From the NCBI GenBank assembly GCA_002684495.1, contig NYVG01000015.1, forward strand, positions 38,094 through 100,823: a stretch of DNA of 62,730 bases, in the 5' to 3' direction. Of the stretch, positions 1-62,730 are shown piece after piece (position 1 is the first letter of the stretch; each line of letters opens with the position of its first letter). The translations under genes were made by a program, and so were the position numbers. Origin of the DNA: Gammaproteobacteria bacterium. GTDB lineage: Bacteria; Pseudomonadota; Gammaproteobacteria; Pseudomonadales; Azotimanducaceae. The notes beneath the pieces were generated by a model. That model did no database searches. It saw only the letters and a program-made list of their open reading frames with translations, and was not told the DNA's origin.

Positions 1-911
1 AAGTCGACCGACGACGGCCCGAAGGTCACAAAATTCACCATTAAAACCTGCTGCTGATCGATTTCGTCACTTTGCTGCAACATCTCGCGCACCCCGGTAA
101 CGATCGCCTCCATGGCGCCAATGTCGTCATAACGAAGCCCTATGGTCTCGTAAATACGGCGGTTGTACATGCGCGAAGGGTTTTCCACCGCCAGGCTCGA
201 AAAAATCGAATTAGGCAAGTAAAGGGGCCGTTTGTCGAAAGTACGTATGCGTGTTAATCGCCATCCGATATCTTCTACGGTGCCCTCGATATCTCGGTCT
301 GGTGAACGCACCCAATCCCCTACCGAGAACGGACGATCCAAGAAAATCATCAATGCGCCAAAAAAGTTTGCGAGCAAATCCCGCGCCGCAAAGCCAATAG
401 CAATACCGCCGATACCGCCAAACGCCAAAACCCCCGAAACAGATACCCCAAAAGCCTGCAGCACTAGCAAAGTTCCAGTGATCGCAACGGTGGCTCGCAA
501 AAGCTTGCCCACCGCAGACGCAGTGGTTTGATCAAGGGACTTATCTTCGGTGTGATTCGCTATGTAATGCTCTTCAATCATACGAATGAAGCGCAGCGCA
601 AACCATACCAGCAACCACACCACGGCCACGTCGCGCATACTGTCGATGTACTGAAAGATCTCCGCTTGAGCATCGCCACCCACCACTTCCGCCGCGAGAC
701 TAATGCCAAGCGCCCAAACCGCTATGCCTGCCGGGCGGCGGCCTGCCTCAACCAGCGCATCGTCCCAGTAGTTATTGCTCTTTCGCGCTTGTCGCGCCAA
801 GCGATCTAGGGACACTTTAAGCATAAGGCGGAGCCCTGCCGTAAGTAATATTATGAGAAAGACTTCGGCAATCCAGCCGTGAGTGGCCAAAAAATCCAAT
901 ATTGTTTGCAT
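1..911 (-). CDS. MscS-family mechanosensitive ion channel (3' part missing)
   Basis: Small-conductance mechanosensitive channel of the inner membrane, which opens under membrane tension to release solutes. The gene reads from an ATG at 911 leftwards and runs off the window edge, so the C-terminal domain is absent. The translation begins MQTILDFLATHGWIAEVFL, has three or four hydrophobic helices in the first ~190 residues, and then the family's pore-lining glycine/alanine helix and beta-domain entry: GIGGIAIGFAARDLLANFF followed by GALMIFLDRPFSVGDWV. The conserved LPNS motif appears about 30 residues later. Short plus-strand reading frames across it are antisense shadows. The ribosome binding site is weak. 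The family is certain; which MscS paralogue it is cannot be told. Confidence 0.95.
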   Translation of the reverse strand, partial: MQTILDFLATHGWIAEVFLIILLTAGLRLMLKVSLDRLARQARKSNNYWDDALVEAGRRPAGIAVWALGISLAAEVVGGDAQAEIFQYIDSMRDVAVVWLLVWFALRFIRMIEEHYIANHTEDKSLDQTTASAVGKLLRATVAITGTLLVLQAFGVSVSGVLAFGGIGGIAIGFAARDLLANFFGALMIFLDRPFSVGDWVRSPDRDIEGTVEDIGWRLTRIRTFDKRPLYLPNSIFSSLAVENPSRMYNRRIYETIGLRYDDIGAMEAIVTGVREMLQQSDEIDQQQVLMVNFVTFGPSSVD

Positions 912-1060
912 GCAAAAATCCGTTGGCTTGAAGTTGCTGACTATGCTCTTACTCGAAGCGCACCAACCATAGTAGCGCGTACGTGCAGCGAATCCATCAT
1001 CTGACAGCACTGAACTCAGTCGGGTTTTAGCAAATTGGCACTGGTCAGGCGGCCCAACCT

Positions 1061-1076
1061 CTGTATATACTAACAG
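1061..1076 (+). promoter_or_regulatory. LexA operator (SOS box 1)
   Basis: CTGTATATACTAACAG fits the gammaproteobacterial LexA consensus CTGT-N8-ACAG, including the AT-rich centre. It lies 27 bases before the lexA start. It contains a TATACT (1066-1071) that would serve as the -10 box, so bound LexA would block the promoter of its own gene. Confidence 0.93.
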
Positions 1077-1078
1077 CA

Positions 1079-1094
1079 CTGTATGTTTACCCAG
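1079..1094 (+). promoter_or_regulatory. LexA operator (SOS box 2, imperfect)
   Basis: CTGTATGTTTACCCAG is a second CTGT-N8-CCAG half-consensus box, 18 bp centre to centre from box 1. Its right arm is CCAG instead of ACAG, like the second box of the E. coli lexA promoter. A tandem pair in front of lexA is typical for this regulator and suggests cooperative autorepression. Confidence 0.75.
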
Positions 1095-1102
1095 GATCCG
1101 TA

Positions 1103-1738
1103 ATGGCCAATATTAGCCAAATGATGACTCCCGCTGCTCTTACCGCACGGCAAACTCAGGTACTGGAGCTGATTCGTCAGTACATTGTCGATACTGGCTA
1201 TCCACCAACGCGGGCTGATATCGCAAAAGAGCTTGGATTTAAGTCTGCAAATGCTGCAGAAGAGCACCTTAAAGCCCTGGCCCGTAAAGGCGCGATAGAA
1301 ATGATTCCAGGAACATCTCGGGGCATACGCCTACCCGATTTAGTCGATCCGGGTTTACCTGTAGTAGGCCGAGTAGCAGCCGGCGACCCCATCTTGGCCG
1401 AGGAAAACATCGAAGACCGCATCGATTTACCAGCGAGCTTTTTCCAACCTCATGCCGACTACCTTCTGCGCGTTCGCGGTGACAGCATGATGAACGCGGG
1501 CATATTCGACGGCGACTTATTAGCCGTTCACAAAACTGAGGTCGCAACCCACGGCCAAATCGTGGTGGCACGAATAGAACAGGAAGTTACCGTAAAGCGC
1601 TTTCAACGCACGAAACGCCGCAACCAAGTGATGCTGCTTCCAGAAAACGACGCCTACCAGCCAATTGAAGTGGATTTAGCAACTCAAAACTTTGCGATTG
1701 AGGGCTTGTCGGTTGGCGTTATCCGCCAGCACCTATAG
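1103..1738 (+). CDS. lexA: LexA repressor, SOS response regulator
   Basis: Transcriptional repressor of the SOS DNA-damage regulon that cleaves itself when RecA is activated. The 211 residues comprise an N-terminal winged helix-turn-helix (about 10-75; [12 protein letters not shown] then PPTRADIA) and a C-terminal S24 peptidase domain. The self-cleavage bond is Ala93-Gly94 in VAAGDP. The catalytic serine is Ser128 in RGDSMM and the catalytic lysine Lys165 in EVTVKRF. The start at 1103 has an AGGAT ribosome binding site; a later ATG at residue 7 or 8 would resemble the E. coli N-terminus. Two SOS boxes lie just upstream, indicating autoregulation. topA faces it from the other side, as in Pseudomonas. 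Confidence 0.98.
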
Positions 1739-1769
1739 CGCCTCAACCCGGCCGCTAACCGGCTAGCTC

Positions 1770-4412
1770 CTAGGCCGACGTTCTCGCCTTCTTCGCGGCC
1801 TTGAGCTCTTCTACCCAACGACCGTCCTGATAATAGGCCTTCCATCCAGTCGCCTTGCCTTCAATTTCGGACTGTACGTACTGCTCCTTGGTCTTGCGGC
1901 TGTAGCGAATGATCGCTGGATTACCGTCAGGATCGCGCTCAGGAGCTTCCACTAAGTACTGAAGCTTTGGATCAAGCTCATTCGCATGAGGCTTAATCTC
2001 CATCACCTTCGGCGCGCGGGTTTCACGATGCTTTGGGAACTGACTTGCTGCCAAGAAAATTCCGGAAGCGCCATCACGCAACAGGTAATGATCTGGTACT
2101 TTCTCGCACTCCAGCTCGGGCATGGGCACAGGATCAGCTTTAGGCGGCGCGGGTTCGCCGCTGCGCAACAACTTACGGGTATTTTTGCACTCTGTGCAGC
2201 CAAAGTACTTACCAAAACGCCCGGACTTTAACTGCATTTCCGCACCGCACTTATCGCAGTCTAATACCGGACCGTCATAGCCTTTGATTTTGAATTGACC
2301 ACGTTCAATCAAGTAACCGTCGCAATCGGGACCGTTGCCGCAAATATGCAGCTTGCGTTGTTCGTCGAGGAGGTGGCTGAGCATGGGCGTTTGGCATTTA
2401 GGGCATTTTTTCATGCGCCGGAGTAATTTAGACTCGCCCTCTTCATCCTGATCCACATCTACGGCTTCTTCGCCAGGGATCAGATTCATGGTAGTTGTAC
2501 ACCGCTCTTTCGGCTTTAAGCTATATCCAGAGCATCCTAAGAAGACACCTGTGGAACCATTGCGGATTTGCATATGCCGGCCACAGGTGGGACATTCAAT
2601 ATCAGTATCCGTTGGCGCATTGGGCCGCATACCACCTTCAAGCGCTTGGGCCTGATCGAGCTTAGAACTAAAATCCGTGTAGAAATTATCAAGCACCTGA
2701 TTCCACATTGCTTCACCGTGAGCGACTTTGTCGAGCTCCTCTTCCATACCTGCGGTAAAGCCGTAATCCATCAGATTAGTGAAATTTTCTGACAATCGGT
2801 CCGTTACCAGTTCGCCTATTTTTTCGGCATAAAAGCGGCGGTTATTGAGGCTCACATATCCACGATCCTGAATCGTAGAAATAATGCTCGCGTAGGTAGA
2901 CGGACGCCCTATGCCAAGCTTCTCCAATTCCTTAACCAGACTAGCCTCGCCAAACCGCGGCGTTGGTTTGGTGAAATGTTGGACAGGCTCCAGCCCATTC
3001 AAGGTTAAAGCTTGCCCGGGCTGCAAATCTGGCAACGGCGTATCCTCTTCCTTTCGCGATAACGGCGGCAGCACCCGTGTAAACCCATCAAATTTCAAAA
3101 TGCGACCACGGATCCGCAACTCGAAGTCTGCTGCCTGAGCTTTAATCGATGTGCTCAGATATTCCGCATCGGTCATCTGGCATGCCATGAACTGATTGCG
3201 AATGAGATCGTAAAGACGCACTGCATCCGCATCCACGCCATTCAATTGTTCTGGGCGAACGTTTACATCAGAAGGTCTAATTGCCTCGTGAGCCTCTTGA
3301 GCGTCGTCCTTAGCCGTGTAGGTGCGTTTTTGTTCGGGCAAGTACGCTGCGCCGAATTCACTTAAAACATGGTCTCGGCAAGCCTCCACTGCTTCTGCGC
3401 TGAGGTTAGTGGAATCCGTCCGCATATAGGTGATGTAACCCGCCTCATATAGGCGCTGAGCCATGGTCATGGTTTTCTTAACCGAAAAACTCAGGCGAGT
3501 GCTAGCCGACTGCTGCAACGTTGACGTTATGAAAGGTGCATTAGGTTTGGTTCGAGTAGGACGGTCCTCACGTTGACTGACGGCGAACTGCGCATCTTGC
3601 AGCGCAGCCATAGCCGCTTCCGTAACCTCCTGACTCTGGGGCCGAAACGCTTCTCCAGCCTGGCGACTCACCTGAAATCGAACAGGTGCGGAATCGCCCT
3701 CGCGGAGCAAATCCGCAAACAAATCCCAATACTCCTCGGGCACAAAGGCGCGAATTTCACGCTCTCGCTCGACGATAAGTTTTACCGCTACGCTCTGCAC
3801 TCGGCCAGCGGACAACCCGCGCGCCACCTTGGACCAGAGCAGCGGCGAAAGTTCAAAACCGACCACTCGATCGAGAAAACGCCGAGCCTGCTGGGCATAG
3901 ACACGATCCATATCCAGCTCGCCCGGATCAACAAAGGCTTCCTTGATCGCCTTCTGGGTGATTTCGTTGAACACCACACGACGGTAGCGACTTTCATCCC
4001 CGCCTATGGCCTCTCGCAGGTGCCAAGCAATAGCCTCGCCTTCACGATCAAGGTCCGTAGCTAGATAAACGGTAGGTGCGCTTTTTGCTAAGCGCCGCAG
4101 TTCGTCCACGACTTTCTCTTTGCCGGGCAAAATTTCGTATTCAGCAGACCAAGATTTATCGGGATTGATACCCATGCGCCGAACAAGTTGCTCACGCGCG
4201 CGCTTCTTTTTATAGGCAGCACGCTCCTCGGGCGGCAGGGCCTTAGTCTTTTGCGCTTCCTTGGCCCTCGCTTTTGGGTCAGCTGCACGGGCGCCCGTAG
4301 GCAGATCGCGAATATGTCCGACACTGGACTTCACAATATAGTCGCTACCCAAATACTTATTAATGGTCTTCGCTTTTGCCGGCGATTCGACGATGACCAA
4401 TGATCTAGCCAT
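1770..4412 (-). CDS. topA: DNA topoisomerase I (type IA)
   Basis: Relaxes negatively supercoiled DNA by transient single-strand cleavage. 880 residues from the ATG at 4412, which has a CGGAG ribosome binding site and gives the canonical start [22 protein letters not shown]; longer upstream readings begin with a poor TTG. Domain order: Toprim (about 1-150, with [13 protein letters not shown]), the type IA core, the active-site tyrosine Tyr329 in TYMRTDST, then C-terminal zinc-ribbon repeats starting with [16 protein letters not shown] and CDKCGAEM, and a tail with two more DNA-binding-like repeats. Length matches E. coli TopA. It converges on lexA with about 30 bp between them. Confidence 0.98.
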
Positions 4413-4617
4413 ACAACTCCGTGAAAATAACAAATTGTGTACATAAAACGCGGCATGGGTGTCCATTGCACCCGGAAAATCCAAGCCACGCAGATCGAGA
4501 CGCGCGATTTATAGGCCTAGGAGATCATTGCTGTCAAGAAATCCCTCCACTTCGTAACAAACTTGTCTGAATCGACAACTACGCTGAGCATGTACGCAGA
4601 ACCCCAGAGTGACGCGC

Positions 4618-5280
4618 TTAAGAGGGCGCATTTTCGTGCTCGCCATAGGTCTGGACGATTGCCGACGCCAAAGTTTGTAGACGCTCACGCAGGTCTTCTA
4701 TCAGGCTTTTGCCAACAGCAAGCCGGCCTTTTTCATCAGCGCTTCTAGGCACAGCCGCTTCCTCATGCCAATAGATACTGACCGAGCGTGCTTCAATACC
4801 CAACGCTAAGACTGCGTCCGGCAAATTCCGCAAACACTCAAATAAGCTGTGTTGTAGCTCTGGGTGTTGCGCTATTTCATGCAGCCCAGCGTGGTCCGTT
4901 TTTCGCCGCTCACCTGACTTAGCAACACCCCAACCCGCTGTAGTCTCTTGCACAGACACTGTCGCTGATTCCGGCAAGCGCCGTAACACGATGTCCAATG
5001 GTGCATGTATTGGTTCCCGTACCAGCCACTGATAGCGCATGCATTCAACCACTGGGTGACGCTCCTGCCCCGAAGCGCTGACACGTTGCGCTCCGGTGGG
5101 GTTCAATTTCCCTAGCCTCTGCAGTTGTATGGAAAATCCCAATTGCCGTGCATGCTGGCGCAAGCCCGCAAGAAAGCGATCCTGCGGGCTCGGCAAAAGA
5201 TAGAAAATAGGACCAACTGCTAGGGCCAGTACTGCCACAATAATTAACCAAACCACCCATCTACCCCTACTTGTTAGCAT
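4618..5280 (-). CDS. membrane-anchored protein of unknown function
   Basis: I do not recognise the family. The ATG at 5280 starts MLTSRGRWVVWLIIVAVLAL, a short basic segment and one transmembrane helix (about 9-30). Some 190 polar residues follow with no clear motif and are probably periplasmic. A start 27 bases upstream (5307) is also possible. It is divergent from the universal stress gene at 5335, with very little promoter space. The gene is intact, of normal composition, and sits where pseudomonads also carry uncharacterised genes next to topA, but I would not assign a role. Confidence 0.7.
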   Translation of the reverse strand: MLTSRGRWVVWLIIVAVLALAVGPIFYLLPSPQDRFLAGLRQHARQLGFSIQLQRLGKLNPTGAQRVSASGQERHPVVECMRYQWLVREPIHAPLDIVLRRLPESATVSVQETTAGWGVAKSGERRKTDHAGLHEIAQHPELQHSLFECLRNLPDAVLALGIEARSVSIYWHEEAAVPRSADEKGRLAVGKSLIEDLRERLQTLASAIVQTYGEHENAPS

Positions 5281-5334
5281 CAGACGGACGTTGTATCTTC
5301 CGCCCAATAGCGATCAGCACGCAAGGCTTACACT

Positions 5335-5787
5335 ATGTCTGAGTACAAAAAAATTATGCTGGCAGTAGATCTGACCGAGGAATCTCTTAAAGTCGCCGAG
5401 CGCGCCGCTCAACTGGTGAAAACCTTCGACGCCGAGCTTCACATTGTGCACGTCATCGAGCCATTGAGCCTTGCCTACGGGGGTGATGTACCCATGGACC
5501 TATCCACCGTGCAGGAGCAGATACAGGATCAAGCCGCCTCCCACCTGCGAGAATTTTCAGCCACTTTAAATGTTCCTGAAACCCACCAACATCTTATTTT
5601 TGGTCGGCCGGAGAGCGAGATTCAGCGCACGGCTGAGGAAGCGGGGGCTGATATTATTGTCGTCGGCAGCCATGGGAGGCATGGCCTGGCGCTGCTATTA
5701 GGCTCGACAGCCAACGGCGTTCTCCATGGTGCCAGTTGCGACGTCTTGGCCGTACGCGTTGGCCACGACGATAACGAATCCACCTAG
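5335..5787 (+). CDS. universal stress protein, UspA family
   Basis: Cytoplasmic 150-residue Usp-fold protein. Family marks are the N-terminal strand and acidic loop KKIMLAVDLTEES and the C-terminal nucleotide-binding motif GSHGRHGLALLLGSTANGVL (pattern G-2x-G-9x-G-S/T), which places it in the ATP-binding branch. Such proteins bind ATP and help survival under starvation or oxidative stress. The last strand reads CDVLAVRV. The start at 5335 is supported by the match of the first residues to the family. The next gene starts 24 bases downstream and may be co-transcribed. Confidence 0.93.
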   Translation: MSEYKKIMLAVDLTEESLKVAERAAQLVKTFDAELHIVHVIEPLSLAYGGDVPMDLSTVQEQIQDQAASHLREFSATLNVPETHQHLIFGRPESEIQRTAEEAGADIIVVGSHGRHGLALLLGSTANGVLHGASCDVLAVRVGHDDNEST

Positions 5788-5811
5788 ACCAGCCTGCTAA
5801 CTGAATTTTTA

Positions 5812-7827
5812 ATGGCATTACTCGCCGGGAAGGCTCGTTCACTATTTTGTCGGATGCCAGCGGCGCCGTTACTCCGCCCGGGCTTGCTATTGCTTTTGTT
5901 GGCCAACCTAGCCTCCTTAGCCCATAGCGCAACAACGGCGGACAAGGAGTTGAGCTTGTTCGAGCAGCGAGCCCTGTATCAACAAGCCTTGGATGATTTA
6001 CGACGCGGTGCGGTCAGCAAATTCAGAGCAAAAGCCAAGCGTCTAGATAACTATCCGTTACGCCCATACTTGGATTACCACCTCGTTAATGGTCGGCTAA
6101 ACCGCGCCTCAGCCAAAGAAATCAGAAACTTTATGGACGAGCATAGCGACCTCGCTCCCAGCGACATCATGTTTCGCCGTTGGTTAAAGAAGCTTGGCCA
6201 AAAGCGCCACTGGACGACCCTGCTGCAAAACTTTTCTGACGCAGACTACCAGCGCAGCCGCGACGCTGAGCTGCGCTGCTACTACGTGCGGGCCCTTTAT
6301 GGGCGAGAACAGCGCAAAAAAGCCTTAGATTGGACCACCGATCTTTGGCTCAGCCCAAAATCCCAACCAAAAGCCTGTGACCCAATCTTCGATGTCTGGC
6401 GCACAACACCGAGATTTACTGAAGAAATAGCCTGGCAACGTTTCGATGCGGCAATAAAAAACAACCAGCGTAAACTTTCACGCTATCTGCTCAGATTTTT
6501 TACCGGCACCAACAAACGTGCTGCAGAGGCCTACTACCAGGTACATACACAACCCAAGCGGGTCACTAAGCGCAGCCGCTTTGCTCGTGACAACGCCCAG
6601 AATAGAAGCATCATTCAACATGGGCTTATGCGCCTGAGCAGAAACGGTGCCAAGGACGCAGCGAAGGCCTGGGCGGGCTATGCAGAGACCCATTCATTTA
6701 GCCCGGTGCAGCGCTCAATCATTGCCGAGCATATTCAAGTTGGATTGGCCCGAGACGGCACTTTTCCGAGTGCCGCTGAGCGCGCGCAATTGACATCGTC
6801 TTTTGCCACCCAAGGGGTCGCCGAAGCAGCACTATCCCAGCAAAACTGGGATGAACTGGTGTACTGGGTAAGCCACCTACCGAACGGCGAGAGGGCCACC
6901 CAACGCTGGCAATATTGGTGGGCACGGGCGCTGCAGCAAACGGCTTCGGCTCAACCATCCGGCATGGCTACACCCAACCCGCAGCAAATGCTGCAGCAAC
7001 TTGCTAAACAACGACACTATTATGGCTTCATGGCCGCACTGGCCTTGAATATGCCATTGCAAAAACTGCAGGCAGGTACACCCAAGCCCCCTGCTTTCGA
7101 CCTCTCCAGTAACGCCAGCGCACAACGTGCAATTGAACTATTCGCCGTCGGCGAAAATCTAAATGGGCGCCGGGAATGGTATAGAGCACTCGACACTGTC
7201 AGTAATGATGAGAAACGAAAATTAGGCCATCTGGCCCGGGACATAGGCAATCTTTCGCTGGCTATACGCAGCGCTAATCTTGCCGAAGCTATGGACGACT
7301 TAGTCCTGCGCTTTCCCGTGACCTTTAGCTCCGATTTCAACTCAGCCGCGCACAAGCAAGACGTCGCTCCAGGATTGTTACGCGCCGTGGCGCGACAAGA
7401 GTCGGCTTATCAGCCCGCCGCGAAATCACCTGTCGGCGCTAGCGGACTCATGCAACTGATGCCCGCCACCGCAAAGTTAGTCGCAAAGCGGGCGCGGCTG
7501 CCCAGCAATTTTGCCACCCAACTGAACAACCCCAAAATCAATATCCAGCTAGGCAGTTATCATCTGGCGTGGTTAATTGATCGCTTCAAAGGCCAGCGGC
7601 CATTGGCCATCGCCGCCTATAACGCAGGTGAACATAGAGTCGATCGTTGGATAAAAAATGTTGACGGCATGCCCATGGACGTATGGATAGAAACAATACC
7701 GTTTAGTGAAACCCGCAACTATGTGAAAAACGTGCTTGCTTTCACCTATGTCTACAACCAATTACTCGATACCCCAGCAAATGTCTTAAGCCCAGGGGAA
7801 CGTAGCGTCGCTCAGAGCTCATCATGA
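5812..7827 (+). CDS. slt: soluble lytic murein transglycosylase
   Basis: Periplasmic enzyme that cleaves the MurNAc-GlcNAc bond of peptidoglycan, forming 1,6-anhydro products. 671 residues: signal peptide (about 1-40, hydrophobic LLLLLLANLASLAHS), a long alpha-helical superhelical region typical of Slt70, and a C-terminal lysozyme-like SLT domain from about 515. The catalytic glutamate is Glu530 in VARQESAY; GASGLMQLMPATA and IAAYNAGEHRVDRWI are the other family motifs. A shorter start at residue 15 is possible. The stop overlaps the start of tatD by four bases (ATGA), so the two are translationally coupled. Confidence 0.95.
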   Translation: MALLAGKARSLFCRMPAAPLLRPGLLLLLLANLASLAHSATTADKELSLFEQRALYQQALDDLRRGAVSKFRAKAKRLDNYPLRPYLDYHLVNGRLNRASAKEIRNFMDEHSDLAPSDIMFRRWLKKLGQKRHWTTLLQNFSDADYQRSRDAELRCYYVRALYGREQRKKALDWTTDLWLSPKSQPKACDPIFDVWRTTPRFTEEIAWQRFDAAIKNNQRKLSRYLLRFFTGTNKRAAEAYYQVHTQPKRVTKRSRFARDNAQNRSIIQHGLMRLSRNGAKDAAKAWAGYAETHSFSPVQRSIIAEHIQVGLARDGTFPSAAERAQLTSSFATQGVAEAALSQQNWDELVYWVSHLPNGERATQRWQYWWARALQQTASAQPSGMATPNPQQMLQQLAKQRHYYGFMAALALNMPLQKLQAGTPKPPAFDLSSNASAQRAIELFAVGENLNGRREWYRALDTVSNDEKRKLGHLARDIGNLSLAIRSANLAEAMDDLVLRFPVTFSSDFNSAAHKQDVAPGLLRAVARQESAYQPAAKSPVGASGLMQLMPATAKLVAKRARLPSNFATQLNNPKINIQLGSYHLAWLIDRFKGQRPLAIAAYNAGEHRVDRWIKNVDGMPMDVWIETIPFSETRNYVKNVLAFTYVYNQLLDTPANVLSPGERSVAQSSS

Positions 7828-8663
7828 TCGACATCTGTGTAAACCTGCAGAACTCACAATTCGGCAACGACCGATCCGAGATTCTGGAGCGCGCAGCTCA
7901 GGCGGGAATCACCGGAATCTTAGTCTGCTCAACCGATCTTGATATGGTGTCGGCAAATCAGACGCTGTGTGAACGTGCTCAGGAAGAAACAAGCTGGCCG
8001 CAACTGCTGACCACGGCTGGCGTTCATCCTCACGATGCCCAAACTTGGAAAGAGACTGACAGCGAGCGGCTGCGCAAGCTCAGCAAACACAGCTTGGTAT
8101 CGGCAATCGGCGAATGCGGTCTGGATTTCAATCGCAATTTTTCCGAGCCAAAAGCACAAAGACGAGCCTTTCAGGCACAAATCGAGGTCGCCAGCGAAAC
8201 AACCCTGCCATTATTCGTTCACGATAGGGACAGCCAAGGCGAGGTTTTGCATTGGCTTAGCCAACCGATCTGGCCACCCAGCATTATTGTGCACTGCTTT
8301 ACTGGCAGTGCTGAAGAGCTCGACAACTATCTAAATGCTGACTGTTATATCGGCATCACCGGCTGGCTGTGTGACGAGGTGCGCGGGCGCGCACTCCGAG
8401 AACTAGCGCGCTTGATACCCGATAACCGCTTGATGATTGAAACCGATGGGCCATTTTTGCGACCGCATAATGCCCCGGAAAATGCCCGGCTGTTCCCAGA
8501 CACACTCGCCGCACTGAAGAAATACCGACGCCGGAACGAGCCGGCCTTACTGCCATTTGTATTGAACCAGCTAGCCCAGCTACGCGAGCAGAGTCCGCAA
8601 GAGTTAGCCCAATTGTGTTCAGCTAATGCGCAGCGGCTATTTGGCTTCGATAGGAGCGATTAA
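7824..8663 (+). CDS. tatD: TatD metal-dependent 3'-5' exonuclease
   Basis: Cytoplasmic TatD-family DNase of the amidohydrolase (TIM-barrel) superfamily, implicated in DNA repair and turnover. It matches E. coli TatD itself rather than YcfH/YjjV: the start MIDICVNLQNSQFGNDR is the counterpart of MFDIGVNLTSSQF, with Asn-Leu where most paralogues have the first metal-binding His pair. Further marks are AGVHPHDAQTW, AIGECGLDFNRNF, VHCFTGS and IETDGPFLRP. 279 residues is slightly longer than usual. Its stop overlaps the stop of the convergent oxygenase gene by four bases. Confidence 0.95.
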   Translation: MIDICVNLQNSQFGNDRSEILERAAQAGITGILVCSTDLDMVSANQTLCERAQEETSWPQLLTTAGVHPHDAQTWKETDSERLRKLSKHSLVSAIGECGLDFNRNFSEPKAQRRAFQAQIEVASETTLPLFVHDRDSQGEVLHWLSQPIWPPSIIVHCFTGSAEELDNYLNADCYIGITGWLCDEVRGRALRELARLIPDNRLMIETDGPFLRPHNAPENARLFPDTLAALKKYRRRNEPALLPFVLNQLAQLREQSPQELAQLCSANAQRLFGFDRSD

Positions 8664-9799
8664 ATCGACAGATCGTGCAAATTATAATCACGAATCACCC
8701 GCTGCCAATTCTCTTTTGAGTGCGCCAATTGTGCTTCTCGGCCCAACATAGGCAGATATTGATATCGCGATTCATCTGGATAGAACTGCTGGCGTGCATC
8801 GATCGCTACTGCAACAACCTGAGAGCGTCGGTCAATACGCTGTGCATCATAGACTTCGTCGTTCGACTGGCTTAGCGCACCGCGAGCGCCAAGGACTGAA
8901 GCCCGCCGATGAAAGCCGAAGGTCAGGGACACACGCATATCTTCTGACGTATTGGCGAATGAACCATGCAATGCTTGCCGATTAACAATGGTCACATCTC
9001 CTGCTGCGGCAAATAGCGGCACAGCGTCCGGCAAAAATTCAGACCCAGCGTTGTCAGCCACCCTCTGCTTTATATCCAACTTACCTTCCTTGTGGGTACC
9101 CGGCACTACCCATAGACAACTCTGTGCCGATGTATCGTAGAGCTGAACCTGAAAGTTAAAGCCGTGGATACCCTGATCCCACTGTGGCGAATCCCAATGA
9201 GTAACCCCATCCTGATGCCACGACACTGAACCGCCTAATCCAGGTTGTTTGATAAAAATCGCATCGTTATACGGGACAAAATCATCGCCATTGATGGAGG
9301 CTGCGATTTTCAACAAATCCGGATGGCCGTATAACCTAAGGCCGGCGTCCATGATTTGGCACATTCCCGACATCAAAAAAACTACCTTTTTGGGCGCACT
9401 TGAAGCCGATTCTGGCTGCGTCATTTTTGTCGGATGTCGACCATTGAGCTTATCAGTACCTCCCCAAGGATCTGTCAGGGGTGGTATCAGGGAATAAATC
9501 GGGCGCGCAAATTCCTGGCCAAAAGCGGGTCTACCCTGAGCGTCTTCCAATGCGCCATTGTCCACCGGCGCCAGCGCCAAAAGGTTTTCGATTTCTGTTT
9601 GCAGTAACTTTATCTCAGATGGGTCAATGACATCTTCAAAGACATAAAAACCCGTTCGCCAATACGCCGCTAAGATGTCCTCATGCAAACGACCCTGTTG
9701 ATCGAACCTTAAAGAACCACGATTTCCCAAGGCTAAAGCACGCGCCATGCCCTGACTCACATAACTCTGCTGAGCAAGCTGATATTCACTGGCTTTCAC
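8660..9799 (-). CDS. phytanoyl-CoA dioxygenase (PhyH) family oxygenase
   Basis: Non-haem Fe(II)/2-oxoglutarate oxygenase of the PhyH superfamily. 379 residues from a GTG at 9799, chosen because GGAGG lies 8 nt upstream; reading from the earlier TTG at 9814 would bury that site. The iron ligands are His195 and Asp197 in SWHQDG and a distal His278 in ALHGSFANTS; Arg289 is the likely 2-oxoglutarate anchor. The substrate cannot be deduced. Members act on acyl-CoAs, but also on ectoine, phosphonates and secondary metabolites. A glutaredoxin-like gene lies 30 bp upstream on the same strand, so the two probably form an operon. Confidence 0.88.
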   Translation of the reverse strand: MKASEYQLAQQSYVSQGMARALALGNRGSLRFDQQGRLHEDILAAYWRTGFYVFEDVIDPSEIKLLQTEIENLLALAPVDNGALEDAQGRPAFGQEFARPIYSLIPPLTDPWGGTDKLNGRHPTKMTQPESASSAPKKVVFLMSGMCQIMDAGLRLYGHPDLLKIAASINGDDFVPYNDAIFIKQPGLGGSVSWHQDGVTHWDSPQWDQGIHGFNFQVQLYDTSAQSCLWVVPGTHKEGKLDIKQRVADNAGSEFLPDAVPLFAAAGDVTIVNRQALHGSFANTSEDMRVSLTFGFHRRASVLGARGALSQSNDEVYDAQRIDRRSQVVAVAIDARQQFYPDESRYQYLPMLGREAQLAHSKENWQRVIRDYNLHDLSI

Positions 9800-9829
9800 A
9801 ACATGTCCCTCCAAAAACGCGGCCTCAAG

Positions 9830-10075
9830 TCAGCGCACGGCATTTTTCTGCAGCCACTCACGCAATTTTTCAGCATCAAACGGCGCGTCAAGCTGCGCGT
9901 CGCCAATAGCGACTACTGGAATACGCTGGCCAAATTCAACCATCAGTTCGTCGCTGGTGGCGATGTCTAATGTCCTAAGGGTACACCCCCTGATCTCCGG
10001 TATCGACAACAACAAATCCATTGCTGCATCACACAGACTGCAATGTTCAGTCGTATAGAGAACTATTTCTCGCAT
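9830..10075 (-). CDS. glutaredoxin-like protein (DUF836 type)
   Basis: 81-residue thioredoxin-fold protein beginning MREIVLYTTEHCSLCDAAMDLL. It has the redox pair Cys-Ser-Leu-Cys at the end of the first strand, a cis-proline segment QRIPVVAIG and the final helix EKLREWLQKN. This is the pattern of the DUF836/YruB-like glutaredoxin family. The ATG at 10075 is preferred because everything upstream is atypical. It likely reduces a small thiol or protein disulfide. It precedes the PhyH-type oxygenase in the same direction. Confidence 0.82.
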   Translation of the reverse strand: MREIVLYTTEHCSLCDAAMDLLLSIPEIRGCTLRTLDIATSDELMVEFGQRIPVVAIGDAQLDAPFDAEKLREWLQKNAVR

Positions 10076-10173
10076 CTGCGAACAGGTTCCAAAATCATGT
10101 TTTTCATTTTCTCCAAGACAGCGCACTAATGTATCTAATTTCAGTTATACGATCAGCGCGCTATCATTCAGCC

Positions 10174-11154
10174 ATGAAATTTACCCGACGCCTCGGTGAA
10201 ACCCAAGCCGTTACCCAGTATCCGTTACCAGTGTCCGGCCCGGCACAGTGGGAGGTGCTTGAATCGGGGCTATGGCAGGCGTCTATCGACCTTAATGACC
10301 TACCGCCGGCCCATATTATCATTCCGAGCTTTGCCCTTGTCGGTGCTGAGTACAAGTACCAATTTATGCTGCAACATGCTGACGGCAAAAATACCCTACG
10401 CCCTCTTCCTGCAACTAGTGACGCCGCATTGTTCCCTGAACATAGCGAAAATAGCGCACACCTCAGCGATCACATCGATTGTTGGCACTCTGAAAATGCG
10501 ATCACAGCAGCGCAGCTGGTTCTGCGCGTCGCCTGCAACACACAACCGCGCGACTATCTTTGCGTGGCCTCGGCACGGCCTCTAGAGATCACTAGTATAT
10601 GCAACCCCGTCAGCGCAACGCGCTTGGCGGCGCCACCGGCGATCAGTCAAATGGCTGCCGCCAGTGCGATTAGTCGCCGCATTTGTTCACCCACCGCACT
10701 GGCCATGGCACTGGCCTATCTGCACAGACTGAACACGTCCACGCAACACACAAAATTATGGACCGAACTGATATCGGGCTGCTATGACCCTGTCACCCAA
10801 GCCTATGGTATGTGGCCTCAAGCGATTTATCAGGCCAGTCGATTAACTTGCCTGGCTGCGGTGGAGTGCAGTACAGATTGGTCGACAATTGAGCAGGCGT
10901 TACAGCACCAAACGCCGGTAATATGCAGTATTCGTTTTGACGCCGGTGAATTAGCTACGGCACCACTCCAACGCACTGCCGGCCATCTGGTATTAGTGTA
11001 TGGGGTCAGCGACGGTGAAGTATATGTGCTTGACCCAGCCGCAACAGATACTGCGGATGTAGCACGCTGTTACGATCGCGAACAATTTTCTGCGGCGTGG
11101 CTGCGCCGGCGTGGTGCTGCTTATTTTTTTAGCCGGATCACTGAAGACGGCTGA
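10174..11154 (+). CDS. C39-like cysteine peptidase family protein
   Basis: 326 residues from the ATG at 10174 (MKFTRRLGETQAVTQYPL); an ATG at 10129 would add 15 atypical residues. The N-terminal ~140 residues look like a beta-rich domain. The C-terminal part has the papain-fold triad of the Peptidase_C39_2 group: Cys171 in RRICSPTALAMAL, His271 in AGHLVLVYG and Asp287 in VYVLDPAA. No ABC transporter or signal peptide is visible, so it is not a bacteriocin-exporting C39 protein. Similar proteins occur widely in proteobacteria and actinobacteria with no defined substrate. Confidence 0.8.
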   Translation: MKFTRRLGETQAVTQYPLPVSGPAQWEVLESGLWQASIDLNDLPPAHIIIPSFALVGAEYKYQFMLQHADGKNTLRPLPATSDAALFPEHSENSAHLSDHIDCWHSENAITAAQLVLRVACNTQPRDYLCVASARPLEITSICNPVSATRLAAPPAISQMAAASAISRRICSPTALAMALAYLHRLNTSTQHTKLWTELISGCYDPVTQAYGMWPQAIYQASRLTCLAAVECSTDWSTIEQALQHQTPVICSIRFDAGELATAPLQRTAGHLVLVYGVSDGEVYVLDPAATDTADVARCYDREQFSAAWLRRRGAAYFFSRITEDG

Positions 11155-11217
11155 ACATTGTCATGCACCTGAAGAAGCCACTAATATCCACACCACGTTA
11201 AACACATTGCTCCGTCC

Positions 11218-11457
11218 ATGCGCCAGACTACCCGCTACCTTTTACTGACGCTCAGTTTTGCGCTGATCACCTACGGCTTGTTGGCATGGCAACAAATCAA
11301 TTTTTCGCTTACAGCACTAGGACATATAGGGACCTGGGAGTTTCACCCAGTACTGATCATGGCAATCGGTTTAGGCTTACTTAACCCGACCCTTACGGAT
11401 TTTATTGGCATGCAAAACCTCAATCCCAAGAACGAGAAACCTCGTGAGGCAATGTAA
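11218..11457 (+). CDS. small two-helix membrane protein, unknown
   Basis: 79 residues, starting MRQTTRYLLLTLSFALITYG, with two hydrophobic segments (about 7-25 and 42-58) and a polar tail. No family recognised. It overlaps the following acetyltransferase start by 14 bp, which argues that it is a real, coupled gene. No strong ribosome binding site is visible, so the start is provisional. Confidence 0.6.
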   Translation: MRQTTRYLLLTLSFALITYGLLAWQQINFSLTALGHIGTWEFHPVLIMAIGLGLLNPTLTDFIGMQNLNPKNEKPREAM

Positions 11458-11971
11458 CGATATTTATCTACGACGGGTAACGCATAACGACGAGGCAGAA
11501 TTTCTTGCGCTCATGCGTGCTAGTGAAGAATTACACCAACCTTGGATACAAGCCCCTACCACGCCGGCCCTGTTTAAATATTATCTGCAGCGGATTCGCC
11601 GTAACGATCATGAAGGATTTGCCATCTGCCGTGAGACCGACGGCGTCATCGTTGGTGTAATAAATATCAACAACATCGTTCGCGGTTCTTTTCTCAGCGC
11701 ATCACTCGGTTACTACGTCGGAGCCTCTTTCCAAGGTCAGGGCTACATGCAAGCAGGATTGACGCAATTAATCGACTACGCGTTTAGCACTATGGGTCTG
11801 CACCGGCTGGAGGCCAACATCCAGCCCGATAATCTGCGCTCCCAAGAGCTAGTGCGCCGCTGCGGCTTTGAATATGAGGGCTTATCGAAGAATTTTCTGT
11901 TTCTCGATGGTGCATGGCGGGATCATCAGCGCTGGTGCGTTATTGACTCAAGGACCAAGTTGAGACCTTAA
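11444..11971 (+). CDS. GNAT N-acetyltransferase, RimJ/RimL type
   Basis: Acetyl-CoA-dependent N-acetyltransferase. 176 residues from the GTG at 11444; the only earlier in-frame start is a TTG giving an atypical extension. The GNAT core is visible: YLRRVTHNDEAEFLALM, GVININNIVRGSFLSASLGY, the acetyl-CoA loop GYYVGASFQGQGYMQAGL, and the C-terminal RimJ signature HRLEANIQPDNLRSQELV then RCGFEYEGLSKNF. Probable substrates are N-terminal residues of ribosomal proteins or small amines. It overlaps the preceding membrane protein and precedes ddl by a few bases. Confidence 0.9.
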   Translation: MRQCNDIYLRRVTHNDEAEFLALMRASEELHQPWIQAPTTPALFKYYLQRIRRNDHEGFAICRETDGVIVGVININNIVRGSFLSASLGYYVGASFQGQGYMQAGLTQLIDYAFSTMGLHRLEANIQPDNLRSQELVRRCGFEYEGLSKNFLFLDGAWRDHQRWCVIDSRTKLRP

Positions 11972-11977
11972 TGCCCT

Positions 11978-12946
11978 ATGAACGAGCCAACTCAAAACGC
12001 TAATAACACTGCTTTACGCGTCGCCGTGCTGGCTGGAGGCGAATCTGCCGAAGCTGAGGTGTCGAGGCGTTCTGCCGCAGAAGTTCATAAAGCGTTAACC
12101 GCCTTAGGGCACGACAGTAGCTTGATTGAACTGGACCGACAATGCGCGGCTACTTTAATAAAATTAAAACCAGACGTGGTATTCCCAGCGCTGCATGGTC
12201 CTCCCGGTGAAGACGGCACAGTTCAGGGCTTACTCGAAATGCTTGGTCTGCCCTATGTGGGTAGCGGGGTCCGCGGCAGCGCTCTGGCCATGGATAAAGC
12301 TGTAGCAAAATCTGTATTTCGATCGCACAACCTGCCGGTAAGCGCAGAACGCATTATTTCCAACACGGCGAACTTAGAAACCACTCTCAGCGACATTGAG
12401 CAGACGTTTGGTAGACAGGTCGCAATCAAGCCGCTCAACACCGGCTCAGCTCTTGGAGTGCAACTGCTGCCAACAGGTGGCGACTTGCATGCGGCGCTAA
12501 GTGCAGCCCTCCAGTTCGGCGATTGTTTGGTTGAACCGTTCATTGCCGGTAGAGAAATAACTGTGGGCGTATTGCATACGCCCACAGAAATACAGGCGCA
12601 TCCAGTAATCGAAATCCGCACGGCGGCGAATCAATGGTATGACTATAAGAACCGCTACACCCCTGGACAAAGTGAGCATATTGTCCCAGCAGACCTTACC
12701 CCAGAGATCACTAATGAACTCCAGCGTATAGCAATCACCGCCCATTCGGCTCTGGGGTTACGAGATTTGTCCCGCGCCGACTTTCTCTTAGACGCCACTG
12801 ACAACATCACCCTGCTGGAAGTGAATACCTTACCTGGAATGACGCCAACCAGTCTTTATCCGGACGGCGCAGCGGCCTTGGGTCTGAATTTTGACGAGCT
12901 TATCGACCTTCTAGTGCGCACTGCGTTCATACGCAGTACGCACTGA
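11978..12946 (+). CDS. ddl: D-alanine--D-alanine ligase
   Basis: ATP-grasp enzyme joining two D-alanines for peptidoglycan precursors. 322 residues with the family landmarks: VAVLAGGESAEAEVSRRSA at the N-terminus, VFPALHGPPGEDGTVQGLLE, LPYVGSGVRGSALAMDKAV, VAIKPLNTGSALGVQLL, and the C-terminal metal-binding segment LLEVNTLPGMTPTSLYP. It stands alone, not in the mur/fts cluster where one Ddl gene usually sits, so a second copy may exist elsewhere. It starts 6 bp after the acetyltransferase. Confidence 0.95.
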   Translation: MNEPTQNANNTALRVAVLAGGESAEAEVSRRSAAEVHKALTALGHDSSLIELDRQCAATLIKLKPDVVFPALHGPPGEDGTVQGLLEMLGLPYVGSGVRGSALAMDKAVAKSVFRSHNLPVSAERIISNTANLETTLSDIEQTFGRQVAIKPLNTGSALGVQLLPTGGDLHAALSAALQFGDCLVEPFIAGREITVGVLHTPTEIQAHPVIEIRTAANQWYDYKNRYTPGQSEHIVPADLTPEITNELQRIAITAHSALGLRDLSRADFLLDATDNITLLEVNTLPGMTPTSLYPDGAAALGLNFDELIDLLVRTAFIRSTH

Positions 12947-12973
12947 GGGGCTCACTTGCGCCCCACGCTCATC

Positions 12974-14254
12974 CTACAAGTCGTAACCGCGCTCGTTATG
13001 GGACACCAGATCAAGACCCTCTTGCTCCTGATCCTCATCCACTCGATTACCGACCATAGCATCGGTGAACTTTAGGATCCCCCAGGTCACTACCCCAGTG
13101 TATAGCGCTGTGGCGACCACACCGAGGGCCTGTGTGCCGACCTGGGAAGCAATCGCAATATCTTCCTGACCGCTGAATACGCCTAGGGCATCACTTGCAA
13201 AAACACCCGTTAGCAGCATACCGAGAATACCCCCTACGCCGTGCACCGGGAATACATCCAGCGAGTCATCTATTTTCAGCCTTTGCTTGATGTAGATGGT
13301 CGCATAGAAACACACAACACCCGCGCTCAGACCGATAATCAACGCACCACCGGGCCCTACATAACCCGATGCCGGTGTAATCGTACCTAAACCAGCAACC
13401 ATGCCGGTAACAATCCCTAGCGCCGACGCTTTACCAAATCGAATACGCTCCATAACCATCCAGGTAAAGGCGCCAGTGGCCGCAGAAATATGCGTTACCA
13501 ACATGGCCATACCCGCATCACCGTTGGCCGCCAACGCGCTACCGCCGTTGAAACCAAACCAACCGACCCAAAGCATACCGGCACCCATAACAGTAAGAGT
13601 CATGTTGTGCGGTGGCATGGCTTGTTGCGGGAAGCCTCGACGATTACCCAATACGATTGCCGCAACAAGGGCTGCCACGCCGGCTGTGATATGCACCACA
13701 GTACCCCCAGCGAAATCCTTTACACCTTGCTCAGCCAACCAACCACCACCCCAAACCCAGTGGCAAATCGGCGCATAGACCAAAATTAGCCAAGCGGCGC
13801 AGAACAACAGTACGGCAGAAAAGCGCATTCTTTCGGCGAAGCCACCAACAATCAGCGCTGGCGTGATCACTGCGAAGGTCATTTGAAATAACGCGAACAC
13901 ACTCTCAGGAATGGTGCCAGACGCAGTACCCTCACCGATCCCAGCCAAAAGGACATTGTCGAACCCACCGATAAAGGCATTCATGGACCCGCCATCACCA
14001 AATGCTAGGGAGTAACCTACGACCATCCAAAGAATGGACATAAGACAGGCGATCGCAAAGCATTGCATGAGCACGCTCAATACGTTTTTGCTGCGCACTA
14101 AGCCGCCATAAAACAACGACAATCCCGGCAAAGTCATAAACAGCACCAGCGCCGTAGCGGTCATGATCCAAGCGGTATCGGCGCCACTGATTCCATCATC
14201 GGCAAATACGGGGCTGGCACAAAGCATCAGCGCGATGGTTAGCAGTCCTTTCAT
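12974..14254 (-). CDS. amtB: ammonium transporter
   Basis: Inner-membrane trimeric ammonium channel. 426 residues from the ATG at 14254 with AGAGAG upstream; a GTG nine codons earlier is less likely. A cleavable signal peptide (MKGLLTIALMLCASPVFA) is followed by eleven membrane helices. FYGGLVRSKNVLS, NTHIS-like LVTHISAATGAF and FPVHGVGGILG are family motifs, with the pore histidines in the conserved places. The C-terminal tail ends GLDLVSHNERGYDL, the segment that binds the PII protein GlnK. No glnK gene and no recognisable sigma-54 promoter lie next to it. It lies 100 bp downstream of pyrD on the same strand. Confidence 0.96.
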   Translation of the reverse strand: MKGLLTIALMLCASPVFADDGISGADTAWIMTATALVLFMTLPGLSLFYGGLVRSKNVLSVLMQCFAIACLMSILWMVVGYSLAFGDGGSMNAFIGGFDNVLLAGIGEGTASGTIPESVFALFQMTFAVITPALIVGGFAERMRFSAVLLFCAAWLILVYAPICHWVWGGGWLAEQGVKDFAGGTVVHITAGVAALVAAIVLGNRRGFPQQAMPPHNMTLTVMGAGMLWVGWFGFNGGSALAANGDAGMAMLVTHISAATGAFTWMVMERIRFGKASALGIVTGMVAGLGTITPASGYVGPGGALIIGLSAGVVCFYATIYIKQRLKIDDSLDVFPVHGVGGILGMLLTGVFASDALGVFSGQEDIAIASQVGTQALGVVATALYTGVVTWGILKFTDAMVGNRVDEDQEQEGLDLVSHNERGYDL

Positions 14255-14353
14255 CACTATCTCTCTAGGTGGTAGAAGCACTTATTTAAACCGATCGCCC
14301 CTATTCGCGCCACATTAGAGTGCATTTTTTGAGGAAAATATTTTTTTGGCGCG

Positions 14354-15367
14354 TTACTCAACATTATTGGCAAGAGACCGCACTAATTTAGGGCCTTGAT
14401 AGATGAAAGATGTGTATATTTGTAACAAATTTGCGCCGGCATCTAACATAGCTTGAGCGTTTTCCACACTGCCAATACCTCCGACTCCAACAATCGGCAA
14501 TTGCGCCGGTAGTATGCGGCGGAACTTTTGCACCACAGAGCAGCTGACTTCCGTCAAAGGCGCGCCACTCAAACCGCCGGCCTCTGCACTTAACGAGTGC
14601 TCGGCGACAGCCCCACGATCGAGGGTGGTGTTGGTAGCGATCAGACCTTCCAATTCATGTCTAACAACCTGTTCGGCAATACGCTCTATATCCTCGTCAT
14701 CGAGGTCCGGAGCCACCTTCAGCAACAGCGGCGTAACGGCGCCGCCTTGCGCCAGACGTTGCTGCATTTCCTTAACTTGGTCGAGCAATTCTGACAACTC
14801 GCTGCCGTGCTGCAATTGACGCAAGCCAGGCGTATTCGGGGACGAAAGATTCAAGGTAAAGTAGTCAGCCAGTGAATGTAGGCGCTGCATACATGTGGTG
14901 TAGTCGCCAGCCGCCGCGTCCAAAGCGGTGTCCTTATTTTTGCCCAAATTAACACCAACAACAGTGCCTGCAAGCTGGTCCCGGGCACGCAATGCATCAA
15001 GCCGCCGTACCATGGTCGCGACACCTTGATTGTTAAAGCCCATTCGATTTATTAACGCTTGATGTTCAGGCAAACGAAACAAGCGCGGCCGCGGATTGCC
15101 CGGTTGGGGACGTGGCGTAACCGTACCTACCTCGACAAAACCAAAGCCGAGACGCGCAAGCCCAGCGACGGCTTTTGCATCTTTATCCAGCCCAGCCGCA
15201 AGCCCAATCGGGTTTGCGAATTCACAACCAAATAAGCGTCTCTTTGCAAACCTATAAGGCTGCGCGCGCCCCGGCAAACGACCCAATAGACGTAGCCCAG
15301 AGATGGCTACTTCATGCGCAATCTCTGGAGGTAATTTAAGCAGAAGTTTTTGGCTTATTTCGATCAT
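14354..15367 (-). CDS. pyrD: dihydroorotate dehydrogenase (quinone), class 2
   Basis: Membrane-associated flavoenzyme of pyrimidine synthesis that passes electrons from dihydroorotate to quinone. 337 residues. The N-terminal amphipathic extension (1-45) marks class 2, followed by the FMN barrel: FANPIGLAAGLDKDAKAV, GFVEVGTVTPRPQPGNP, NRMGFNNQG, and the catalytic serine Ser175 in NLSSPNTPGLR. GVGGIGS near residue 300 binds the FMN phosphate. The start ATG at 15367 lacks a strong ribosome binding site but fits the family. Confidence 0.97.
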   Translation of the reverse strand: MIEISQKLLLKLPPEIAHEVAISGLRLLGRLPGRAQPYRFAKRRLFGCEFANPIGLAAGLDKDAKAVAGLARLGFGFVEVGTVTPRPQPGNPRPRLFRLPEHQALINRMGFNNQGVATMVRRLDALRARDQLAGTVVGVNLGKNKDTALDAAAGDYTTCMQRLHSLADYFTLNLSSPNTPGLRQLQHGSELSELLDQVKEMQQRLAQGGAVTPLLLKVAPDLDDEDIERIAEQVVRHELEGLIATNTTLDRGAVAEHSLSAEAGGLSGAPLTEVSCSVVQKFRRILPAQLPIVGVGGIGSVENAQAMLDAGANLLQIYTSFIYQGPKLVRSLANNVE

Positions 15368-15484
15368 TGCAGCAGTTTAATACGAGCGTGGTCCTCGGCA
15401 CAGAGTTTCAACGCTGGTGACGCTTTCCCCAATTAAAGTCCGAGTCTACAATGCTGGCTCTCCGCACAACACAAGCTGTTTACG

Positions 15485-16453
15485 ATGAACACCCTCGACA
15501 CACAGTCACCCCATGCCGCCATTGTCGCAGCGACCAAATGGCTGGGCGAAAAAATCATCGGTCAAGAGGCTTTGATCGAGCGATTAATGATAGCGCTGCT
15601 TTGCGGCGGCCACCTATTGGTAGAGGGCGCGCCAGGACTCGCGAAGACACGAGCAATCAAAGAATTATCTGAACTGATCGAAGGAGACTTCCACCGCATA
15701 CAATTTACTCCTGACCTCTTACCCAGCGATGTCACCGGCACAGAAATCTACCGACCTGAAGATGGCAGCTTTAATTTTCAGCCCGGGCCGATTTTTCACA
15801 ACCTTATCCTTGCCGACGAGATCAACCGCGCGCCGGCAAAAGTTCAATCCGCCCTACTAGAGGCAATGGCCGAGCACCAAGTCAGCGTGGGCCGCGAGAC
15901 CTTCCCACTACCAGAACTATTTTTAGTGATGGCTACCCAAAACCCGATTGAGCAAGAAGGCACATACCCGCTGCCAGAGGCGCAACTAGACCGATTTCTA
16001 ATGCACCTGGTCGTCGACTATCCGGACAGAGACGCAGAGCAAAAAATCCTGCACCTAGTGCGGCAAGAATCAACAAGCACACCGACCCAACCACCACGCA
16101 AACTTACCCAACTGGATCTATTCAGCGCGCGTAAGGACCTGCTGAATCTGCACATGGCAGAACCGGTGGAACGTTATCTGGTGGAATTAGTTATGGCCAG
16201 CCGCGCACCCCAGGAGGATCTAGCAAAGTGGCTCGATTACGGCAGCAGTCCACGCGGCACCATTGGCTTGGATACCTGCGCCCGAGCACTGGCGTGGCTT
16301 GATAGCCGGGATTTCGTAACCCCACAAGATATCCAAAGCGTCGCTCATGATGTGCTGCGCCACCGCCTTATATTGTCTTTCGAGGCCGATGCACAAGGCA
16401 TCACTACAGACCAGGTAATTGACCTGTTGCTGCAAAACGTGCCAGTACCTTAA
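15485..16453 (+). CDS. MoxR-family AAA+ ATPase
   Basis: AAA+ chaperone-like ATPase of the MoxR branch, 322 residues. Walker A is GAPGLAKT (48-55), Walker B LILADEIN (107-114), sensor 1 VMATQNPIEQEG, followed by the arginine-finger segment QLDRFLMH. It is the first gene of a six-gene set with DUF58, DUF4381, two VWA proteins and BatD. MoxR ATPases paired with VWA proteins are thought to remodel or mature partner complexes at the envelope. The DUF58 gene starts 8 bp downstream. Confidence 0.95.
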   Translation: MNTLDTQSPHAAIVAATKWLGEKIIGQEALIERLMIALLCGGHLLVEGAPGLAKTRAIKELSELIEGDFHRIQFTPDLLPSDVTGTEIYRPEDGSFNFQPGPIFHNLILADEINRAPAKVQSALLEAMAEHQVSVGRETFPLPELFLVMATQNPIEQEGTYPLPEAQLDRFLMHLVVDYPDRDAEQKILHLVRQESTSTPTQPPRKLTQLDLFSARKDLLNLHMAEPVERYLVELVMASRAPQEDLAKWLDYGSSPRGTIGLDTCARALAWLDSRDFVTPQDIQSVAHDVLRHRLILSFEADAQGITTDQVIDLLLQNVPVP

Positions 16454-16461
16454 ACACAACC

Positions 16462-17406
16462 TTGCGTAACGCTGTGTCTGGAACCAGTTCGAACTATCAA
16501 ACTACGAGCGCCCTAACAGGTGCCTACGTCGACCTGCAACAACTGTTGAGTCTGCGTCATAGCGCGCTAAAAGATCTGACCAGCAACAGTAACGCCGTGG
16601 GCCATCAATCTGGGTTGAAGCTATCGAAAACTAGAGGCCGCGGCGTCGACTTTTCAGAAGTTCGACAGTACCAACCTGGCGACGATGCTCGAATGATTGA
16701 TTGGCGGGTAACCGCACGAAAAAACAAGCCGCACACGAAGATATTCCGCGAAGAACGCGAAAGCCCGGTGTTAATTTTTGTCGACCAAAGCCAACAGATG
16801 TTCTTTGGGTCACAGCTGCGCTTAAAATCTGTGGCGGCAGCCGACATAACGGCGCGCATCGCCTGGCAAACCCTTGGCGCGGGTGATCGAGTCGGCGCGG
16901 TGATCGTGGATAATCACGACCAGCACCTGTTCCGACCCTACCGCAGTAGCCGCGCCGTCGGGCGCCTGCTTAATCAGTTGGCTTTATCCAACCAGTCTTT
17001 AACTCGTCACCCAGGCAGGCTGTCTGACGCTCCTCAACTTGCCGGCTTACAGCAACTACAACGGCTAACCCATAATCGGTTTCGCATTTTTGTTGTGAGT
17101 GACTTCGCCGGTGACTTAGAGATGTGGCGAACTCATTTGCAGCGACTGGCACGCAACAATCAGGTGGATCTAATTCATGTTTATGACCCACTGGATAAAG
17201 AATTACCCCCAACAGGTCACTACAGTGTGACCGATGGCGAGCAGCGGGTTAATTTCTTTTCAGGCAACCCACAAGTGCGCGAGAACTACGCCCAGCAGTT
17301 CCAATACCGCTGCGATGCGCTGCAGGATATGTGCCGTCACCCATCCATGCACTATCGCAGCCTAATGACCCACAGTGTCGAGCTGTCATCGGATCTCTCA
17401 AGCTGA
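16462..17406 (+). CDS. DUF58 domain-containing protein
   Basis: Cytoplasmic DUF58/VWA-like partner of MoxR. The diagnostic segment is GRGVDFSEVRQYQPGDDAR followed by IDWRVTARKNKPHTKIF (about 60-95), then a degenerate VWA fold beginning VLIFVDQSQQMFFG. 314 residues from a TTG at 16462; a GTG at 16474 is an alternative and neither has a clear ribosome binding site. Its TGA overlaps the ATG of the next gene by one base, so it is translationally coupled. Confidence 0.9.
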   Translation: MRNAVSGTSSNYQTTSALTGAYVDLQQLLSLRHSALKDLTSNSNAVGHQSGLKLSKTRGRGVDFSEVRQYQPGDDARMIDWRVTARKNKPHTKIFREERESPVLIFVDQSQQMFFGSQLRLKSVAAADITARIAWQTLGAGDRVGAVIVDNHDQHLFRPYRSSRAVGRLLNQLALSNQSLTRHPGRLSDAPQLAGLQQLQRLTHNRFRIFVVSDFAGDLEMWRTHLQRLARNNQVDLIHVYDPLDKELPPTGHYSVTDGEQRVNFFSGNPQVRENYAQQFQYRCDALQDMCRHPSMHYRSLMTHSVELSSDLSS

Positions 17407-17921
17407 TGCAAGACAACCCACTCCAGCAGCTACGCGATGTACACGCACCACTGACACCGGAATGGTGGCCTCCGGCCCCCGGCTGGTGGCTGCTGGCCAT
17501 CGCAATCGTCGCCACATTGTTTTTTATCGGCAGGCTACTTTGGCGCGCGCACAAAGCTCGTCGACCTGTCCGCAGCGCCCAGGCTATGATCAAAGCGCTG
17601 AGAGATAGCCATGACCAAGGACGCATTGATTCGCTGCAGTATATTAATGAGAGCAATGAAGTACTCAAACGACTGCTAGTGAATGCGCTAGGTATCCGTC
17701 ATCTCGGCGCGACATCGGATGAGCAATGGCTTAACGCTTTGGATACCATCTCCAATAGCCGCGAATTTAGCGCGGGATGCGGCAAAATCCTTGGCACACA
17801 GCGCTTTTCACCTCGCGCATCAGCAGAAGTCGAAGCCGTGGATCGACTTCTGCAAAAATTGCTGGCCCGCGTGCACCCAACGCGCACCCCCCTACTGCTA
17901 GCCGAGAGTTCTAATGATTGA
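17406..17921 (+). CDS. DUF4381 membrane protein of the Bat operon
   Basis: 171 residues from the ATG at 17406, which overlaps the preceding stop (TGATG). N-terminal segment PLTPEWWPPAPGWW, one transmembrane helix (about 28-47, LLAIAIVATLFFIGRLLW), then a cytoplasmic helical part. The position between DUF58 and VWA genes and the tryptophan/proline-rich start are typical of DUF4381. Function unknown; probably a membrane component of the MoxR/VWA assembly. It overlaps the next gene by eight bases. Confidence 0.87.
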   Translation: MQDNPLQQLRDVHAPLTPEWWPPAPGWWLLAIAIVATLFFIGRLLWRAHKARRPVRSAQAMIKALRDSHDQGRIDSLQYINESNEVLKRLLVNALGIRHLGATSDEQWLNALDTISNSREFSAGCGKILGTQRFSPRASAEVEAVDRLLQKLLARVHPTRTPLLLAESSND

Positions 17922-18924
17922 GTGGCTATGGCCTTGGGCTTTCGCGATCGCACCGGCACCGTTGCTGGCGCGCGTATTGATGCGCCCCAGCCAACGCACC
18001 GAATCAGCCCTCACTGTTCCAGATTTAGTTGCTTTCTCTGCAGCCGAGGTCAACCGCAGCAACGATTGGCAACGCCAGCTGCTAAAACTGGCACTTATTT
18101 GGCTGACTTGGTTGTTTCTCGTTGCCGCCAGTGCACGCCCGCAATGGACAGGTGATCCAGTCACCTTACCCACATCGGGCAGGGATTTGATGCTTGCAGT
18201 GGACATTTCGGGGAGCATGGCAACCAAAGACATGCGGGTTAATGATGAGTTCCTAGATCGGCTGACGATCGTTAAAGCAGTGGTGGGTCAATTTGCCCAG
18301 GCCCGCCTTGGCGATCGCGTTGGACTCATATTGTTTGGAACGAACGCCTATCTACAGGCGCCCCTTACTTTCGATCTTAAGAGCGTGAATCGCCTATTGG
18401 TCGAAGCCCCGGTCGGCATTGCAGGCGGCAAAACAGCCATCGGCGACGCCATAGGACTTGCGGTAAAACGCCTGCGCCAAAGACCTCATGATGAGAAAGT
18501 ACTGATTTTGCTAACAGACGGCGCTAATAATGTTGGTGAAGTAGAGCCGGCAAAGGCAGCTGAGCTCGCTGCTCGCGACGGTATTACGATATACACCGTA
18601 GGCGTCGGCGCTGACGAAATGCGCCTACCCAGCGTATTTCGGGCCCTCGGCAATCGCGTCACAAATCCTTCTGCCGACCTTGATGAGGCCACCTTACGCG
18701 ACATCGCCCAGGTCACAGCTGGTCAATATTTTCGCGCCAGAGACCCCCAAGCACTAATGCAGATCTATGCCAAGATCGACGAACTGGAACCGGTGACTCA
18801 GGAAGCGGAAACCTATCGTCCAATACAGGCGCTCTATTACTGGCCACTGACAGCAAGCCTTGGCTGTCTTATCTTGCTTCTACTTACCGATATCTTGCGT
18901 CGGCAACCCAGACCAAGCAGTTAA
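17914..18924 (+). CDS. VWA-domain membrane protein (BatA-like)
   Basis: 336 residues. Two N-terminal membrane helices (about 5-22 and 56-75), a von Willebrand A domain with an intact MIDAS motif DISGSM (97-102) and a later ILLTDGANN loop, and a C-terminal helix (about 305-325). This is the aerotolerance-type BatA architecture, with the metal-binding domain between membrane anchors in the periplasm. In Bacteroides the bat operon affects oxygen tolerance; the role in gammaproteobacteria is not settled. Translation is coupled to the gene before it. Confidence 0.9.
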   Translation: MIEWLWPWAFAIAPAPLLARVLMRPSQRTESALTVPDLVAFSAAEVNRSNDWQRQLLKLALIWLTWLFLVAASARPQWTGDPVTLPTSGRDLMLAVDISGSMATKDMRVNDEFLDRLTIVKAVVGQFAQARLGDRVGLILFGTNAYLQAPLTFDLKSVNRLLVEAPVGIAGGKTAIGDAIGLAVKRLRQRPHDEKVLILLTDGANNVGEVEPAKAAELAARDGITIYTVGVGADEMRLPSVFRALGNRVTNPSADLDEATLRDIAQVTAGQYFRARDPQALMQIYAKIDELEPVTQEAETYRPIQALYYWPLTASLGCLILLLLTDILRRQPRPSS

Positions 18925-18927
18925 GCC

Positions 18928-20688
18928 ATGATTGAAACGTTTCATTTCATCCGTCCGCAGTGGTTTTTCGCCTTGGTTCCAATCTTGGGTCTTGCTTGGT
19001 TTTGGTTTCGCCGCACCCGTTCAGGCTCGGCCTGGCAGAGCGCGATCAGCAAAGAGCTATTGCCCGTGTTACTGGATATCGAGGAGACTCGATCAGGCCA
19101 ATGGCTACGCGGCATGATCCTTGGTGCACTGACTCTGGCCGTGGCCGGCCTAGCTGGGCCGACTTGGGAGAAACTACCCCAGAACGTTGAGCAGAAGAAT
19201 GACGCATTGATTGTGCTGCTGGATCTCTCTCTGTCTATGTGGGCTGAAGACGTAAAACCCTCGCGCATAGTGCGCGCACGGCAAAAAGTCACTGACATTC
19301 TGCGTGCCCGTGAAGAAGGCATGACAGCTTTGGTGGCCTATGCCGGTGATGCTCACGCAGTAGTACCGCTGACCGACGACGTTGCGACCATTGAAAACCT
19401 GCTGGGGGCATTGGACCCAGGAATGATGCCGGTCCTGGGCAGCAACCCAAATCACGGCCTAGAAATAGCCAAAGAACTGTTCAGCAACGCAAACATGAGC
19501 GAAGGCCGAATCCTGATCATGACGGATGGTATAGATCGAGTCAGTTCGGTAAGCACCCATCGCAACCGCGCCTTTCCCATTTCTATCATTGGCATCGGCA
19601 CCTATGAAGGCGGGGCTATTCCGCTAGAACCCCCTAAGGAATCAAGACGCTACCTTATGAGCCAAGAGGGGAATCAGATCATTGCATTACTAGACGAGCG
19701 CAGCCTCGCCGAGGTGGCCAATCTAAGTTACGGCAAATACTCCAAACTCAGCCTCAGCGACGATGACTTTAGTCTTGCCTTGTCGACCCCGCTACCAACG
19801 GAAGACGCATCAATCGAGGTGGAACGCGAGTTCGACACATGGTTTGACCAGGGTCACTGGTTCGCCGTATTACTGCTGCCACTATGTCTGTTGGGTTTCC
19901 GACGCGGCGCACTGGTCGTGCTGGCCTGCGCCTTCGCCACACCCAGCCTTGACGCAATCGCGGCACCAGATTCTGCAGCCAGCCATACAGCACCCGGGAC
20001 TCTCTGGGATAAGTTATGGTGGCGCGACGACCAGCGCGCCCATCAGGCTTTAACCACCGGCCAACCAGAGAAAGCAGCTATTTTATTTCAAGACCCCCAA
20101 TGGCGAGCAGTCGCACGTTATCGCACCGGCGATTGGGGAGACGCCCTGCGTGGTTTCAGTCAAGACCGCAGTAACACGGGGACATACAACAGTGCTAATG
20201 CCCAAGCGCGACTTGGCAATTATCAAAAGGCCCTTGATCTGTATACAGAAGTACTTACCGAAGACCCTGCTCACGAAGACGCCGCCTTCAACAAAGCATT
20301 GGTTGAACGCCTGCTGCAACAACAGCAGCAACAACAGGAAGAGGCAAAGCAAAAAGGCAGCGAGAATCAGCAAGAGCAAAGCTCCAACGATTCGGAGCAA
20401 AGTCAAAGCAACGATCAGGAACAGCAATCCGACCAACAATCGGATGAACCCGCCTCAGAAACTAACGACGAACAACGCGAGTCGGAACAAGAATCCGACG
20501 GCGAGAATCAGGACCAACAGCGCGAGGAAATGGTTAACCGCGACGAAAAACGAGAAGCGCTGGAGCAATGGCTACGCAGAGTACCGGACGAGCCCGGCGG
20601 TTTATTACGACGAAAGTTTCAACACGAGACCAAACAAAGACTGCGCGATGGCAACTATGAGCACCGGCAGGGAGAAAAAGTGTGGTGA
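18928..20688 (+). CDS. VWA plus TPR membrane protein (BatB/BatC fusion)
   Basis: 586 residues combining what other genomes split into BatB and BatC. N-terminal membrane helices (8-27, 62-78), a VWA domain with MIDAS D99-x-S-x-S (DLSLSM), a third hydrophobic stretch (about 310-335), TPR-like repeats (about 385-450; NAQARLGNYQKALDLYTEV), then a low-complexity tail of about 85 residues very rich in Gln, Glu, Ser and Asp, ending in a conserved basic segment EQWLRRVPDEPGGLLRRKF. That LRRKF ending is common in these proteins. The stop overlaps the batD start by seven bases. Confidence 0.9.
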   Translation: MIETFHFIRPQWFFALVPILGLAWFWFRRTRSGSAWQSAISKELLPVLLDIEETRSGQWLRGMILGALTLAVAGLAGPTWEKLPQNVEQKNDALIVLLDLSLSMWAEDVKPSRIVRARQKVTDILRAREEGMTALVAYAGDAHAVVPLTDDVATIENLLGALDPGMMPVLGSNPNHGLEIAKELFSNANMSEGRILIMTDGIDRVSSVSTHRNRAFPISIIGIGTYEGGAIPLEPPKESRRYLMSQEGNQIIALLDERSLAEVANLSYGKYSKLSLSDDDFSLALSTPLPTEDASIEVEREFDTWFDQGHWFAVLLLPLCLLGFRRGALVVLACAFATPSLDAIAAPDSAASHTAPGTLWDKLWWRDDQRAHQALTTGQPEKAAILFQDPQWRAVARYRTGDWGDALRGFSQDRSNTGTYNSANAQARLGNYQKALDLYTEVLTEDPAHEDAAFNKALVERLLQQQQQQQEEAKQKGSENQQEQSSNDSEQSQSNDQEQQSDQQSDEPASETNDEQRESEQESDGENQDQQREEMVNRDEKREALEQWLRRVPDEPGGLLRRKFQHETKQRLRDGNYEHRQGEKVW

Positions 20689-22382
20689 ATCTGCGCGCAA
20701 CAGTCGCACTGCTGCTGACACTATTTTTACCCTACGCCCACGCTGAACTCAGCGTGCGCCTATCAAGCGATTCCATAGAGGAATTGGAATCCGTCAGACT
20801 GGTCATTCGCGCCCACGGTACCAGCCGCGCTGAGACGTTGGATCTGAAAGAGTTAGAAAAAAACTTCCATATCATGGGGAACAATACCAGCAGCCAATAC
20901 CAATACATTAATGGGCGAACCCAGAGCTGGGTGGATTACCAGATCACATTACAACCGAAAAAAACCGGCAACCTACCCATACCACCAATTCGCATCGGCA
21001 GCCTCTCAACCGTACCACTGACATTAGACGTTCAACCGCTGGCACCAAGCACACGGCAACAAATAAACGAGTTAGTGTTTTATGAGCAAAAATTTTCCAG
21101 CGCCAAGGTTTACGTCCAAGGCCAGATCTCCATGCAGCGAAAACTGTTCTTTTCCAACGGCGTGCAACTGTACGGAGGACAACCTGGCGCACCGAATATC
21201 CCGGATGCCAAGGTGGTAACTCTTGGGGAAAATCAAACCACCAACGTCCAGCGCAACGGGCGCAACTACGGTGTCGTCACGCAAAACTATGCCATCTTTC
21301 CAGAAGCCAGCGGCGCGCTAACCGTTCCTGCAGTGGAAATGACCGCGAGCGTGCGTATCCTCAATAGTGGTCGGGTATCGCGCAAAGGCGTACGCGTCGC
21401 TACCGAAGAGGAGACAATTACGGTAATGCCGGTCCCAACGAGTTATCCAAGAGATGTGCCATGGCTGCCTGCAACAAACGTCGCCCTTAGCCAAAGCTTC
21501 GAACCACCCCTGAGCGGGGCTGCAGTAAACGTAGGCGATACACTCACACAGATCGTAACAATCACCGTAGAAGGAAATACCGGTGCGAGCGTGCCGCCAA
21601 TTTCTTCTGTCCTAGCTAGTGATGCTTTTCGCGAGTATCCCCAACCCGCCCAGCTGATAGACAATACCCAAGGTCAAAATGTCATCGGCCAACGAATCGA
21701 ACGGCGAAATCTTATGCCTTTAAACCCAGGCACTCTAAAGCTGCCGGCTACCGAGATCGTCTGGTGGGACACCGAAGCTAATCAAGTAAGACGCAGCGCG
21801 CTTGCAGCGACAACCTTCGAAACTCTGGGCACTTCTATCAGCCCAAAGAAAATCACAACCAACTCACCAGCCGTGGGGGCGGACTCACTTACGGACAACA
21901 TCAACAATGAAATCAACCGCGATATAGAAAGCGCATTTGACAATGCGCTTCCAGCAACACTGAGCCAGGGATTGCGCTGGTCACTAGTTATTATCGCGAT
22001 ACTCCTGGGAGTAACACTCGCCGCCCAAGGACTCGGCAAGGCTCGGGCAACCCACAGTCGGGCGCTCCGCAGGTCCAGACGAATACTGCTACAGCAAATT
22101 AGACGTGGAGATACTTCAGCTATTCAACATTCGCTCAGGCAGTATTTGCAATTGCGATACGCAATACCCGCAGATAAAGCCATCCGAGCGTGGACAGCGG
22201 AACAGCCGCAAGCCGAACGTCTTATTACACTGCTGAATCATTGGTGTTACAGCCCGACGCCCGAACTCCACGATCCAAAAGAAATTGTTATCCTCGCTGA
22301 GGAGTTGCTACGCAACAAAAGCACTAAAAGCGGACATCAACAAAATAGAGAGCCGCTCCCGGCACTGTACCCTTCTACTTAA
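20682..22382 (+). CDS. BatD family protein
   Basis: 566 residues from a GTG at 20682 with GGAG seven nt upstream. Signal peptide (1-21, ATVALLLTLFLPYAHA), then three beta-sandwich repeats typical of BatD (ELSVRLSSDSIEELESVRL; ARKVYVQ-like SAKVYVQGQISMQRKLFF; GDTLTQIVTITVEGNT), a membrane helix near 428-446 and a basic cytoplasmic tail. Last gene of the Bat operon. BatD is predicted to present its beta domains in the periplasm and scaffold the VWA proteins. The stop is 21 bp from the end of a convergent gene. Confidence 0.9.
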   Translation: MVNLRATVALLLTLFLPYAHAELSVRLSSDSIEELESVRLVIRAHGTSRAETLDLKELEKNFHIMGNNTSSQYQYINGRTQSWVDYQITLQPKKTGNLPIPPIRIGSLSTVPLTLDVQPLAPSTRQQINELVFYEQKFSSAKVYVQGQISMQRKLFFSNGVQLYGGQPGAPNIPDAKVVTLGENQTTNVQRNGRNYGVVTQNYAIFPEASGALTVPAVEMTASVRILNSGRVSRKGVRVATEEETITVMPVPTSYPRDVPWLPATNVALSQSFEPPLSGAAVNVGDTLTQIVTITVEGNTGASVPPISSVLASDAFREYPQPAQLIDNTQGQNVIGQRIERRNLMPLNPGTLKLPATEIVWWDTEANQVRRSALAATTFETLGTSISPKKITTNSPAVGADSLTDNINNEINRDIESAFDNALPATLSQGLRWSLVIIAILLGVTLAAQGLGKARATHSRALRRSRRILLQQIRRGDTSAIQHSLRQYLQLRYAIPADKAIRAWTAEQPQAERLITLLNHWCYSPTPELHDPKEIVILAEELLRNKSTKSGHQQNREPLPALYPST

Positions 22383-22403
22383 GCCCTATGCAATTCGGCG
22401 AGT

Positions 22404-22736
22404 CTAGGTCCCACTGGTAGCAGTAGTCGATGTAGTGGCGGTTGTTGTCGCAGTTGTCGTTGCCGACGGCACTACTTCCTCTTCCTCGTCTGTCGCGGTG
22501 TTTCTGTCGTCGTTTATCTGATCGGCCATAACTGCCAGAAGTGCCGCGGCGACAACACCAACTGCTACGGCAGTACCTACGGCAATGCCATCAGCCGCAA
22601 CAGTCCCAGTGGTGGCTCCACCGCCTCCGCTTGCAGCAGCTTGTGAACCTAGCTGAGTCGACTCCGCAAAAACAACAGGCCAAACGAATAAACTTGCAAA
22701 GGTAAACACCGCAAGTACTTGCTTTAACACCACCAT
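22404..22736 (-). CDS. small secreted Gly/Ala/Thr-rich protein (GfcA/YjbE-like)
   Basis: 110 residues with a clear signal peptide (1-24, LAVFTFASLFVWPVVFA), a Gly-rich patch, a hydrophobic alanine/valine-rich segment (about 47-70, GIAVGTAVAVGVVAAALLAV), an acidic stretch and a threonine-rich tail made of TTTA/TTSTTAT units. The layout (signal, Gly/Thr stretch, AVGVA-type helix, Asn/Asp, Thr-rich tail) resembles the small capsule/exopolysaccharide-operon proteins GfcA and YjbE of E. coli; this is a resemblance from memory. GGAG lies 7 nt before the ATG. No polysaccharide genes are adjacent. Confidence 0.72.
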   Translation of the reverse strand: MVVLKQVLAVFTFASLFVWPVVFAESTQLGSQAAASGGGGATTGTVAADGIAVGTAVAVGVVAAALLAVMADQINDDRNTATDEEEEVVPSATTTATTTATTSTTATSGT

Positions 22737-23183
22737 CGTAATCTCCAGAACCTTTTGTCAAAGCCTCAATTAATAGTTCTACGTGGAAGAAATATGCTTG
22801 GAGAAACTCAGTGAACACCAAGTTACAGGTGATTCATCTCCACAGAGAAAGCCTTAAAACCTTTGCTGGGTTTGTGGTTTACTTGTTTTGCGCTCCGGCT
22901 GCGCAAAATATGCTGTGGCGAATACTTTGACGCGCAACATCCTACTACGCGAGCCAAAATCATCTGCACCTTTAGAAAAACCAATCCAATACCCGTAAAC
23001 CACGAAGTCTATCCACGGCAGATGATTGCCATTCAAGCGGTGCGACGCCAGCAGGTTACGACAGACGGCAGTCTCTTAGATGTAGACGGCAGTTATTAGT
23101 TATCTTTCAGCTAGATAACCGGCATTGGCACACGATTATCTTAGCTGCAAACACCACAAATAGAGAATGCCTAACTATTTATG
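22737..23183. other. 447-bp intergenic region without a convincing gene
   Basis: The region lies between the start of the GfcA-like gene and the stop of pepN. The short plus-strand reading frame 22863-23099 has no family resemblance or ribosome binding site and is not accepted. Visible structure: the inverted repeat 22886-22908, a 7-bp hairpin GTTATCT/AGATAAC at 23099-23119, and a direct repeat of AGACGGCAGT near 23070-23095. The promoter of the GfcA-like gene should lie at its left end. Confidence 0.6.
22886..22908. repeat. perfect inverted repeat, hairpin or operator candidate
   Basis: TTTTGCGC and GCGCAAAA form a perfect 8-bp dyad around a 7-nt loop (TCCGGCT). The thymines precede the stem and adenines follow it on both strands, so it is not a factor-independent terminator. 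It lies about 150 bp upstream of the GfcA-like gene start. Confidence 0.5.
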
Positions 23184-25856
23184 TTAGCCTGACAAACTTT
23201 TGCTGACGATCTCGAACAAATCCTTTGAGGGCGTCCGAACGTCATTAGCCACGAGCGAACGCAACGCATTCTGCATAAGCTCCTGACGTTGAGTATCAAA
23301 TTTCTTCCATCGAGTGAGAGGCGTGGCCAGCCGAGCCGCAATTTGTGGATTCAAAGCATCCACCTCTGCCACCGCTGCTGCAACAAATTGGTAGCCACTG
23401 CCGTCTAATGCATGCAGCTGGCGCAAGTTGAGCATTCCGAAAGCGCCATAGACAGAACGAACACGATTAGGATTCTTGACATCAAAACTCGGATGGGCGA
23501 CTAATTTTTCGATGCCTGCAATATCCGTGATCGGACTTTGAGCCTGCAGGTTAAACCATAAATCAATCACTAACGCCTGCTGCTGCCACTGAGAATAGAA
23601 ATCCTGCAAGATCTCTTCGCGCATTGCTTGCCCCACTTCTGGCAATCGACACACCAAGGCCATCACGGTGAGTCGATCCGTAAGGTTGTCGACACTGGCA
23701 TACCGCTGTTGCAGCTGCGAGTGCAACTCTGCGACCTCGTTTTGCGCTGCTAAGCTGCGACACCAATAACTGAAACCAATATTGGCAAGAGCACGATCAG
23801 CAATGCTATTCGCATCCACTTGGTGAGGTCCTCGCGCGGCATAGGCCTCATAAAGGCTTCGCCAAAGATCGGCAGATTGGCTCGCAACCGAAACCACGGC
23901 CGCATCCCGTGAATCCAACAGAGCATGAGCATCGAAGCCACGCAGTTGCTCAAACAAGTAGAGTTCGCTGGGCACCGCCAACATAGTTGCTGCTAACAGC
24001 TTCTCATCACTATGTTTGAGAGTCAGCGCCTGCTCAGCAATGCTGCGCACACAGTCGTGTAGCCGCGCATCGGTAACAGACTGCTGTGCATCAAAGTGGG
24101 ACATCCACATAGATTGCAGAGCATCCCAACGCACAAAACCGTCTTGATCATGCCTAGCAAGGAAATCCAACTCGGCTGCAGGCCGCTGGTATTGGACTTT
24201 TACCGGCGCAGAAAATTGCCGCAGAAAACTAACGACCGGCTTTTCAGCTAATCCGGTAAAGGCGATTCGTGTTGTCGACTCGCGTAGATTAACCATCACC
24301 GAATGCCGGTTATCACGCAGCTCAAACTGCGCATTGGTATCCAGTTGATCAGCAGTTAAAGCAAGATCCTGACCATCCTTATCCAATAATCCGAGTAGCA
24401 ACGGCATATGGAATGGCAGTTTTTGCTCCTGGCTTGGTGTTGGCGGACAGGATTGCTCGATGGTCAGCGTTAAGATCTGATTTTCGTATTGCTCAGCAAC
24501 TCGTAGGTTAGGTGTGCCCGCCTGTTCATACCAGCGCTTAAATTGCTCAAGATCAACATCTCCGGCATCACTCATGGCACGCATAAAGTCATCCGTTGTC
24601 GCAGCTTGGCCGTCATGACGATCGAAGTACAGATCAGTGCCGCGACGAAATTTTTCATCACCAAGCAAAGTTCGATACATACCCACAACCTCGGCACCTT
24701 TCTCATATATGGTGGTGGTATAAAAGTTCGAAATTTCAATGTACGAGCTTGGGCGCACAGGATGCGCTAACGGGCTGGCATCTTCGGCGAATTGGATCGA
24801 ACGCAAAAAACTAACGTCTTCGATCCGTTTTACCGCCCGAGAGCTCATATCAGCCGAGAACTCGGCATCACGAAACACCGTAAATCCCTCTTTCAAGCTC
24901 AGCTGAAACCAATCTCTGCACGTTACCCGGTTGCCCGACCAGTTATGAAAATACTCATGTGCAACCACTGCTTCGACACGCTGATACGCATCATCAGTCG
25001 CGGTATCTGGCGACGCGAGCACACAGGAGGTATTGAAAATATTCAGGCCTTTATTTTCCATAGCCCCCATATTGAAATCCTCAACCGCAACAATCATGAA
25101 GATGTCTAAGTCATACTCACGGCCGAAGCGCTCCTCGTCCCACCGCATTGAGCGCTTTAGGGCATCCATCGCATAATGACATTGGTCGATATTGTGTGAT
25201 TCTGAAAAGATCTTTAACGCCACATCGCGGCCGCTCATGGTGGTGAACTGATCTTCCAGTACAGCAAGATCCCCCGCCACCAGCGCAAACAGATAGCAGG
25301 GTTTAGCGAACGGATCTTCCCAAGTTACTTTTTTTCGCCCATCGGCCATCTGTTCTTCGGCAACCAAGTTGCCATTGGACAGCAAATTCGGGTAGCGCAC
25401 GCCGTCAGCAATAATCGTGGTCCTGAATTTTGCTAGCACATCGGGGCGATCTTGATAGTAGGTGATCTTACGAAAACTTTGGGCCTCGCATTGCGTGCAA
25501 TACATCTTGCTCGACCGATACAGACCTTCAAGGGCTGTATTTTGTTCCGGGTGGATACGCGTCACGATGCGCAACTGATGTTGATCTTGCAGATCCCGAA
25601 GAATCAGTTGCTCGTTATCGATCTGAAATTCGTTACTGGACAACAAACGTCCATCAAGTTCCAAACTGACCAGTTCCAGCTCTTGTCCATCCAACTGCAA
25701 TACAGAACCCCCTGGCGTCTGGCGTTGAATATCCAAGGTGCTGGTCACTTCAGTGACCCCATCGCGAATATCAAAGATAAGATCAGCGTTCACAGTGCGA
25801 TAATCTGGCGCTTGGTAATCGGCTAACGCTATTGGTTGAGGTAATCCTTGTTGCAC
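23184..25856 (-). CDS. pepN: aminopeptidase N
   Basis: M1-family zinc aminopeptidase that removes N-terminal residues from peptides in the cytoplasm. 890 residues from a GTG at 25856 preceded by TAGGA. The substrate-recognition motif is GAMEN in FNMGAMENKGLNIFN. The zinc site is His300-Glu301-x-x-His304 (HEYFHNW) with Glu323 as third ligand, close to the E. coli positions 297/301/320. The N-terminal beta domain, catalytic domain, small beta domain and C-terminal helical domain (from about 545) give the full length of proteobacterial PepN. Confidence 0.97.
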   Translation of the reverse strand: MQQGLPQPIALADYQAPDYRTVNADLIFDIRDGVTEVTSTLDIQRQTPGGSVLQLDGQELELVSLELDGRLLSSNEFQIDNEQLILRDLQDQHQLRIVTRIHPEQNTALEGLYRSSKMYCTQCEAQSFRKITYYQDRPDVLAKFRTTIIADGVRYPNLLSNGNLVAEEQMADGRKKVTWEDPFAKPCYLFALVAGDLAVLEDQFTTMSGRDVALKIFSESHNIDQCHYAMDALKRSMRWDEERFGREYDLDIFMIVAVEDFNMGAMENKGLNIFNTSCVLASPDTATDDAYQRVEAVVAHEYFHNWSGNRVTCRDWFQLSLKEGFTVFRDAEFSADMSSRAVKRIEDVSFLRSIQFAEDASPLAHPVRPSSYIEISNFYTTTIYEKGAEVVGMYRTLLGDEKFRRGTDLYFDRHDGQAATTDDFMRAMSDAGDVDLEQFKRWYEQAGTPNLRVAEQYENQILTLTIEQSCPPTPSQEQKLPFHMPLLLGLLDKDGQDLALTADQLDTNAQFELRDNRHSVMVNLRESTTRIAFTGLAEKPVVSFLRQFSAPVKVQYQRPAAELDFLARHDQDGFVRWDALQSMWMSHFDAQQSVTDARLHDCVRSIAEQALTLKHSDEKLLAATMLAVPSELYLFEQLRGFDAHALLDSRDAAVVSVASQSADLWRSLYEAYAARGPHQVDANSIADRALANIGFSYWCRSLAAQNEVAELHSQLQQRYASVDNLTDRLTVMALVCRLPEVGQAMREEILQDFYSQWQQQALVIDLWFNLQAQSPITDIAGIEKLVAHPSFDVKNPNRVRSVYGAFGMLNLRQLHALDGSGYQFVAAAVAEVDALNPQIAARLATPLTRWKKFDTQRQELMQNALRSLVANDVRTPSKDLFEIVSKSLSG

Positions 25857-25913
25857 GGTTGTTCCTATGAGTTGTCAATAAACGGGCATAGCGCTGAATG
25901 CCATCTTTAATGG

Positions 25914-26777
25914 TTAAAACAGCGACAACTGATCGCTCTGATGAGCTTCCAATACTGAAATCGGTGTCGTTATGCTGAGTTCAACATTGAGCCCAACATG
26001 TCTTGCCACATTAAATACACCATGTTGCATCAAAAGATATTGGCCTTTTATACCAACTAGATTGTCGGCAAGCTCAAGCTTATCTGCATTGAGTTGGTGC
26101 TGTCGCGGCGGTGCGTACGCCTGCACAGGATAGGTTAACTGCTGCTCAGTTGCATCCGTTACCCACTGGCAGTCCGCGGGTAACTCTACCGATTGCTGCA
26201 CGCGTTGCCGCACCTCTTGCAAGTCAACCGACACGGGCGGTAGGGCGACCATTTTACGCCATTGCGTACGGTCACTTACCTGCTGCGCAATTGTAGCTTC
26301 CAAAATTCCCGCGGCGCGGCGGCTATTCGTCCGCGCAATGACCAGACCCTGAGTCGCCCCTTGGGAAAGCCAGCGTTGCTGCTGTTTTTGGTTTTGAGTC
26401 AGGCCTACCTTTAGGCCACCACTGTTGGCTAGATACACCACATGGGGCTGCATACACGTTTGCAGACCCCACTCGGGCTCGCGACAGGTCCCTAAAGCAA
26501 AGTGACACCGCTGCGGATTTACAAAGCAGGTATCGCATCGCGCTAGAGCGAAAAGGCAATCACCACAGTAGCCGCCGCGCTGGAGTTTGGTGACAGTCTT
26601 GTGGCAATGTCTGCAATGCTTTTGCGGGCGCAGTTTTATGCGTAACCCGCGCCCCAGCAGGTCATTCAAATGCGCGAATTCCGCACCAATGGCTAACTCA
26701 TAGCGCGCATCGCCTGCTATCGGCGGCGCTGTTATGCGTAAACCATCGAGTTGACCTGCAATCACCGCTTTGCTCAA
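25914..26777 (-). CDS. DUF2797 domain-containing protein
   Basis: 287 residues. The N-terminal half contains a zinc-binding-like cysteine/histidine cluster (HCRHCHKTVTKL, GYCGDCLFALARCDTC, CRHFA-like RCHFALGTCREPEWG), followed by YLANSGGLKVGLTQ, which is characteristic of DUF2797. That segment resembles the start of a GIY-YIG-like fold; function unknown. The only start available is TTG at 26777 (or GTG at 26765), without a good ribosome binding site, so the N-terminus is uncertain. It lies 57 bp upstream of pepN on the same strand and may share its transcript. Confidence 0.87.
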   Translation of the reverse strand: MSKAVIAGQLDGLRITAPPIAGDARYELAIGAEFAHLNDLLGRGLRIKLRPQKHCRHCHKTVTKLQRGGYCGDCLFALARCDTCFVNPQRCHFALGTCREPEWGLQTCMQPHVVYLANSGGLKVGLTQNQKQQQRWLSQGATQGLVIARTNSRRAAGILEATIAQQVSDRTQWRKMVALPPVSVDLQEVRQRVQQSVELPADCQWVTDATEQQLTYPVQAYAPPRQHQLNADKLELADNLVGIKGQYLLMQHGVFNVARHVGLNVELSITTPISVLEAHQSDQLSLF

Positions 26778-26832
26778 GTTGGGTTAAACTTAGGCGCATA
26801 TTAGCAAAGCCAATTTTATTGAGAGTGATGGA

Positions 26833-27846
26833 ATGCAAGCTGTCGACAAAGAAGTCATAAACCAAGTTTTAACTTGGTTGCGCAACGGCGACCACTGCTG
26901 GCTAGCCACAGTGGTAGAAACCTGGGGCTCTTCGCCGCGTCCCATCGGTTCCTTACTGGCCTGCAACAGCGACGGCATAATGGTGGGTTCGCTATCTGGT
27001 GGCTGCGTTGAAGACGACCTCAAAGACAAACTTTTGGCTGGTGAACTGGCAGCTGAGCACCCTCAATTCTTCCGTTACGGGGTTACTGCCGAAGATACCG
27101 AAAAATTCGGGCTACCCTGTGGTGGCCATCTCAACATCGTGATCGAACCACAACAACCGGACGTGCAAACAATAGAACAGTTCGAACAGTTGTATCAGGC
27201 ATTAAACGAGCGCTGCTGGGTTTTGCGTAAAGTCGACGTTGCTAAAAACACCGTGCAATTGGCACCAGCTACTGAGCCTGCACCATTGAGTTGGTCAGGC
27301 GAGCATCAAGCGCTGCAGCATACCTATGGCCCCAGCTATCAGTTATTCATTATCGGTGCCGGTATGGTGAGTCAATATCTGGCGGACATGGCAAAGATGT
27401 TGGATTACCAAGTGACCGTCTGCGATCCACGAGAGGACCTGCTTGAGCAGTTTCCAGTCGACGGGGTTATGAAAGTATGCGATATGCCTGACGATGCGGT
27501 TCGTGCCCATGCCGATGATCATGCCACCGCTATCGTGGCAATGACCCACGACCCGCGAATTGACGATATGGGCCTGATGGAGGCATTGAATACTCAGGCC
27601 TTTTACGTCGGCGCCATGGGCTCCTCTCGCACTTCTGCGAGTCGCCGCGAACGGCTGCTGGCGCTGGATGTCTCGGAACATGCCCTGTCGCGTTTACACG
27701 CACCCATAGGCCTACCCATTGGCAGCAAAACACCTCCGGAAATCGCTATCGCGGTTCTTGCTGAGATTACAGCTGAACGTAAAACCCAGCACATGGAAGC
27801 TGTCGCAGTAAACCCATCTGTTGAGAAAAGCTCCGCACGCGCCTGA
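26833..27846 (+). CDS. XdhC family molybdenum hydroxylase maturation protein
   Basis: XdhC/CoxI-type chaperone that binds molybdenum cofactor and inserts its sulfurated form into xanthine-dehydrogenase-like enzymes. 337 residues with an N-terminal XdhC/CoxI domain (ATVVETWGSSPRPIGSLLA, GSLSGGCVEDD, CGGHLNIVIEP) and a C-terminal Rossmann domain (LFIIGAGMVSQYLADMA, VGAMGSSRTSASRRERL, PIGLPIGSKTPPEIAIAVL). The nucleotidyltransferase that follows 5 bp later completes a known cofactor-maturation pair. No hydroxylase subunits are in the window. Confidence 0.93.
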   Translation: MQAVDKEVINQVLTWLRNGDHCWLATVVETWGSSPRPIGSLLACNSDGIMVGSLSGGCVEDDLKDKLLAGELAAEHPQFFRYGVTAEDTEKFGLPCGGHLNIVIEPQQPDVQTIEQFEQLYQALNERCWVLRKVDVAKNTVQLAPATEPAPLSWSGEHQALQHTYGPSYQLFIIGAGMVSQYLADMAKMLDYQVTVCDPREDLLEQFPVDGVMKVCDMPDDAVRAHADDHATAIVAMTHDPRIDDMGLMEALNTQAFYVGAMGSSRTSASRRERLLALDVSEHALSRLHAPIGLPIGSKTPPEIAIAVLAEITAERKTQHMEAVAVNPSVEKSSARA

Positions 27847-27851
27847 TTTAA

Positions 27852-28460
27852 ATGGCTGAGCTCCCGACCATCGGCTGTGTAATTCTCGGGGCCGGCTTCA
27901 GCCGGCGGTTTGGCCGGGATAAGCGTATGGAGTTGCTGAACCGTAAAACGGTTGCAGCGACTACCCTTGCCCGCTACTGCCCGATCTTTTCAGACGTACG
28001 CTTAGTCTTACGTCCGGAAGACGACCTTGATCAGCTCGGAATCAATTTACTAAATCATCCAAACCTAGAGATAGTGCGCGCACCGCTAGCGCGTCAGGGT
28101 ATGGGACATTCACTAAGCGCCGGCTTTACTAATCTGGATTGGACTTGGGCCTTCGTTGCACTCCTAGACATGCCTTATGTAGCGCAGAAAACCTTAGCCG
28201 ATCTTATCGCCCATGCACAGAATAGCACCACGCCACTGGTCCAACCCCGTCTGGTCGATACCGCGGACCTGTCTCTTGAACGAAAGCATGGCCACCCCCT
28301 TGGCATCCACCGGCAATTGTTCCATGAGGTAAGGACCAGTAGCGGAGATGAGGGCGCACGACGGTTAGTAAAGCGTCGGGGCAATCAAATTGATTACTTT
28401 GACTGCAATGATACCGGGATCATTCAGGACATCGATTATCCCACCGACCTACCCCAGTAG
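27852..28460 (+). CDS. MobA/MocA-like molybdopterin nucleotidyltransferase
   Basis: 202 residues of the NTP-transferase (GT-A-like) fold with the signature VILGAGFSRRFGRDKRM near the N-terminus, MGHSLSAGF and LLDMPYV for the metal/nucleotide site, and the GHP motif in ERKHGHPLGIHR. Most likely a CTP:molybdopterin cytidylyltransferase (MocA), since it follows XdhC directly and lacks MobA-specific GTP features I could identify. It would make the cytosine dinucleotide cofactor of xanthine-dehydrogenase-type enzymes. Confidence 0.87.
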   Translation: MAELPTIGCVILGAGFSRRFGRDKRMELLNRKTVAATTLARYCPIFSDVRLVLRPEDDLDQLGINLLNHPNLEIVRAPLARQGMGHSLSAGFTNLDWTWAFVALLDMPYVAQKTLADLIAHAQNSTTPLVQPRLVDTADLSLERKHGHPLGIHRQLFHEVRTSSGDEGARRLVKRRGNQIDYFDCNDTGIIQDIDYPTDLPQ

Positions 28461-28468
28461 GTTTATTG

Positions 28469-29374
28469 CTAGGAGCGTTGTCCGCCAAGGCGACTGCCCC
28501 AATCCAATTTACTGCGGCAGGATTGATAAAAACTGTGGCCCGGCGGGTACAGTAACCGTAATGGCGCCGCGTGCTTTTCAATAACAATTTCGTCGCCGAT
28601 CTGCAGTTCTACATGAACCTGAGAATCACAGCTCATTTGTGGCTCCGCATCTGAGACATCCAACAGACGCAAACGCAACACTTTTTCGCCCGGTACCACT
28701 AAAGGCCGTGATGTCAGTGTGTGCGGGAACATAGGCACAATTACGATCGCATCCAAGCCAGGGTGCATTATCGGACCACCCGCAGAGAGTGCATAGGCCG
28801 TTGAACCGGTTGGACTGGCGATAATAAGGCCGTCCGAGCGCTGGTCATAGACGTATTCATCGTCCACCCACAGTGCAAACTCCATCATTCGTGCCGGGCT
28901 ACCCGGATTCACCACCACATCATTCAGAGCGCTCTGCATGGCGATCACCTGACCCTCGCGGTTCACTGAGGCCTGTAATAAGAAGTGTTCCTCGATAGCG
29001 AAGTCACCGCGCAGAATTTGCGCAAATGACACGTCGATCTGCTCTGGCGAAACTGCAGCGAGAAAGCCCAACCCTCCTCGGTTCACACCAACTACCGGGA
29101 CTCCCGAGGCCGCAAGGTCGCGACCATAGCCAAGCAGGCTGCCGTCGCCACCTACCACGACCACCAAATCCAAGTGCTCTAGCGCAGATTTGTCTACTAC
29201 GTTATGCGCGCCGTCAGGCAATACCGCCGCTGTATCAGCGTCAACCGCGACATCAATGCCCGCCTGTTGCAGGACCGCTTCAACATTTAGAACGCTGTCG
29301 AGTATGGTCTCCGTATGGTGCCGTGCCACTACACCGACACGTCGGAAGCTTATTTTTTCTTGTTGTGAATCCAT
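28469..29374 (-). CDS. nadK: NAD kinase
   Basis: ATP-dependent phosphorylation of NAD to NADP. 301 residues from the ATG at 29374, giving MDSQQEKISFRRVGVVARH; an upstream in-frame TTG would add a foreign-looking stretch. The catalytic GGDGS motif is at 75-79, followed by GVNRGGLGFLA, and the second site SDGLIIASPTGSTAYALSA with GGPIMHPG. The length is normal for gammaproteobacteria. It diverges from cysE with about 150 bp between the starts and converges with the MocA-like gene with 8 bp between stops. Confidence 0.97.
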   Translation of the reverse strand: MDSQQEKISFRRVGVVARHHTETILDSVLNVEAVLQQAGIDVAVDADTAAVLPDGAHNVVDKSALEHLDLVVVVGGDGSLLGYGRDLAASGVPVVGVNRGGLGFLAAVSPEQIDVSFAQILRGDFAIEEHFLLQASVNREGQVIAMQSALNDVVVNPGSPARMMEFALWVDDEYVYDQRSDGLIIASPTGSTAYALSAGGPIMHPGLDAIVIVPMFPHTLTSRPLVVPGEKVLRLRLLDVSDAEPQMSCDSQVHVELQIGDEIVIEKHAAPLRLLYPPGHSFYQSCRSKLDWGSRLGGQRS

Positions 29375-29526
29375 GTTCTTACTGTTCTCACGGACATACG
29401 CGCAGCGCATCCAAAAATTTGTGCCCACCTTACACACGGGGTTTGAGCGCGACAATGCTTGCAATCAAAGCAAATCTGTCTACGCTCCCCAAGTTGATAC
29501 ACGCCAAAGAGCGACTGGAGGGCTTT

Positions 29527-30402
29527 ATGGCTCAGGCTAGCAACCTCATCGACATCGAACAGCGTTTCGCGCAGATCATTGCCGGATCGGAAAAAGATGA
29601 GCTAAAAACCATAAGCGGTCCAGAAGATCTATGGCCACTGATGCGCGAAGAAGCCGAACGCAAGGCTAAAGAAGAGCCGATTCTAGGCAGCTATTTCCAC
29701 GCCACAATCCTAAATCATCGCACGTTTGGCGATGCACTGAGTTTTCGTCTGGCGAGCAAACTCGACAACCCCATGTTGCCCACAATGTTAATCCGTGACG
29801 TCATAGCCGAGGCTACCCATGATGATGCCGAGATTCTCAGCTCTGCGGAAATCGACATCATTGCAACCTATACACGCGATCCTGCCTGCGACGATTTATC
29901 CAGTTCGTTTTTATTCTTTAAAGGTTTCCATGCCCTACAGGCGCACCGCATTGCCCATTGGTTGTGGAAAAAAGAGCGGCGCACGTTGGCGCAATTTTTT
30001 CAAAACCAGATCAGCGTAACTCTAGGCGTGGACCTCCACCCAGCTGCAACCGTAGGTTCAGGCATCATGCTTGATCACGCCACAGGTATCGTTATCGGTG
30101 AAACCGCAGTGGTTGAGGATGACGTATCAATCCTGCACTCAGTAACGCTAGGAGGAACCGGCAAAACCAGTGGTGACCGACACCCGAAAATTCGCCGTGG
30201 CGTGCTGCTGTCTGCCGGCTGCAAGATCATCGGCAATATCGAGGTAGGCGTTAACGCCAAAGTCGGAGCAGGCAGCGTCGTGCTCAACGATGTGCCACCT
30301 AACGTCACGGTGGCGGGGATTCCGGCAAAAGTTGTAGGTGACCCCCATGATCAGATCCCTGCACACGATATGGATCATGTCAAAGGATTCGCCGATCTAT
30401 AG
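29527..30402 (+). CDS. cysE: serine O-acetyltransferase
   Basis: First enzyme of cysteine synthesis: L-serine plus acetyl-CoA gives O-acetylserine. 291 residues from the ATG at 29527, chosen for GGAGG five nt upstream; an ATG at 29455 would add 24 residues. The helical N-terminal domain (ILGSYFHATILNHRTFGDAL) is followed by the left-handed beta-helix with hexapeptide repeats: VDLHPAATVGSGIMLDHATG, ILHSVTLGGTGKTSGDRHP, GCKIIGNIEVGVNAKVGAGS. The active-site Asp and His lie in FKGFHALQAHRIAHW and LDHATG. Close to E. coli CysE throughout. Confidence 0.96.
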   Translation: MAQASNLIDIEQRFAQIIAGSEKDELKTISGPEDLWPLMREEAERKAKEEPILGSYFHATILNHRTFGDALSFRLASKLDNPMLPTMLIRDVIAEATHDDAEILSSAEIDIIATYTRDPACDDLSSSFLFFKGFHALQAHRIAHWLWKKERRTLAQFFQNQISVTLGVDLHPAATVGSGIMLDHATGIVIGETAVVEDDVSILHSVTLGGTGKTSGDRHPKIRRGVLLSAGCKIIGNIEVGVNAKVGAGSVVLNDVPPNVTVAGIPAKVVGDPHDQIPAHDMDHVKGFADL

Positions 30403-30406
30403 ACCG

Positions 30407-31051
30407 TCAGCGAGGCTCACCGAGACGCACCTTAGCCCGGGTTATAACCTGCTGCATAGTGTCCGCGCTTTGCGCCCCGGGCAACAAGAACCCACCACCG
30501 AGCACGTAGCCAGGTACCCCAACCACACCCAAGTCTGGTGCTCGTTGCAACTGCTCTTGCACCTCCTCTAGGGCAGAGTCACCGGCGAGTTGCTTGTGGG
30601 TCTCATTGGGGTCTAATCCCACTTGCGCGCCTATACCCGCAAGGGTATCGATATCACCAACGTCCTCGCCATTACAGAAATAACCGACGAACAGGGCCTC
30701 TGCTAACGCATGTTGACTGTCCTTTAATTCGGCTAGCTCCATTAAGCGGTGGGCTAGCAACGTATTTGGCACCCGCCTAATAAGGTCATAGCGCAACTCG
30801 AGCCCCTCTTGCTGGGCTTCTTCGCGAATCCGACTGGGCACTCGCCCGTAATCCGCCGCCGCGCCATAACGTCGTTGCATAAAATCCTGACGATCCCAAC
30901 CATCGATCGGCGCATGCGGATATAACTGATAGGGACGCCACCGCACAGTGATCCCTGCGCCTGTCTCTCCATCAAGCGCTTTATCCAAGCGGCGCTTACC
31001 AATAAAGCACCATGGGCAAATGACATCAGAAAAAATTTCAATCGTGAGCAT
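30407..31051 (-). CDS. DsbA family oxidoreductase (FrnE-like)
   Basis: 214-residue thioredoxin-fold protein with helical insertion, FrnE/2-hydroxychromene-isomerase branch. Starts MLTIEIFSDVICPWCFIGKR, with the redox motif Cys12-Pro-Trp-Cys15; the cis-proline segment is GVVGVPGYVLGGGFLLPGAQ. No signal peptide, so it is cytoplasmic, unlike DsbA itself. FrnE of Deinococcus has disulfide isomerase activity. It converges with cysE, four bases between stops. Confidence 0.92.
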   Translation of the reverse strand: MLTIEIFSDVICPWCFIGKRRLDKALDGETGAGITVRWRPYQLYPHAPIDGWDRQDFMQRRYGAAADYGRVPSRIREEAQQEGLELRYDLIRRVPNTLLAHRLMELAELKDSQHALAEALFVGYFCNGEDVGDIDTLAGIGAQVGLDPNETHKQLAGDSALEEVQEQLQRAPDLGVVGVPGYVLGGGFLLPGAQSADTMQQVITRAKVRLGEPR

Positions 31052-31111
31052 GATTGGACTCCCAGGCTATGGCATGGACTAAGCGAGAATTAACAAAATC
31101 AAATAAGGCCT

Positions 31112-31132
31112 TTTTGCCATTTTTTGGCAAAA
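31112..31132. repeat. perfect inverted repeat upstream of two divergent genes
   Basis: TTTTGCCA and TGGCAAAA enclose a run of five thymines. The dyad lies in the 188-bp spacer between the FrnE-like gene (start 31051, leftward) and ybaN (start 31240, rightward), where it could be an operator for either. The T-first arrangement rules out a standard terminator. It shares the TTTTGC/GCAAAA arms with the dyad at 22886-22908. Confidence 0.5.
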
Positions 31133-31239
31133 TAATGCAAGCGCCGGAAAAAATACCCACCAAGAACCATGCCCATGGCGCCTATCTTTTGGTACGGTTC
31201 GTGCTTACTTGTCTGTAAATCAGCAACCTTTCAACTTTT

Positions 31240-31521
31240 ATGATTGTACGTATCTCTCTCGGCATTATCGGTAGCTTGTGCATGGTTCTGGGCTTTATTG
31301 GTCTCGCGGTTCCGCTAATGCCTGGTTTTATCTTCTTTGCCATCGGCACAATTTGTCTAGCCAGCGCTTCTCCCTTTATGGCCCGACAGCTGGCAAAACA
31401 GCCCCGGTTAGGCCGGTTTTTATCACGCTTGGAGACAGCGAAAGAGCTGCCACTGAGAACCCGCGCCAAGGTAACGCTGTGGGCTGCGGCGGAGATCTTT
31501 ATTGACAAAAAACCCGCCTAA
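31240..31521 (+). CDS. DUF454 family inner membrane protein (YbaN-like)
   Basis: 93 residues with two hydrophobic segments (4-21 and 26-45) and the DUF454 signature GLAVPLMPGFIFFAIGTICLA, then SPFMARQLAKQPRLGRFL. This matches E. coli YbaN in size and motif; function unknown. The PfkB-type kinase begins inside its last codons, so the genes are coupled. Confidence 0.9.
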   Translation: MIVRISLGIIGSLCMVLGFIGLAVPLMPGFIFFAIGTICLASASPFMARQLAKQPRLGRFLSRLETAKELPLRTRAKVTLWAAAEIFIDKKPA

Positions 31522-32419
31522 CAATGCACCCGTGGCGGTATTAGGGGCGTTGGCCTATGACCGCATCGCAACAACCCAAACTGCCTTCGGCCTCGGCGGT
31601 CCTGGACTGAATTGCAAAGTCAGCGCAACCACCGAGCATCTGGGCGGCTGCGGCGGCAATTTAGCTATTCACCTGAGTGGGTTAGGACACCCACCACTGC
31701 TATTGAGCGTTACCGGTATTGATGACGCGCGCTATCAAACCGCATTGCGAGCAAAGCGCGTGGATTTGACCGGCGTTTTAAGAGATCCGCGTGCGCGCTG
31801 CGCTACCGCCTACATCCTCAGCGACCCAAACGACCAGCAATTTACCGCCTTCCACTCAGGGCCAGAAGTTGCCGCTACAACCTGGGACGAACACCTCGCG
31901 GCGATGACCGCGCAGCTCGCAAGTTGCCGGTTACTACTGTGCGCACCGTTCCCGCCAGATTTAATGCTGGGCACTATGGCCTTTATTCATCAGCACAATC
32001 CTTCTGCCTTGGTGGTTTGGTGTCCTGGGCAATTTGCCGACCAGATGGATGCTGCCATGCTTACCGCATGTGCAAAATATGCCCATTGGCTAGTGGTGAA
32101 TGAGCATGAAGCCCATCATATTCGCACCCATGCAGCGGAGGTTCTTTCGACTAAGACCACCATTATTACTCGCGGCGCTGGGGCGATTGAGGTGCTTTTA
32201 AGCTCAGGTGAAAGTAAGCATTATCCGGTGCAGGAAGTGACATCGGTGGTCGATCCCACCGGCAGTGGCGATGCCTTCACCGCTGGTGTCGTGAGCCAGT
32301 TACTCAGAGATACCAAGCAGCCGCTGACGCATTTAGACGCGGCAATCGAAACGGGTATCGCTCTGGCCCGCCAGTGCTTAACTCACCACGGCGCGCAAAC
32401 CGCCCTTTCGGAGCAATAG
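31502..32419 (+). CDS. PfkB family carbohydrate/nucleoside kinase
   Basis: 305 residues of the ribokinase/adenosine kinase family. TTG at 31502 is the start, supported by GGAG seven nt upstream (31491-31494) and a 20-bp overlap with ybaN. N-terminal motif LGGCGGNLAIHLSGLG and the C-terminal catalytic motif DPTGSGDAFTAG, whose second Asp is the base. The lid region and VVNEHEAHHI nucleotide segment are in place. The substrate is not certain; adenosine-kinase-like members of this branch and sugar kinases both fit. Confidence 0.9.
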   Translation: MTKNPPNNAPVAVLGALAYDRIATTQTAFGLGGPGLNCKVSATTEHLGGCGGNLAIHLSGLGHPPLLLSVTGIDDARYQTALRAKRVDLTGVLRDPRARCATAYILSDPNDQQFTAFHSGPEVAATTWDEHLAAMTAQLASCRLLLCAPFPPDLMLGTMAFIHQHNPSALVVWCPGQFADQMDAAMLTACAKYAHWLVVNEHEAHHIRTHAAEVLSTKTTIITRGAGAIEVLLSSGESKHYPVQEVTSVVDPTGSGDAFTAGVVSQLLRDTKQPLTHLDAAIETGIALARQCLTHHGAQTALSEQ

Positions 32420-32423
32420 TATT

Positions 32424-33437
32424 GTGGCAGCAGTGAATACCTTTAATGCCCCTGACTGGCTGGCAGCCCAACCACTTGTGCCGCTGGGCCACTGGCCAAC
32501 ACCTTTGGAGCCGCTAACGCGGCTAAGTGCTGAACTTGGTGGACCGAAAATTTGGGTTAAGCGGGATGACTGCAGCGGCCTTGCCACTGGAGGCAATAAA
32601 ACCCGCAAGCTGGAATACCTGATCGCTGATGCACAACAACACGGCGCGGACACAATAGTGAGCTACGGTGCTGTGCAGTCTAATCATGCACGACAAACCG
32701 CAGCGGCGTGTGCCAAGTTAGGTATGGAATGTCATCTGCTGCTGAGTCGCAGAGTAGATCGAAGCGATCAGAACTATCTGCACAACGGCAACATGCTGTT
32801 CAACCATCTACTAAACGCTCACATCCATACTTTCGAGCTGGACGATTTTGAAGAGGGCCGCCTACATATCTTAAGCACCCTAGAACAGCAGGGAAAAACG
32901 GTTTACCAAATCCCCGCCGGCGGCTCCAATGCCATTGGTGCGCTAGGCTATAGCCGCTGCATTAGCGAATTGATTTGGCAGGCACCGTTCACGCCGACCC
33001 AAATTGTTCACGCTTCAGCCAGTGCAGGAACACAAGCCGGTCTAGTATTCGGTAATGCCGCTCAAGATTATGGCGTGGATATTTTGGGCATGAACGTCTT
33101 TCACCCTGACCCGGATACACTTAAGCAGCGTATAACTGGCTTACTGCGATCAATGCAAGATCGTTTTGGTGCAGTGCAGTCTGTCGAAAACCTACCCATA
33201 CACATCAATCATGCCTATTTCGGCGGTGCCTATGGCCAACCTACCCAGGCTGGCCTAGATGCCATAAAGATGTTCGCAGCCCTCGAAGGCATTCTGTTAG
33301 ACCCGGTATACTCTGGCAAAGCCGCCGCTGGGTTAATCGATCAGACCACCCTGGGCAATTTCGATAACCACGAGCACGTTGTATTCATTCATACCGGCGG
33401 TGCTGCCAGCCTTAGCGCCTATGATTCTATTTGGTAA
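32424..33437 (+). CDS. D-cysteine desulfhydrase / ACC deaminase family PLP enzyme
   Basis: Fold-type II PLP enzyme of 337 residues. The start is GTG at 32424, with GGAG 10 nt upstream. The PLP lysine lies in CSGLATGGNKTRKLEYL, followed by VSYGAVQSNHARQTAAA (the SNH segment stacks on the cofactor) and IPAGGSNAIGALGY. These features match D-cysteine desulfhydrase (D-cysteine to pyruvate, sulfide and ammonia) and its relative ACC deaminase; I cannot separate the two without the substrate-gating residues. Third gene of the ybaN-kinase operon. Confidence 0.88.
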   Translation: MAAVNTFNAPDWLAAQPLVPLGHWPTPLEPLTRLSAELGGPKIWVKRDDCSGLATGGNKTRKLEYLIADAQQHGADTIVSYGAVQSNHARQTAAACAKLGMECHLLLSRRVDRSDQNYLHNGNMLFNHLLNAHIHTFELDDFEEGRLHILSTLEQQGKTVYQIPAGGSNAIGALGYSRCISELIWQAPFTPTQIVHASASAGTQAGLVFGNAAQDYGVDILGMNVFHPDPDTLKQRITGLLRSMQDRFGAVQSVENLPIHINHAYFGGAYGQPTQAGLDAIKMFAALEGILLDPVYSGKAAAGLIDQTTLGNFDNHEHVVFIHTGGAASLSAYDSIW

Positions 33438-33446
33438 CCGCAAGGC

Positions 33447-34247
33447 CTAGCCGGTGTACATACCACCACTAGGATACAGGGTTTGGCCCGACACATAGCT
33501 GGATTCATCGCTGGCTAAAAACAGCGCTGTATTGGCAATTTCGTGGGCTTGCCCAAACCGTTGCATGGGCGTCATTTGCATTACCGTCTGCACCCACTCA
33601 GGCGACTGGCGAATACTTGCAGTCATTGGCGTCTCAATAAATCCAGGTCCAATTGCATTCACGCGAATATTCTTGGTCGCAAGTTCTGTGGCAAAGACAG
33701 TGGTCAACATAATGACTCCGGCCTTGGAGACGCAATAATCCGCAGCACCAGGTAACGGACGCTTGCCCGCGATAGACGCGATATTGATGATCGAACCGTT
33801 GGTTCCTAGGGCTAACATGTGACGTGCCGCTAGACGGTCGGTGATCGCCACCCCGGTCAGATTGACATCCAGCACCCGCTGCCAATCCGCGATAGGTTTG
33901 TTGAACAAAAAATTATCTTCAGGGTCTTCAGCCGGGGTGGAAACCTCACCGCTAACATAGCCTGCTGAGGAAATACCTGCCGCGGCAACTACAATATCGA
34001 GTTGCCCGTAGCGTCGCACCACATCGTCAAACAGCGCTTGTTGGCTACTCTCATCGGTTACATTCACTGCAATAAATTCAATCGCCGCACCACCTGCAGA
34101 CATCTCCTGAGCTGCCGTTTCACCTTTTTCGGCGTTGATATCCGCAATAACAACCCGTGCTCCCTCTTTGGCAAAACGTTCCGCCGTTGCCCGTCCAAGT
34201 CCACTGATGCCGCCCGTGATTACCGCTAATTTGCCGTCTAATTGCAT
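33447..34247 (-). CDS. short-chain dehydrogenase/reductase (SDR)
   Basis: Classical SDR, 266 residues. NAD(P) motif TGGISGLGRAT at the N-terminus with an Asp after strand 2 (IADINAEKG), which favours NAD; NNAG position is VAAAGIS; catalytic Ser in IINIASIAGKRP and Tyr-x3-Lys in ADYCVSKAGV. Last gene of a coupled minus-strand operon, 3 bp after the APH-like gene, with GGAG before the ATG. Given the acyl-CoA dehydrogenase two genes upstream, a hydroxyacyl or sterol-like alcohol oxidation is plausible. Confidence 0.93.
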   Translation of the reverse strand: MQLDGKLAVITGGISGLGRATAERFAKEGARVVIADINAEKGETAAQEMSAGGAAIEFIAVNVTDESSQQALFDDVVRRYGQLDIVVAAAGISSAGYVSGEVSTPAEDPEDNFLFNKPIADWQRVLDVNLTGVAITDRLAARHMLALGTNGSIINIASIAGKRPLPGAADYCVSKAGVIMLTTVFATELATKNIRVNAIGPGFIETPMTASIRQSPEWVQTVMQMTPMQRFGQAHEIANTALFLASDESSYVSGQTLYPSGGMYTG

Positions 34248-34250
34248 TAT

Positions 34251-35708
34251 TTAATCTCCACCTGTTTGGGTTTTAGCTCCATTCGTCGCTGTTTTGCATC
34301 CGGCATAGCGTGGTTGATCAATAGCGATCTGATTCACAACTGTTGTGCGCAAGTGCTCTTGCAGCAAGTCTGATTGCAACGGCATGGAACCCTCTCTAAG
34401 TTCATGCACGAGCCGCCAACGCAGCTCATCTAAATCTACGGCCGAGTCCTCGGGCTCCCCGAACAACGCTCTTAGCCGTCGCTCTTCATTAACCAAGCCT
34501 GGGGCCGCCAAGGCCTGTTCGCGTTGCACAATATCTAGGGAGTTAGCCGCCACACGGGCCAAAAATTGCAAACGGCCTTGGGTATTTGCCATTACTTCAT
34601 CGCGCAGGAAATCGCTGACACTGGTCAACAGTTCCTCCATGGCTGGCATCGCCGCCGCCGGCTGTCTCGGCTGCTCTAGTACCACGGACCCCGGAATTAA
34701 TAAGTTCACGCAGTCCACTTGGCACTCTGAAGAACGACGCCCTATCGCCGGACGTTCCACAGTTTTATCCGGACCATTGCGATAATGTTCAGCCATTCCT
34801 AAACAACCAACAGCCCACCAAAAAGAGCCGAAGACCTGCCAAAACCTTACAGCCTCCGGATCCACCGCCTTACCGCTCACTGATTCATAGCCTGCAAATA
34901 AGTCTGCAACTTCACCGAATCCGCCTACTGGCAACTCATCGCGCCCAAAGCGCCAGGAGTGAGTAAGAATCCATCCAAGGTCACGCATGGGGTCGCCTAT
35001 ATAGGCCACCTCCCAATCCAAGACCGCAACTATGCCTGTGGCATCGACCATAACATTGCCGTTACGGAAATCATTATGAACGAGTGCCGGTGTGGCATTT
35101 TCGGGCAGGTGATCTAACAACCAGCGTGCGGTGTAATCAATCATTGGTTGCGGTGTATTGAAATCCTGATAGCGCTGCCAGGTTTGTCGTACATACTCTT
35201 CTGCAGTTTGCTGCTGTAGGCGTTGGTCTAAACCACTGGCCACCAAGTCGATGCCATGAATCTGTGCCAGAACCTCGCCACAGCGACGCGCCAGTTGCGG
35301 ACGAATAGCGTCGAGTTCCGGTGCTTTGACGATTTGCGCACCAAGTGTAAATCCATCCAGCCACTGCATGATAAAGCCAGCACCGATCCCATCTTGGGGT
35401 TGCAGCACATAGTGCACTTGAGGTTCTGGAACACCTGCCTGAGCTGCGGTTTGCATCAGCAATGCCTCTACCGCAAGGCCAGGGTGGGCTGCGGTAACCT
35501 CGCCCTCGACTCCACCGGACGCCCGGCGCATCGCCAAAACCGTCGGTTCGCCCCCACGGGTCAGTTCGATGCGATAGGTTTCTTGGCTGGCGCCGCCAGA
35601 CAATCGCTCAACGTTTTCTAGCGTCTCAAAATCAGTAAATATACTGCCGAGCACACTTACTAACCGGTCATGCATAGCCTCTACCGACAGTTCCATCGCA
35701 CCTTCCAT
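34251..35708 (-). CDS. APH-family phosphotransferase with C-terminal extension
   Basis: 485 residues. The N-terminal 340 form an aminoglycoside-phosphotransferase (APH) type kinase: VERLSGGASQETYRIEL, catalytic loop LVHNDFRNGNVMVD and metal motif VLDWEVAYIGDPMRDLGW. The C-terminal ~140 residues (about 345-470) form a second helical domain sometimes annotated DUF6285. Kinases of this kind sit beside acyl-CoA dehydrogenases and correspond to the APH half of animal ACAD10/ACAD11, so the substrate is more likely a hydroxyacyl-CoA than an antibiotic. ATG at 35708 or 35696 could both start it. Confidence 0.88.
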   Translation of the reverse strand: MEGAMELSVEAMHDRLVSVLGSIFTDFETLENVERLSGGASQETYRIELTRGGEPTVLAMRRASGGVEGEVTAAHPGLAVEALLMQTAAQAGVPEPQVHYVLQPQDGIGAGFIMQWLDGFTLGAQIVKAPELDAIRPQLARRCGEVLAQIHGIDLVASGLDQRLQQQTAEEYVRQTWQRYQDFNTPQPMIDYTARWLLDHLPENATPALVHNDFRNGNVMVDATGIVAVLDWEVAYIGDPMRDLGWILTHSWRFGRDELPVGGFGEVADLFAGYESVSGKAVDPEAVRFWQVFGSFWWAVGCLGMAEHYRNGPDKTVERPAIGRRSSECQVDCVNLLIPGSVVLEQPRQPAAAMPAMEELLTSVSDFLRDEVMANTQGRLQFLARVAANSLDIVQREQALAAPGLVNEERRLRALFGEPEDSAVDLDELRWRLVHELREGSMPLQSDLLQEHLRTTVVNQIAIDQPRYAGCKTATNGAKTQTGGD

Positions 35709-35713
35709 GGATA

Positions 35714-36985
35714 TCAGGATTCCTTAACGCCTTTTGGTGCGCGCTGATTCATGAAACCAAACAGATAACCGGCAACCCGACGCATCTGAATTTCCTCCGC
35801 CCCTTCAGTGATGCGATAGCGACGATGGTGGCGATAGATATGCTCGAACGGCTTATGCCGCGAATAGCCCAGCCCACCGTGTACCTGCATGGCTCGATCT
35901 GCGGCTTCACAGCACAAGCGATTCGACCAGTAGTTGCACATCGACACCTTGTCCGATACCGAAAAAGCGCCATAGGTATCCATCTGCCAGGCAGTCTTAT
36001 GGATTAGCGCCCGGAGCATTTCGCACTGGGTTTGTAATTCGACTAGCGGGAACTGAATGCCCTGATTACTTGATAGCGGTTTACCGAACGGCGCTCGATG
36101 CTTGGCATATTCGATGGACTCGTTAATACAGAATTGCGCAGCGCCTAGAGACGATGCAGCCTGGCGAATGCGGTTTTCATTAAAGAAATGCTGCACCACC
36201 GCCAGTCCGCGGCCTTCGCCACCAAAAATTGAATTATGCGGTACCCGTACATTGTCCATCGAGACACGCCCATGATCGGTAGGCATGTTAAAGGTCCAAA
36301 GCATTTCTTCGACTTTGAAGCCCTCGCTATTAGTGGGGGTGAGAAATGCCGTGATGCCGTTACCGTCACCGGCTTTACCACTGGTTCGGGCGAAAATCAG
36401 ATCATGTTTAGCCTTGTGAATACCCGTATTCCAAGTTTTTGCGCCATTAATAATCCACTCGTCACCGTCGCGTTCAGCCACTGTCTCCATATGTGTCGCA
36501 TCGGAACCATGCTCCGGTTCGGTAATGCCAAAGGCAAATCCAGCTCGTCCCTCGGCCAGCGCGTCAATCCACTCTGCTTTCTGCTCGTCTGTACCGTACT
36601 CGATCATCAGCAATAACCCGACGTTATTGCCGACAATGGAGTGCTCATTCTGTAAATCGTTATGTAAACCCAAGCCCTTGGTCGCCAAGTGCTCACGAAT
36701 CACCGCCATATCAAGATTAGTGCCGTTACTGCCCCCGTACTCTTCGGGCAGTGGGTAACGATAGTGCCCAGCGGCATCAGCTACGCGTTTTGCCTGAGCC
36801 AATAGAGCCTCCCAATCTTCGTTAGGCAGGCCATTACGGTCCCAGTCGGTGCGCGCGTCCTCACGACGGTGATCGAAAAATCGAATATTGTCGTTTGCTT
36901 CTTCCAAGGGTTTTATTTCTTGCTCAATAAATCGATCGAGTTCATCCAAGTAACTCTGCAATTTTTCTGGAATGTCAAAATTCAT
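35714..36985 (-). CDS. acyl-CoA dehydrogenase
   Basis: FAD-dependent acyl-CoA dehydrogenase, 423 residues, with GAGGGAG before the ATG. FAD/substrate motifs FAFGITEPEHGSDATHM and WIINGAKTWNTGIHKA, C-terminal domain AMQVHGGLGYSRHKPFEHIY, and the RITEGAEEIQMRRVAG segment that carries the position of the catalytic glutamate in many family members. Its start overlaps the ThuA-like gene by 11 bp and the APH-like gene follows after 5 bp. The chain length of the substrate cannot be told. Confidence 0.94.
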   Translation of the reverse strand: MNFDIPEKLQSYLDELDRFIEQEIKPLEEANDNIRFFDHRREDARTDWDRNGLPNEDWEALLAQAKRVADAAGHYRYPLPEEYGGSNGTNLDMAVIREHLATKGLGLHNDLQNEHSIVGNNVGLLLMIEYGTDEQKAEWIDALAEGRAGFAFGITEPEHGSDATHMETVAERDGDEWIINGAKTWNTGIHKAKHDLIFARTSGKAGDGNGITAFLTPTNSEGFKVEEMLWTFNMPTDHGRVSMDNVRVPHNSIFGGEGRGLAVVQHFFNENRIRQAASSLGAAQFCINESIEYAKHRAPFGKPLSSNQGIQFPLVELQTQCEMLRALIHKTAWQMDTYGAFSVSDKVSMCNYWSNRLCCEAADRAMQVHGGLGYSRHKPFEHIYRHHRRYRITEGAEEIQMRRVAGYLFGFMNQRAPKGVKES

Positions 36986-37862
36986 CTTTTACTCCCTCTT
37001 CACTGTCGTTATTTATCGGGGCGTCTAAACCCCAGCTGATGGCACCTTGAATAAATGCGCGAAAATCCGGTTCTGAATAAGACGCTGGGGTGTGCCCTAG
37101 CGCACTATAAAACACTCGACCCTTACCTACGCGGTGCCACCACACCATCGGATGGTCCGCTCCCATGGGACTCTTCTCGGGATCATAGGTTGCTTCATCG
37201 ATGCTCACCAAGACCTTGGTATTACCACGGGGACTTGCAACAAAGTTGTACCATTCATCACTGCGCTGCCAGACGGATCCTAAATGGGCGGTCGCTGGAT
37301 GGCTACGGTCTTCAACTATCAGAGTAGCGGGTTGAATATGCTGGGTCATCGGATGATCAACGAATTGCGCGCGCAGCACTTGGTCTAAATACCAAGACCA
37401 ATCGTATCCCTGATCACCGCCAGCGGCGTGCTGTGCCAAGAGCGTACCGCCCTCTTCGACATAACTCTTTAATGCCTGCCGCTGACCCTCGGTCCAAACC
37501 GTACCGCTTTTGTGATTCAAAATAATCAGGCGGAACCGCTGCAGATTTTCAGGTGTAAACACCGCTCCATTTTCCGTATGAAATATCTGCCAGCCGCTGG
37601 CGGCCGCCAACTCGTCTAGCATCTTGATGGAAGCAGCAATGCTGTCATGGTGCCGATAGCCGTTAGTTTTGGAAAAACTCAAAATGGCCACAGCGCCTAG
37701 GTCCGCGGGCAATGGTACCGCGCTCTGATCTAATACTGGTTCTCGAAACAACTGAGGCTGCTGTATCGCCATGCGCAGATATAGGCGATTTTCATAGGCA
37801 AACAATCCACCCACCACCAGCAATGCTAGGAGACCGTAGCCTGCAATTCTGCGTACACTCAT
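36975..37862 (-). CDS. membrane-anchored ThuA-like protein
   Basis: 295 residues from the ATG at 37862, which overlaps the GMC stop (TGATG). An N-terminal anchor (6-26, YGLLALLVVGGLFAYENR) is followed by a ThuA/class I glutamine-amidotransferase-like domain: ILSFSKTNGYRHHDSIAASI, IILNHKSGTVWTEGQR, GGTLLAQHAAGGDQGYDWSW, PMGADHPMVWWHRVGKGR and VFYSALGHTPASY. ThuA proteins take part in 3-keto-disaccharide metabolism with GMC or ThuB-type dehydrogenases. The anchor suggests it acts on the periplasmic side. Confidence 0.9.
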   Translation of the reverse strand: MSVRRIAGYGLLALLVVGGLFAYENRLYLRMAIQQPQLFREPVLDQSAVPLPADLGAVAILSFSKTNGYRHHDSIAASIKMLDELAAASGWQIFHTENGAVFTPENLQRFRLIILNHKSGTVWTEGQRQALKSYVEEGGTLLAQHAAGGDQGYDWSWYLDQVLRAQFVDHPMTQHIQPATLIVEDRSHPATAHLGSVWQRSDEWYNFVASPRGNTKVLVSIDEATYDPEKSPMGADHPMVWWHRVGKGRVFYSALGHTPASYSEPDFRAFIQGAISWGLDAPINNDSEEGVKDEF

Positions 37863-39565
37863 CAAATTGCTCCCGCCTGTAATTGCTCTACTGCGTAATT
37901 TGCTGCTCGAGCGGTCAGAGCCATATAGGTCAGCGAAGGATTTACGCACGACGACGACGTCATGCAGGCGCCATCGGTGACGAACAAATTAGCTGCGGCA
38001 TGGGCTTGGTTATAGCCGTTCAGCACCGCCTCAGCAGGATCGTGACCCATGCGCGCCGTACCCATTTCGTGAATCGCCGCACCACCGATCATTGGCATGC
38101 TGTAACGCTCGATATCTGTGGCGCCAGCAGCCTCAAGCATTGCCGCCGCCTGTTCCACAAGATCTTCTCTATGACGGCGTTCGTTGTCACCAAACTCGAA
38201 ATTAAATGTTATTTGGGGATTGCCGAAGCGGTCTTTTTTACTGTTATGCAGGCGCATAGTGTTGTGCGCATAGGGAAGGATTTCGCCAAAACCGCCGAGG
38301 GACATACGCCACGGACCTGGGGTGCGCAAACTATTCTTAAAGTCAGCACCAAAGCCCGGGGTGCGCCCCACCAGCTCATGCCAGCCAATTCGATTTGCAC
38401 CACCCTGATAGCCATAGCCACGGGTAAATCCAAGTCCGTCATCGCCCTGCACATTTCTGAAACGGGGTATGTATATGCCATTAGGACGATAACCATAGGG
38501 ATAATATTCTTCGAAACCCGGAATAATTCCACGTGCGCCAGCGCGGTAGGTGTGATCCATCATATAGCGACCTAATGCATCACTGGCATTGGCAAAACTT
38601 CGGCCGTTATCACCACCGGTCGACTGCAACAGAATTTGCGTGGAACCAATGGTTGAGGCGCATAAGAAAATTAGCTTTGCACTGAGTCGGCTGCGTTCGC
38701 CTGTTTGGGTGTCGACAATACGCACTGCGCTGACGCGTTTAGCCGCAGGATCATACTCCAGACTTTCAACCAAGGCGTTGACACGTAAAGAAAAATTACC
38801 GGTAGCCTCAGCGGCCGGCAAGGTACTGCTAAGAGAACTAAAATAAGCACCAGCGGTGCAGCCACGATGGCAGGGTCCGCAATAGTGGCAGGCAGCGCGC
38901 CCCGGCAACGGTTCAGTTAACGTCGCGGTTCGACCGATGGTCATTACGCGATCTGGAAATTTTTCAGCGATCTTTTTAGCAACGTAGTCTTCCACTACAT
39001 TCAGTTGCATGGGCTTTTGAAACTCGCCGTCTGGCAATTGCGATAAACCGAGCGCCTGCCCACTAACACCAATGAATTGCTCAACATGGGAATACCACGG
39101 TGCAATGTCGGCATAACGGATGGGCCAATCAATGCCAACGCCTTCTAATTTGTTCGCTGCAAAATCTAAATCGCTCCAGCGATAACTCTGGCGCGCCCAC
39201 AACAGCGAGCGCCCGCCAACAACATCCGCCCGAAGCCAATGAAAGGGCTCATCAGGGTTATAGTCGTAGGGATTGTCTTGATCGTTATTCCAAAAGTGCC
39301 GCGTGGTTTCATCAAAGGCATAGGACGTCGACTGCACGGGATATTCGCGGTCATACAACTCGCGCGGGCGCATCCCCATATTCGGACGCTGCCACGGTGG
39401 TTGATGCTCACCAATATAGTCGGTGCCATGGGTTAAGGGCTTACCCCGCTCCAGCATCAAGACACTAAGGCCCTTTTCAGATAGCTCCTTAGCGGCCCAT
39501 CCACCACTAATACCGGAGCCCACCACGATGGCGTCCACTTGCTCTACAGCTGCTAACTCGACCAC
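37862..39565 (-). CDS. GMC family oxidoreductase
   Basis: FAD-dependent glucose-methanol-choline oxidoreductase, 567 residues from a GTG at 39565. The FAD-binding motif VVGSGISGGWAAKELSEKG starts at about residue 14; a VVGGRSLLWARQSYRW segment and a C-terminal NPSLTYMALTARAA close the family pattern. A cysteine cluster HYCGPCHRGCTAGAYFS (near 228-244) is typical of gluconate/sorbitol-dehydrogenase-type GMC subunits. It has no signal peptide and follows the Tat-signal-bearing subunit, so co-export with it is likely. Overlaps both neighbours. Confidence 0.95.
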   Translation of the reverse strand: MVELAAVEQVDAIVVGSGISGGWAAKELSEKGLSVLMLERGKPLTHGTDYIGEHQPPWQRPNMGMRPRELYDREYPVQSTSYAFDETTRHFWNNDQDNPYDYNPDEPFHWLRADVVGGRSLLWARQSYRWSDLDFAANKLEGVGIDWPIRYADIAPWYSHVEQFIGVSGQALGLSQLPDGEFQKPMQLNVVEDYVAKKIAEKFPDRVMTIGRTATLTEPLPGRAACHYCGPCHRGCTAGAYFSSLSSTLPAAEATGNFSLRVNALVESLEYDPAAKRVSAVRIVDTQTGERSRLSAKLIFLCASTIGSTQILLQSTGGDNGRSFANASDALGRYMMDHTYRAGARGIIPGFEEYYPYGYRPNGIYIPRFRNVQGDDGLGFTRGYGYQGGANRIGWHELVGRTPGFGADFKNSLRTPGPWRMSLGGFGEILPYAHNTMRLHNSKKDRFGNPQITFNFEFGDNERRHREDLVEQAAAMLEAAGATDIERYSMPMIGGAAIHEMGTARMGHDPAEAVLNGYNQAHAAANLFVTDGACMTSSSCVNPSLTYMALTARAANYAVEQLQAGAI

Positions 39566-40155
39566 TGCCTGCCCACCTTATTCAGTTTGTAATAACCGTC
39601 ATAGCGCCCAGGCATGGGCACATACCTACGCTCCTGTTTGGCACCAACCTCGGTAAAGTAATAGCCCACCACCGTCAGTTCTTTCAGCCGCCCGAAGACC
39701 TTGCTGTGCAATAGCGCTTGCGCGCTGGCGTTCAAAGCGGAACCCCCAGCCTCCATCTGTGAAAGCAATTGCACTTGCTCCGCCTCACCGAGACCAACAA
39801 AGTTCTTTCGGTATTGGCGTTGTGCCTCGTGCTGCAGTCCGTTTAGTCCTGCCAAAAATTCGTCAAGCTCTGACTGTTGCAACCATACGCTGGTAACGTA
39901 GTCCATAAATTCACCGACACCCACCGACAACGCACTGGGAGTGTCAGTGGCAGGCATAATCAGATCGGCGCAGCGATGCGCAATCGCACGCTGCTCTGTA
40001 GTCCAGCGTGCCGCGCCTGCTACCCGCAGAGCCACCGGAACTTCCGCCGCACGTTGGCAGGCCGGCGTAATAGCAGCGCCAAGTACAACAGCCAGGCCTT
40101 TTAATAGATCTCTGCGTTCTAAACTGGTCGGGTTAACCTCGCTATTTATTCGCAT
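39553..40155 (-). CDS. gluconate 2-dehydrogenase subunit 3 family protein (Tat signal)
   Basis: 200 residues from the ATG at 40155 with GGAGG five nt upstream. The N-terminus has a twin-arginine-like signal SLERRDLLKGLAVVLGAAIT and a cysteine soon after (PACQR) that might be lipidated. The mature part RAIAHRCADLIMPATDTPSA followed by GVGEFMDYV is characteristic of the small subunit (Gluconate_2-dh3) of flavoprotein sugar dehydrogenases. It overlaps the MFS gene (14 bp) upstream and the GMC gene (13 bp) downstream, so the three are made together. Confidence 0.92.
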   Translation of the reverse strand: MRINSEVNPTSLERRDLLKGLAVVLGAAITPACQRAAEVPVALRVAGAARWTTEQRAIAHRCADLIMPATDTPSALSVGVGEFMDYVTSVWLQQSELDEFLAGLNGLQHEAQRQYRKNFVGLGEAEQVQLLSQMEAGGSALNASAQALLHSKVFGRLKELTVVGYYFTEVGAKQERRYVPMPGRYDGYYKLNKVGRQWSS

Positions 40156-41446
40156 ACGACCTCCGACGTTCAACAAACCAGAGAATTGCAAACACTGGAA
40201 TTAAACATAGGGGAATCACCGCAACGATCTGGAAAGACTGCGTCGAGGCTATACGCAGAACTTCCGCGAGGCCCTCACCTTCCAGCGTAGAAAATTCCGC
40301 GACACCGCCGGCGGCAGCCAACTTGGCCTTATCGAATATCTCTCCCATAACAGGCAGTAGAAATTGCGTGGCTAATCCACCAGCAAAACCCATCAGTCCG
40401 ATCATCAAAGCACCACCAGCTGGGTAGCGCTCGGCCACAGCGCCGATCATGGTTGGATAGAAATAACAGATGCCAAGCGCCCATAACGTCGCAGCGGCAA
40501 AGGCTGCCATAGGTGAATTTACAATGGCGAGAAAGTACAGGCCGGGCGCTGCCAGCGCACAGCCGATAGTTAACAATCCGGGGCTAGACAGGCGATTAAC
40601 CAACGGACCGGCAAAATGGCGGCCAACAAATATCAAGACGTTGATATAGATCAAAACCCAGATACCTGACATACCAACAACATTTGTTAAGGTAACGTCA
40701 ACCCATTGACTCGGCGCCAGTTCCGCAGTCACGGTTCCCATCATGCAAACGAACCAAATCCAAAAACCCGGGGATTTAAACAGTTGCTCGAACATCTCTT
40801 CATAGGACAGCCCCATCGCAACCCGCTCGGTAACCGGGAACTCCGCACGCTGCACCATAAGCACCAACACAACCGCGGGTATCATCAGCACGAAAAGATT
40901 GACCTGCCAGGGCATACCAACCGTGGCGATGAAAATACCGATAAGACCTCCGATGACGATGCCTGCCGGCCACCACGCGTGCAGGATATTCAATCGGTGA
41001 GTTTTTTCTTCAGGATAAGCTGCCGCAACAAGGGGATTGGTCGCCGCTTCCACTGCGCCCCAGCCAAGGCCGGTTAAAAGCAAACCAAAATACACCACCC
41101 AATACGCCGCCACGGTGGGCATCATAAAGGACGCCCCGACAACCATGGCACTACCAAGAAAATATCCAAAAGCAGAAAACAGCAGCATGCGTCGCATGCC
41201 TATTAGATCAACCAAGGCCGCACCAAACAGCAGAGTCAGCGCAAATCCAATAAACGTTGCCGCCAACACCTCAGCCGCCATAGTCGCCGAGCGCGCAAGA
41301 TCTAGCTCATCGAACAAGTCACCTTGCAGATCGCCCACTATCGCCGTGCGGACAGCAAAGCCAAGGCCGATCATAAAAATCGCTAAATTTGACAGAATAA
41401 AGAGCAGCCGCCTGTTCGCAGCTAACTGTGCGTTCTCACTATCCAT
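40142..41446 (-). CDS. MFS transporter
   Basis: 434-residue major facilitator with twelve hydrophobic segments and a conserved loop 2-3 motif (GAALVDLIGMRRMLLFSA). GGGAGGGAG lies before the ATG. It is the first gene of the coupled run with a Tat-type dehydrogenase subunit, GMC oxidoreductase and ThuA protein, a combination found where sugars or glycosides are oxidised outside the cytoplasm and imported. Substrate unknown. Confidence 0.9.
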   Translation of the reverse strand: MDSENAQLAANRRLLFILSNLAIFMIGLGFAVRTAIVGDLQGDLFDELDLARSATMAAEVLAATFIGFALTLLFGAALVDLIGMRRMLLFSAFGYFLGSAMVVGASFMMPTVAAYWVVYFGLLLTGLGWGAVEAATNPLVAAAYPEEKTHRLNILHAWWPAGIVIGGLIGIFIATVGMPWQVNLFVLMIPAVVLVLMVQRAEFPVTERVAMGLSYEEMFEQLFKSPGFWIWFVCMMGTVTAELAPSQWVDVTLTNVVGMSGIWVLIYINVLIFVGRHFAGPLVNRLSSPGLLTIGCALAAPGLYFLAIVNSPMAAFAAATLWALGICYFYPTMIGAVAERYPAGGALMIGLMGFAGGLATQFLLPVMGEIFDKAKLAAAGGVAEFSTLEGEGLAEVLRIASTQSFQIVAVIPLCLIPVFAILWFVERRRSYANK

Positions 41447-41533
41447 AACTCCCTCCCTTACCCCATTATTGATGGCTTCTGCACGAAGGGGAATAGCTGA
41501 TTATGCAATTACGCTTGGACAACGAGGAGCTGT

Positions 41534-42307
41534 TTATCCCGGCCGCAGTAACAACCAGCGCGTCCAGACAGACTGGAATAACGGATCAAGCCAGCGGTAG
41601 AAACGACCGGACACACAAACCAACCGGCCTTTTTCCACTGCTTGCAAGCCCTCTCGCACCACGGTTTCGGCGCTGTACCACATAAAGCGGGGCGTCGATT
41701 GCTTAAGATCATCGAGACCGGCGGTAGCGTGGAAGTCTGTGTGAGTAAAACCAGGACATAGGGCGGTAACGTGCACCCCGCGCCTCTTGACCGACAAAGC
41801 CAATGCTTCGGACAGCGCTATAAGATAGGTCTTAGTCGGACCGTAGTGGCAGTTGTTGGCAGCGGCAATACGTCCTGAGACTGAAGAAACATTGATCACC
41901 CGCCCAAAGCCGCGTTCTAGCATTGCAGGAATGAAGCAGTGACATAACTCGGCAACACTAGTCTGCATGAGCCTAAGATAGTCGAGATGCTCAGACCATG
42001 GCTCGGTTCCGAAAAAATCTGGACCGGAAGCACCGGCATTATTGATTAAATAGTCCACCTGCCAACCACGCGCACTGACTTGGTCACGAATATGTTCCGG
42101 CGAGTCCACTCGGCTTAAATCTGCCTCAATACACAGCACTTCAACGCCGCCAAACTCACCTTGCAATTGCCGAGCAATGGCCTGCATGCGCTCAACACGT
42201 CTCGCCACAAGAATTAGGCTGCAGCCACTTGCCGCTAATTGTCGAGCAAATTCAGCACCCAGCCCTGCTGAAGCGCCGGTAATCAACGCAGTTAATCGCC
42301 TTGTCAT
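41534..42307 (-). CDS. short-chain dehydrogenase/reductase (SDR)
   Basis: 257 residues from the ATG at 42307 with GGAG six nt upstream; the TTG four codons earlier is rejected. Cofactor motif TGASAGLGAEFARQL with Arg residues after strand 2 (VARRVERMQAI), favouring NADP; NNAGAS; catalytic INVSSVSGRIA and Tyr-x3-Lys in HYGPTKTYL. The C-terminus has a hydrophobic stretch (FYRWLDPLFQSVWTRWLLL) that could associate with the membrane, as in DltE-like/ketoreductase SDRs acting on lipids. It lies 87 bp upstream of the MFS gene on the same strand. Confidence 0.92.
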   Translation of the reverse strand: MTRRLTALITGASAGLGAEFARQLAASGCSLILVARRVERMQAIARQLQGEFGGVEVLCIEADLSRVDSPEHIRDQVSARGWQVDYLINNAGASGPDFFGTEPWSEHLDYLRLMQTSVAELCHCFIPAMLERGFGRVINVSSVSGRIAAANNCHYGPTKTYLIALSEALALSVKRRGVHVTALCPGFTHTDFHATAGLDDLKQSTPRFMWYSAETVVREGLQAVEKGRLVCVSGRFYRWLDPLFQSVWTRWLLLRPG

Positions 42308-42453
42308 ACTGTTCTCCAATAAAGATTCTCTGGTCCCGAACCTAGCAACCGTCCACTAAGGGGCCAAACCACCAAAGTGGCACTGCACGATAACGGTTCG
42401 CTCATCCCAAAAACGAGTGTACTCTTTCCGAGTCATTGAGCTGGAGGGTTAGC

Positions 42454-42951
42454 ATGGGTTGGTTTGGGAAACTAGTCGCGGGTATCGTCGTTGTTGTTTT
42501 GGCATTTTTTGTCGTTACACGGTTCACTGATGGACCCATGGGCATTATCACCGGTGGAGCATTCAGTAGCGGCGAAGTCGTTAGCGAAGAACCCGATTGG
42601 CGCTATGTAAAAGATTACGACATCGTCGAATTCCAATTACTGGATCCTGCGCGTTCGCGCACCACTTGGATCGTCGAGCATGATGGCCGTATTTTCATAC
42701 CAAGCGGATATATGCTCAGTACCGTCGGCAAAATTTGGAAGCAATGGCCGCTGCAGGCGGAAAAAGATGGGCGCGCCATTCTACGCGTCGACGCTAAATT
42801 GTATCCACGGCAACTGGTACGAATTAAAGACGACCCGGTACTACCTGCAGTACTTGCAGAGCTTAGCCGCAAATATGCCAATGGCGCCCAGATACCCGTT
42901 AGCGAAGTCAGCCGCGGATCGCTATGGATTTTTGAACTGGTACAACGCTAG
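42454..42951 (+). CDS. membrane-anchored small protein, split-barrel-like, unknown
   Basis: 165 residues from the ATG at 42454, which has a strong GGAGGG site; an earlier TTG is rejected. One N-terminal helix (about 5-24, LVAGIVVVVLAFFVVTRF) then a 120-residue domain with alternating beta strands: DIVEFQLLD, TTWIVEHDGRIFIPSGY, GRAILRVDAKLYPRQLVRI. The strand order is reminiscent of FMN-binding split-barrel proteins, but no FMN motif is certain. It lies 26 bp before a CaiB-type CoA transferase and is likely co-transcribed. Confidence 0.7.
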   Translation: MGWFGKLVAGIVVVVLAFFVVTRFTDGPMGIITGGAFSSGEVVSEEPDWRYVKDYDIVEFQLLDPARSRTTWIVEHDGRIFIPSGYMLSTVGKIWKQWPLQAEKDGRAILRVDAKLYPRQLVRIKDDPVLPAVLAELSRKYANGAQIPVSEVSRGSLWIFELVQR

Positions 42952-42977
42952 AAGCTGAGAAGATCAGGGGGGACAAA

Positions 42978-44177
42978 ATGGCCGATCCACGCCAAGCATT
43001 TACCGGACTGCGCATCATCGACTTTACCCAAGTCTTAGCCGGGCCGTTTGCCACACAGCAACTCGCGCAACTCGGCGCTGACGTAATAAAGATAGAACAG
43101 CCAGGGACAGGCGATATCACACGCGGGTTAATGTCCACGGGGAGCGACGGTATGGCACCGTCATTTTTAACCTGCAATCTGGGCAAACGCGCCATTACCC
43201 TAGATCTGAAACACCCAAAGGCCAAAGAAGTTATACACCAATTGGTCGCTACAGCAGACGCTGTAGTTGAGAACTTCAAACCGGGCACCATTGAGCGCCT
43301 AGGCTTTGGTTATGAGGCCCTCAAAGCCATCAAACCTGATCTAGTCTACGCCTCAATTTCCGGCTACGGGCAGAAAGGCCCTAAGTCTGAACTGCCTGCG
43401 TTTGACGGTGCAATTCAGGCCTCTTCAGGGATGATGAGTATTAGCGGACACCCTGAATCCGGGCCGACACGAACCGGTTACTTTTCAGTAGACATGAGCA
43501 CTGCCCTAAACGCAGCTTTTGCGATCGGTGCTGCACTGTTTCGGCGCCACCTGACGGGCGAGGGTCAACGAGTAGATGTGTCTATGCTCGATACCGCGGT
43601 GGTCATGCAAGCCGCACAAATGAGTAACTATTTGGTGACTGATACCCTGCCAGAGCTTTTAGGCAATCGTTCGCCAACCAAATCGCCTACCGCCAATGTC
43701 TTCGCCAGCGCCGACGGCTTTGTACAAATTGTCGCCCTACGCGAAGCCCACGCAAAAGAATTGTTCGGTCTGCTGGGCGTTGGCGAAATGTACGACCAGT
43801 TCCCGGAACCTGCTCTACGCATTAAGCATACCGATGAAGTTAATGCAGTAATTAAACCGCTTATCGCTGCCCAGCCGAGCCAGCATTGGCTCGACGAACT
43901 TGGCAAGCTGGGCATTCCCTGCGCTCCTATTCAAACACTGGACGAAGTTGCCGCCGAGCCCCAATTCGATCACCGCTTGATTCTTACCGAGATCCCAAAG
44001 CCACAGGACTCAGACAAAAACTCTAAAGTGGTGAGCGCCAGCCACGTGACCGAACCTGCTCCCCCAAGAGTGCAAAGAGCACCACCAACCTTGGGCCAGG
44101 ACAACGATGAAGTTTTCGCGGAACTGGGCTACAGCCCTAAAGATATCGCGCAGCTGCGTGCAGACGGCGTGATATAA
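42978..44177 (+). CDS. CaiB/BaiF family class III CoA transferase
   Basis: 399-residue class III (formyl-CoA transferase type) CoA transferase moving CoA between carboxylic acids. N-terminal segment GLRIIDFTQVLAGPFATQQL, LGADVIKIEQPGTGD, ITLDLKHPKAK, VENFKPGTIERLGFGYEAL, YASISGYGQKGP, and the catalytic aspartate in LPAFDGAIQASSG. The C-terminal motif reads PPTLGQDNDEVFAELGY. Strong purine-rich ribosome binding site. One of three such genes in the window. Confidence 0.93.
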   Translation: MADPRQAFTGLRIIDFTQVLAGPFATQQLAQLGADVIKIEQPGTGDITRGLMSTGSDGMAPSFLTCNLGKRAITLDLKHPKAKEVIHQLVATADAVVENFKPGTIERLGFGYEALKAIKPDLVYASISGYGQKGPKSELPAFDGAIQASSGMMSISGHPESGPTRTGYFSVDMSTALNAAFAIGAALFRRHLTGEGQRVDVSMLDTAVVMQAAQMSNYLVTDTLPELLGNRSPTKSPTANVFASADGFVQIVALREAHAKELFGLLGVGEMYDQFPEPALRIKHTDEVNAVIKPLIAAQPSQHWLDELGKLGIPCAPIQTLDEVAAEPQFDHRLILTEIPKPQDSDKNSKVVSASHVTEPAPPRVQRAPPTLGQDNDEVFAELGYSPKDIAQLRADGVI

Positions 44178-44258
44178 GTCCTCGCTGTTAAAAGGACGAT
44201 CACGAATACTTGGTGGCTAAGCCAACTATTAGCTCGTGCAGAGTAAATTTTTGCTTGA

Positions 44259-45263
<1,005 letters not shown>

Positions 45264-45295
45264 GCACTTAGCAAAAGTGAAGAAAAGACGACCGC

Positions 45296-45317
45296 GGTCT
45301 TGTGCTTCGCGAAGACC
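45296..45317 (+). terminator. hairpin downstream of trxB, possible terminator
   Basis: GGTCTT (45296-45301) pairs with AAGACC (45312-45317) just after trxB. An outer pair GCACTT (from 45265) with AAGTGC (about 45319-45324) can close a larger stem. A T-run only appears at about 45357-45361, so this is at best a poor or combined terminator between trxB and the convergent gene. Confidence 0.35.
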
Positions 45318-45386
45318 AAAGTGCGACGCCGGGGCAGCAGCCTTCTGCACGGATGCTTTTTAGAAATTAGAGTGTTTAGGTGCTGA

Positions 45387-45950
45387 CTACTTTTCTTTGA
45401 CTTCTACGTCACCAAGTAGACGACTGCCGGCTTTACTCCTCTGCATCACGCTTATGGTCGCACCCTCAAGACTTATACGAGGATTTCCCCAATACTGAAC
45501 AGGGCCGTTCACCAACTCGATTCCCGGAATTTGGTTATTTGGGTGATGGGAAGCGTAAGCCTTTATTGGTCGCAGCGGGATGATAGCCCGAGGACCCCCG
45601 TCTTTGGTTTTTACGTTAAGAAAAACAGTACCGATAGGAACGTCTTCTAAGAGTTTTTTCAAACTTCGGTCTGATGGCGCTTCTCTTTTACGTGGATCAA
45701 TAATCGCTGCCTCCAAGCTTGAGGACACGCGACGATAATTAACGGATACCGGCACAGGATCTACTGCGACAAGCTGACCGCCAACTGAATCTATGGAAAT
45801 CACAATGCCTTCTCGCTCCGTGGGGTCACCACTAGCGCTTACGGCCGCTGCAAGAATTAGCAACGATCCACCAAAAAAAAACTGCAAAGCGAATCTATTG
45901 ATAGAAACCCCAATTAATGAAGAACTGAGAGCCGAGTCCGGAATCTTCAT
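45387..45950 (-). CDS. exported protein of unknown function
   Basis: 187 residues if started at the ATG at 45950, which overlaps the upstream lipoprotein gene by 56 bp. The true start may be a later TTG, as no ribosome binding site is clear. A hydrophobic segment LQFFFGGSLLILAAAVSASG looks like a signal peptide, so the mature part of about 145 residues should be periplasmic or secreted. It contains GIVISIDSVGGQLVAVDPVPV and GTVFLNVKTKDGG, beta-strand-rich, with no known motif. Composition is more A/T-rich than the genes around. It is downstream of the M64-like lipoprotein and probably co-transcribed. Confidence 0.65.
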   Translation of the reverse strand: MKIPDSALSSSLIGVSINRFALQFFFGGSLLILAAAVSASGDPTEREGIVISIDSVGGQLVAVDPVPVSVNYRRVSSSLEAAIIDPRKREAPSDRSLKKLLEDVPIGTVFLNVKTKDGGPRAIIPLRPIKAYASHHPNNQIPGIELVNGPVQYWGNPRISLEGATISVMQRSKAGSRLLGDVEVKEK

Positions 45951-48309
45951 AATAGAAATAAATGTCATCAGCGCGCTGCTCCAATAGCTCAAGCTTATTA
46001 TTCCAATCTGGGCTGTAGTGCCATCCATCCGCGAATCGAATGCTCAGAGTGCTATTACAATAGGTAGTTTCTGCACCGGTCCAAGACGTATTGTTCTCAT
46101 CGCATACCCACAGACCTGACCGAGAGGAGAGAGCACCGAGGTATACATCGGCATAGGTGTCGATTTCATCTTTCACGATAATCAGAGACGAACTTGAAAG
46201 TGCTCGGGCACGGTACGCGACATTAGAGTATTCCCCCGGGCCCTTTTTTGAGACGCGAATACGCTCGACAAGAAGATTACCGTCTTCATCCTTAAGATCA
46301 GCCCCACTGAGTTTCGTCGCAGAAACAGCTGCCCAATCCTCCACCCGGACCCCGTCAATGTACCAATCGATCGCAAAGAGCGTTGACGGAATTTGCAACT
46401 TGTGACCGACCAATAAATCTCCGTTCTCGTCCAATTCCACATTAATAGAGTTGATACCCTGTTGCTGTAGAACCGCCAGCGCAAATGCCTCTGCTCCAAC
46501 ATCATCGAATTTCACATGATCGAATTGAGTTCTATCTCGGTCAAAAGCAAGTTCGTCAGCATACACGCCGAGATTGTTCATGATCGAGTTGTAGCTGCTC
46601 CTGAAGCACCTTTCATCGTGGTAATAGCAGCCACTCCAATAGCCAATTGAACGGGCATCTTCACCAACCTGAGAATCCAGCCCGGGAATACTGCTATCTC
46701 CATTAAAGTGATGCTTCCACTTCACAGCGTTGGGGTTTTCCTCCAGTGAAATATCAACGCTGTAGGCGTCGAGAGTTTCAATCCCATCAGACATGTCGAT
46801 CAATTTCTTCCCTGCATCATCCTCTAGCAAGAAGTCGCTAGTGTAGTGGTCACCAAGCCTTTGAAACGCATGTCCAAATTCGTGTTTTAGTGTTTTCAAC
46901 AGTCTATTAGGACCCGAGAAGCTTCCATCGACAACGCCAAGCAGGGGCTGAACGTTAACCGTTCCGAGGTTAACGCCCCTTCCATCGAGCCCTGTAATTA
47001 TCGAAATGGCGTCGATACTCAAATTGGAAAAATCAGACAGACCAGAAACTAATTTGTTAGCAGATTCCTGAGCCTCCTCAGCACAATATGTGTCAGGCGA
47101 AGCGTCATAGCAGCCAATTTTAATATTTAACCCCGAGCTTATACCTGCTGGGAAATCGATTACATAAACGTTAAAAGTCGCATCTATTAATGCTTGTCGC
47201 CGGCTATCGAAGTCAGCAAGAAAACCCCCGATATAATATGTAAGAGCCTCATAACCTGCGTTTCTAACTGCACCAGGACCAATATCATCGAAGACCACGA
47301 GATAGTTAAAGTCTCGTATTGGATCTTCAATATTACCCAGCAACTGATTTACTCGCGGCCCGCTGGACGTATCGGATAGATTTCTGACCAACCAAAGCTC
47401 GAGCGTGGAGTTTGCTTCAGAAGTCCCGTCTGAAACCGAAAACTTAAGTGACTTGAGACCGGCATAAAAATTCTCTCCTAACGAAACGCGCAAGACATCT
47501 TCAAGTACTTCCAAAGGAAAAATTTCTCCATTAATCGTTACGGCAATAGTCAACTCGTCCATTGACGTATCTGGATCGCTAACGCTGTAAGGAAAATCTA
47601 GGGTGGTACCTGAAAGAATCAGTGCATTCGCATCTGACGAATAGAGCGATGGGTATTGCACATTGAGAGACGGCGGATCGTCGACTGCTGTGACCGAAAT
47701 CGTTACTGATGCGATAGCTGTCTGATTTTCGCCAGACACCGAAATTTCAATCGTGTCTTCACCAAAGAAATTAGCTTTCGCCTCGTATACAGCGGTCCCT
47801 TCATTTAGAGCGATAGTGCCGTATGAGGGACCCTTATTTACGGTGTACGCAAGCGCCGTTAACGGCTCTCTGTTCGTCGTCGCTTTTGCTACATCAAATT
47901 CTTTTGAATCGTCCTCGCTAAGCTCAACACGAAAGTCCGAATACGCTATCTGCAATTCTTCTAGCACCGTTAGTTCGACAGTTTGCGCAGCGCTATTGCT
48001 CGAGCTGCTACAGGCCAGCGTAAATGAATACTCACCGACCTCCGAGGCATCGACGGTTTCTGCGCCGTTTGCCGATTTACTACCGCCCCAGTCACCGGAG
48101 GCAGAGCAGGAAGCGCCGCTGGAACTGCTCCATGTAAGCTCGACTGAATCGTTTTGATAGGTTTCTGACTTACTTATTTTCAGATCTATGGCCACCGGCA
48201 GGGCCGCGTTGGTCTCCCCCCCAGACCCGCCCCCACCACAACCAACGGCGAGCAACGATAGAAAAATCGCAGCAACTCGGTTTGAAGCTTTTGTTGTCAG
48301 AGCTTCCAT
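45895..48309 (-). CDS. large lipoprotein with Ig/cadherin-like domains and an M64-like metalloprotease domain
   Basis: 804 residues. Lipoprotein signal with lipobox LAVGC (Cys24), followed by GGGGSGG, so probably outer-membrane-anchored. Residues about 38-115 form an Ig-like domain with paired cysteines; 118-215 and 216-310 are cadherin/tandem-type beta domains (TISVTAVDDPPSLNV). The protease-like core at about 330-620 carries HEFGHAFQRLGDHY, with His476-Glu477-x-x-His480 and Asp487, and a downstream NSIMNN turn in RSSYNSIMNNLG. This is the pattern of family M64 (IgA-peptidase-like) zinc peptidases. The C-terminal ~180 residues resemble a further beta domain. Target unknown; an extracellular protein or glycoprotein is likely. 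Confidence 0.82.
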   Translation of the reverse strand: MEALTTKASNRVAAIFLSLLAVGCGGGGSGGETNAALPVAIDLKISKSETYQNDSVELTWSSSSGASCSASGDWGGSKSANGAETVDASEVGEYSFTLACSSSSNSAAQTVELTVLEELQIAYSDFRVELSEDDSKEFDVAKATTNREPLTALAYTVNKGPSYGTIALNEGTAVYEAKANFFGEDTIEISVSGENQTAIASVTISVTAVDDPPSLNVQYPSLYSSDANALILSGTTLDFPYSVSDPDTSMDELTIAVTINGEIFPLEVLEDVLRVSLGENFYAGLKSLKFSVSDGTSEANSTLELWLVRNLSDTSSGPRVNQLLGNIEDPIRDFNYLVVFDDIGPGAVRNAGYEALTYYIGGFLADFDSRRQALIDATFNVYVIDFPAGISSGLNIKIGCYDASPDTYCAEEAQESANKLVSGLSDFSNLSIDAISIITGLDGRGVNLGTVNVQPLLGVVDGSFSGPNRLLKTLKHEFGHAFQRLGDHYTSDFLLEDDAGKKLIDMSDGIETLDAYSVDISLEENPNAVKWKHHFNGDSSIPGLDSQVGEDARSIGYWSGCYYHDERCFRSSYNSIMNNLGVYADELAFDRDRTQFDHVKFDDVGAEAFALAVLQQQGINSINVELDENGDLLVGHKLQIPSTLFAIDWYIDGVRVEDWAAVSATKLSGADLKDEDGNLLVERIRVSKKGPGEYSNVAYRARALSSSSLIIVKDEIDTYADVYLGALSSRSGLWVCDENNTSWTGAETTYCNSTLSIRFADGWHYSPDWNNKLELLEQRADDIYFYYEDSGLGSQFFINWGFYQ

Positions 48310-48352
48310 ACTACTTTTAAGCTCTTCCGACTATAGAAAGAATAGTTAGCCT

Positions 48353-49873
48353 CTAAAGCTCGTTGACCGCGATTTTATCAGCTATTTTCTGCGACCAGAT
48401 CTTTGGTCCTTCGATGTGTACAGAATTACCCTGGGAGTCGACACTAACGGTTACGGGCATATCCTCTACTTCAAATTCATAGATCGCTTCCATGCCCAAC
48501 TCCGGGAATGCAAGCAAGGTCGACTTCTTAATGGCCTTGGCCACTAAAAATGCCGCACCTCCAACTGCGATCATCGACACTGCTTGATTGTCACGAATCG
48601 CATCGATCGCCGCCGCCCCACGCTCGGCTTTGCCGATCATGCCTGCCAGACCGGTTTCTTCGAGCATGCGGCGAGTAAACTTATCCATACGCGTCGCGGT
48701 GGTAGGCCCTGCCGGCCCCACCACCTCATCGCGCACCGGATCTACCGGACCAACGTAGTAGATCAGGCGATTAGTAAAATCCACAGGCAGTGGCTCGCCC
48801 TTATCGAGCATATCAACAAGCTTCTTATGCGCTGCGTCCCGACCAGTAAGCATCTTGCCAGACAGCAATAACGTGTCACCAGATTGCCAGCTACGCAATT
48901 CTTCTTGGGTCAGAGTATCGAGATTTACCCGCTTCACATCACTGCCGAGTTCAAACTTAATGTCTGGCCACTCGTTAAGATCGGGGGCTGTAAATTCTGC
49001 AGGACCAGAACCGTCCAAGGTAAAGTGAACGTGCCGAGTAGCGCTGCAATTAGGAATCACTGCCACCGGCTTGTTGGCTGCATGAGTGGGATAGTCTTTC
49101 ACTTTGACGTCGAGCACCGTGGTCAGGCCACCAAGACCCTGGGCACCAATACCCAGAGCATTGACCTTATCAAAAAGCTCAAGGCGCAACTCTTGTATAT
49201 GATCCTCAGCCCCATTAGCTTTGAGCTCGTGCATATTCAGCGGTTCCATGAGGGACTCTTTTGCCAACAGCATCGCTTTTTCCGGCGTGCCACCGATTCC
49301 AACACCTAAAATGCCGGGGGGACACCAACCCGCCCCCATGGATGGGATAACACTGAGGATCCAATCCACCACGGAGTCCGAAGGATTCAGCATAGCGAAT
49401 TTTGCTTTGGCCTCACTGCCGCCACCCTTCGCCGCAACCTCAATTTCAACGGTATCGCCTGCTACTATCTTAGTGTGAATCACCGCGGGCGTATTGTCCT
49501 TGGTATTTGCGCGTAAGCCGTCTGGATCTGAGAGCACCGAGCCTCGGAGAACATTGTCAGGATGGGTATAGCCCCTGCGCACCCCCTCATTGATCATATC
49601 CTCAAGGCTCAACTCAGCATCCCAGCGCACATCCATGCCCACTGAAATCAGGACGTTAACAATTCCGGTGTCCTGACAGATCGGCCGCTTACCAATAGCA
49701 CACATCCGCGAGTTAACCAGCACCTGAGTAAGGGCCGCCTTTGCGGCCGGAGATTCTTCTTGCTCCCACGCTTGACGCATGGCACGAATAAAGTCCGTTG
49801 GATGGTAGTAGGAGATATACTGCAGCGCATCTGCAATACTTTGAATAACATCTTCCTGCTTAATTACCGTCAT
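48353..49873 (-). CDS. fumA: class I fumarate hydratase ([4Fe-4S])
   Basis: Iron-sulfur fumarase interconverting fumarate and malate. 506 residues with the two class I parts fused: an N-terminal alpha domain (KRPICQDTGIVNVLISVG, AAKGGGSEAKAKFAMLNPSD, GAGWCPPGILGVGIGGTPE, GIGAQGLGGLTTVLDVKV) and a C-terminal beta domain (LLLSGKMLTGRDAAHKKL, YYVGPVDPVRDEVVGPAGPT then TTATRMDKF). Cysteines in ICQDTG, GWCPPG and PNCSATRHVHF are placed as cluster ligands. The start overlaps the preceding gene by 14 bp, so it can be expressed from the selenoprotein operon upstream, which is an unusual arrangement. Confidence 0.95.
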   Translation of the reverse strand: MTVIKQEDVIQSIADALQYISYYHPTDFIRAMRQAWEQEESPAAKAALTQVLVNSRMCAIGKRPICQDTGIVNVLISVGMDVRWDAELSLEDMINEGVRRGYTHPDNVLRGSVLSDPDGLRANTKDNTPAVIHTKIVAGDTVEIEVAAKGGGSEAKAKFAMLNPSDSVVDWILSVIPSMGAGWCPPGILGVGIGGTPEKAMLLAKESLMEPLNMHELKANGAEDHIQELRLELFDKVNALGIGAQGLGGLTTVLDVKVKDYPTHAANKPVAVIPNCSATRHVHFTLDGSGPAEFTAPDLNEWPDIKFELGSDVKRVNLDTLTQEELRSWQSGDTLLLSGKMLTGRDAAHKKLVDMLDKGEPLPVDFTNRLIYYVGPVDPVRDEVVGPAGPTTATRMDKFTRRMLEETGLAGMIGKAERGAAAIDAIRDNQAVSMIAVGGAAFLVAKAIKKSTLLAFPELGMEAIYEFEVEDMPVTVSVDSQGNSVHIEGPKIWSQKIADKIAVNEL

Positions 49874-50969
49874 GGCTGTTCTTTTCCTTTAATTGAGCGC
49901 CGGCGCTAAGACCCGGCACCTCGCAAAACTGTTCTGTTTCAATTAGTTGGCTGACATACCGATTTCTATTCGCACCAGCACACCAACTTGGCATGACCAT
50001 AGAATAAAGTCCGCTACCGCCGGCCATTAACACCAGAATGTCTTCAGGCCGCTCAAAGCACCGATACTCTTGGTCACGGAACCGCGCAGCGAACCCTTTG
50101 GCGAAGTAGGCGAGCCGGTCTTTTGGATAGTGCGTAGCTTGCCAGAGGCCCTGCTGAATATCACCGCGGGTCATATTAGCCCGCGCAAAAATTTCTGCAT
50201 GTTCAGGATTTAAAACCACCGCGGCCCCGCCACCGGTAAGCACGGCATTATTAGTGCCCATATTGGCCACCCCGATCGCCAATACCTGCAGTAGTTTTTG
50301 GGCATCCTCCGGATCGTCCGCATCAGCGCTGTAGATTACCGAGTGCGGTGCTTCTGCACCTATTACCGTTACAACACTGTCTTCGGGCTGAAAACCCAGG
50401 TCTTCATGCATAGGCAAAAGTGGCGAGTGTTCTTCGTCCTCTGCTAGGCAGTAGGTAAATTTTCCCGGATGACCCAACAGCGCCATATCAGATTCGCCAG
50501 GACGGGCGCCACCGATATTCAACATACACAGGCGCAGTGCTCGACCAATGCTCGCATTGGCCCGATGACCGGGGCCCAGTGCACCAAAGCCCGAGGCTAT
50601 AGGACCACAGCTAAATCTTGCGGGTCCATTAACGATGATCAGGGGCGCGGTACAGTGAGTAGTCGATTGCATTTCGGTGAGATCAAATTCTGGCTGCAGC
50701 ACCGCTTGCACCGCTGCCAGCACTACCGGCATGTGATCGGGCAAACAGCCGGCCATACAGGCCGCCACCGCGACTTTCTCCACCGTCGCTGCGCCATTGC
50801 CCGGACCCATCTCGCCTAGCAGCAAATCCGCATCAAGACCCGTCGCCAAGACCAGCCGCGCAACTCTATCCGGCGTAGGAATCACTACTGGCAGCCCATC
50901 TGTCAGACCCTTACTGTGCAGTAACTCAAGTGCCTGAGTCTCATCTTCTGCTTGTAACAGATCAGTCAC
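49860..50969 (-). CDS. conserved protein of unknown function, partner of the UGSC selenoprotein
   Basis: 369 residues from a GTG at 50969, overlapping the selenoprotein stop by eight bases (GTGACTGA). I do not recognise the family. It starts with a conserved-looking TDGLPVVIPTPDRV and has many cysteines in glycine-rich settings: Cys71 and Cys75 (AACMAGCLPDHMPVV), Cys106 (STTHCTAPLIIVNGP), Cys121 (RFSCGPIASGFGALGPG), Cys148 and Cys174. No signal peptide or membrane helix. Repeated GG and APLIIVNGP-type strands suggest an alpha/beta metabolic enzyme. The tight coupling with a Sec-containing protein related to glycine-reductase-type components suggests a joint reductase or lyase; this is inference. 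Confidence 0.85.
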   Translation of the reverse strand: MTDLLQAEDETQALELLHSKGLTDGLPVVIPTPDRVARLVLATGLDADLLLGEMGPGNGAATVEKVAVAACMAGCLPDHMPVVLAAVQAVLQPEFDLTEMQSTTHCTAPLIIVNGPARFSCGPIASGFGALGPGHRANASIGRALRLCMLNIGGARPGESDMALLGHPGKFTYCLAEDEEHSPLLPMHEDLGFQPEDSVVTVIGAEAPHSVIYSADADDPEDAQKLLQVLAIGVANMGTNNAVLTGGGAAVVLNPEHAEIFARANMTRGDIQQGLWQATHYPKDRLAYFAKGFAARFRDQEYRCFERPEDILVLMAGGSGLYSMVMPSWCAGANRNRYVSQLIETEQFCEVPGLSAGAQLKEKNSHDGN

Positions 50970-51498
50970 GCAACCAGCCTTGAATCAGTATCGGGACGAT
51001 TTGCTTGGCCACCGAGCGTAAGTTTTCCACGCCAGTGCCTGCCAGTGGGTGCGGCAATTGCACCCGCGGAATATCCGGCATACCCAGCGACTTCGCAACG
51101 AAATCGCCCTGGGGCCAAAAGTCTTCTGTCACCAGTGCTACTGCGGGTATACCTAAGCGAGCCAAGTTAACGCCGTCACGCACGGTGCCGGAAGTGCAAC
51201 TACCTCAGTGGCCGTAAGCCGCCACCACCGCATGACAGCTCTCGCGTATCTCATGCAACATCGCCTCAGGCGCAGGAATTGAGGCGTTGCCTTTGTTCCA
51301 GAGCTTTAGGTTTACCGAGGGGTAGAGCGCCGTTATTGCGTCGCCAATCAAGCTGAGAAAGCGCTCGGAGTCAGCAAAGCCGTTGGCAAGCAAGCCGATT
51401 GTGGGCTTATCTTCAGCATTTGCCGCCATATCAAAAACAAGGTCATAAGATTCAACGGTTTGCGCCGAAGCGCCTGTAGGGTCATGGAATTCAATCAT
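50962..51498 (-). CDS. UGSC family selenoprotein (in-frame TGA read as selenocysteine)
   Basis: 178 residues with selenocysteine at position 98. Read as a normal gene it would be split into a 5' part ending ...AAYGH at the TGA (51205-51207) and a 3' part 50962-51183, but both are in one frame and the join reads AYGH-Sec-GSC-TSGTVRDG. Sec98-Gly-Ser-Cys101 is the name-giving motif of the UGSC (seleno)proteins described from marine metagenomes; the context also resembles the U-G-T-C motif and following AGIPVV strand of glycine reductase component B. The ATG at 51498 has GGGAG seven nt upstream and gives MIEFHDPTGASAQ. The C-terminal half (LARLGIPAVALVTEDFWPQG) is a Rossmann-like strand-helix. 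selA/B/C/D must lie outside the window. Confidence 0.88.
51169..51189 (-). promoter_or_regulatory. candidate bacterial SECIS hairpin
   Basis: Counting from the base after the TGA, nt 20-23 (CCGT) pair with nt 29-32 (ACGG) around the loop GCGTG; after an A/C mismatch nt 16-18 (GGC) can pair with nt 34-36 (GTT) by one C-G and two G-T pairs. The apical loop begins 23 nt after the TGA and starts with G, which fits the known bacterial model (loop 16-37 nt downstream, G among the first two loop bases). It is inside the coding region, as expected in bacteria. Confidence 0.6.
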
Positions 51499-51717
51499 CA
51501 GAGCACTCCCGTCTGTTGGCCTCATTGTTATCGAAAACGATGGCACAGTGAACCCTGCGGACAAAATTACCATTCCTGAATCAGCGCGCACGGTGCAACT
51601 GCCCGAGTTGCAACCAAACCATAAACCTGCGACACGGTCTCGGATCGAGCGGCAAACTTGGACATTAATAAGACAATAATTTTGTTATGCTACATGGTCA
51701 ATTCACAGGAGAATCCT

Positions 51718-52584
51718 ATGAAACCTAATCAAATTGGCCTAATCGCGGCAGCAGGCATTGTGGTCGTGCTTTTATTCAGCAGCTTCGTTATCGTCGACAG
51801 TGGCCAGGTGGGCGTTGTGCGCACCCTAGGTGCTGTTCAGCCAGAGGCTCTCAAAGAAGGTTTTCACTTGAAAAAGCCATTCATCGACAGCATCGAGCAA
51901 ATTGATGTGCGCTTGCGCAAAGCAGAGAATGAAGCGGGCGCTGCCTCGAAAGATCTGCAGGTCGTACAGACTCGTGTCGCCGTTCAATATTCGTTAACCG
52001 CTGATGTAACTCCGCTGACGTTCCAGAAAATTGGTCCCAGAGCAATTGTTGAAAGCACTCTGATCAATCCAGCGATTATGGAATCGGTCAAAGCAATTAC
52101 TGCTTTGTACACGGCGGAACAACTGGTCACTAGCCGAGCCGAAGTTAAAAACAATATCCAGAGTGCTATTGAAGAATTCATCAATACCACACTAGAGCAA
52201 AAAGGCGTTGCTGGTGCTTTAAGCCTCGCAAACGTAGCCATAACAGATTTCGATTTTTCTTCAGAATTTAATCGCGCGATCGAAGAGAAAGTAAAAGCTG
52301 AGCAAGAAGCACTGAAGGCTAAAAACGAAAAACTACGGCGCGTCACCCAAGCCGAAGCCGCCGCCGCTGAACGAGAACTGGCTGCAGACGCCGAAGCCTA
52401 CCAAATCGAGGCTGCGTCGCGAGCCCGAGCCGAGGCCATCCGCCGCGAAGCCGAAGCACTGAAAGACAATCCCGAACTGATTCAGCTGCGCATAGCAGAG
52501 AAATGGAACGGTCAGTTACCTCAGGTCACCGGCGAAGGTGCCTTACCCTTGCTCAATATCGATGCTATGCAGGGACGTCGCTAA
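51718..52584 (+). CDS. prohibitin/SPFH (Band 7) family membrane protein
   Basis: 288 residues from the ATG at 51718 with AGGAG eight nt upstream; the longer reading from 51658 has no such site. One N-terminal anchor (7-25, IGLIAAAGIVVVLLFSSFV), then the SPFH domain beginning VDSGQVGVVRTLGAVQPEAL and GFHLKKPFIDSIEQIDVRL, and a long Ala/Glu/Lys-rich coiled coil (about 195-265). The architecture matches prohibitin-type scaffolds that form large rings in the membrane and often hold FtsH. It diverges from the selenoprotein operon with a shared 219-bp spacer. Confidence 0.92.
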   Translation: MKPNQIGLIAAAGIVVVLLFSSFVIVDSGQVGVVRTLGAVQPEALKEGFHLKKPFIDSIEQIDVRLRKAENEAGAASKDLQVVQTRVAVQYSLTADVTPLTFQKIGPRAIVESTLINPAIMESVKAITALYTAEQLVTSRAEVKNNIQSAIEEFINTTLEQKGVAGALSLANVAITDFDFSSEFNRAIEEKVKAEQEALKAKNEKLRRVTQAEAAAAERELAADAEAYQIEAASRARAEAIRREAEALKDNPELIQLRIAEKWNGQLPQVTGEGALPLLNIDAMQGRR

Positions 52585-52587
52585 CCG

Positions 52588-53787
52588 TCAGTCGCTCGTA
52601 ATGACAACGCCATCGCGCACCAGTTGCGCGATATAGGCGTCGTCAAAGTCCATCGACCGCAAGACCGCTAAACTGTCTGCACCCACTTCGGGGGCGCGTT
52701 TTGGCGGTCGCTTGGGCTCGTCTTTGATTTGAATAGGCGAGCCTACGGTGAGCGGATAGTCACCACCGTCTTCGCCGGTTTCAACAATGATGCCATTTGC
52801 ACGCAACTGCTCATCTGCAATAACGTCCGCCATAGTTTGGGCTTCAGCAAACGTCACACCTAAGCGCTCCAGTCGCTCAGCGATTTCGTCGTATATCTGG
52901 GACTCGAACGCTTCGCACATCATGCGGTAAAACAGATCGCGATGCTGCATGGCCTGAGTGATATCGCAAAAGCGCTCGTCTTGTAGCCAATCTTTATGCC
53001 CGAGTGCTTCACACAACAGCGGGTACTCTCGCGCCACATTAACAATCGCCAGCACGATATAGCGCTCATCCGCACAGCGATAGCAGTCGCCTAATGGCGC
53101 AGGCCAACTGCCTTTCTGACGGCGCGAGCCCAAATCCTGGCCGGCAATGACGCCCTGTATCGCCATACCGTTGGCCCATACACCATTGGCCGCTAGAGAG
53201 GTGCTGACATGACAGCCCTCACCTGTGCGCTCACGACGATAGAGCCCACTCATGATTGCAGCGAAAAGGGCCGTCGCAGTGCTGTGATCGCCCATACCCG
53301 GCGCCGGCAATAACGGCACCTGACCGGGATCGCGAATCAATTCCATCATGCCACTGCGCGCCCACCAACCGGTGACATCAAACGCCCGGCGATTAGCGTC
53401 GGCACCAGCGTCACCGTAACCGGTAATGTGGCCATAGATCAGTCTAGGGTTCACCGCTTTAACTGCGACGTAATCCAACTTGTAGCGCTGTAATTGGTCA
53501 GGTAGAAAATTTGTGGTCATCACATCGGCTTGCGCAAGCAACCGATGCAAGACCTTTTGACCTTCATCCTTGGTGAGGTCTAACGCCAAACTACGCTTAT
53601 TCCGAGACGTCAATTGCCAGTGATATGGCACCGGATAACGCCCCACAAGGCTTCGATAGCCGTCACCCTCGGGGGGTTCAATCTTTATTACCTGGGCACC
53701 GTAGTCCGCCAAGATTGTGGCCGCTCCCGGCCCAGCCAAAAATGTGGCTGCATCAATGACCGTTAGGTCTTCTAAGAAATAGCTCAT
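52588..53787 (-). CDS. CaiB/BaiF family class III CoA transferase
   Basis: 399 residues, with a run of G before the ATG as ribosome binding site. Motifs: LTVIDAATFLAGPGAATILA, YGAQVIKIEPPEGDGYRSL, SLALDLTKDEGQKVL, TNFLPDQLQRYKLDY, YGHITGYGDAGADA, and the catalytic Asp in RRAFDVTGWWARSGMM. Tryptophans near the active-site Asp and the short C-terminus differ from formyl-CoA transferase, so the acid substrate is open. Its stop is 4 bp from the end of the convergent prohibitin gene. Confidence 0.93.
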   Translation of the reverse strand: MSYFLEDLTVIDAATFLAGPGAATILADYGAQVIKIEPPEGDGYRSLVGRYPVPYHWQLTSRNKRSLALDLTKDEGQKVLHRLLAQADVMTTNFLPDQLQRYKLDYVAVKAVNPRLIYGHITGYGDAGADANRRAFDVTGWWARSGMMELIRDPGQVPLLPAPGMGDHSTATALFAAIMSGLYRRERTGEGCHVSTSLAANGVWANGMAIQGVIAGQDLGSRRQKGSWPAPLGDCYRCADERYIVLAIVNVAREYPLLCEALGHKDWLQDERFCDITQAMQHRDLFYRMMCEAFESQIYDEIAERLERLGVTFAEAQTMADVIADEQLRANGIIVETGEDGGDYPLTVGSPIQIKDEPKRPPKRAPEVGADSLAVLRSMDFDDAYIAQLVRDGVVITSD

Positions 53788-53808
53788 GGTCCCCCCCTAG
53801 CGCCCGCT

Positions 53809-54003
53809 TTAGCACTCATTTTCGTGGCGCGCGACAACCAGCGGCTCTTCACCAGCGAGCCACACCGATAAATGAATAGGCTGGCAACAAACATAGCAGT
53901 CTTCTATGTAATGTTGCTCCTCCTCGCCAGTATCGATTACCAGTTCAAAGTCTTCGCCACAATACGGGCAATTGATTGTTGTGCTGTCCGTACTAAATCT
54001 CAT
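53809..54003 (-). CDS. CPXCG motif-containing cysteine-rich protein
   Basis: 64-residue zinc-ribbon-like protein with the pairs CPYCGEDFELVID and CYVCCQPIHL, about 20 residues apart. This is the Cys_rich_CPXG family, widespread in marine gammaproteobacteria and of unknown function. A GAGG site lies before the ATG. It is 21 bp upstream of the CoA transferase on the same strand. Confidence 0.88.
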   Translation of the reverse strand: MRFSTDSTTINCPYCGEDFELVIDTGEEEQHYIEDCYVCCQPIHLSVWLAGEEPLVVARHENEC

Positions 54004-54086
54004 TGCCTCACTCTACTATTTTTAGTCGAGCATGATAGTGTGCTGGGTTTTTCACCTATTCATACTTTTTAGACGGAACCTATAAA

Positions 54087-54983
54087 TTGAGCAATACCCC
54101 ATTCTGGTACGACGCCGCCTTACAAATGCCCAGCAATACCGCCCAAGTTACCGTGGCTGGAGCAACCATTGAGTATGCAACTTGGGGAGAAGTCGGTAAC
54201 CCCGGCATCGTGCTCATTCACGGCAGCAATGCCCACTTAGAATGGTGGCGGTTTACCGCACCGTTTTTGGCCGATCGATTTAGGGTAGCGGCACTAGATT
54301 TATCAGGGAATGGCAACAGCGACTGGCGCGAGCGCTACAGTGGCGAACTCTTTGCTCAAGAGGTTTGGGCGGTATGCGAAGCAGCGCAGCTGGGCGCGCG
54401 CCCATTTGTGGTCGGCCACAGCTTTGGCGGCTTTGCCGCACTAGAAACCGGGCATCATTACGGCGACCGTCTGGGCGGCGTGCTGTTTATGGACTTCACC
54501 GTGGCACCACCGGAGGAATACATCGAATGGGGCCTGCGCGTAGAACGAGAAGGCGTGCAACCCGGCCGCAAATTACGCGTGTATCCAGACAAGGAAACCG
54601 CCATGGGGCGCTTTCGACTGATTCCAGAACAGCCAGGTGTCGCACCGGAACTGCTAGAGCATATGGCCAATTACGGACTCAAAGAAGTCGAGGGCGGGTG
54701 GACCTGGAAATTCGATCCCGCCCTATTCGACTATCTGGAAATGGGCGTAGACCAACAACAAAAGTTCATCGATATGCGCTGTCCTACAGCGCTTATGCTG
54801 GGTGAACAAAGCGAGGATGAGGGCGCTCTATACGGAGACTCTATGTTGGCCGCGAGCGGCGGCACCCTGCCTACCATTACAGTACCCGGCACCTACCACC
54901 ATCTGATGTTTGACCAGCCTATAGCGGTGGCGATGGCAACGAAACTATTGTTACTTGAGTGGTGCCGATCCAGCGCTGCTTGA
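54087..54983 (+). CDS. alpha/beta hydrolase
   Basis: 298 residues from a TTG at 54087 (alternative ATG at 54129). Fold motifs: IVLIHGSNAHLEWWRF (oxyanion HG), nucleophile Ser112 in VVGHSFGGFAAL, and the C-terminal histidine in GTYHHLMFDQP; the acid is probably Glu or Asp in MLGEQSED. Similar to epoxide-hydrolase/ester-hydrolase members; substrate unknown. Its 3' end overlaps the convergent GPH transporter gene by 33 bp, which is unusual but leaves both reading frames intact. Confidence 0.88.
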   Translation: MSNTPFWYDAALQMPSNTAQVTVAGATIEYATWGEVGNPGIVLIHGSNAHLEWWRFTAPFLADRFRVAALDLSGNGNSDWRERYSGELFAQEVWAVCEAAQLGARPFVVGHSFGGFAALETGHHYGDRLGGVLFMDFTVAPPEEYIEWGLRVEREGVQPGRKLRVYPDKETAMGRFRLIPEQPGVAPELLEHMANYGLKEVEGGWTWKFDPALFDYLEMGVDQQQKFIDMRCPTALMLGEQSEDEGALYGDSMLAASGGTLPTITVPGTYHHLMFDQPIAVAMATKLLLLEWCRSSAA

Positions 54984-56288
54984 GGCCAAAGCCTGCTTAA
55001 TGCGCGCATGAGCCTGCTCATCTAATGGATGCAGGCGGGCCAGCACGATAAGTACCACCATTAAAATCAAGGGCACTAGGGTGAACATCTCATGGATACG
55101 TGTCAGCGTGTCAGGATTCTGTGTTTGATTGGCAATATAGCCGGCCATGCCCAACCCCAGAGCCACCCCTGCGCCACCCAAGGCTTTGGCGAGCTTTTGA
55201 AAGAAACTTGCCATGGAATAAATCGAGCCATCGGCGCGGATACCTAACTTCCACTGCGCATACTCCACGGTATCTGGAATCATTGCCCATCCCAGCACGG
55301 CAACCGGCGTGCCGCCGAGCGCAATCAGACATCCCCAGAAGAACACCCAACCAACAGCGTCTGGCGAAGTCATATAAAATCCCAAACAGGCGAAAATGGT
55401 TAGCCCTGCTCCAATGATCAATGCTCCCGACTTTCCATATCTGGCTGCGAGCAGCGGCACGCAAGTTAAACCTGCTAGCATCACTAGGAGGGTTGCTGCG
55501 AAAAAGTAGGAAATCAGATCTGGGCGCCCTAAATAGTAGATAAAGTAATAGGCGGTGAGAGTCTGACGAACAGTAAAGCTGAGCATACCGCAACAGAAGA
55601 TGCCTATGACAATCAGCAACGGTGGATTTAAAAACACCGCCTGTAGACTGTGACGAAATGTTAATTCTTGCTCAACTGGCGGCACTACCTGCTCTTTCGT
55701 GGTTGCAAACGTAATCAGCAACAGGCCGGTGGAGATAAAGGCAAAAACCACCATCAAGGCTTGAAACCCGTCAGCCCGACTGTCGAATAATTCAACGAAT
55801 GGCATCGTGCCGACGGATACCACAAAGGCGCCAATAAAGGCGCAGGCCATTCTCCAGGTAGACAGTTGAGTACGGGCCCCGTAGTCGTCGGTCAATGACG
55901 CGGTCAATGCCGAATACGGAATAGTCACTACGGTATACAACACCCCGAACAGCAAATACGTAGTGTAGGCCCACCACAGTTTGCCGGTGTCATCGAGATC
56001 CGGCACTGTGAACGTCAACACAGTTATGGCGGCAAGTGGCAAGGCACCTAGAATCAACCAAGGCCGTAGACGACCGAATCGCGTACGTGTGCGGTCAGCC
56101 AGCATACCCATCAGCGGATCCGTTATGGCATCCACCACCCTAGCTAAGGCGATAACACCCGCTGCCGCCGTCGCCGATAACCCCATGACATCCGTATAGA
56201 AAAGCAACAGGTAGGTCATCGCAGAAATAAAATAAAGGTTGATCCCTAGATCACCTACCGCATAACCGAGTGATTCTTTAAGACGCAT
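54951..56288 (-). CDS. GPH-family MFS transporter (sugar/cation symporter type)
   Basis: 445 residues from the ATG at 56288, which overlaps the stop of the CoA transferase (TGATG). Twelve membrane helices and the glycoside-pentoside-hexuronide family marks YAVGDLGINLYFISAMTYLL, DAITDPLMGMLADRTRTRFG then RLRPWLILGA, and IPYSALTASLTDDYGARTQL. MelB-like proteins use sodium or protons; those next to CoA-pathway genes in this group of bacteria may carry non-sugar substrates. Confidence 0.92.
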   Translation of the reverse strand: MRLKESLGYAVGDLGINLYFISAMTYLLLFYTDVMGLSATAAAGVIALARVVDAITDPLMGMLADRTRTRFGRLRPWLILGALPLAAITVLTFTVPDLDDTGKLWWAYTTYLLFGVLYTVVTIPYSALTASLTDDYGARTQLSTWRMACAFIGAFVVSVGTMPFVELFDSRADGFQALMVVFAFISTGLLLITFATTKEQVVPPVEQELTFRHSLQAVFLNPPLLIVIGIFCCGMLSFTVRQTLTAYYFIYYLGRPDLISYFFAATLLVMLAGLTCVPLLAARYGKSGALIIGAGLTIFACLGFYMTSPDAVGWVFFWGCLIALGGTPVAVLGWAMIPDTVEYAQWKLGIRADGSIYSMASFFQKLAKALGGAGVALGLGMAGYIANQTQNPDTLTRIHEMFTLVPLILMVVLIVLARLHPLDEQAHARIKQALASSSAGSAPLK

Positions 56289-57478
56289 CAAACGATGACG
56301 CTCTGGGATTGCAAAGACTGAATTTCGTCAGCTTCAAGGCCTAATTCGGCAAGCACCACAGCACTGTCCGCACCAGCATCCGGAGCCGCTCGATGAAACC
56401 GTGAAGATTGCGGAAAGCTGGATAAATTGATCGGCGAGCGCACCAAATTCAGGTCGCCGAGTTGTGGATGAGGTGCAGGTTTCGCCATGGCTAGATGCTG
56501 AACCTGTGGATCCTCAAAAGCCTGACCGATGTCGTTGATTGGCCCACAGGGAACGCCAGCTTCATTCAAACGCTGCACAAGTTCCGCAACCGTATATGTG
56601 CGAGTAATCTGATTCATATCCTGCTTAATCTGTTCGCGCTTACCTACGCGATCTCTCACACGCTGATAATCTGCATGGGCAAATAGCTCACTGGCGCCAA
56701 GAGCATCACAGAAGCGCTGCCACATCTGACTGCCAAACGCGGCTATATTCACATGGCCATCCTGGGCTTCAAAAGTCCCCATCGGCACTTGGGTAGGATG
56801 ATCATTGCCCTGTTGGGTAGGAACATCGCCATCCATGGTGTAGCGGGCACCCTGAAAATCTAACTTGCTGAGCATGGCCTCCAATAACGAGGTGTGTACC
56901 CACTGCCCCTCCCCTGTGCGCTCCCGGTGCAGTAATGCAAGCAAGATACCTTGGCCAAGGAACATCCCCGCCGAGGTATCAGAAATTGCCACGCCGACGC
57001 GCATAGGGCCAGTACCGGGCTCGCCAGTTACGGACATAAGGCCGCTCATACCCTGAACAATTTGATCGACGCCAGGGCGACTGCGATACGGGCCGTCCTG
57101 CCCAAAACCGGAAATACTCGCGTAAATAAGGCTTGGATTAATGGCACGCAAAGTGTCGTAGTCCACGCCCAAGCGAAATTTCACATCGCTGCGAAAGTTC
57201 TCCACCACCACATCTGCATCAACCGCCAAACGATGAAACAACTTTTGACCTGTCGCACTCTTTAAATCGATGGCCACGGAGCGCTTATTACGGTGCAGAT
57301 TTTGCTCGTCTGAGCCACGCCGACTGCCGGTTACGGAACTACCTTGGGCGTCTTTGCTCGGCGGCGGCTCTACTTTAATGACGTCTGCACCCCAATCGGC
57401 CAGCAAACGCACTGCCGTAGGGCCTGCACGTGCAATAGTTAAATCCAATACCCGAATATGATCTAACGGCCCCTGCAT
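56288..57478 (-). CDS. CaiB/BaiF family class III CoA transferase
   Basis: 396 residues. Motifs: IRVLDLTIARAGPTAVRLLA, WGADVIKVEPPPSKDAQGS, RNKRSVAIDLKSATGQKLF, VENFRSDVKFRLGVDYDTL, YASISGFGQDGPYRSRPG, and the catalytic aspartate in PGVDQIVQGMSGL. The C-terminal segment reads PDAGADSAVVLAELGLEADE. The transporter gene overlaps its stop, which suggests the imported compound is activated by this enzyme. Confidence 0.93.
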   Translation of the reverse strand: MQGPLDHIRVLDLTIARAGPTAVRLLADWGADVIKVEPPPSKDAQGSSVTGSRRGSDEQNLHRNKRSVAIDLKSATGQKLFHRLAVDADVVVENFRSDVKFRLGVDYDTLRAINPSLIYASISGFGQDGPYRSRPGVDQIVQGMSGLMSVTGEPGTGPMRVGVAISDTSAGMFLGQGILLALLHRERTGEGQWVHTSLLEAMLSKLDFQGARYTMDGDVPTQQGNDHPTQVPMGTFEAQDGHVNIAAFGSQMWQRFCDALGASELFAHADYQRVRDRVGKREQIKQDMNQITRTYTVAELVQRLNEAGVPCGPINDIGQAFEDPQVQHLAMAKPAPHPQLGDLNLVRSPINLSSFPQSSRFHRAAPDAGADSAVVLAELGLEADEIQSLQSQSVIV

Positions 57479-57575
57479 CTATCCCCCCAGATAGTCCTTC
57501 AGACAGTAAACCATAGCATGTGCCTTACCCTAAAAGGCTAGACTCGCTATCATCTATTAGAAATAGGAGAGAGAT

Positions 57576-57959
57576 ATGGCCATAGAATTGGAATACAAAT
57601 TACCCCACGCTGTTGCCGATGTTTGGCAGATCATCAGTGACCCCGGCCGCATAGACTGGGTGGCAGGCGTGGCGTCCTGTGATTACGACGGCCAGATCAG
57701 ACGCTTTAAAATGGATGGCGCTGGAGAGTTAGCTGAGCAAATTTTCAGCGTCGATAACAGTACCCATACCATCACCTACGGAGTAATAGAGTCCACCCCA
57801 CCGCTGGCAAGCCATCGGGCCAGCATGGCCTTAAGCGAAATTCCCGAAGGCACGCTGCTCACCTGGCGGACTTCTGTCGAACCTGAGGCCGTCGAACCCT
57901 TTATAAAACACGGCATGGATGCATCAGCGGCAAAACTATTAACCGTACTCGGCAGCTGA
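57576..57959 (+). CDS. SRPBCC family (START/polyketide-cyclase-like) protein
   Basis: 127-residue helix-grip fold protein: starts MAIELEYKLPHAVADVWQII, SDPGRIDWVAGVASCDYDG, and a final amphipathic helix EPFIKHGMDASAAKLLTVL. Such domains bind hydrophobic ligands in a central cavity. AGGAGAGAG lies before the ATG. The carboxylesterase gene follows after 10 bp, so the pair may handle the same lipid-like molecule. Confidence 0.85.
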   Translation: MAIELEYKLPHAVADVWQIISDPGRIDWVAGVASCDYDGQIRRFKMDGAGELAEQIFSVDNSTHTITYGVIESTPPLASHRASMALSEIPEGTLLTWRTSVEPEAVEPFIKHGMDASAAKLLTVLGS

Positions 57960-57969
57960 GAATACTGCG

Positions 57970-59748
57970 ATGCGAAATGCCGCGCTCATTCTAATTGGAC
58001 TTGGCCTCCTAGTGGTGGTTGCCGGCCAAACATACCTGTCCTGGCAAACCGAACCAGAGCGCCCTGTCGTAGCGAATAAAACCACGCTCAGAAACACCGA
58101 AAGCGGTGCTGTCGTGGGATTTATTGATAAACTCGGTGCCCGCAGTTGGCAAGGCATCCCGTACGCAGAACCACCGGTGGGACAGCTACGTTGGCGCGCC
58201 CCACAGCCTCCAATACCGAGTCAAACCCCCATTGAAGCGCTACAACCTGGCGCCATATGCCCACAATTCGCCTCGTTATTAAGCGGAGCAGACGAGCAAA
58301 CACCAAGCGGTCAAATCGCCGGCAACGAAGATTGCCTGTACCTCAACATCTGGTCGCCACCGAATGCAGCTAAGCTACCGGTAATGCTATGGATACATGG
58401 CGGCGGTAATACCATCGGACACGCCGGCAGCTATAACGGCGCGGCACTAGCAACCCAGCGCAATGTAGTGATTGTAACGATCAATTACCGGCTCGGAATC
58501 TTTGGCTGGTTCAGCCACCCGGATCTGTTAACCGGCGACAAGTTAGACGACTCGGGCAACTACGGCACCCTAGACGTGGTCCGTGCGCTGGAGTGGGTGC
58601 AGAGCAATATTGAAGTTTTTGGCGGTGATCCAGGCAACGTTACTGTCTTCGGCGAATCAGCCGGGGCATTCGACACTCTCGCCATGATGGCGTCGCCATT
58701 AGCTAAGGGGCTATTTCATCGGGCCATCGTACAGAGCGGTGGTTTCAGCCCAACAAATTTAGACCGCGCACAAAACTACCAAGAAGATGGCGGTGCGGCG
58801 TTCAGCAGTCGTGAGCTTGTCACCAAGATGCTGATTACCGATGGTTTGGCAACAAATCGCGAAGCCGCAAAAAATCTTGCCCAAGATATGCGAAAGACCG
58901 AACTACGAGACTATTTATACGCGAAAACCCCCGCGCAATTTTTTGCCCAACTTGACGGCGGCGGTTTCGGCATGATCCCGCTGCCAGACAACTTTGGTGA
59001 CGGCCATGTACTCCCCGATCTCAGCACCGAGGAAATATTCTCCGACCCCAACAATCACAACCAGGTTCCAGTGATTCTCGGTACGAACCGCGACGAACCT
59101 TCACTATTTATGGTGCGCGCACCGCAATACGTAGAGAACTGGCTTGGGTTGTTACCACGCCTGAAAGACGAGGACGCTTACAAACGGGCGGTGTACTACG
59201 GCGCACAAGCGTGGAAGCACCGGGGCGTGGACAGCCTAGCCAATTACATGAGTAGATCGGGCAATGAACAGGTGTACGCTTACCGCTTTGATTGGGACGA
59301 GGAGCCATCACAATTCGGTTTCGATCTGAGCGTTGCCTTAGGCGCAGCCCACGGCTTGGAAATCGCGTTCGCATTCAACGATTTTGAAGGCGGCATGGGT
59401 CTTGGTTATATCTATCCAGGCAATAAAGGACAGTATGCATTAGCTGCAAGCATGAGTTCCTATTGGACTCAGTTTGCCTACACGGGTAACCCCAGTCAGG
59501 GGCGGGACAGCCAAGAAACCCAGTGGCTCAGCTGGGGCACCGAGGGTAAACGCTCGCTGATACTCGATACGCTGACAGATCAGGGCATATTTATGGATGA
59601 TCAGGAGGTCGTGCTGGAAGCATTACAGCAGGAGCTTATTGACGATCCAAATATCACAGACCCACAAGAGCGGTGTAATTTATACCGCACTGCGTTTCGA
59701 GCCGCACCAGACAATACCAAGATGCAAAAATTGTGTGCCGGCTCATAA
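57970..59748 (+). CDS. type-B carboxylesterase, exported
   Basis: 592-residue alpha/beta hydrolase of the cholinesterase/carboxylesterase family. An N-terminal hydrophobic segment (4-21, AALILIGLGLLVVVAGQTY) is a signal peptide or anchor. Family motifs: WQGIPYAEPPVGQLRWRAP, EDCLYLNIW, LPVMLWIHGGGNTIG, and the nucleophile Ser230 in VFGESAGAFD. The acid and histidine are probably in GTNRDEPS and LGAAHGLEIAFAF. It hydrolyses esters in the periplasm or at the cell surface; substrate unknown. Confidence 0.93.
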   Translation: MRNAALILIGLGLLVVVAGQTYLSWQTEPERPVVANKTTLRNTESGAVVGFIDKLGARSWQGIPYAEPPVGQLRWRAPQPPIPSQTPIEALQPGAICPQFASLLSGADEQTPSGQIAGNEDCLYLNIWSPPNAAKLPVMLWIHGGGNTIGHAGSYNGAALATQRNVVIVTINYRLGIFGWFSHPDLLTGDKLDDSGNYGTLDVVRALEWVQSNIEVFGGDPGNVTVFGESAGAFDTLAMMASPLAKGLFHRAIVQSGGFSPTNLDRAQNYQEDGGAAFSSRELVTKMLITDGLATNREAAKNLAQDMRKTELRDYLYAKTPAQFFAQLDGGGFGMIPLPDNFGDGHVLPDLSTEEIFSDPNNHNQVPVILGTNRDEPSLFMVRAPQYVENWLGLLPRLKDEDAYKRAVYYGAQAWKHRGVDSLANYMSRSGNEQVYAYRFDWDEEPSQFGFDLSVALGAAHGLEIAFAFNDFEGGMGLGYIYPGNKGQYALAASMSSYWTQFAYTGNPSQGRDSQETQWLSWGTEGKRSLILDTLTDQGIFMDDQEVVLEALQQELIDDPNITDPQERCNLYRTAFRAAPDNTKMQKLCAGS

Positions 59749-59802
59749 GCGCTGCCACCGGAACGAGTGCTGCCACGAGCACATCCTAACGAACCTACTC
59801 CG

Positions 59803-61020
59803 CTATACCGTCGCTGGGGCCGAGCCACCACCCGCTTGAGAACGAGTCGTTTCATTACCAGGCTGCGGATCACGGGGAATAAACTGCGACGCTACCAACG
59901 ACATCAGCGCAAAAGCCGCCCCACAATAAAAGACTAGGGATGGGGACGAGATCCACACCAAACCCAAAGCCGCAGGGATCACTATGGCTGCGATATGGCT
60001 GATGGTAAAGGACACTCCAGCGCTGCTGGCCATATCCTTAGGATCGGCAATCTTTTGAAAGTAGGTGCTGATTGCGATCGCCATAGCAAAGAACATATGG
60101 TCGAGCACATATAATGCTGCCGCGAGAGTGGCGTTTTCAACCAGCCCATAGGCTACAAATACAAAAATCAGCCCTATATATTCGAAAGTAAGGGCATTGC
60201 GCTCGCCAATACGACTAATCAGCCGGCCAATGCGTTCGGCAAAAAACCAGTTGAAAATATAGTTGATCAAAAACAGCAGCGTCACTTGGGATGCACTGTA
60301 GCCAAACTTTTCGACCATTAAGAATGCTGCGAAAACCACAAAAATCTGCCGCCGCGCACCAGAGAGAAACGTCAGCACGTAATAAAGCCAATAGCGTTTG
60401 CGCAAAATGAGGCTCTTATGCTGAGTGGTTTTTGCCGGGAAATGCGGAAAGCCCAGCCACATAACCACGGCCAAGGCAGCACACAGACCGCCAGCCAGCA
60501 AAAAATTCCATACGTAATCGAGCTGAAAAATTTCTAACAGTCCCCACATCACGGAGTAGACGATCAGCGAAGTGATTGAGCCAACAGCGATCAATTTTCC
60601 AAGCACAGCAGGCGCTTCGGCCTTAGACAACCACTGTAAACTCAGCGACTGCTTGGTTGCTTCAAAGTAGTGGAAACCAATACTCATCAGTACCGTAGTG
60701 AAATACAAACCGTACTCAGAGGGAAAGAATCCGGTAGCCGCAACGCCAACACCCAACAGCGCCAGCGAGAACACAGCAAACGTTTGTTCACGCAGCACCA
60801 GTAGCACAAAAACCGTAGTAAACGCCAAAAACCCTGGGACTTCGCGCAGACTTTGCAGAATTCCAATTTCTATGCCGGTAAATGCCGCACGCTCAACCAC
60901 AAAATTGTTCAGCAATGCCGACCAAGCGTTAAACGCAATCGGCATAGCAACAGACATCAGCACTAGGAGCATCATGGGTGAACGCCAGCGCGATGTTGAT
61001 TCTGAATGGCTTTGCTGCAT
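59803..61020 (-). CDS. MFS transporter
   Basis: 405 residues with eleven or twelve hydrophobic segments, basic loop residues between halves (HKSLILRKRYWLYYV), and MFS-like FNWFFAERIGRLISRIGERN. It has no drug- or sugar-specific motif that I can see. Its ATG overlaps the stop of the upstream thioesterase gene (TAATG), so they are coupled. The C-terminus is short, glycine-rich and polar. Confidence 0.88.
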   Translation of the reverse strand: MQQSHSESTSRWRSPMMLLVLMSVAMPIAFNAWSALLNNFVVERAAFTGIEIGILQSLREVPGFLAFTTVFVLLVLREQTFAVFSLALLGVGVAATGFFPSEYGLYFTTVLMSIGFHYFEATKQSLSLQWLSKAEAPAVLGKLIAVGSITSLIVYSVMWGLLEIFQLDYVWNFLLAGGLCAALAVVMWLGFPHFPAKTTQHKSLILRKRYWLYYVLTFLSGARRQIFVVFAAFLMVEKFGYSASQVTLLFLINYIFNWFFAERIGRLISRIGERNALTFEYIGLIFVFVAYGLVENATLAAALYVLDHMFFAMAIAISTYFQKIADPKDMASSAGVSFTISHIAAIVIPAALGLVWISSPSLVFYCGAAFALMSLVASQFIPRDPQPGNETTRSQAGGGSAPATV

Positions 61021-61430
61021 TAACGATCCCCTATGATTTGAAAAACAAAGGAGCCATGGGCGATCAACCGCTCACGCTCATCAGTAATCTGCGTATTAAA
61101 CGTCATCACCCGTTTGCTCTGGCTAAGCAACTGCGCCCTAACATTCAACCTCGCACCTTCCTGCGTCCCGCGAGTATAGGTGACATTACCGTTTACCGTG
61201 ACCGCAAGTTTTTGCAGTGACGCACTGGCATAAGCACAGGCGCTGTCCATTACCGCATAAGCAACGCTGCCGTGGGTATACCCCGCCGCATTGATCCAAC
61301 CCTTATCCACCACCAAATGCAGTTCACAATCACCATCCTGAGCTCGAGTAACCACAACGCCGTAACGCTCGCGGATTTGCGCGTCGCCGTCGAGAACCTT
61401 CTGAGCACTTGGATGAATAGCTGACGACAT
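61020..61430 (-). CDS. PaaI-type hotdog thioesterase
   Basis: 136 residues from the ATG at 61430 with GGGA upstream; an in-frame TTG four codons earlier is less likely. Hotdog-fold acyl-CoA thioesterase with the PaaI pattern GYTHGSVAYAVMDSACAYA, where Asp of VMDSA is the probable catalytic acid, and GNVTYTRGTQEGARLNVRA for the second strand pair. It would hydrolyse a small or aryl acyl-CoA. Coupled with the following transporter, it may release acids for export or balance CoA. Confidence 0.9.
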   Translation of the reverse strand: MSSAIHPSAQKVLDGDAQIRERYGVVVTRAQDGDCELHLVVDKGWINAAGYTHGSVAYAVMDSACAYASASLQKLAVTVNGNVTYTRGTQEGARLNVRAQLLSQSKRVMTFNTQITDERERLIAHGSFVFQIIGDR

Positions 61431-61682
61431 ATGAGTTCCCAATCAAAACAGCGATCACTACAACAGTAACTAAGGATCGAATAAACATTTTTCTATGCAA
61501 CCAAGCTAGGAACTTTACTGGAGATTGATCGACGGAAGAAGAGTAGCCGCGGCAGCAGCGTCCATGGCGACGAGGCTGTAACGCTAAAACCCGCTCTCTC
61601 TGACTAATACCGAGGCAATGGTTCGATAGGCGGTGGATGACACGCGGCTACCTAGATGCAGCCGCGGAGATACCCTGCTGTT

Positions 61683-61701
61683 CACCTGTGTTGCACAGGT
61701 G
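61683..61701. repeat. perfect 8-bp inverted repeat
   Basis: CACCTGTG-TTG-CACAGGTG, a perfect dyad with a 3-nt centre, about 65 bp beyond the stop of the acyl-CoA dehydrogenase. There is no T-run on either side, so it is either an operator or part of an RNA fold rather than a standard terminator. Confidence 0.55.
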
Positions 61702-61710
61702 AGTAATCTA

Positions 61711-61722
61711 GCGTTTAAACGC
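61711..61722. repeat. 12-bp perfect palindrome
   Basis: GCGTTTAAACGC reads the same on both strands. It lies 10 bp from the 8-bp dyad, and the pair together resembles a regulatory spacer. No known regulator site is recognised. Confidence 0.5.
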
Positions 61723-61764
61723 CGGGTGTTTGAGCGATCTTGGTGCGGTTAGTGCAGGCTTACA

Positions 61765-62730
61765 CTAATCCGGCAAGCCCAATACTCGCTTAGCGAGAAT
61801 GTTTAATTGCACTTCGGAGGTGCCGCCTTCGATTGAATTGGCTTTGGATCTGAGCCAGGCGCGGGTGGTGCCGAGTTCATCTTCCTCGAAGGCTTCGCCC
61901 TGCCAACCGAGGGACTGGGTTCCCAACACGTTGAGTAACAGTTCGTATTTACCTTTGTTTTGCTCGGTGCCGTAGTACTTGAACATTGAGGATACGGCGC
62001 CAGGGGCTGCACCTGTGGCCGATTCCTCGACACTGCGGCGGGTGGTTAAGCCGAAGGCTTTGTCGTTCATACGGTGGGCGAGGATTTGATTACGCAGTAC
62101 CGGGTCGGCGACTTTGCCACTGGCGTCTTTGCCAACGTACTGCAGCGCATATTCTTCGATTGAGGTAGTCTTTTGACCGCCGCCGATACCGCCGATCATC
62201 GAACGCTCGTGCTGTAATAAGCGCTTGCCTACGGTCCAGCCTTTGTTTAACTCATGCACTAAGTTGCTCTTTGGCACCCGCACGTTGTCAAAGAACGTTT
62301 CGCAGAACGGCGAGTAGCCGCTGACCAGCAGGATGGGTTTTACGGTGATACCTGGTGTGGTCATATCAAATAACACAAAGGAGATGCCGTCGTGCTTTGG
62401 CGCGTCGAAATCGGTGCGCACAAGACAGAACATCCAGTCGGCGTTGTCGGCGCCTGAGGTCCATATTTTTTGGCCGTTGACGATGAAGTCGTCGCCGTCT
62501 TCTACTGCGGAGGTGCGCAAACTCGCGAGGTCTGAACCGGAGCCCGGTTCGCTGTAGCCCTGACACCACCATATGTCGCCACGGGCAATTTTCGGTAAGT
62601 GCTCTTGCTTCTGCGCGTCGGTGCCATATTCCAGCAATGCGGGGCCAATCATGCTCAAGCCCATGCCTAACAGTGCCGGACGAGCGTTTATGCGCCGCAT
62701 TTCCTGCTGCAGCACCACGGCTTCGTCTTT
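61765..62730 (-). CDS. acyl-CoA dehydrogenase (5' end missing)
   Basis: The reading frame is open to the right window edge, so the N-terminal part is absent; 321 residues remain. Motifs: GPALLEYGTDAQKQEHLPK, WCQGYSEPGSGSDLASL, IVNGQKIWTSGADNADWMF, a C-terminal domain MFKYYGTEQNKGKYELLLN, and the ending SIEGGTSEVQLNILAKRVLG. It belongs to the bacterial FadE-like group acting on branched, steroid or long-chain substrates, in which a second acyl-CoA dehydrogenase often follows; none is next to it here. Confidence 0.94.
   Translation of the reverse strand, partial: KDEAVVLQQEMRRINARPALLGMGLSMIGPALLEYGTDAQKQEHLPKIARGDIWWCQGYSEPGSGSDLASLRTSAVEDGDDFIVNGQKIWTSGADNADWMFCLVRTDFDAPKHDGISFVLFDMTTPGITVKPILLVSGYSPFCETFFDNVRVPKSNLVHELNKGWTVGKRLLQHERSMIGGIGGGQKTTSIEEYALQYVGKDASGKVADPVLRNQILAHRMNDKAFGLTTRRSVEESATGAAPGAVSSMFKYYGTEQNKGKYELLLNVLGTQSLGWQGEAFEEDELGTTRAWLRSKANSIEGGTSEVQLNILAKRVLGLPD

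Follow-up and report, generated by a model that had tools for sequence, protein, structure and literature searches.

The window analysed here, a 62,730-nt stretch of contig NYVG01000015.1 (positions 38,094 to 100,823) from an Azotimanducaceae genome, contains a minus-strand reading frame that is interrupted by an in-frame TGA at 51205-51207. Does this codon end a decayed gene, or is it read as selenocysteine (Sec), and what kind of enzyme would the protein then belong to? The initial annotation had proposed a selenoprotein of the UGSC type, and its description of the frame proved accurate. The frame is broken only by this TGA, starts with an ATG at 51498 and ends at a second TGA (50964-50962), which is the true stop. 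The joined product of the gene (50962..51498, minus strand) has 178 residues with Sec at position 98 (U98), and its motif region reads AYGH-U-GSC-TSGTVRDG, as had been given. The ribosome-binding site reported for the start corresponds to GGGAG (51506..51510, minus strand), a possible Shine-Dalgarno sequence located 7 nt 5' of the ATG.

Membership in the UGSC family was confirmed with the Pfam model PF24696, which matched the window protein with 145 bits (2.7e-42; cut-off 25) over residues 5-175 and profile positions 3-170 of 172. The NCBIfam model UGSC_fam (NF041046), against which a search had been recommended, recognized the protein as well (2.6e-29), but the score of 102.1 bits lies below the equivalog cut-off of 125, so that this model alone would not name it. 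Three other proteins (L065, L093 and L113) among ten UGSC members scanned singly also remained under this cut-off.

To compare relatives, we built an alignment (A2) from the window protein, the two other UGSC copies of its genome and 77 of the 84 UGSC rows retrieved from loci of the partner gene described below; L044, L072:5813, L075:16479, L097:935, L102:5093, L105:184 and L114 were left out owing to Ns, cuts or distance. PF24696 matched all 80 rows. The [U/C]GSC motif found in the window occupies columns 98 to 101, of which the first two are invariant and the last two nearly so. Column 98 holds Sec or Cys in every row (65 TGA and 15 Cys codons), so the Cys homologues that the initial annotation had suggested looking for do exist. 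Counted over 82 UGSC sequences, TGA occupies the Sec position in 67, which come from more than five phyla.

Were the TGA a true stop, through a sequencing error or through the decay that bacterial genes do undergo, the two halves of the frame would be remnants, and a standard annotation may indeed yield two such fragments. The sharing of the TGA by 67 of 82 sequences in more than five phyla makes this explanation exceedingly improbable, and so does the selection acting on the sequence that follows it. Compared with L035, the nearest relative on the tree, the window protein has 71 of 97 identical residues before the TGA and 72 of 79 after it, with pS of 0.75 and 0.58 and pN of 0.14 and 0.05, respectively. 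As pN is lower than pS before and after the TGA, both sides are under purifying selection, in agreement with the earlier claim that both are coding. Of 28 further clade members that were compared, 27 gave this result on both sides; the exception, L068, is mis-aligned, probably because of ambiguous bases (7 in 522). Furthermore, the codons 3' of the TGA are frozen, as detailed below.

The genome itself (G000; 3.33 Mb, 98.7% complete, 5.4% contamination) encodes the machinery for Sec decoding, all four components of which had been named as a check. A tRNA-Sec was found with 68 bits (cut-off 47), a result with which ARAGORN agrees, and selA, selB and selD each scored over their curated cut-offs. 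The genes selA, selB and tRNA-Sec lie together on contig C8, and selD is located on C7, the contig of the window. G000 carries three UGSC genes, that of the window included, each with exactly one TGA, which is hard to reconcile with a pseudogene. The form of the UGSC gene also follows the presence of selB, which exceeded its cut-off in 33 of 35 TGA-form genomes versus 5 of 15 Cys-form genomes (Fisher p 1.5e-5, a value that overstates the association because the sequences are related). This count covers 50 of 80 loci, including all 15 Cys loci, with L113, which has both forms, counted as Cys, and many of the genomes are incomplete MAGs. Within the fetched flanks (up to 8 kb) of the UGSC-partner pair, selB was present at 5 of 80 loci (L075, L097, L098, L099 and L106) and selA at L098.

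The clade that holds the window protein on a maximum-likelihood tree of the 80 proteins comprises 34 rows, 30 with Sec and 4 with Cys, and has support of 100/99 and a stem of 1.45; the root is purely for display, and L062, on its long branch, is placed with uncertainty. This clade mixes Gammaproteobacteria, Actinomycetota, Alphaproteobacteria and Chloroflexota, a distribution that suggests transfer. At least five changes between Sec and Cys occurred on the tree, three of which are forced by well supported branches. A UGSC gene was present in 5 of 398 genomes of the phylum, that of the window counted. The window protein resembles the known UGSC family (PF24696/NF041046) in sequence, size and the Sec-Gly-Ser-Cys motif. 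Conversely, its clade has the motif GH-UGSC-T[S/T]G-TVRD, whereas the main family has D-UGSC-TSC-S.HD, and the clade has its own version of the hairpin; the window protein also scores under the NCBIfam cut-off. Judged from its sequence, the window protein is a new UGSC member that belongs to a deep, separate clade.

Bacterial SECIS elements sit directly 3' of the UGA and carry a G early in the loop. In the window, a hairpin core that could serve this function, CCG.CAC[CGUGC]GUG.CGG, was found at 51173..51191 (minus strand), 16-34 nt from the first base of the TGA. Folding energy did not single it out, as window pieces of 50, 60 and 90 nt were no stabler than shuffles (z +0.6 to +1.8). Under a simple rule for hairpins, 57 of the 67 TGA sequences passed (codon shuffles, 47%), as did 7 of the 15 Cys sequences (codon shuffles, 45%). 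Codon freezing and pair counts are stronger evidence for a SECIS than this rule. Codons 104-108 (GGC ACC GTG CGT GAC) are identical in all 29 TGA sequences compared in the window's clade, which come from Gammaproteobacteria, Acidimicrobiia and one Chloroflexota genome; the clade has 31 such sequences, of which L044 (many Ns, the motif with its TGA being visible) and L068 were left out. At conserved residues outside codons 99-109, the commonest codon is used 54% of the time on average.

The stem CCG.CAC/GUG.CGG is conserved as well. When L044 and the short L072:5813 were set aside, all 30 remaining TGA sequences of the clade kept five of its pairs and 29 kept the sixth, so that all six tested pairs were intact in 29 of 30. 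A C-G pair was replaced by U-A in four sequences, all from one subclade. The clade's four Cys relatives have 12 of 24 stem cells paired. Among the 39 TGA sequences of the main family, one pair joins two third codon bases and is G-C 19 times and C-G 18 times. It and four neighbouring pairs were kept in 36 to 39 of the 39 sequences, and four further pairs that we tried in just 18 to 28. The same five pairs were kept in 8, 0, 2, 7 and 11 of the 11 Cys relatives, which indicates that the stem was lost in part, not wholly. The G-C/C-G switch tracks a Trp/Cys codon on one side of the stem; opposite it, the third base can vary where the residue is Val or Leu but not where it is Ile or Met, and the switch could thus be partly protein-driven. 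We take the hairpin 3' of the TGA as a predicted SECIS.

It could also be argued that the TGA is decoded as another amino acid, or passed by general stop read-through, given that Sec decoding is supported here by sequence evidence. We consider this next to impossible in view of the Cys found at the same place in 15 of 80 rows, the Sec genes of the genome and the weaker hairpin of the Cys relatives. The TGA at 51205-51207 is almost certainly read as selenocysteine, and taking decoding and family membership together, we have hardly any doubt that the gene encodes a genuine UGSC-family selenoprotein.

The family itself is known. It had been described by 2008, in a study whose table lists no domain for it and enters GrdB and PrdB under pfam07355 (PMC2398784). 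Since 2008, UGSC has ranked with the most abundant selenoprotein families of water metagenomes (PMC2398784, PMC9402790), and selenoproteins with the UGSC motif are reported for Geodermatophilaceae together with a tRNA-Sec of anticodon CUA (PMC5330540). The initial annotation had called the family rare and marine. Neither term fits PMC2398784, in which UGSC is a major family of the GOS survey with 255 Sec sequences and is commoner in non-marine samples. According to a 2026 review, such proteins are largely uncharacterised (PMC13188914).

The initial annotation had also noted that a downstream gene overlaps the UGSC stop by eight bases. This gene (49860..50969, minus strand), which starts with a GTG at 50969, overlaps the stop by 8 nt and encodes a protein of 369 aa, turned out to be the usual partner of the family. 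All three UGSC copies in G000 have such a gene beside them, and the proteins next to the other two copies are 37% and 33% identical to that of the window. When the three G000 partners were used to search the GTDB genome collection, at least 584 relatives were confirmed. Among the best 80 of these at least 584 loci, a UGSC gene was found near the partner on the same strand in 75, a figure that shows how often the partner has a UGSC gene and not the reverse, since the scan began from the partner. A same-strand UGSC gene is missing at five loci: L059 and L076, both on short contigs, and L101, L103 and L109. In the 76 of these 80 loci with a clean partner frame, UGSC comes first in 48, the partner comes first in 24 and there is no UGSC gene in 4. 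The gap between the two genes is below 250 nt in 68 of 72 pairs (the exceptions being L069, L071, L100 and L105), and a stop-start overlap of 4 or 8 nt is present in 19 of the 48 UGSC-first pairs.

In L072, L074, L075 and L104, UGSC and partner form one continuous frame. This arrangement recalls the UGSC/Unknown_1 fusion depicted in PMC2398784 (Fig. S1A), in which UGSC is joined to one unnamed conserved domain; in the window, UGSC and partner are separate overlapping genes. The four fusions are probably the same as that UGSC/Unknown_1 fusion, in which case Unknown_1 would be the partner. Beyond this fusion, the literature passages on UGSC selenoproteins that were available to us contain no partner linkage, and they contain no link to GrdB. 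We consider it likely that UGSC and its partner make up a two-subunit enzyme, the subunits of which would form a complex.

The nature of the partner was approached through its sequence and a structure model. No Pfam or NCBIfam family matched it, and a sequence search of solved structures returned no convincing relative. C174 is invariant and C75 nearly so in alignment A3 (which leaves out L043, L059, L068, L080 and L101), and these are its only two conserved Cys residues. The structure model (pLDDT 92) gave weak best matches in Foldseek to class I fumarases (E 3.3e-4) and to Toblerone-fold cyclic amide hydrolases. A GrdE/PrdA-like subunit and a GrdB relative were considered for the partner and set aside, as neither found support.

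The next gene of the window (48353..49873, minus strand) overlaps the end of the partner gene by 14 nt, encodes a class I (Fe-S type) fumarase-like hydro-lyase of 506 aa according to its family matches, and is probably the third gene of the transcription unit. Together with the Foldseek matches of the partner, this neighbour could point to a dehydratase- or lyase-like enzyme, in which the partner would be a fumarase- or cyclic-amide-hydrolase-like catalyst and Sec would play a supporting role. We regard this as quite unlikely: TM by query for the fumarases is 0.27 or less with an rmsd of about 15-17 Å, C75 and C174 are the only conserved Cys residues of the partner, and a fumarase-like gene occupies this place at 1 of 80 loci (L037, among the best 80 of at least 584).

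Other neighbours give a weak direction. A class III CoA-transferase of the CaiB family, identified by family matches, lies upstream of UGSC (52588..53787, minus strand) and is a possible pathway neighbour; a gene that is SPFH/HflC-like by eye (51658-52584) lies between the two on the opposite (plus) strand. Class III CoA-transferases were also found 3' of UGSC, on the same strand and within about 0.5 kb, at 11 main-family loci. Pfam counts over 134 of 146 neighbour frames, same strand only, gave as the most frequent families 9 TctC receptors, 6 class III CoA-transferases and 4 acyl-CoA dehydrogenases for the main family (n=75), and 4 acyl-CoA dehydrogenases, 3 sulfatases, 3 short-chain dehydrogenases and 2 class III CoA-transferases for the window's clade (n=59). 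Within the window's clade, the fumarase-like, CoA-transferase, hydrolase and transporter neighbours recur together only in L037 and are therefore not a constant part of the system. The neighbours vary, and no single substrate is indicated.

The AlphaFold2 model of the UGSC protein (pLDDT 95.5, pTM 0.89) is an alternating alpha/beta domain in which Sec98 lies between strand 90-96 and helix 99-114, at the start of the helix. Foldseek returned flavodiiron proteins, azoreductases and TIR domains as best matches, with TM by query below 0.5, and a sequence search of solved structures found no convincing match. A thioredoxin-like fold was expected for UGSC in the 2008 study (PMC2398784), and the 2026 review places UGSC among the thioredoxin-like redox proteins (PMC13188914). 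The order of strands and helices in the model and the Foldseek matches speak against such a fold, and the predicted fold is flavodoxin-like.

We then asked whether UGSC is related to GrdB and PrdB, the Sec-bearing subunits of glycine, sarcosine, betaine and D-proline reductases. The window protein itself did not match the GrdB/PrdB models PF07355, TIGR01917 and TIGR04483 at E 0.1. Across the 80 UGSC members, the NCBIfam GrdB model TIGR01917 matched 14 (best 5.2e-5) and the PrdB model TIGR04483 matched 5, both far below cut-off, and three further GrdB-type models matched 1 or 2. In the GrdB-model matches, the aligned part falls close to the C terminus of GrdB. In the same scan, napF, a ferredoxin-type and evidently unrelated Cys-rich model, matched 4 of the 80 members (best 9.5e-5), presumably through Cys residues.

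Aligned by hhalign with five Chloroflexota GrdB homologues (of nine, with L126, L127, L132 and L133 left out), A2 yielded a P of 6.4e-7 and a Prob of 92%; the alignment spans 133 columns and pairs Sec with Sec. The controls, one reversed and eight column-shuffled, reached at most 1.1%, and the partner, which was the one unrelated Cys-motif family used as a control, reached 0.2%. When residues 98-101 were masked, the register was unchanged and the values fell to a P of 7.8e-4 and a Prob of 25% over 84 columns; much of the GrdB signal therefore stems from the shared motif. Against ten PF07355-type proteins of this phylum, Prob was 17% and P 0.0015, the Sec residues again being aligned with each other. 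A literal UGSC motif is present in L130, which is one of the GrdB homologues.

UGSC and GrdB/PrdB resemble each other in their profiles across the C-terminal Sec domain, where Sec falls on Sec, in the UxxC arrangement and in having a Sec subunit that adjoins a second gene. The two also differ. GrdB has UxxCxxC, whereas the window protein reads U-G-S-C-T-S-G and is without the third Cys, which is present at that place in other UGSC clades. Furthermore, the window protein is without the N-terminal domain of GrdB, and the partner of UGSC matches no NCBIfam or Pfam family of the pyruvoyl-type partners (GrdE/PrdA) that accompany GrdB/PrdB. On balance, we lean towards UGSC being a remote homologue of the Sec domain of GrdB, the glycine reductase component.

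These observations can be assembled into a scheme. The TGA would be decoded by the SelA, SelB, SelC and SelD of the genome with the downstream hairpin as SECIS, UGSC would be the small Sec-bearing subunit, and the product of the overlapping partner gene would be the other subunit. The partner would bind the substrate, a small carboxylate or CoA thioester. The Sec98 selenolate would attack a carbon of the substrate with loss of the leaving group, Cys101 would resolve the Se-substrate adduct to form a selenenylsulfide, and a thioredoxin-like protein would re-reduce it, a last step in favour of which the thioredoxin-like domains fused to the partners of L024 and, below cut-offs, L112 can be counted. 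Nucleophilic attack is a reaction of which selenolates are capable. With the partner as substrate holder, Sec98 as nucleophile, Cys101 as resolver and thioredoxin as reductant, the scheme fits the observations. We hold Se-carbon chemistry to be the most probable because UGSC is likely to be related to the Sec domain found in GrdB/PrdB. Taken as a whole, the explanation that combines Sec decoding, a two-subunit enzyme and a GrdB-like Se-carbon mechanism is tentative and falls somewhat short of probable, the complex, reaction, substrate and reductant being the parts that we infer.

The selenoprotein could instead be a plain thiol-redox protein, of the disulfide reductase or peroxidase type, that serves the partner enzyme without any Se-carbon intermediate. 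UxxC is a classical redox motif, and a thioredoxin-like domain is fused to two partners, at the front of the protein in L024 (PF00578, 28 bits, cut-off 26) and more weakly, under the cut-offs, in L112. PMC2398784 and PMC13188914, with their thioredoxin-like fold and grouping, lean the same way, whereas the predicted flavodoxin-like fold, in which Sec starts helix 99-114 after strand 90-96, and the profile similarity to GrdB, reduced as it is by motif masking, lead away from it. We see in the thiol-redox role a distinct possibility, though one that stays well under probable.

A comparable system is the GrdB-like operon linked to fluoroacetate defluorination (PMC10838667), for which the abstract proposes GrdB-type proteins acting on a carbon-heteroatom bond, outside amino-acid reduction. 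That system belongs to anaerobic Synergistota, and the abstract does not call it a UGSC protein. A more far-reaching reading, which we put forward as rather doubtful, is that UGSC and its partner are a minimal glycine reductase relative that has been widely transferred and works outside strict anaerobes. A cut-down GrdB Sec domain would here be combined with a new type of substrate subunit and, with a reductant of thioredoxin type, would reductively cleave a carbon-heteroatom bond in a carboxylate or CoA thioester.

New in this study are the linkage to the partner, the predicted flavodoxin-like fold and the possible kinship with GrdB. For annotation, the partner carries no Pfam or NCBIfam name in spite of its at least 584 confirmed relatives, and the window protein, being below NCBI's own cut-off, may well be annotated as fragments. 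With a usual partner, a revised fold and a possible connection to a biochemically understood selenoenzyme, the family would become a testable two-subunit enzyme.

Near the UGSC operon, at 52588-57478 of the window, two class III CoA-transferase genes (52588-53787 and 56288-57478) lie on either side of a GPH-type symporter gene (54951-56291) and a gene at 54087-54983 whose product was assigned by eye as an alpha/beta hydrolase. The same genome encodes a paralogous partner protein (L024:8361-9941, minus strand) that bears an N-terminal AhpC/TSA-type thioredoxin-like domain.

We also observed a very divergent second UGSC type with the motif UGSCTPAVxRAS at three loci (L075:16479-16988, L097:935-1384 and L105:184-420), all of which also contain ordinary UGSC-partner pairs; selB is present as well at L075 and L097. 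A Cys-form UGSC gene, listed as L031 and L034 (G277:C6:12789-13246), is apparently divided over two frames, which may reflect error or decay.

The UGSC motif, as U-G-S-C-N-R-C, was also found in L130, a GrdB homologue from Chloroflexota, and so occurs within a GrdB-type protein. Furthermore, besides its UGSC genes, the window's own genome (G000) carries three GrdB/PrdB-type (PF07355) genes, L115 (C48:519421-519801), L116 (C48:326664-327029) and L117 (C35:71048-71473), in each of which an in-frame TGA precedes PNC or PVC. The three genes likely encode additional selenoproteins of this bacterium.
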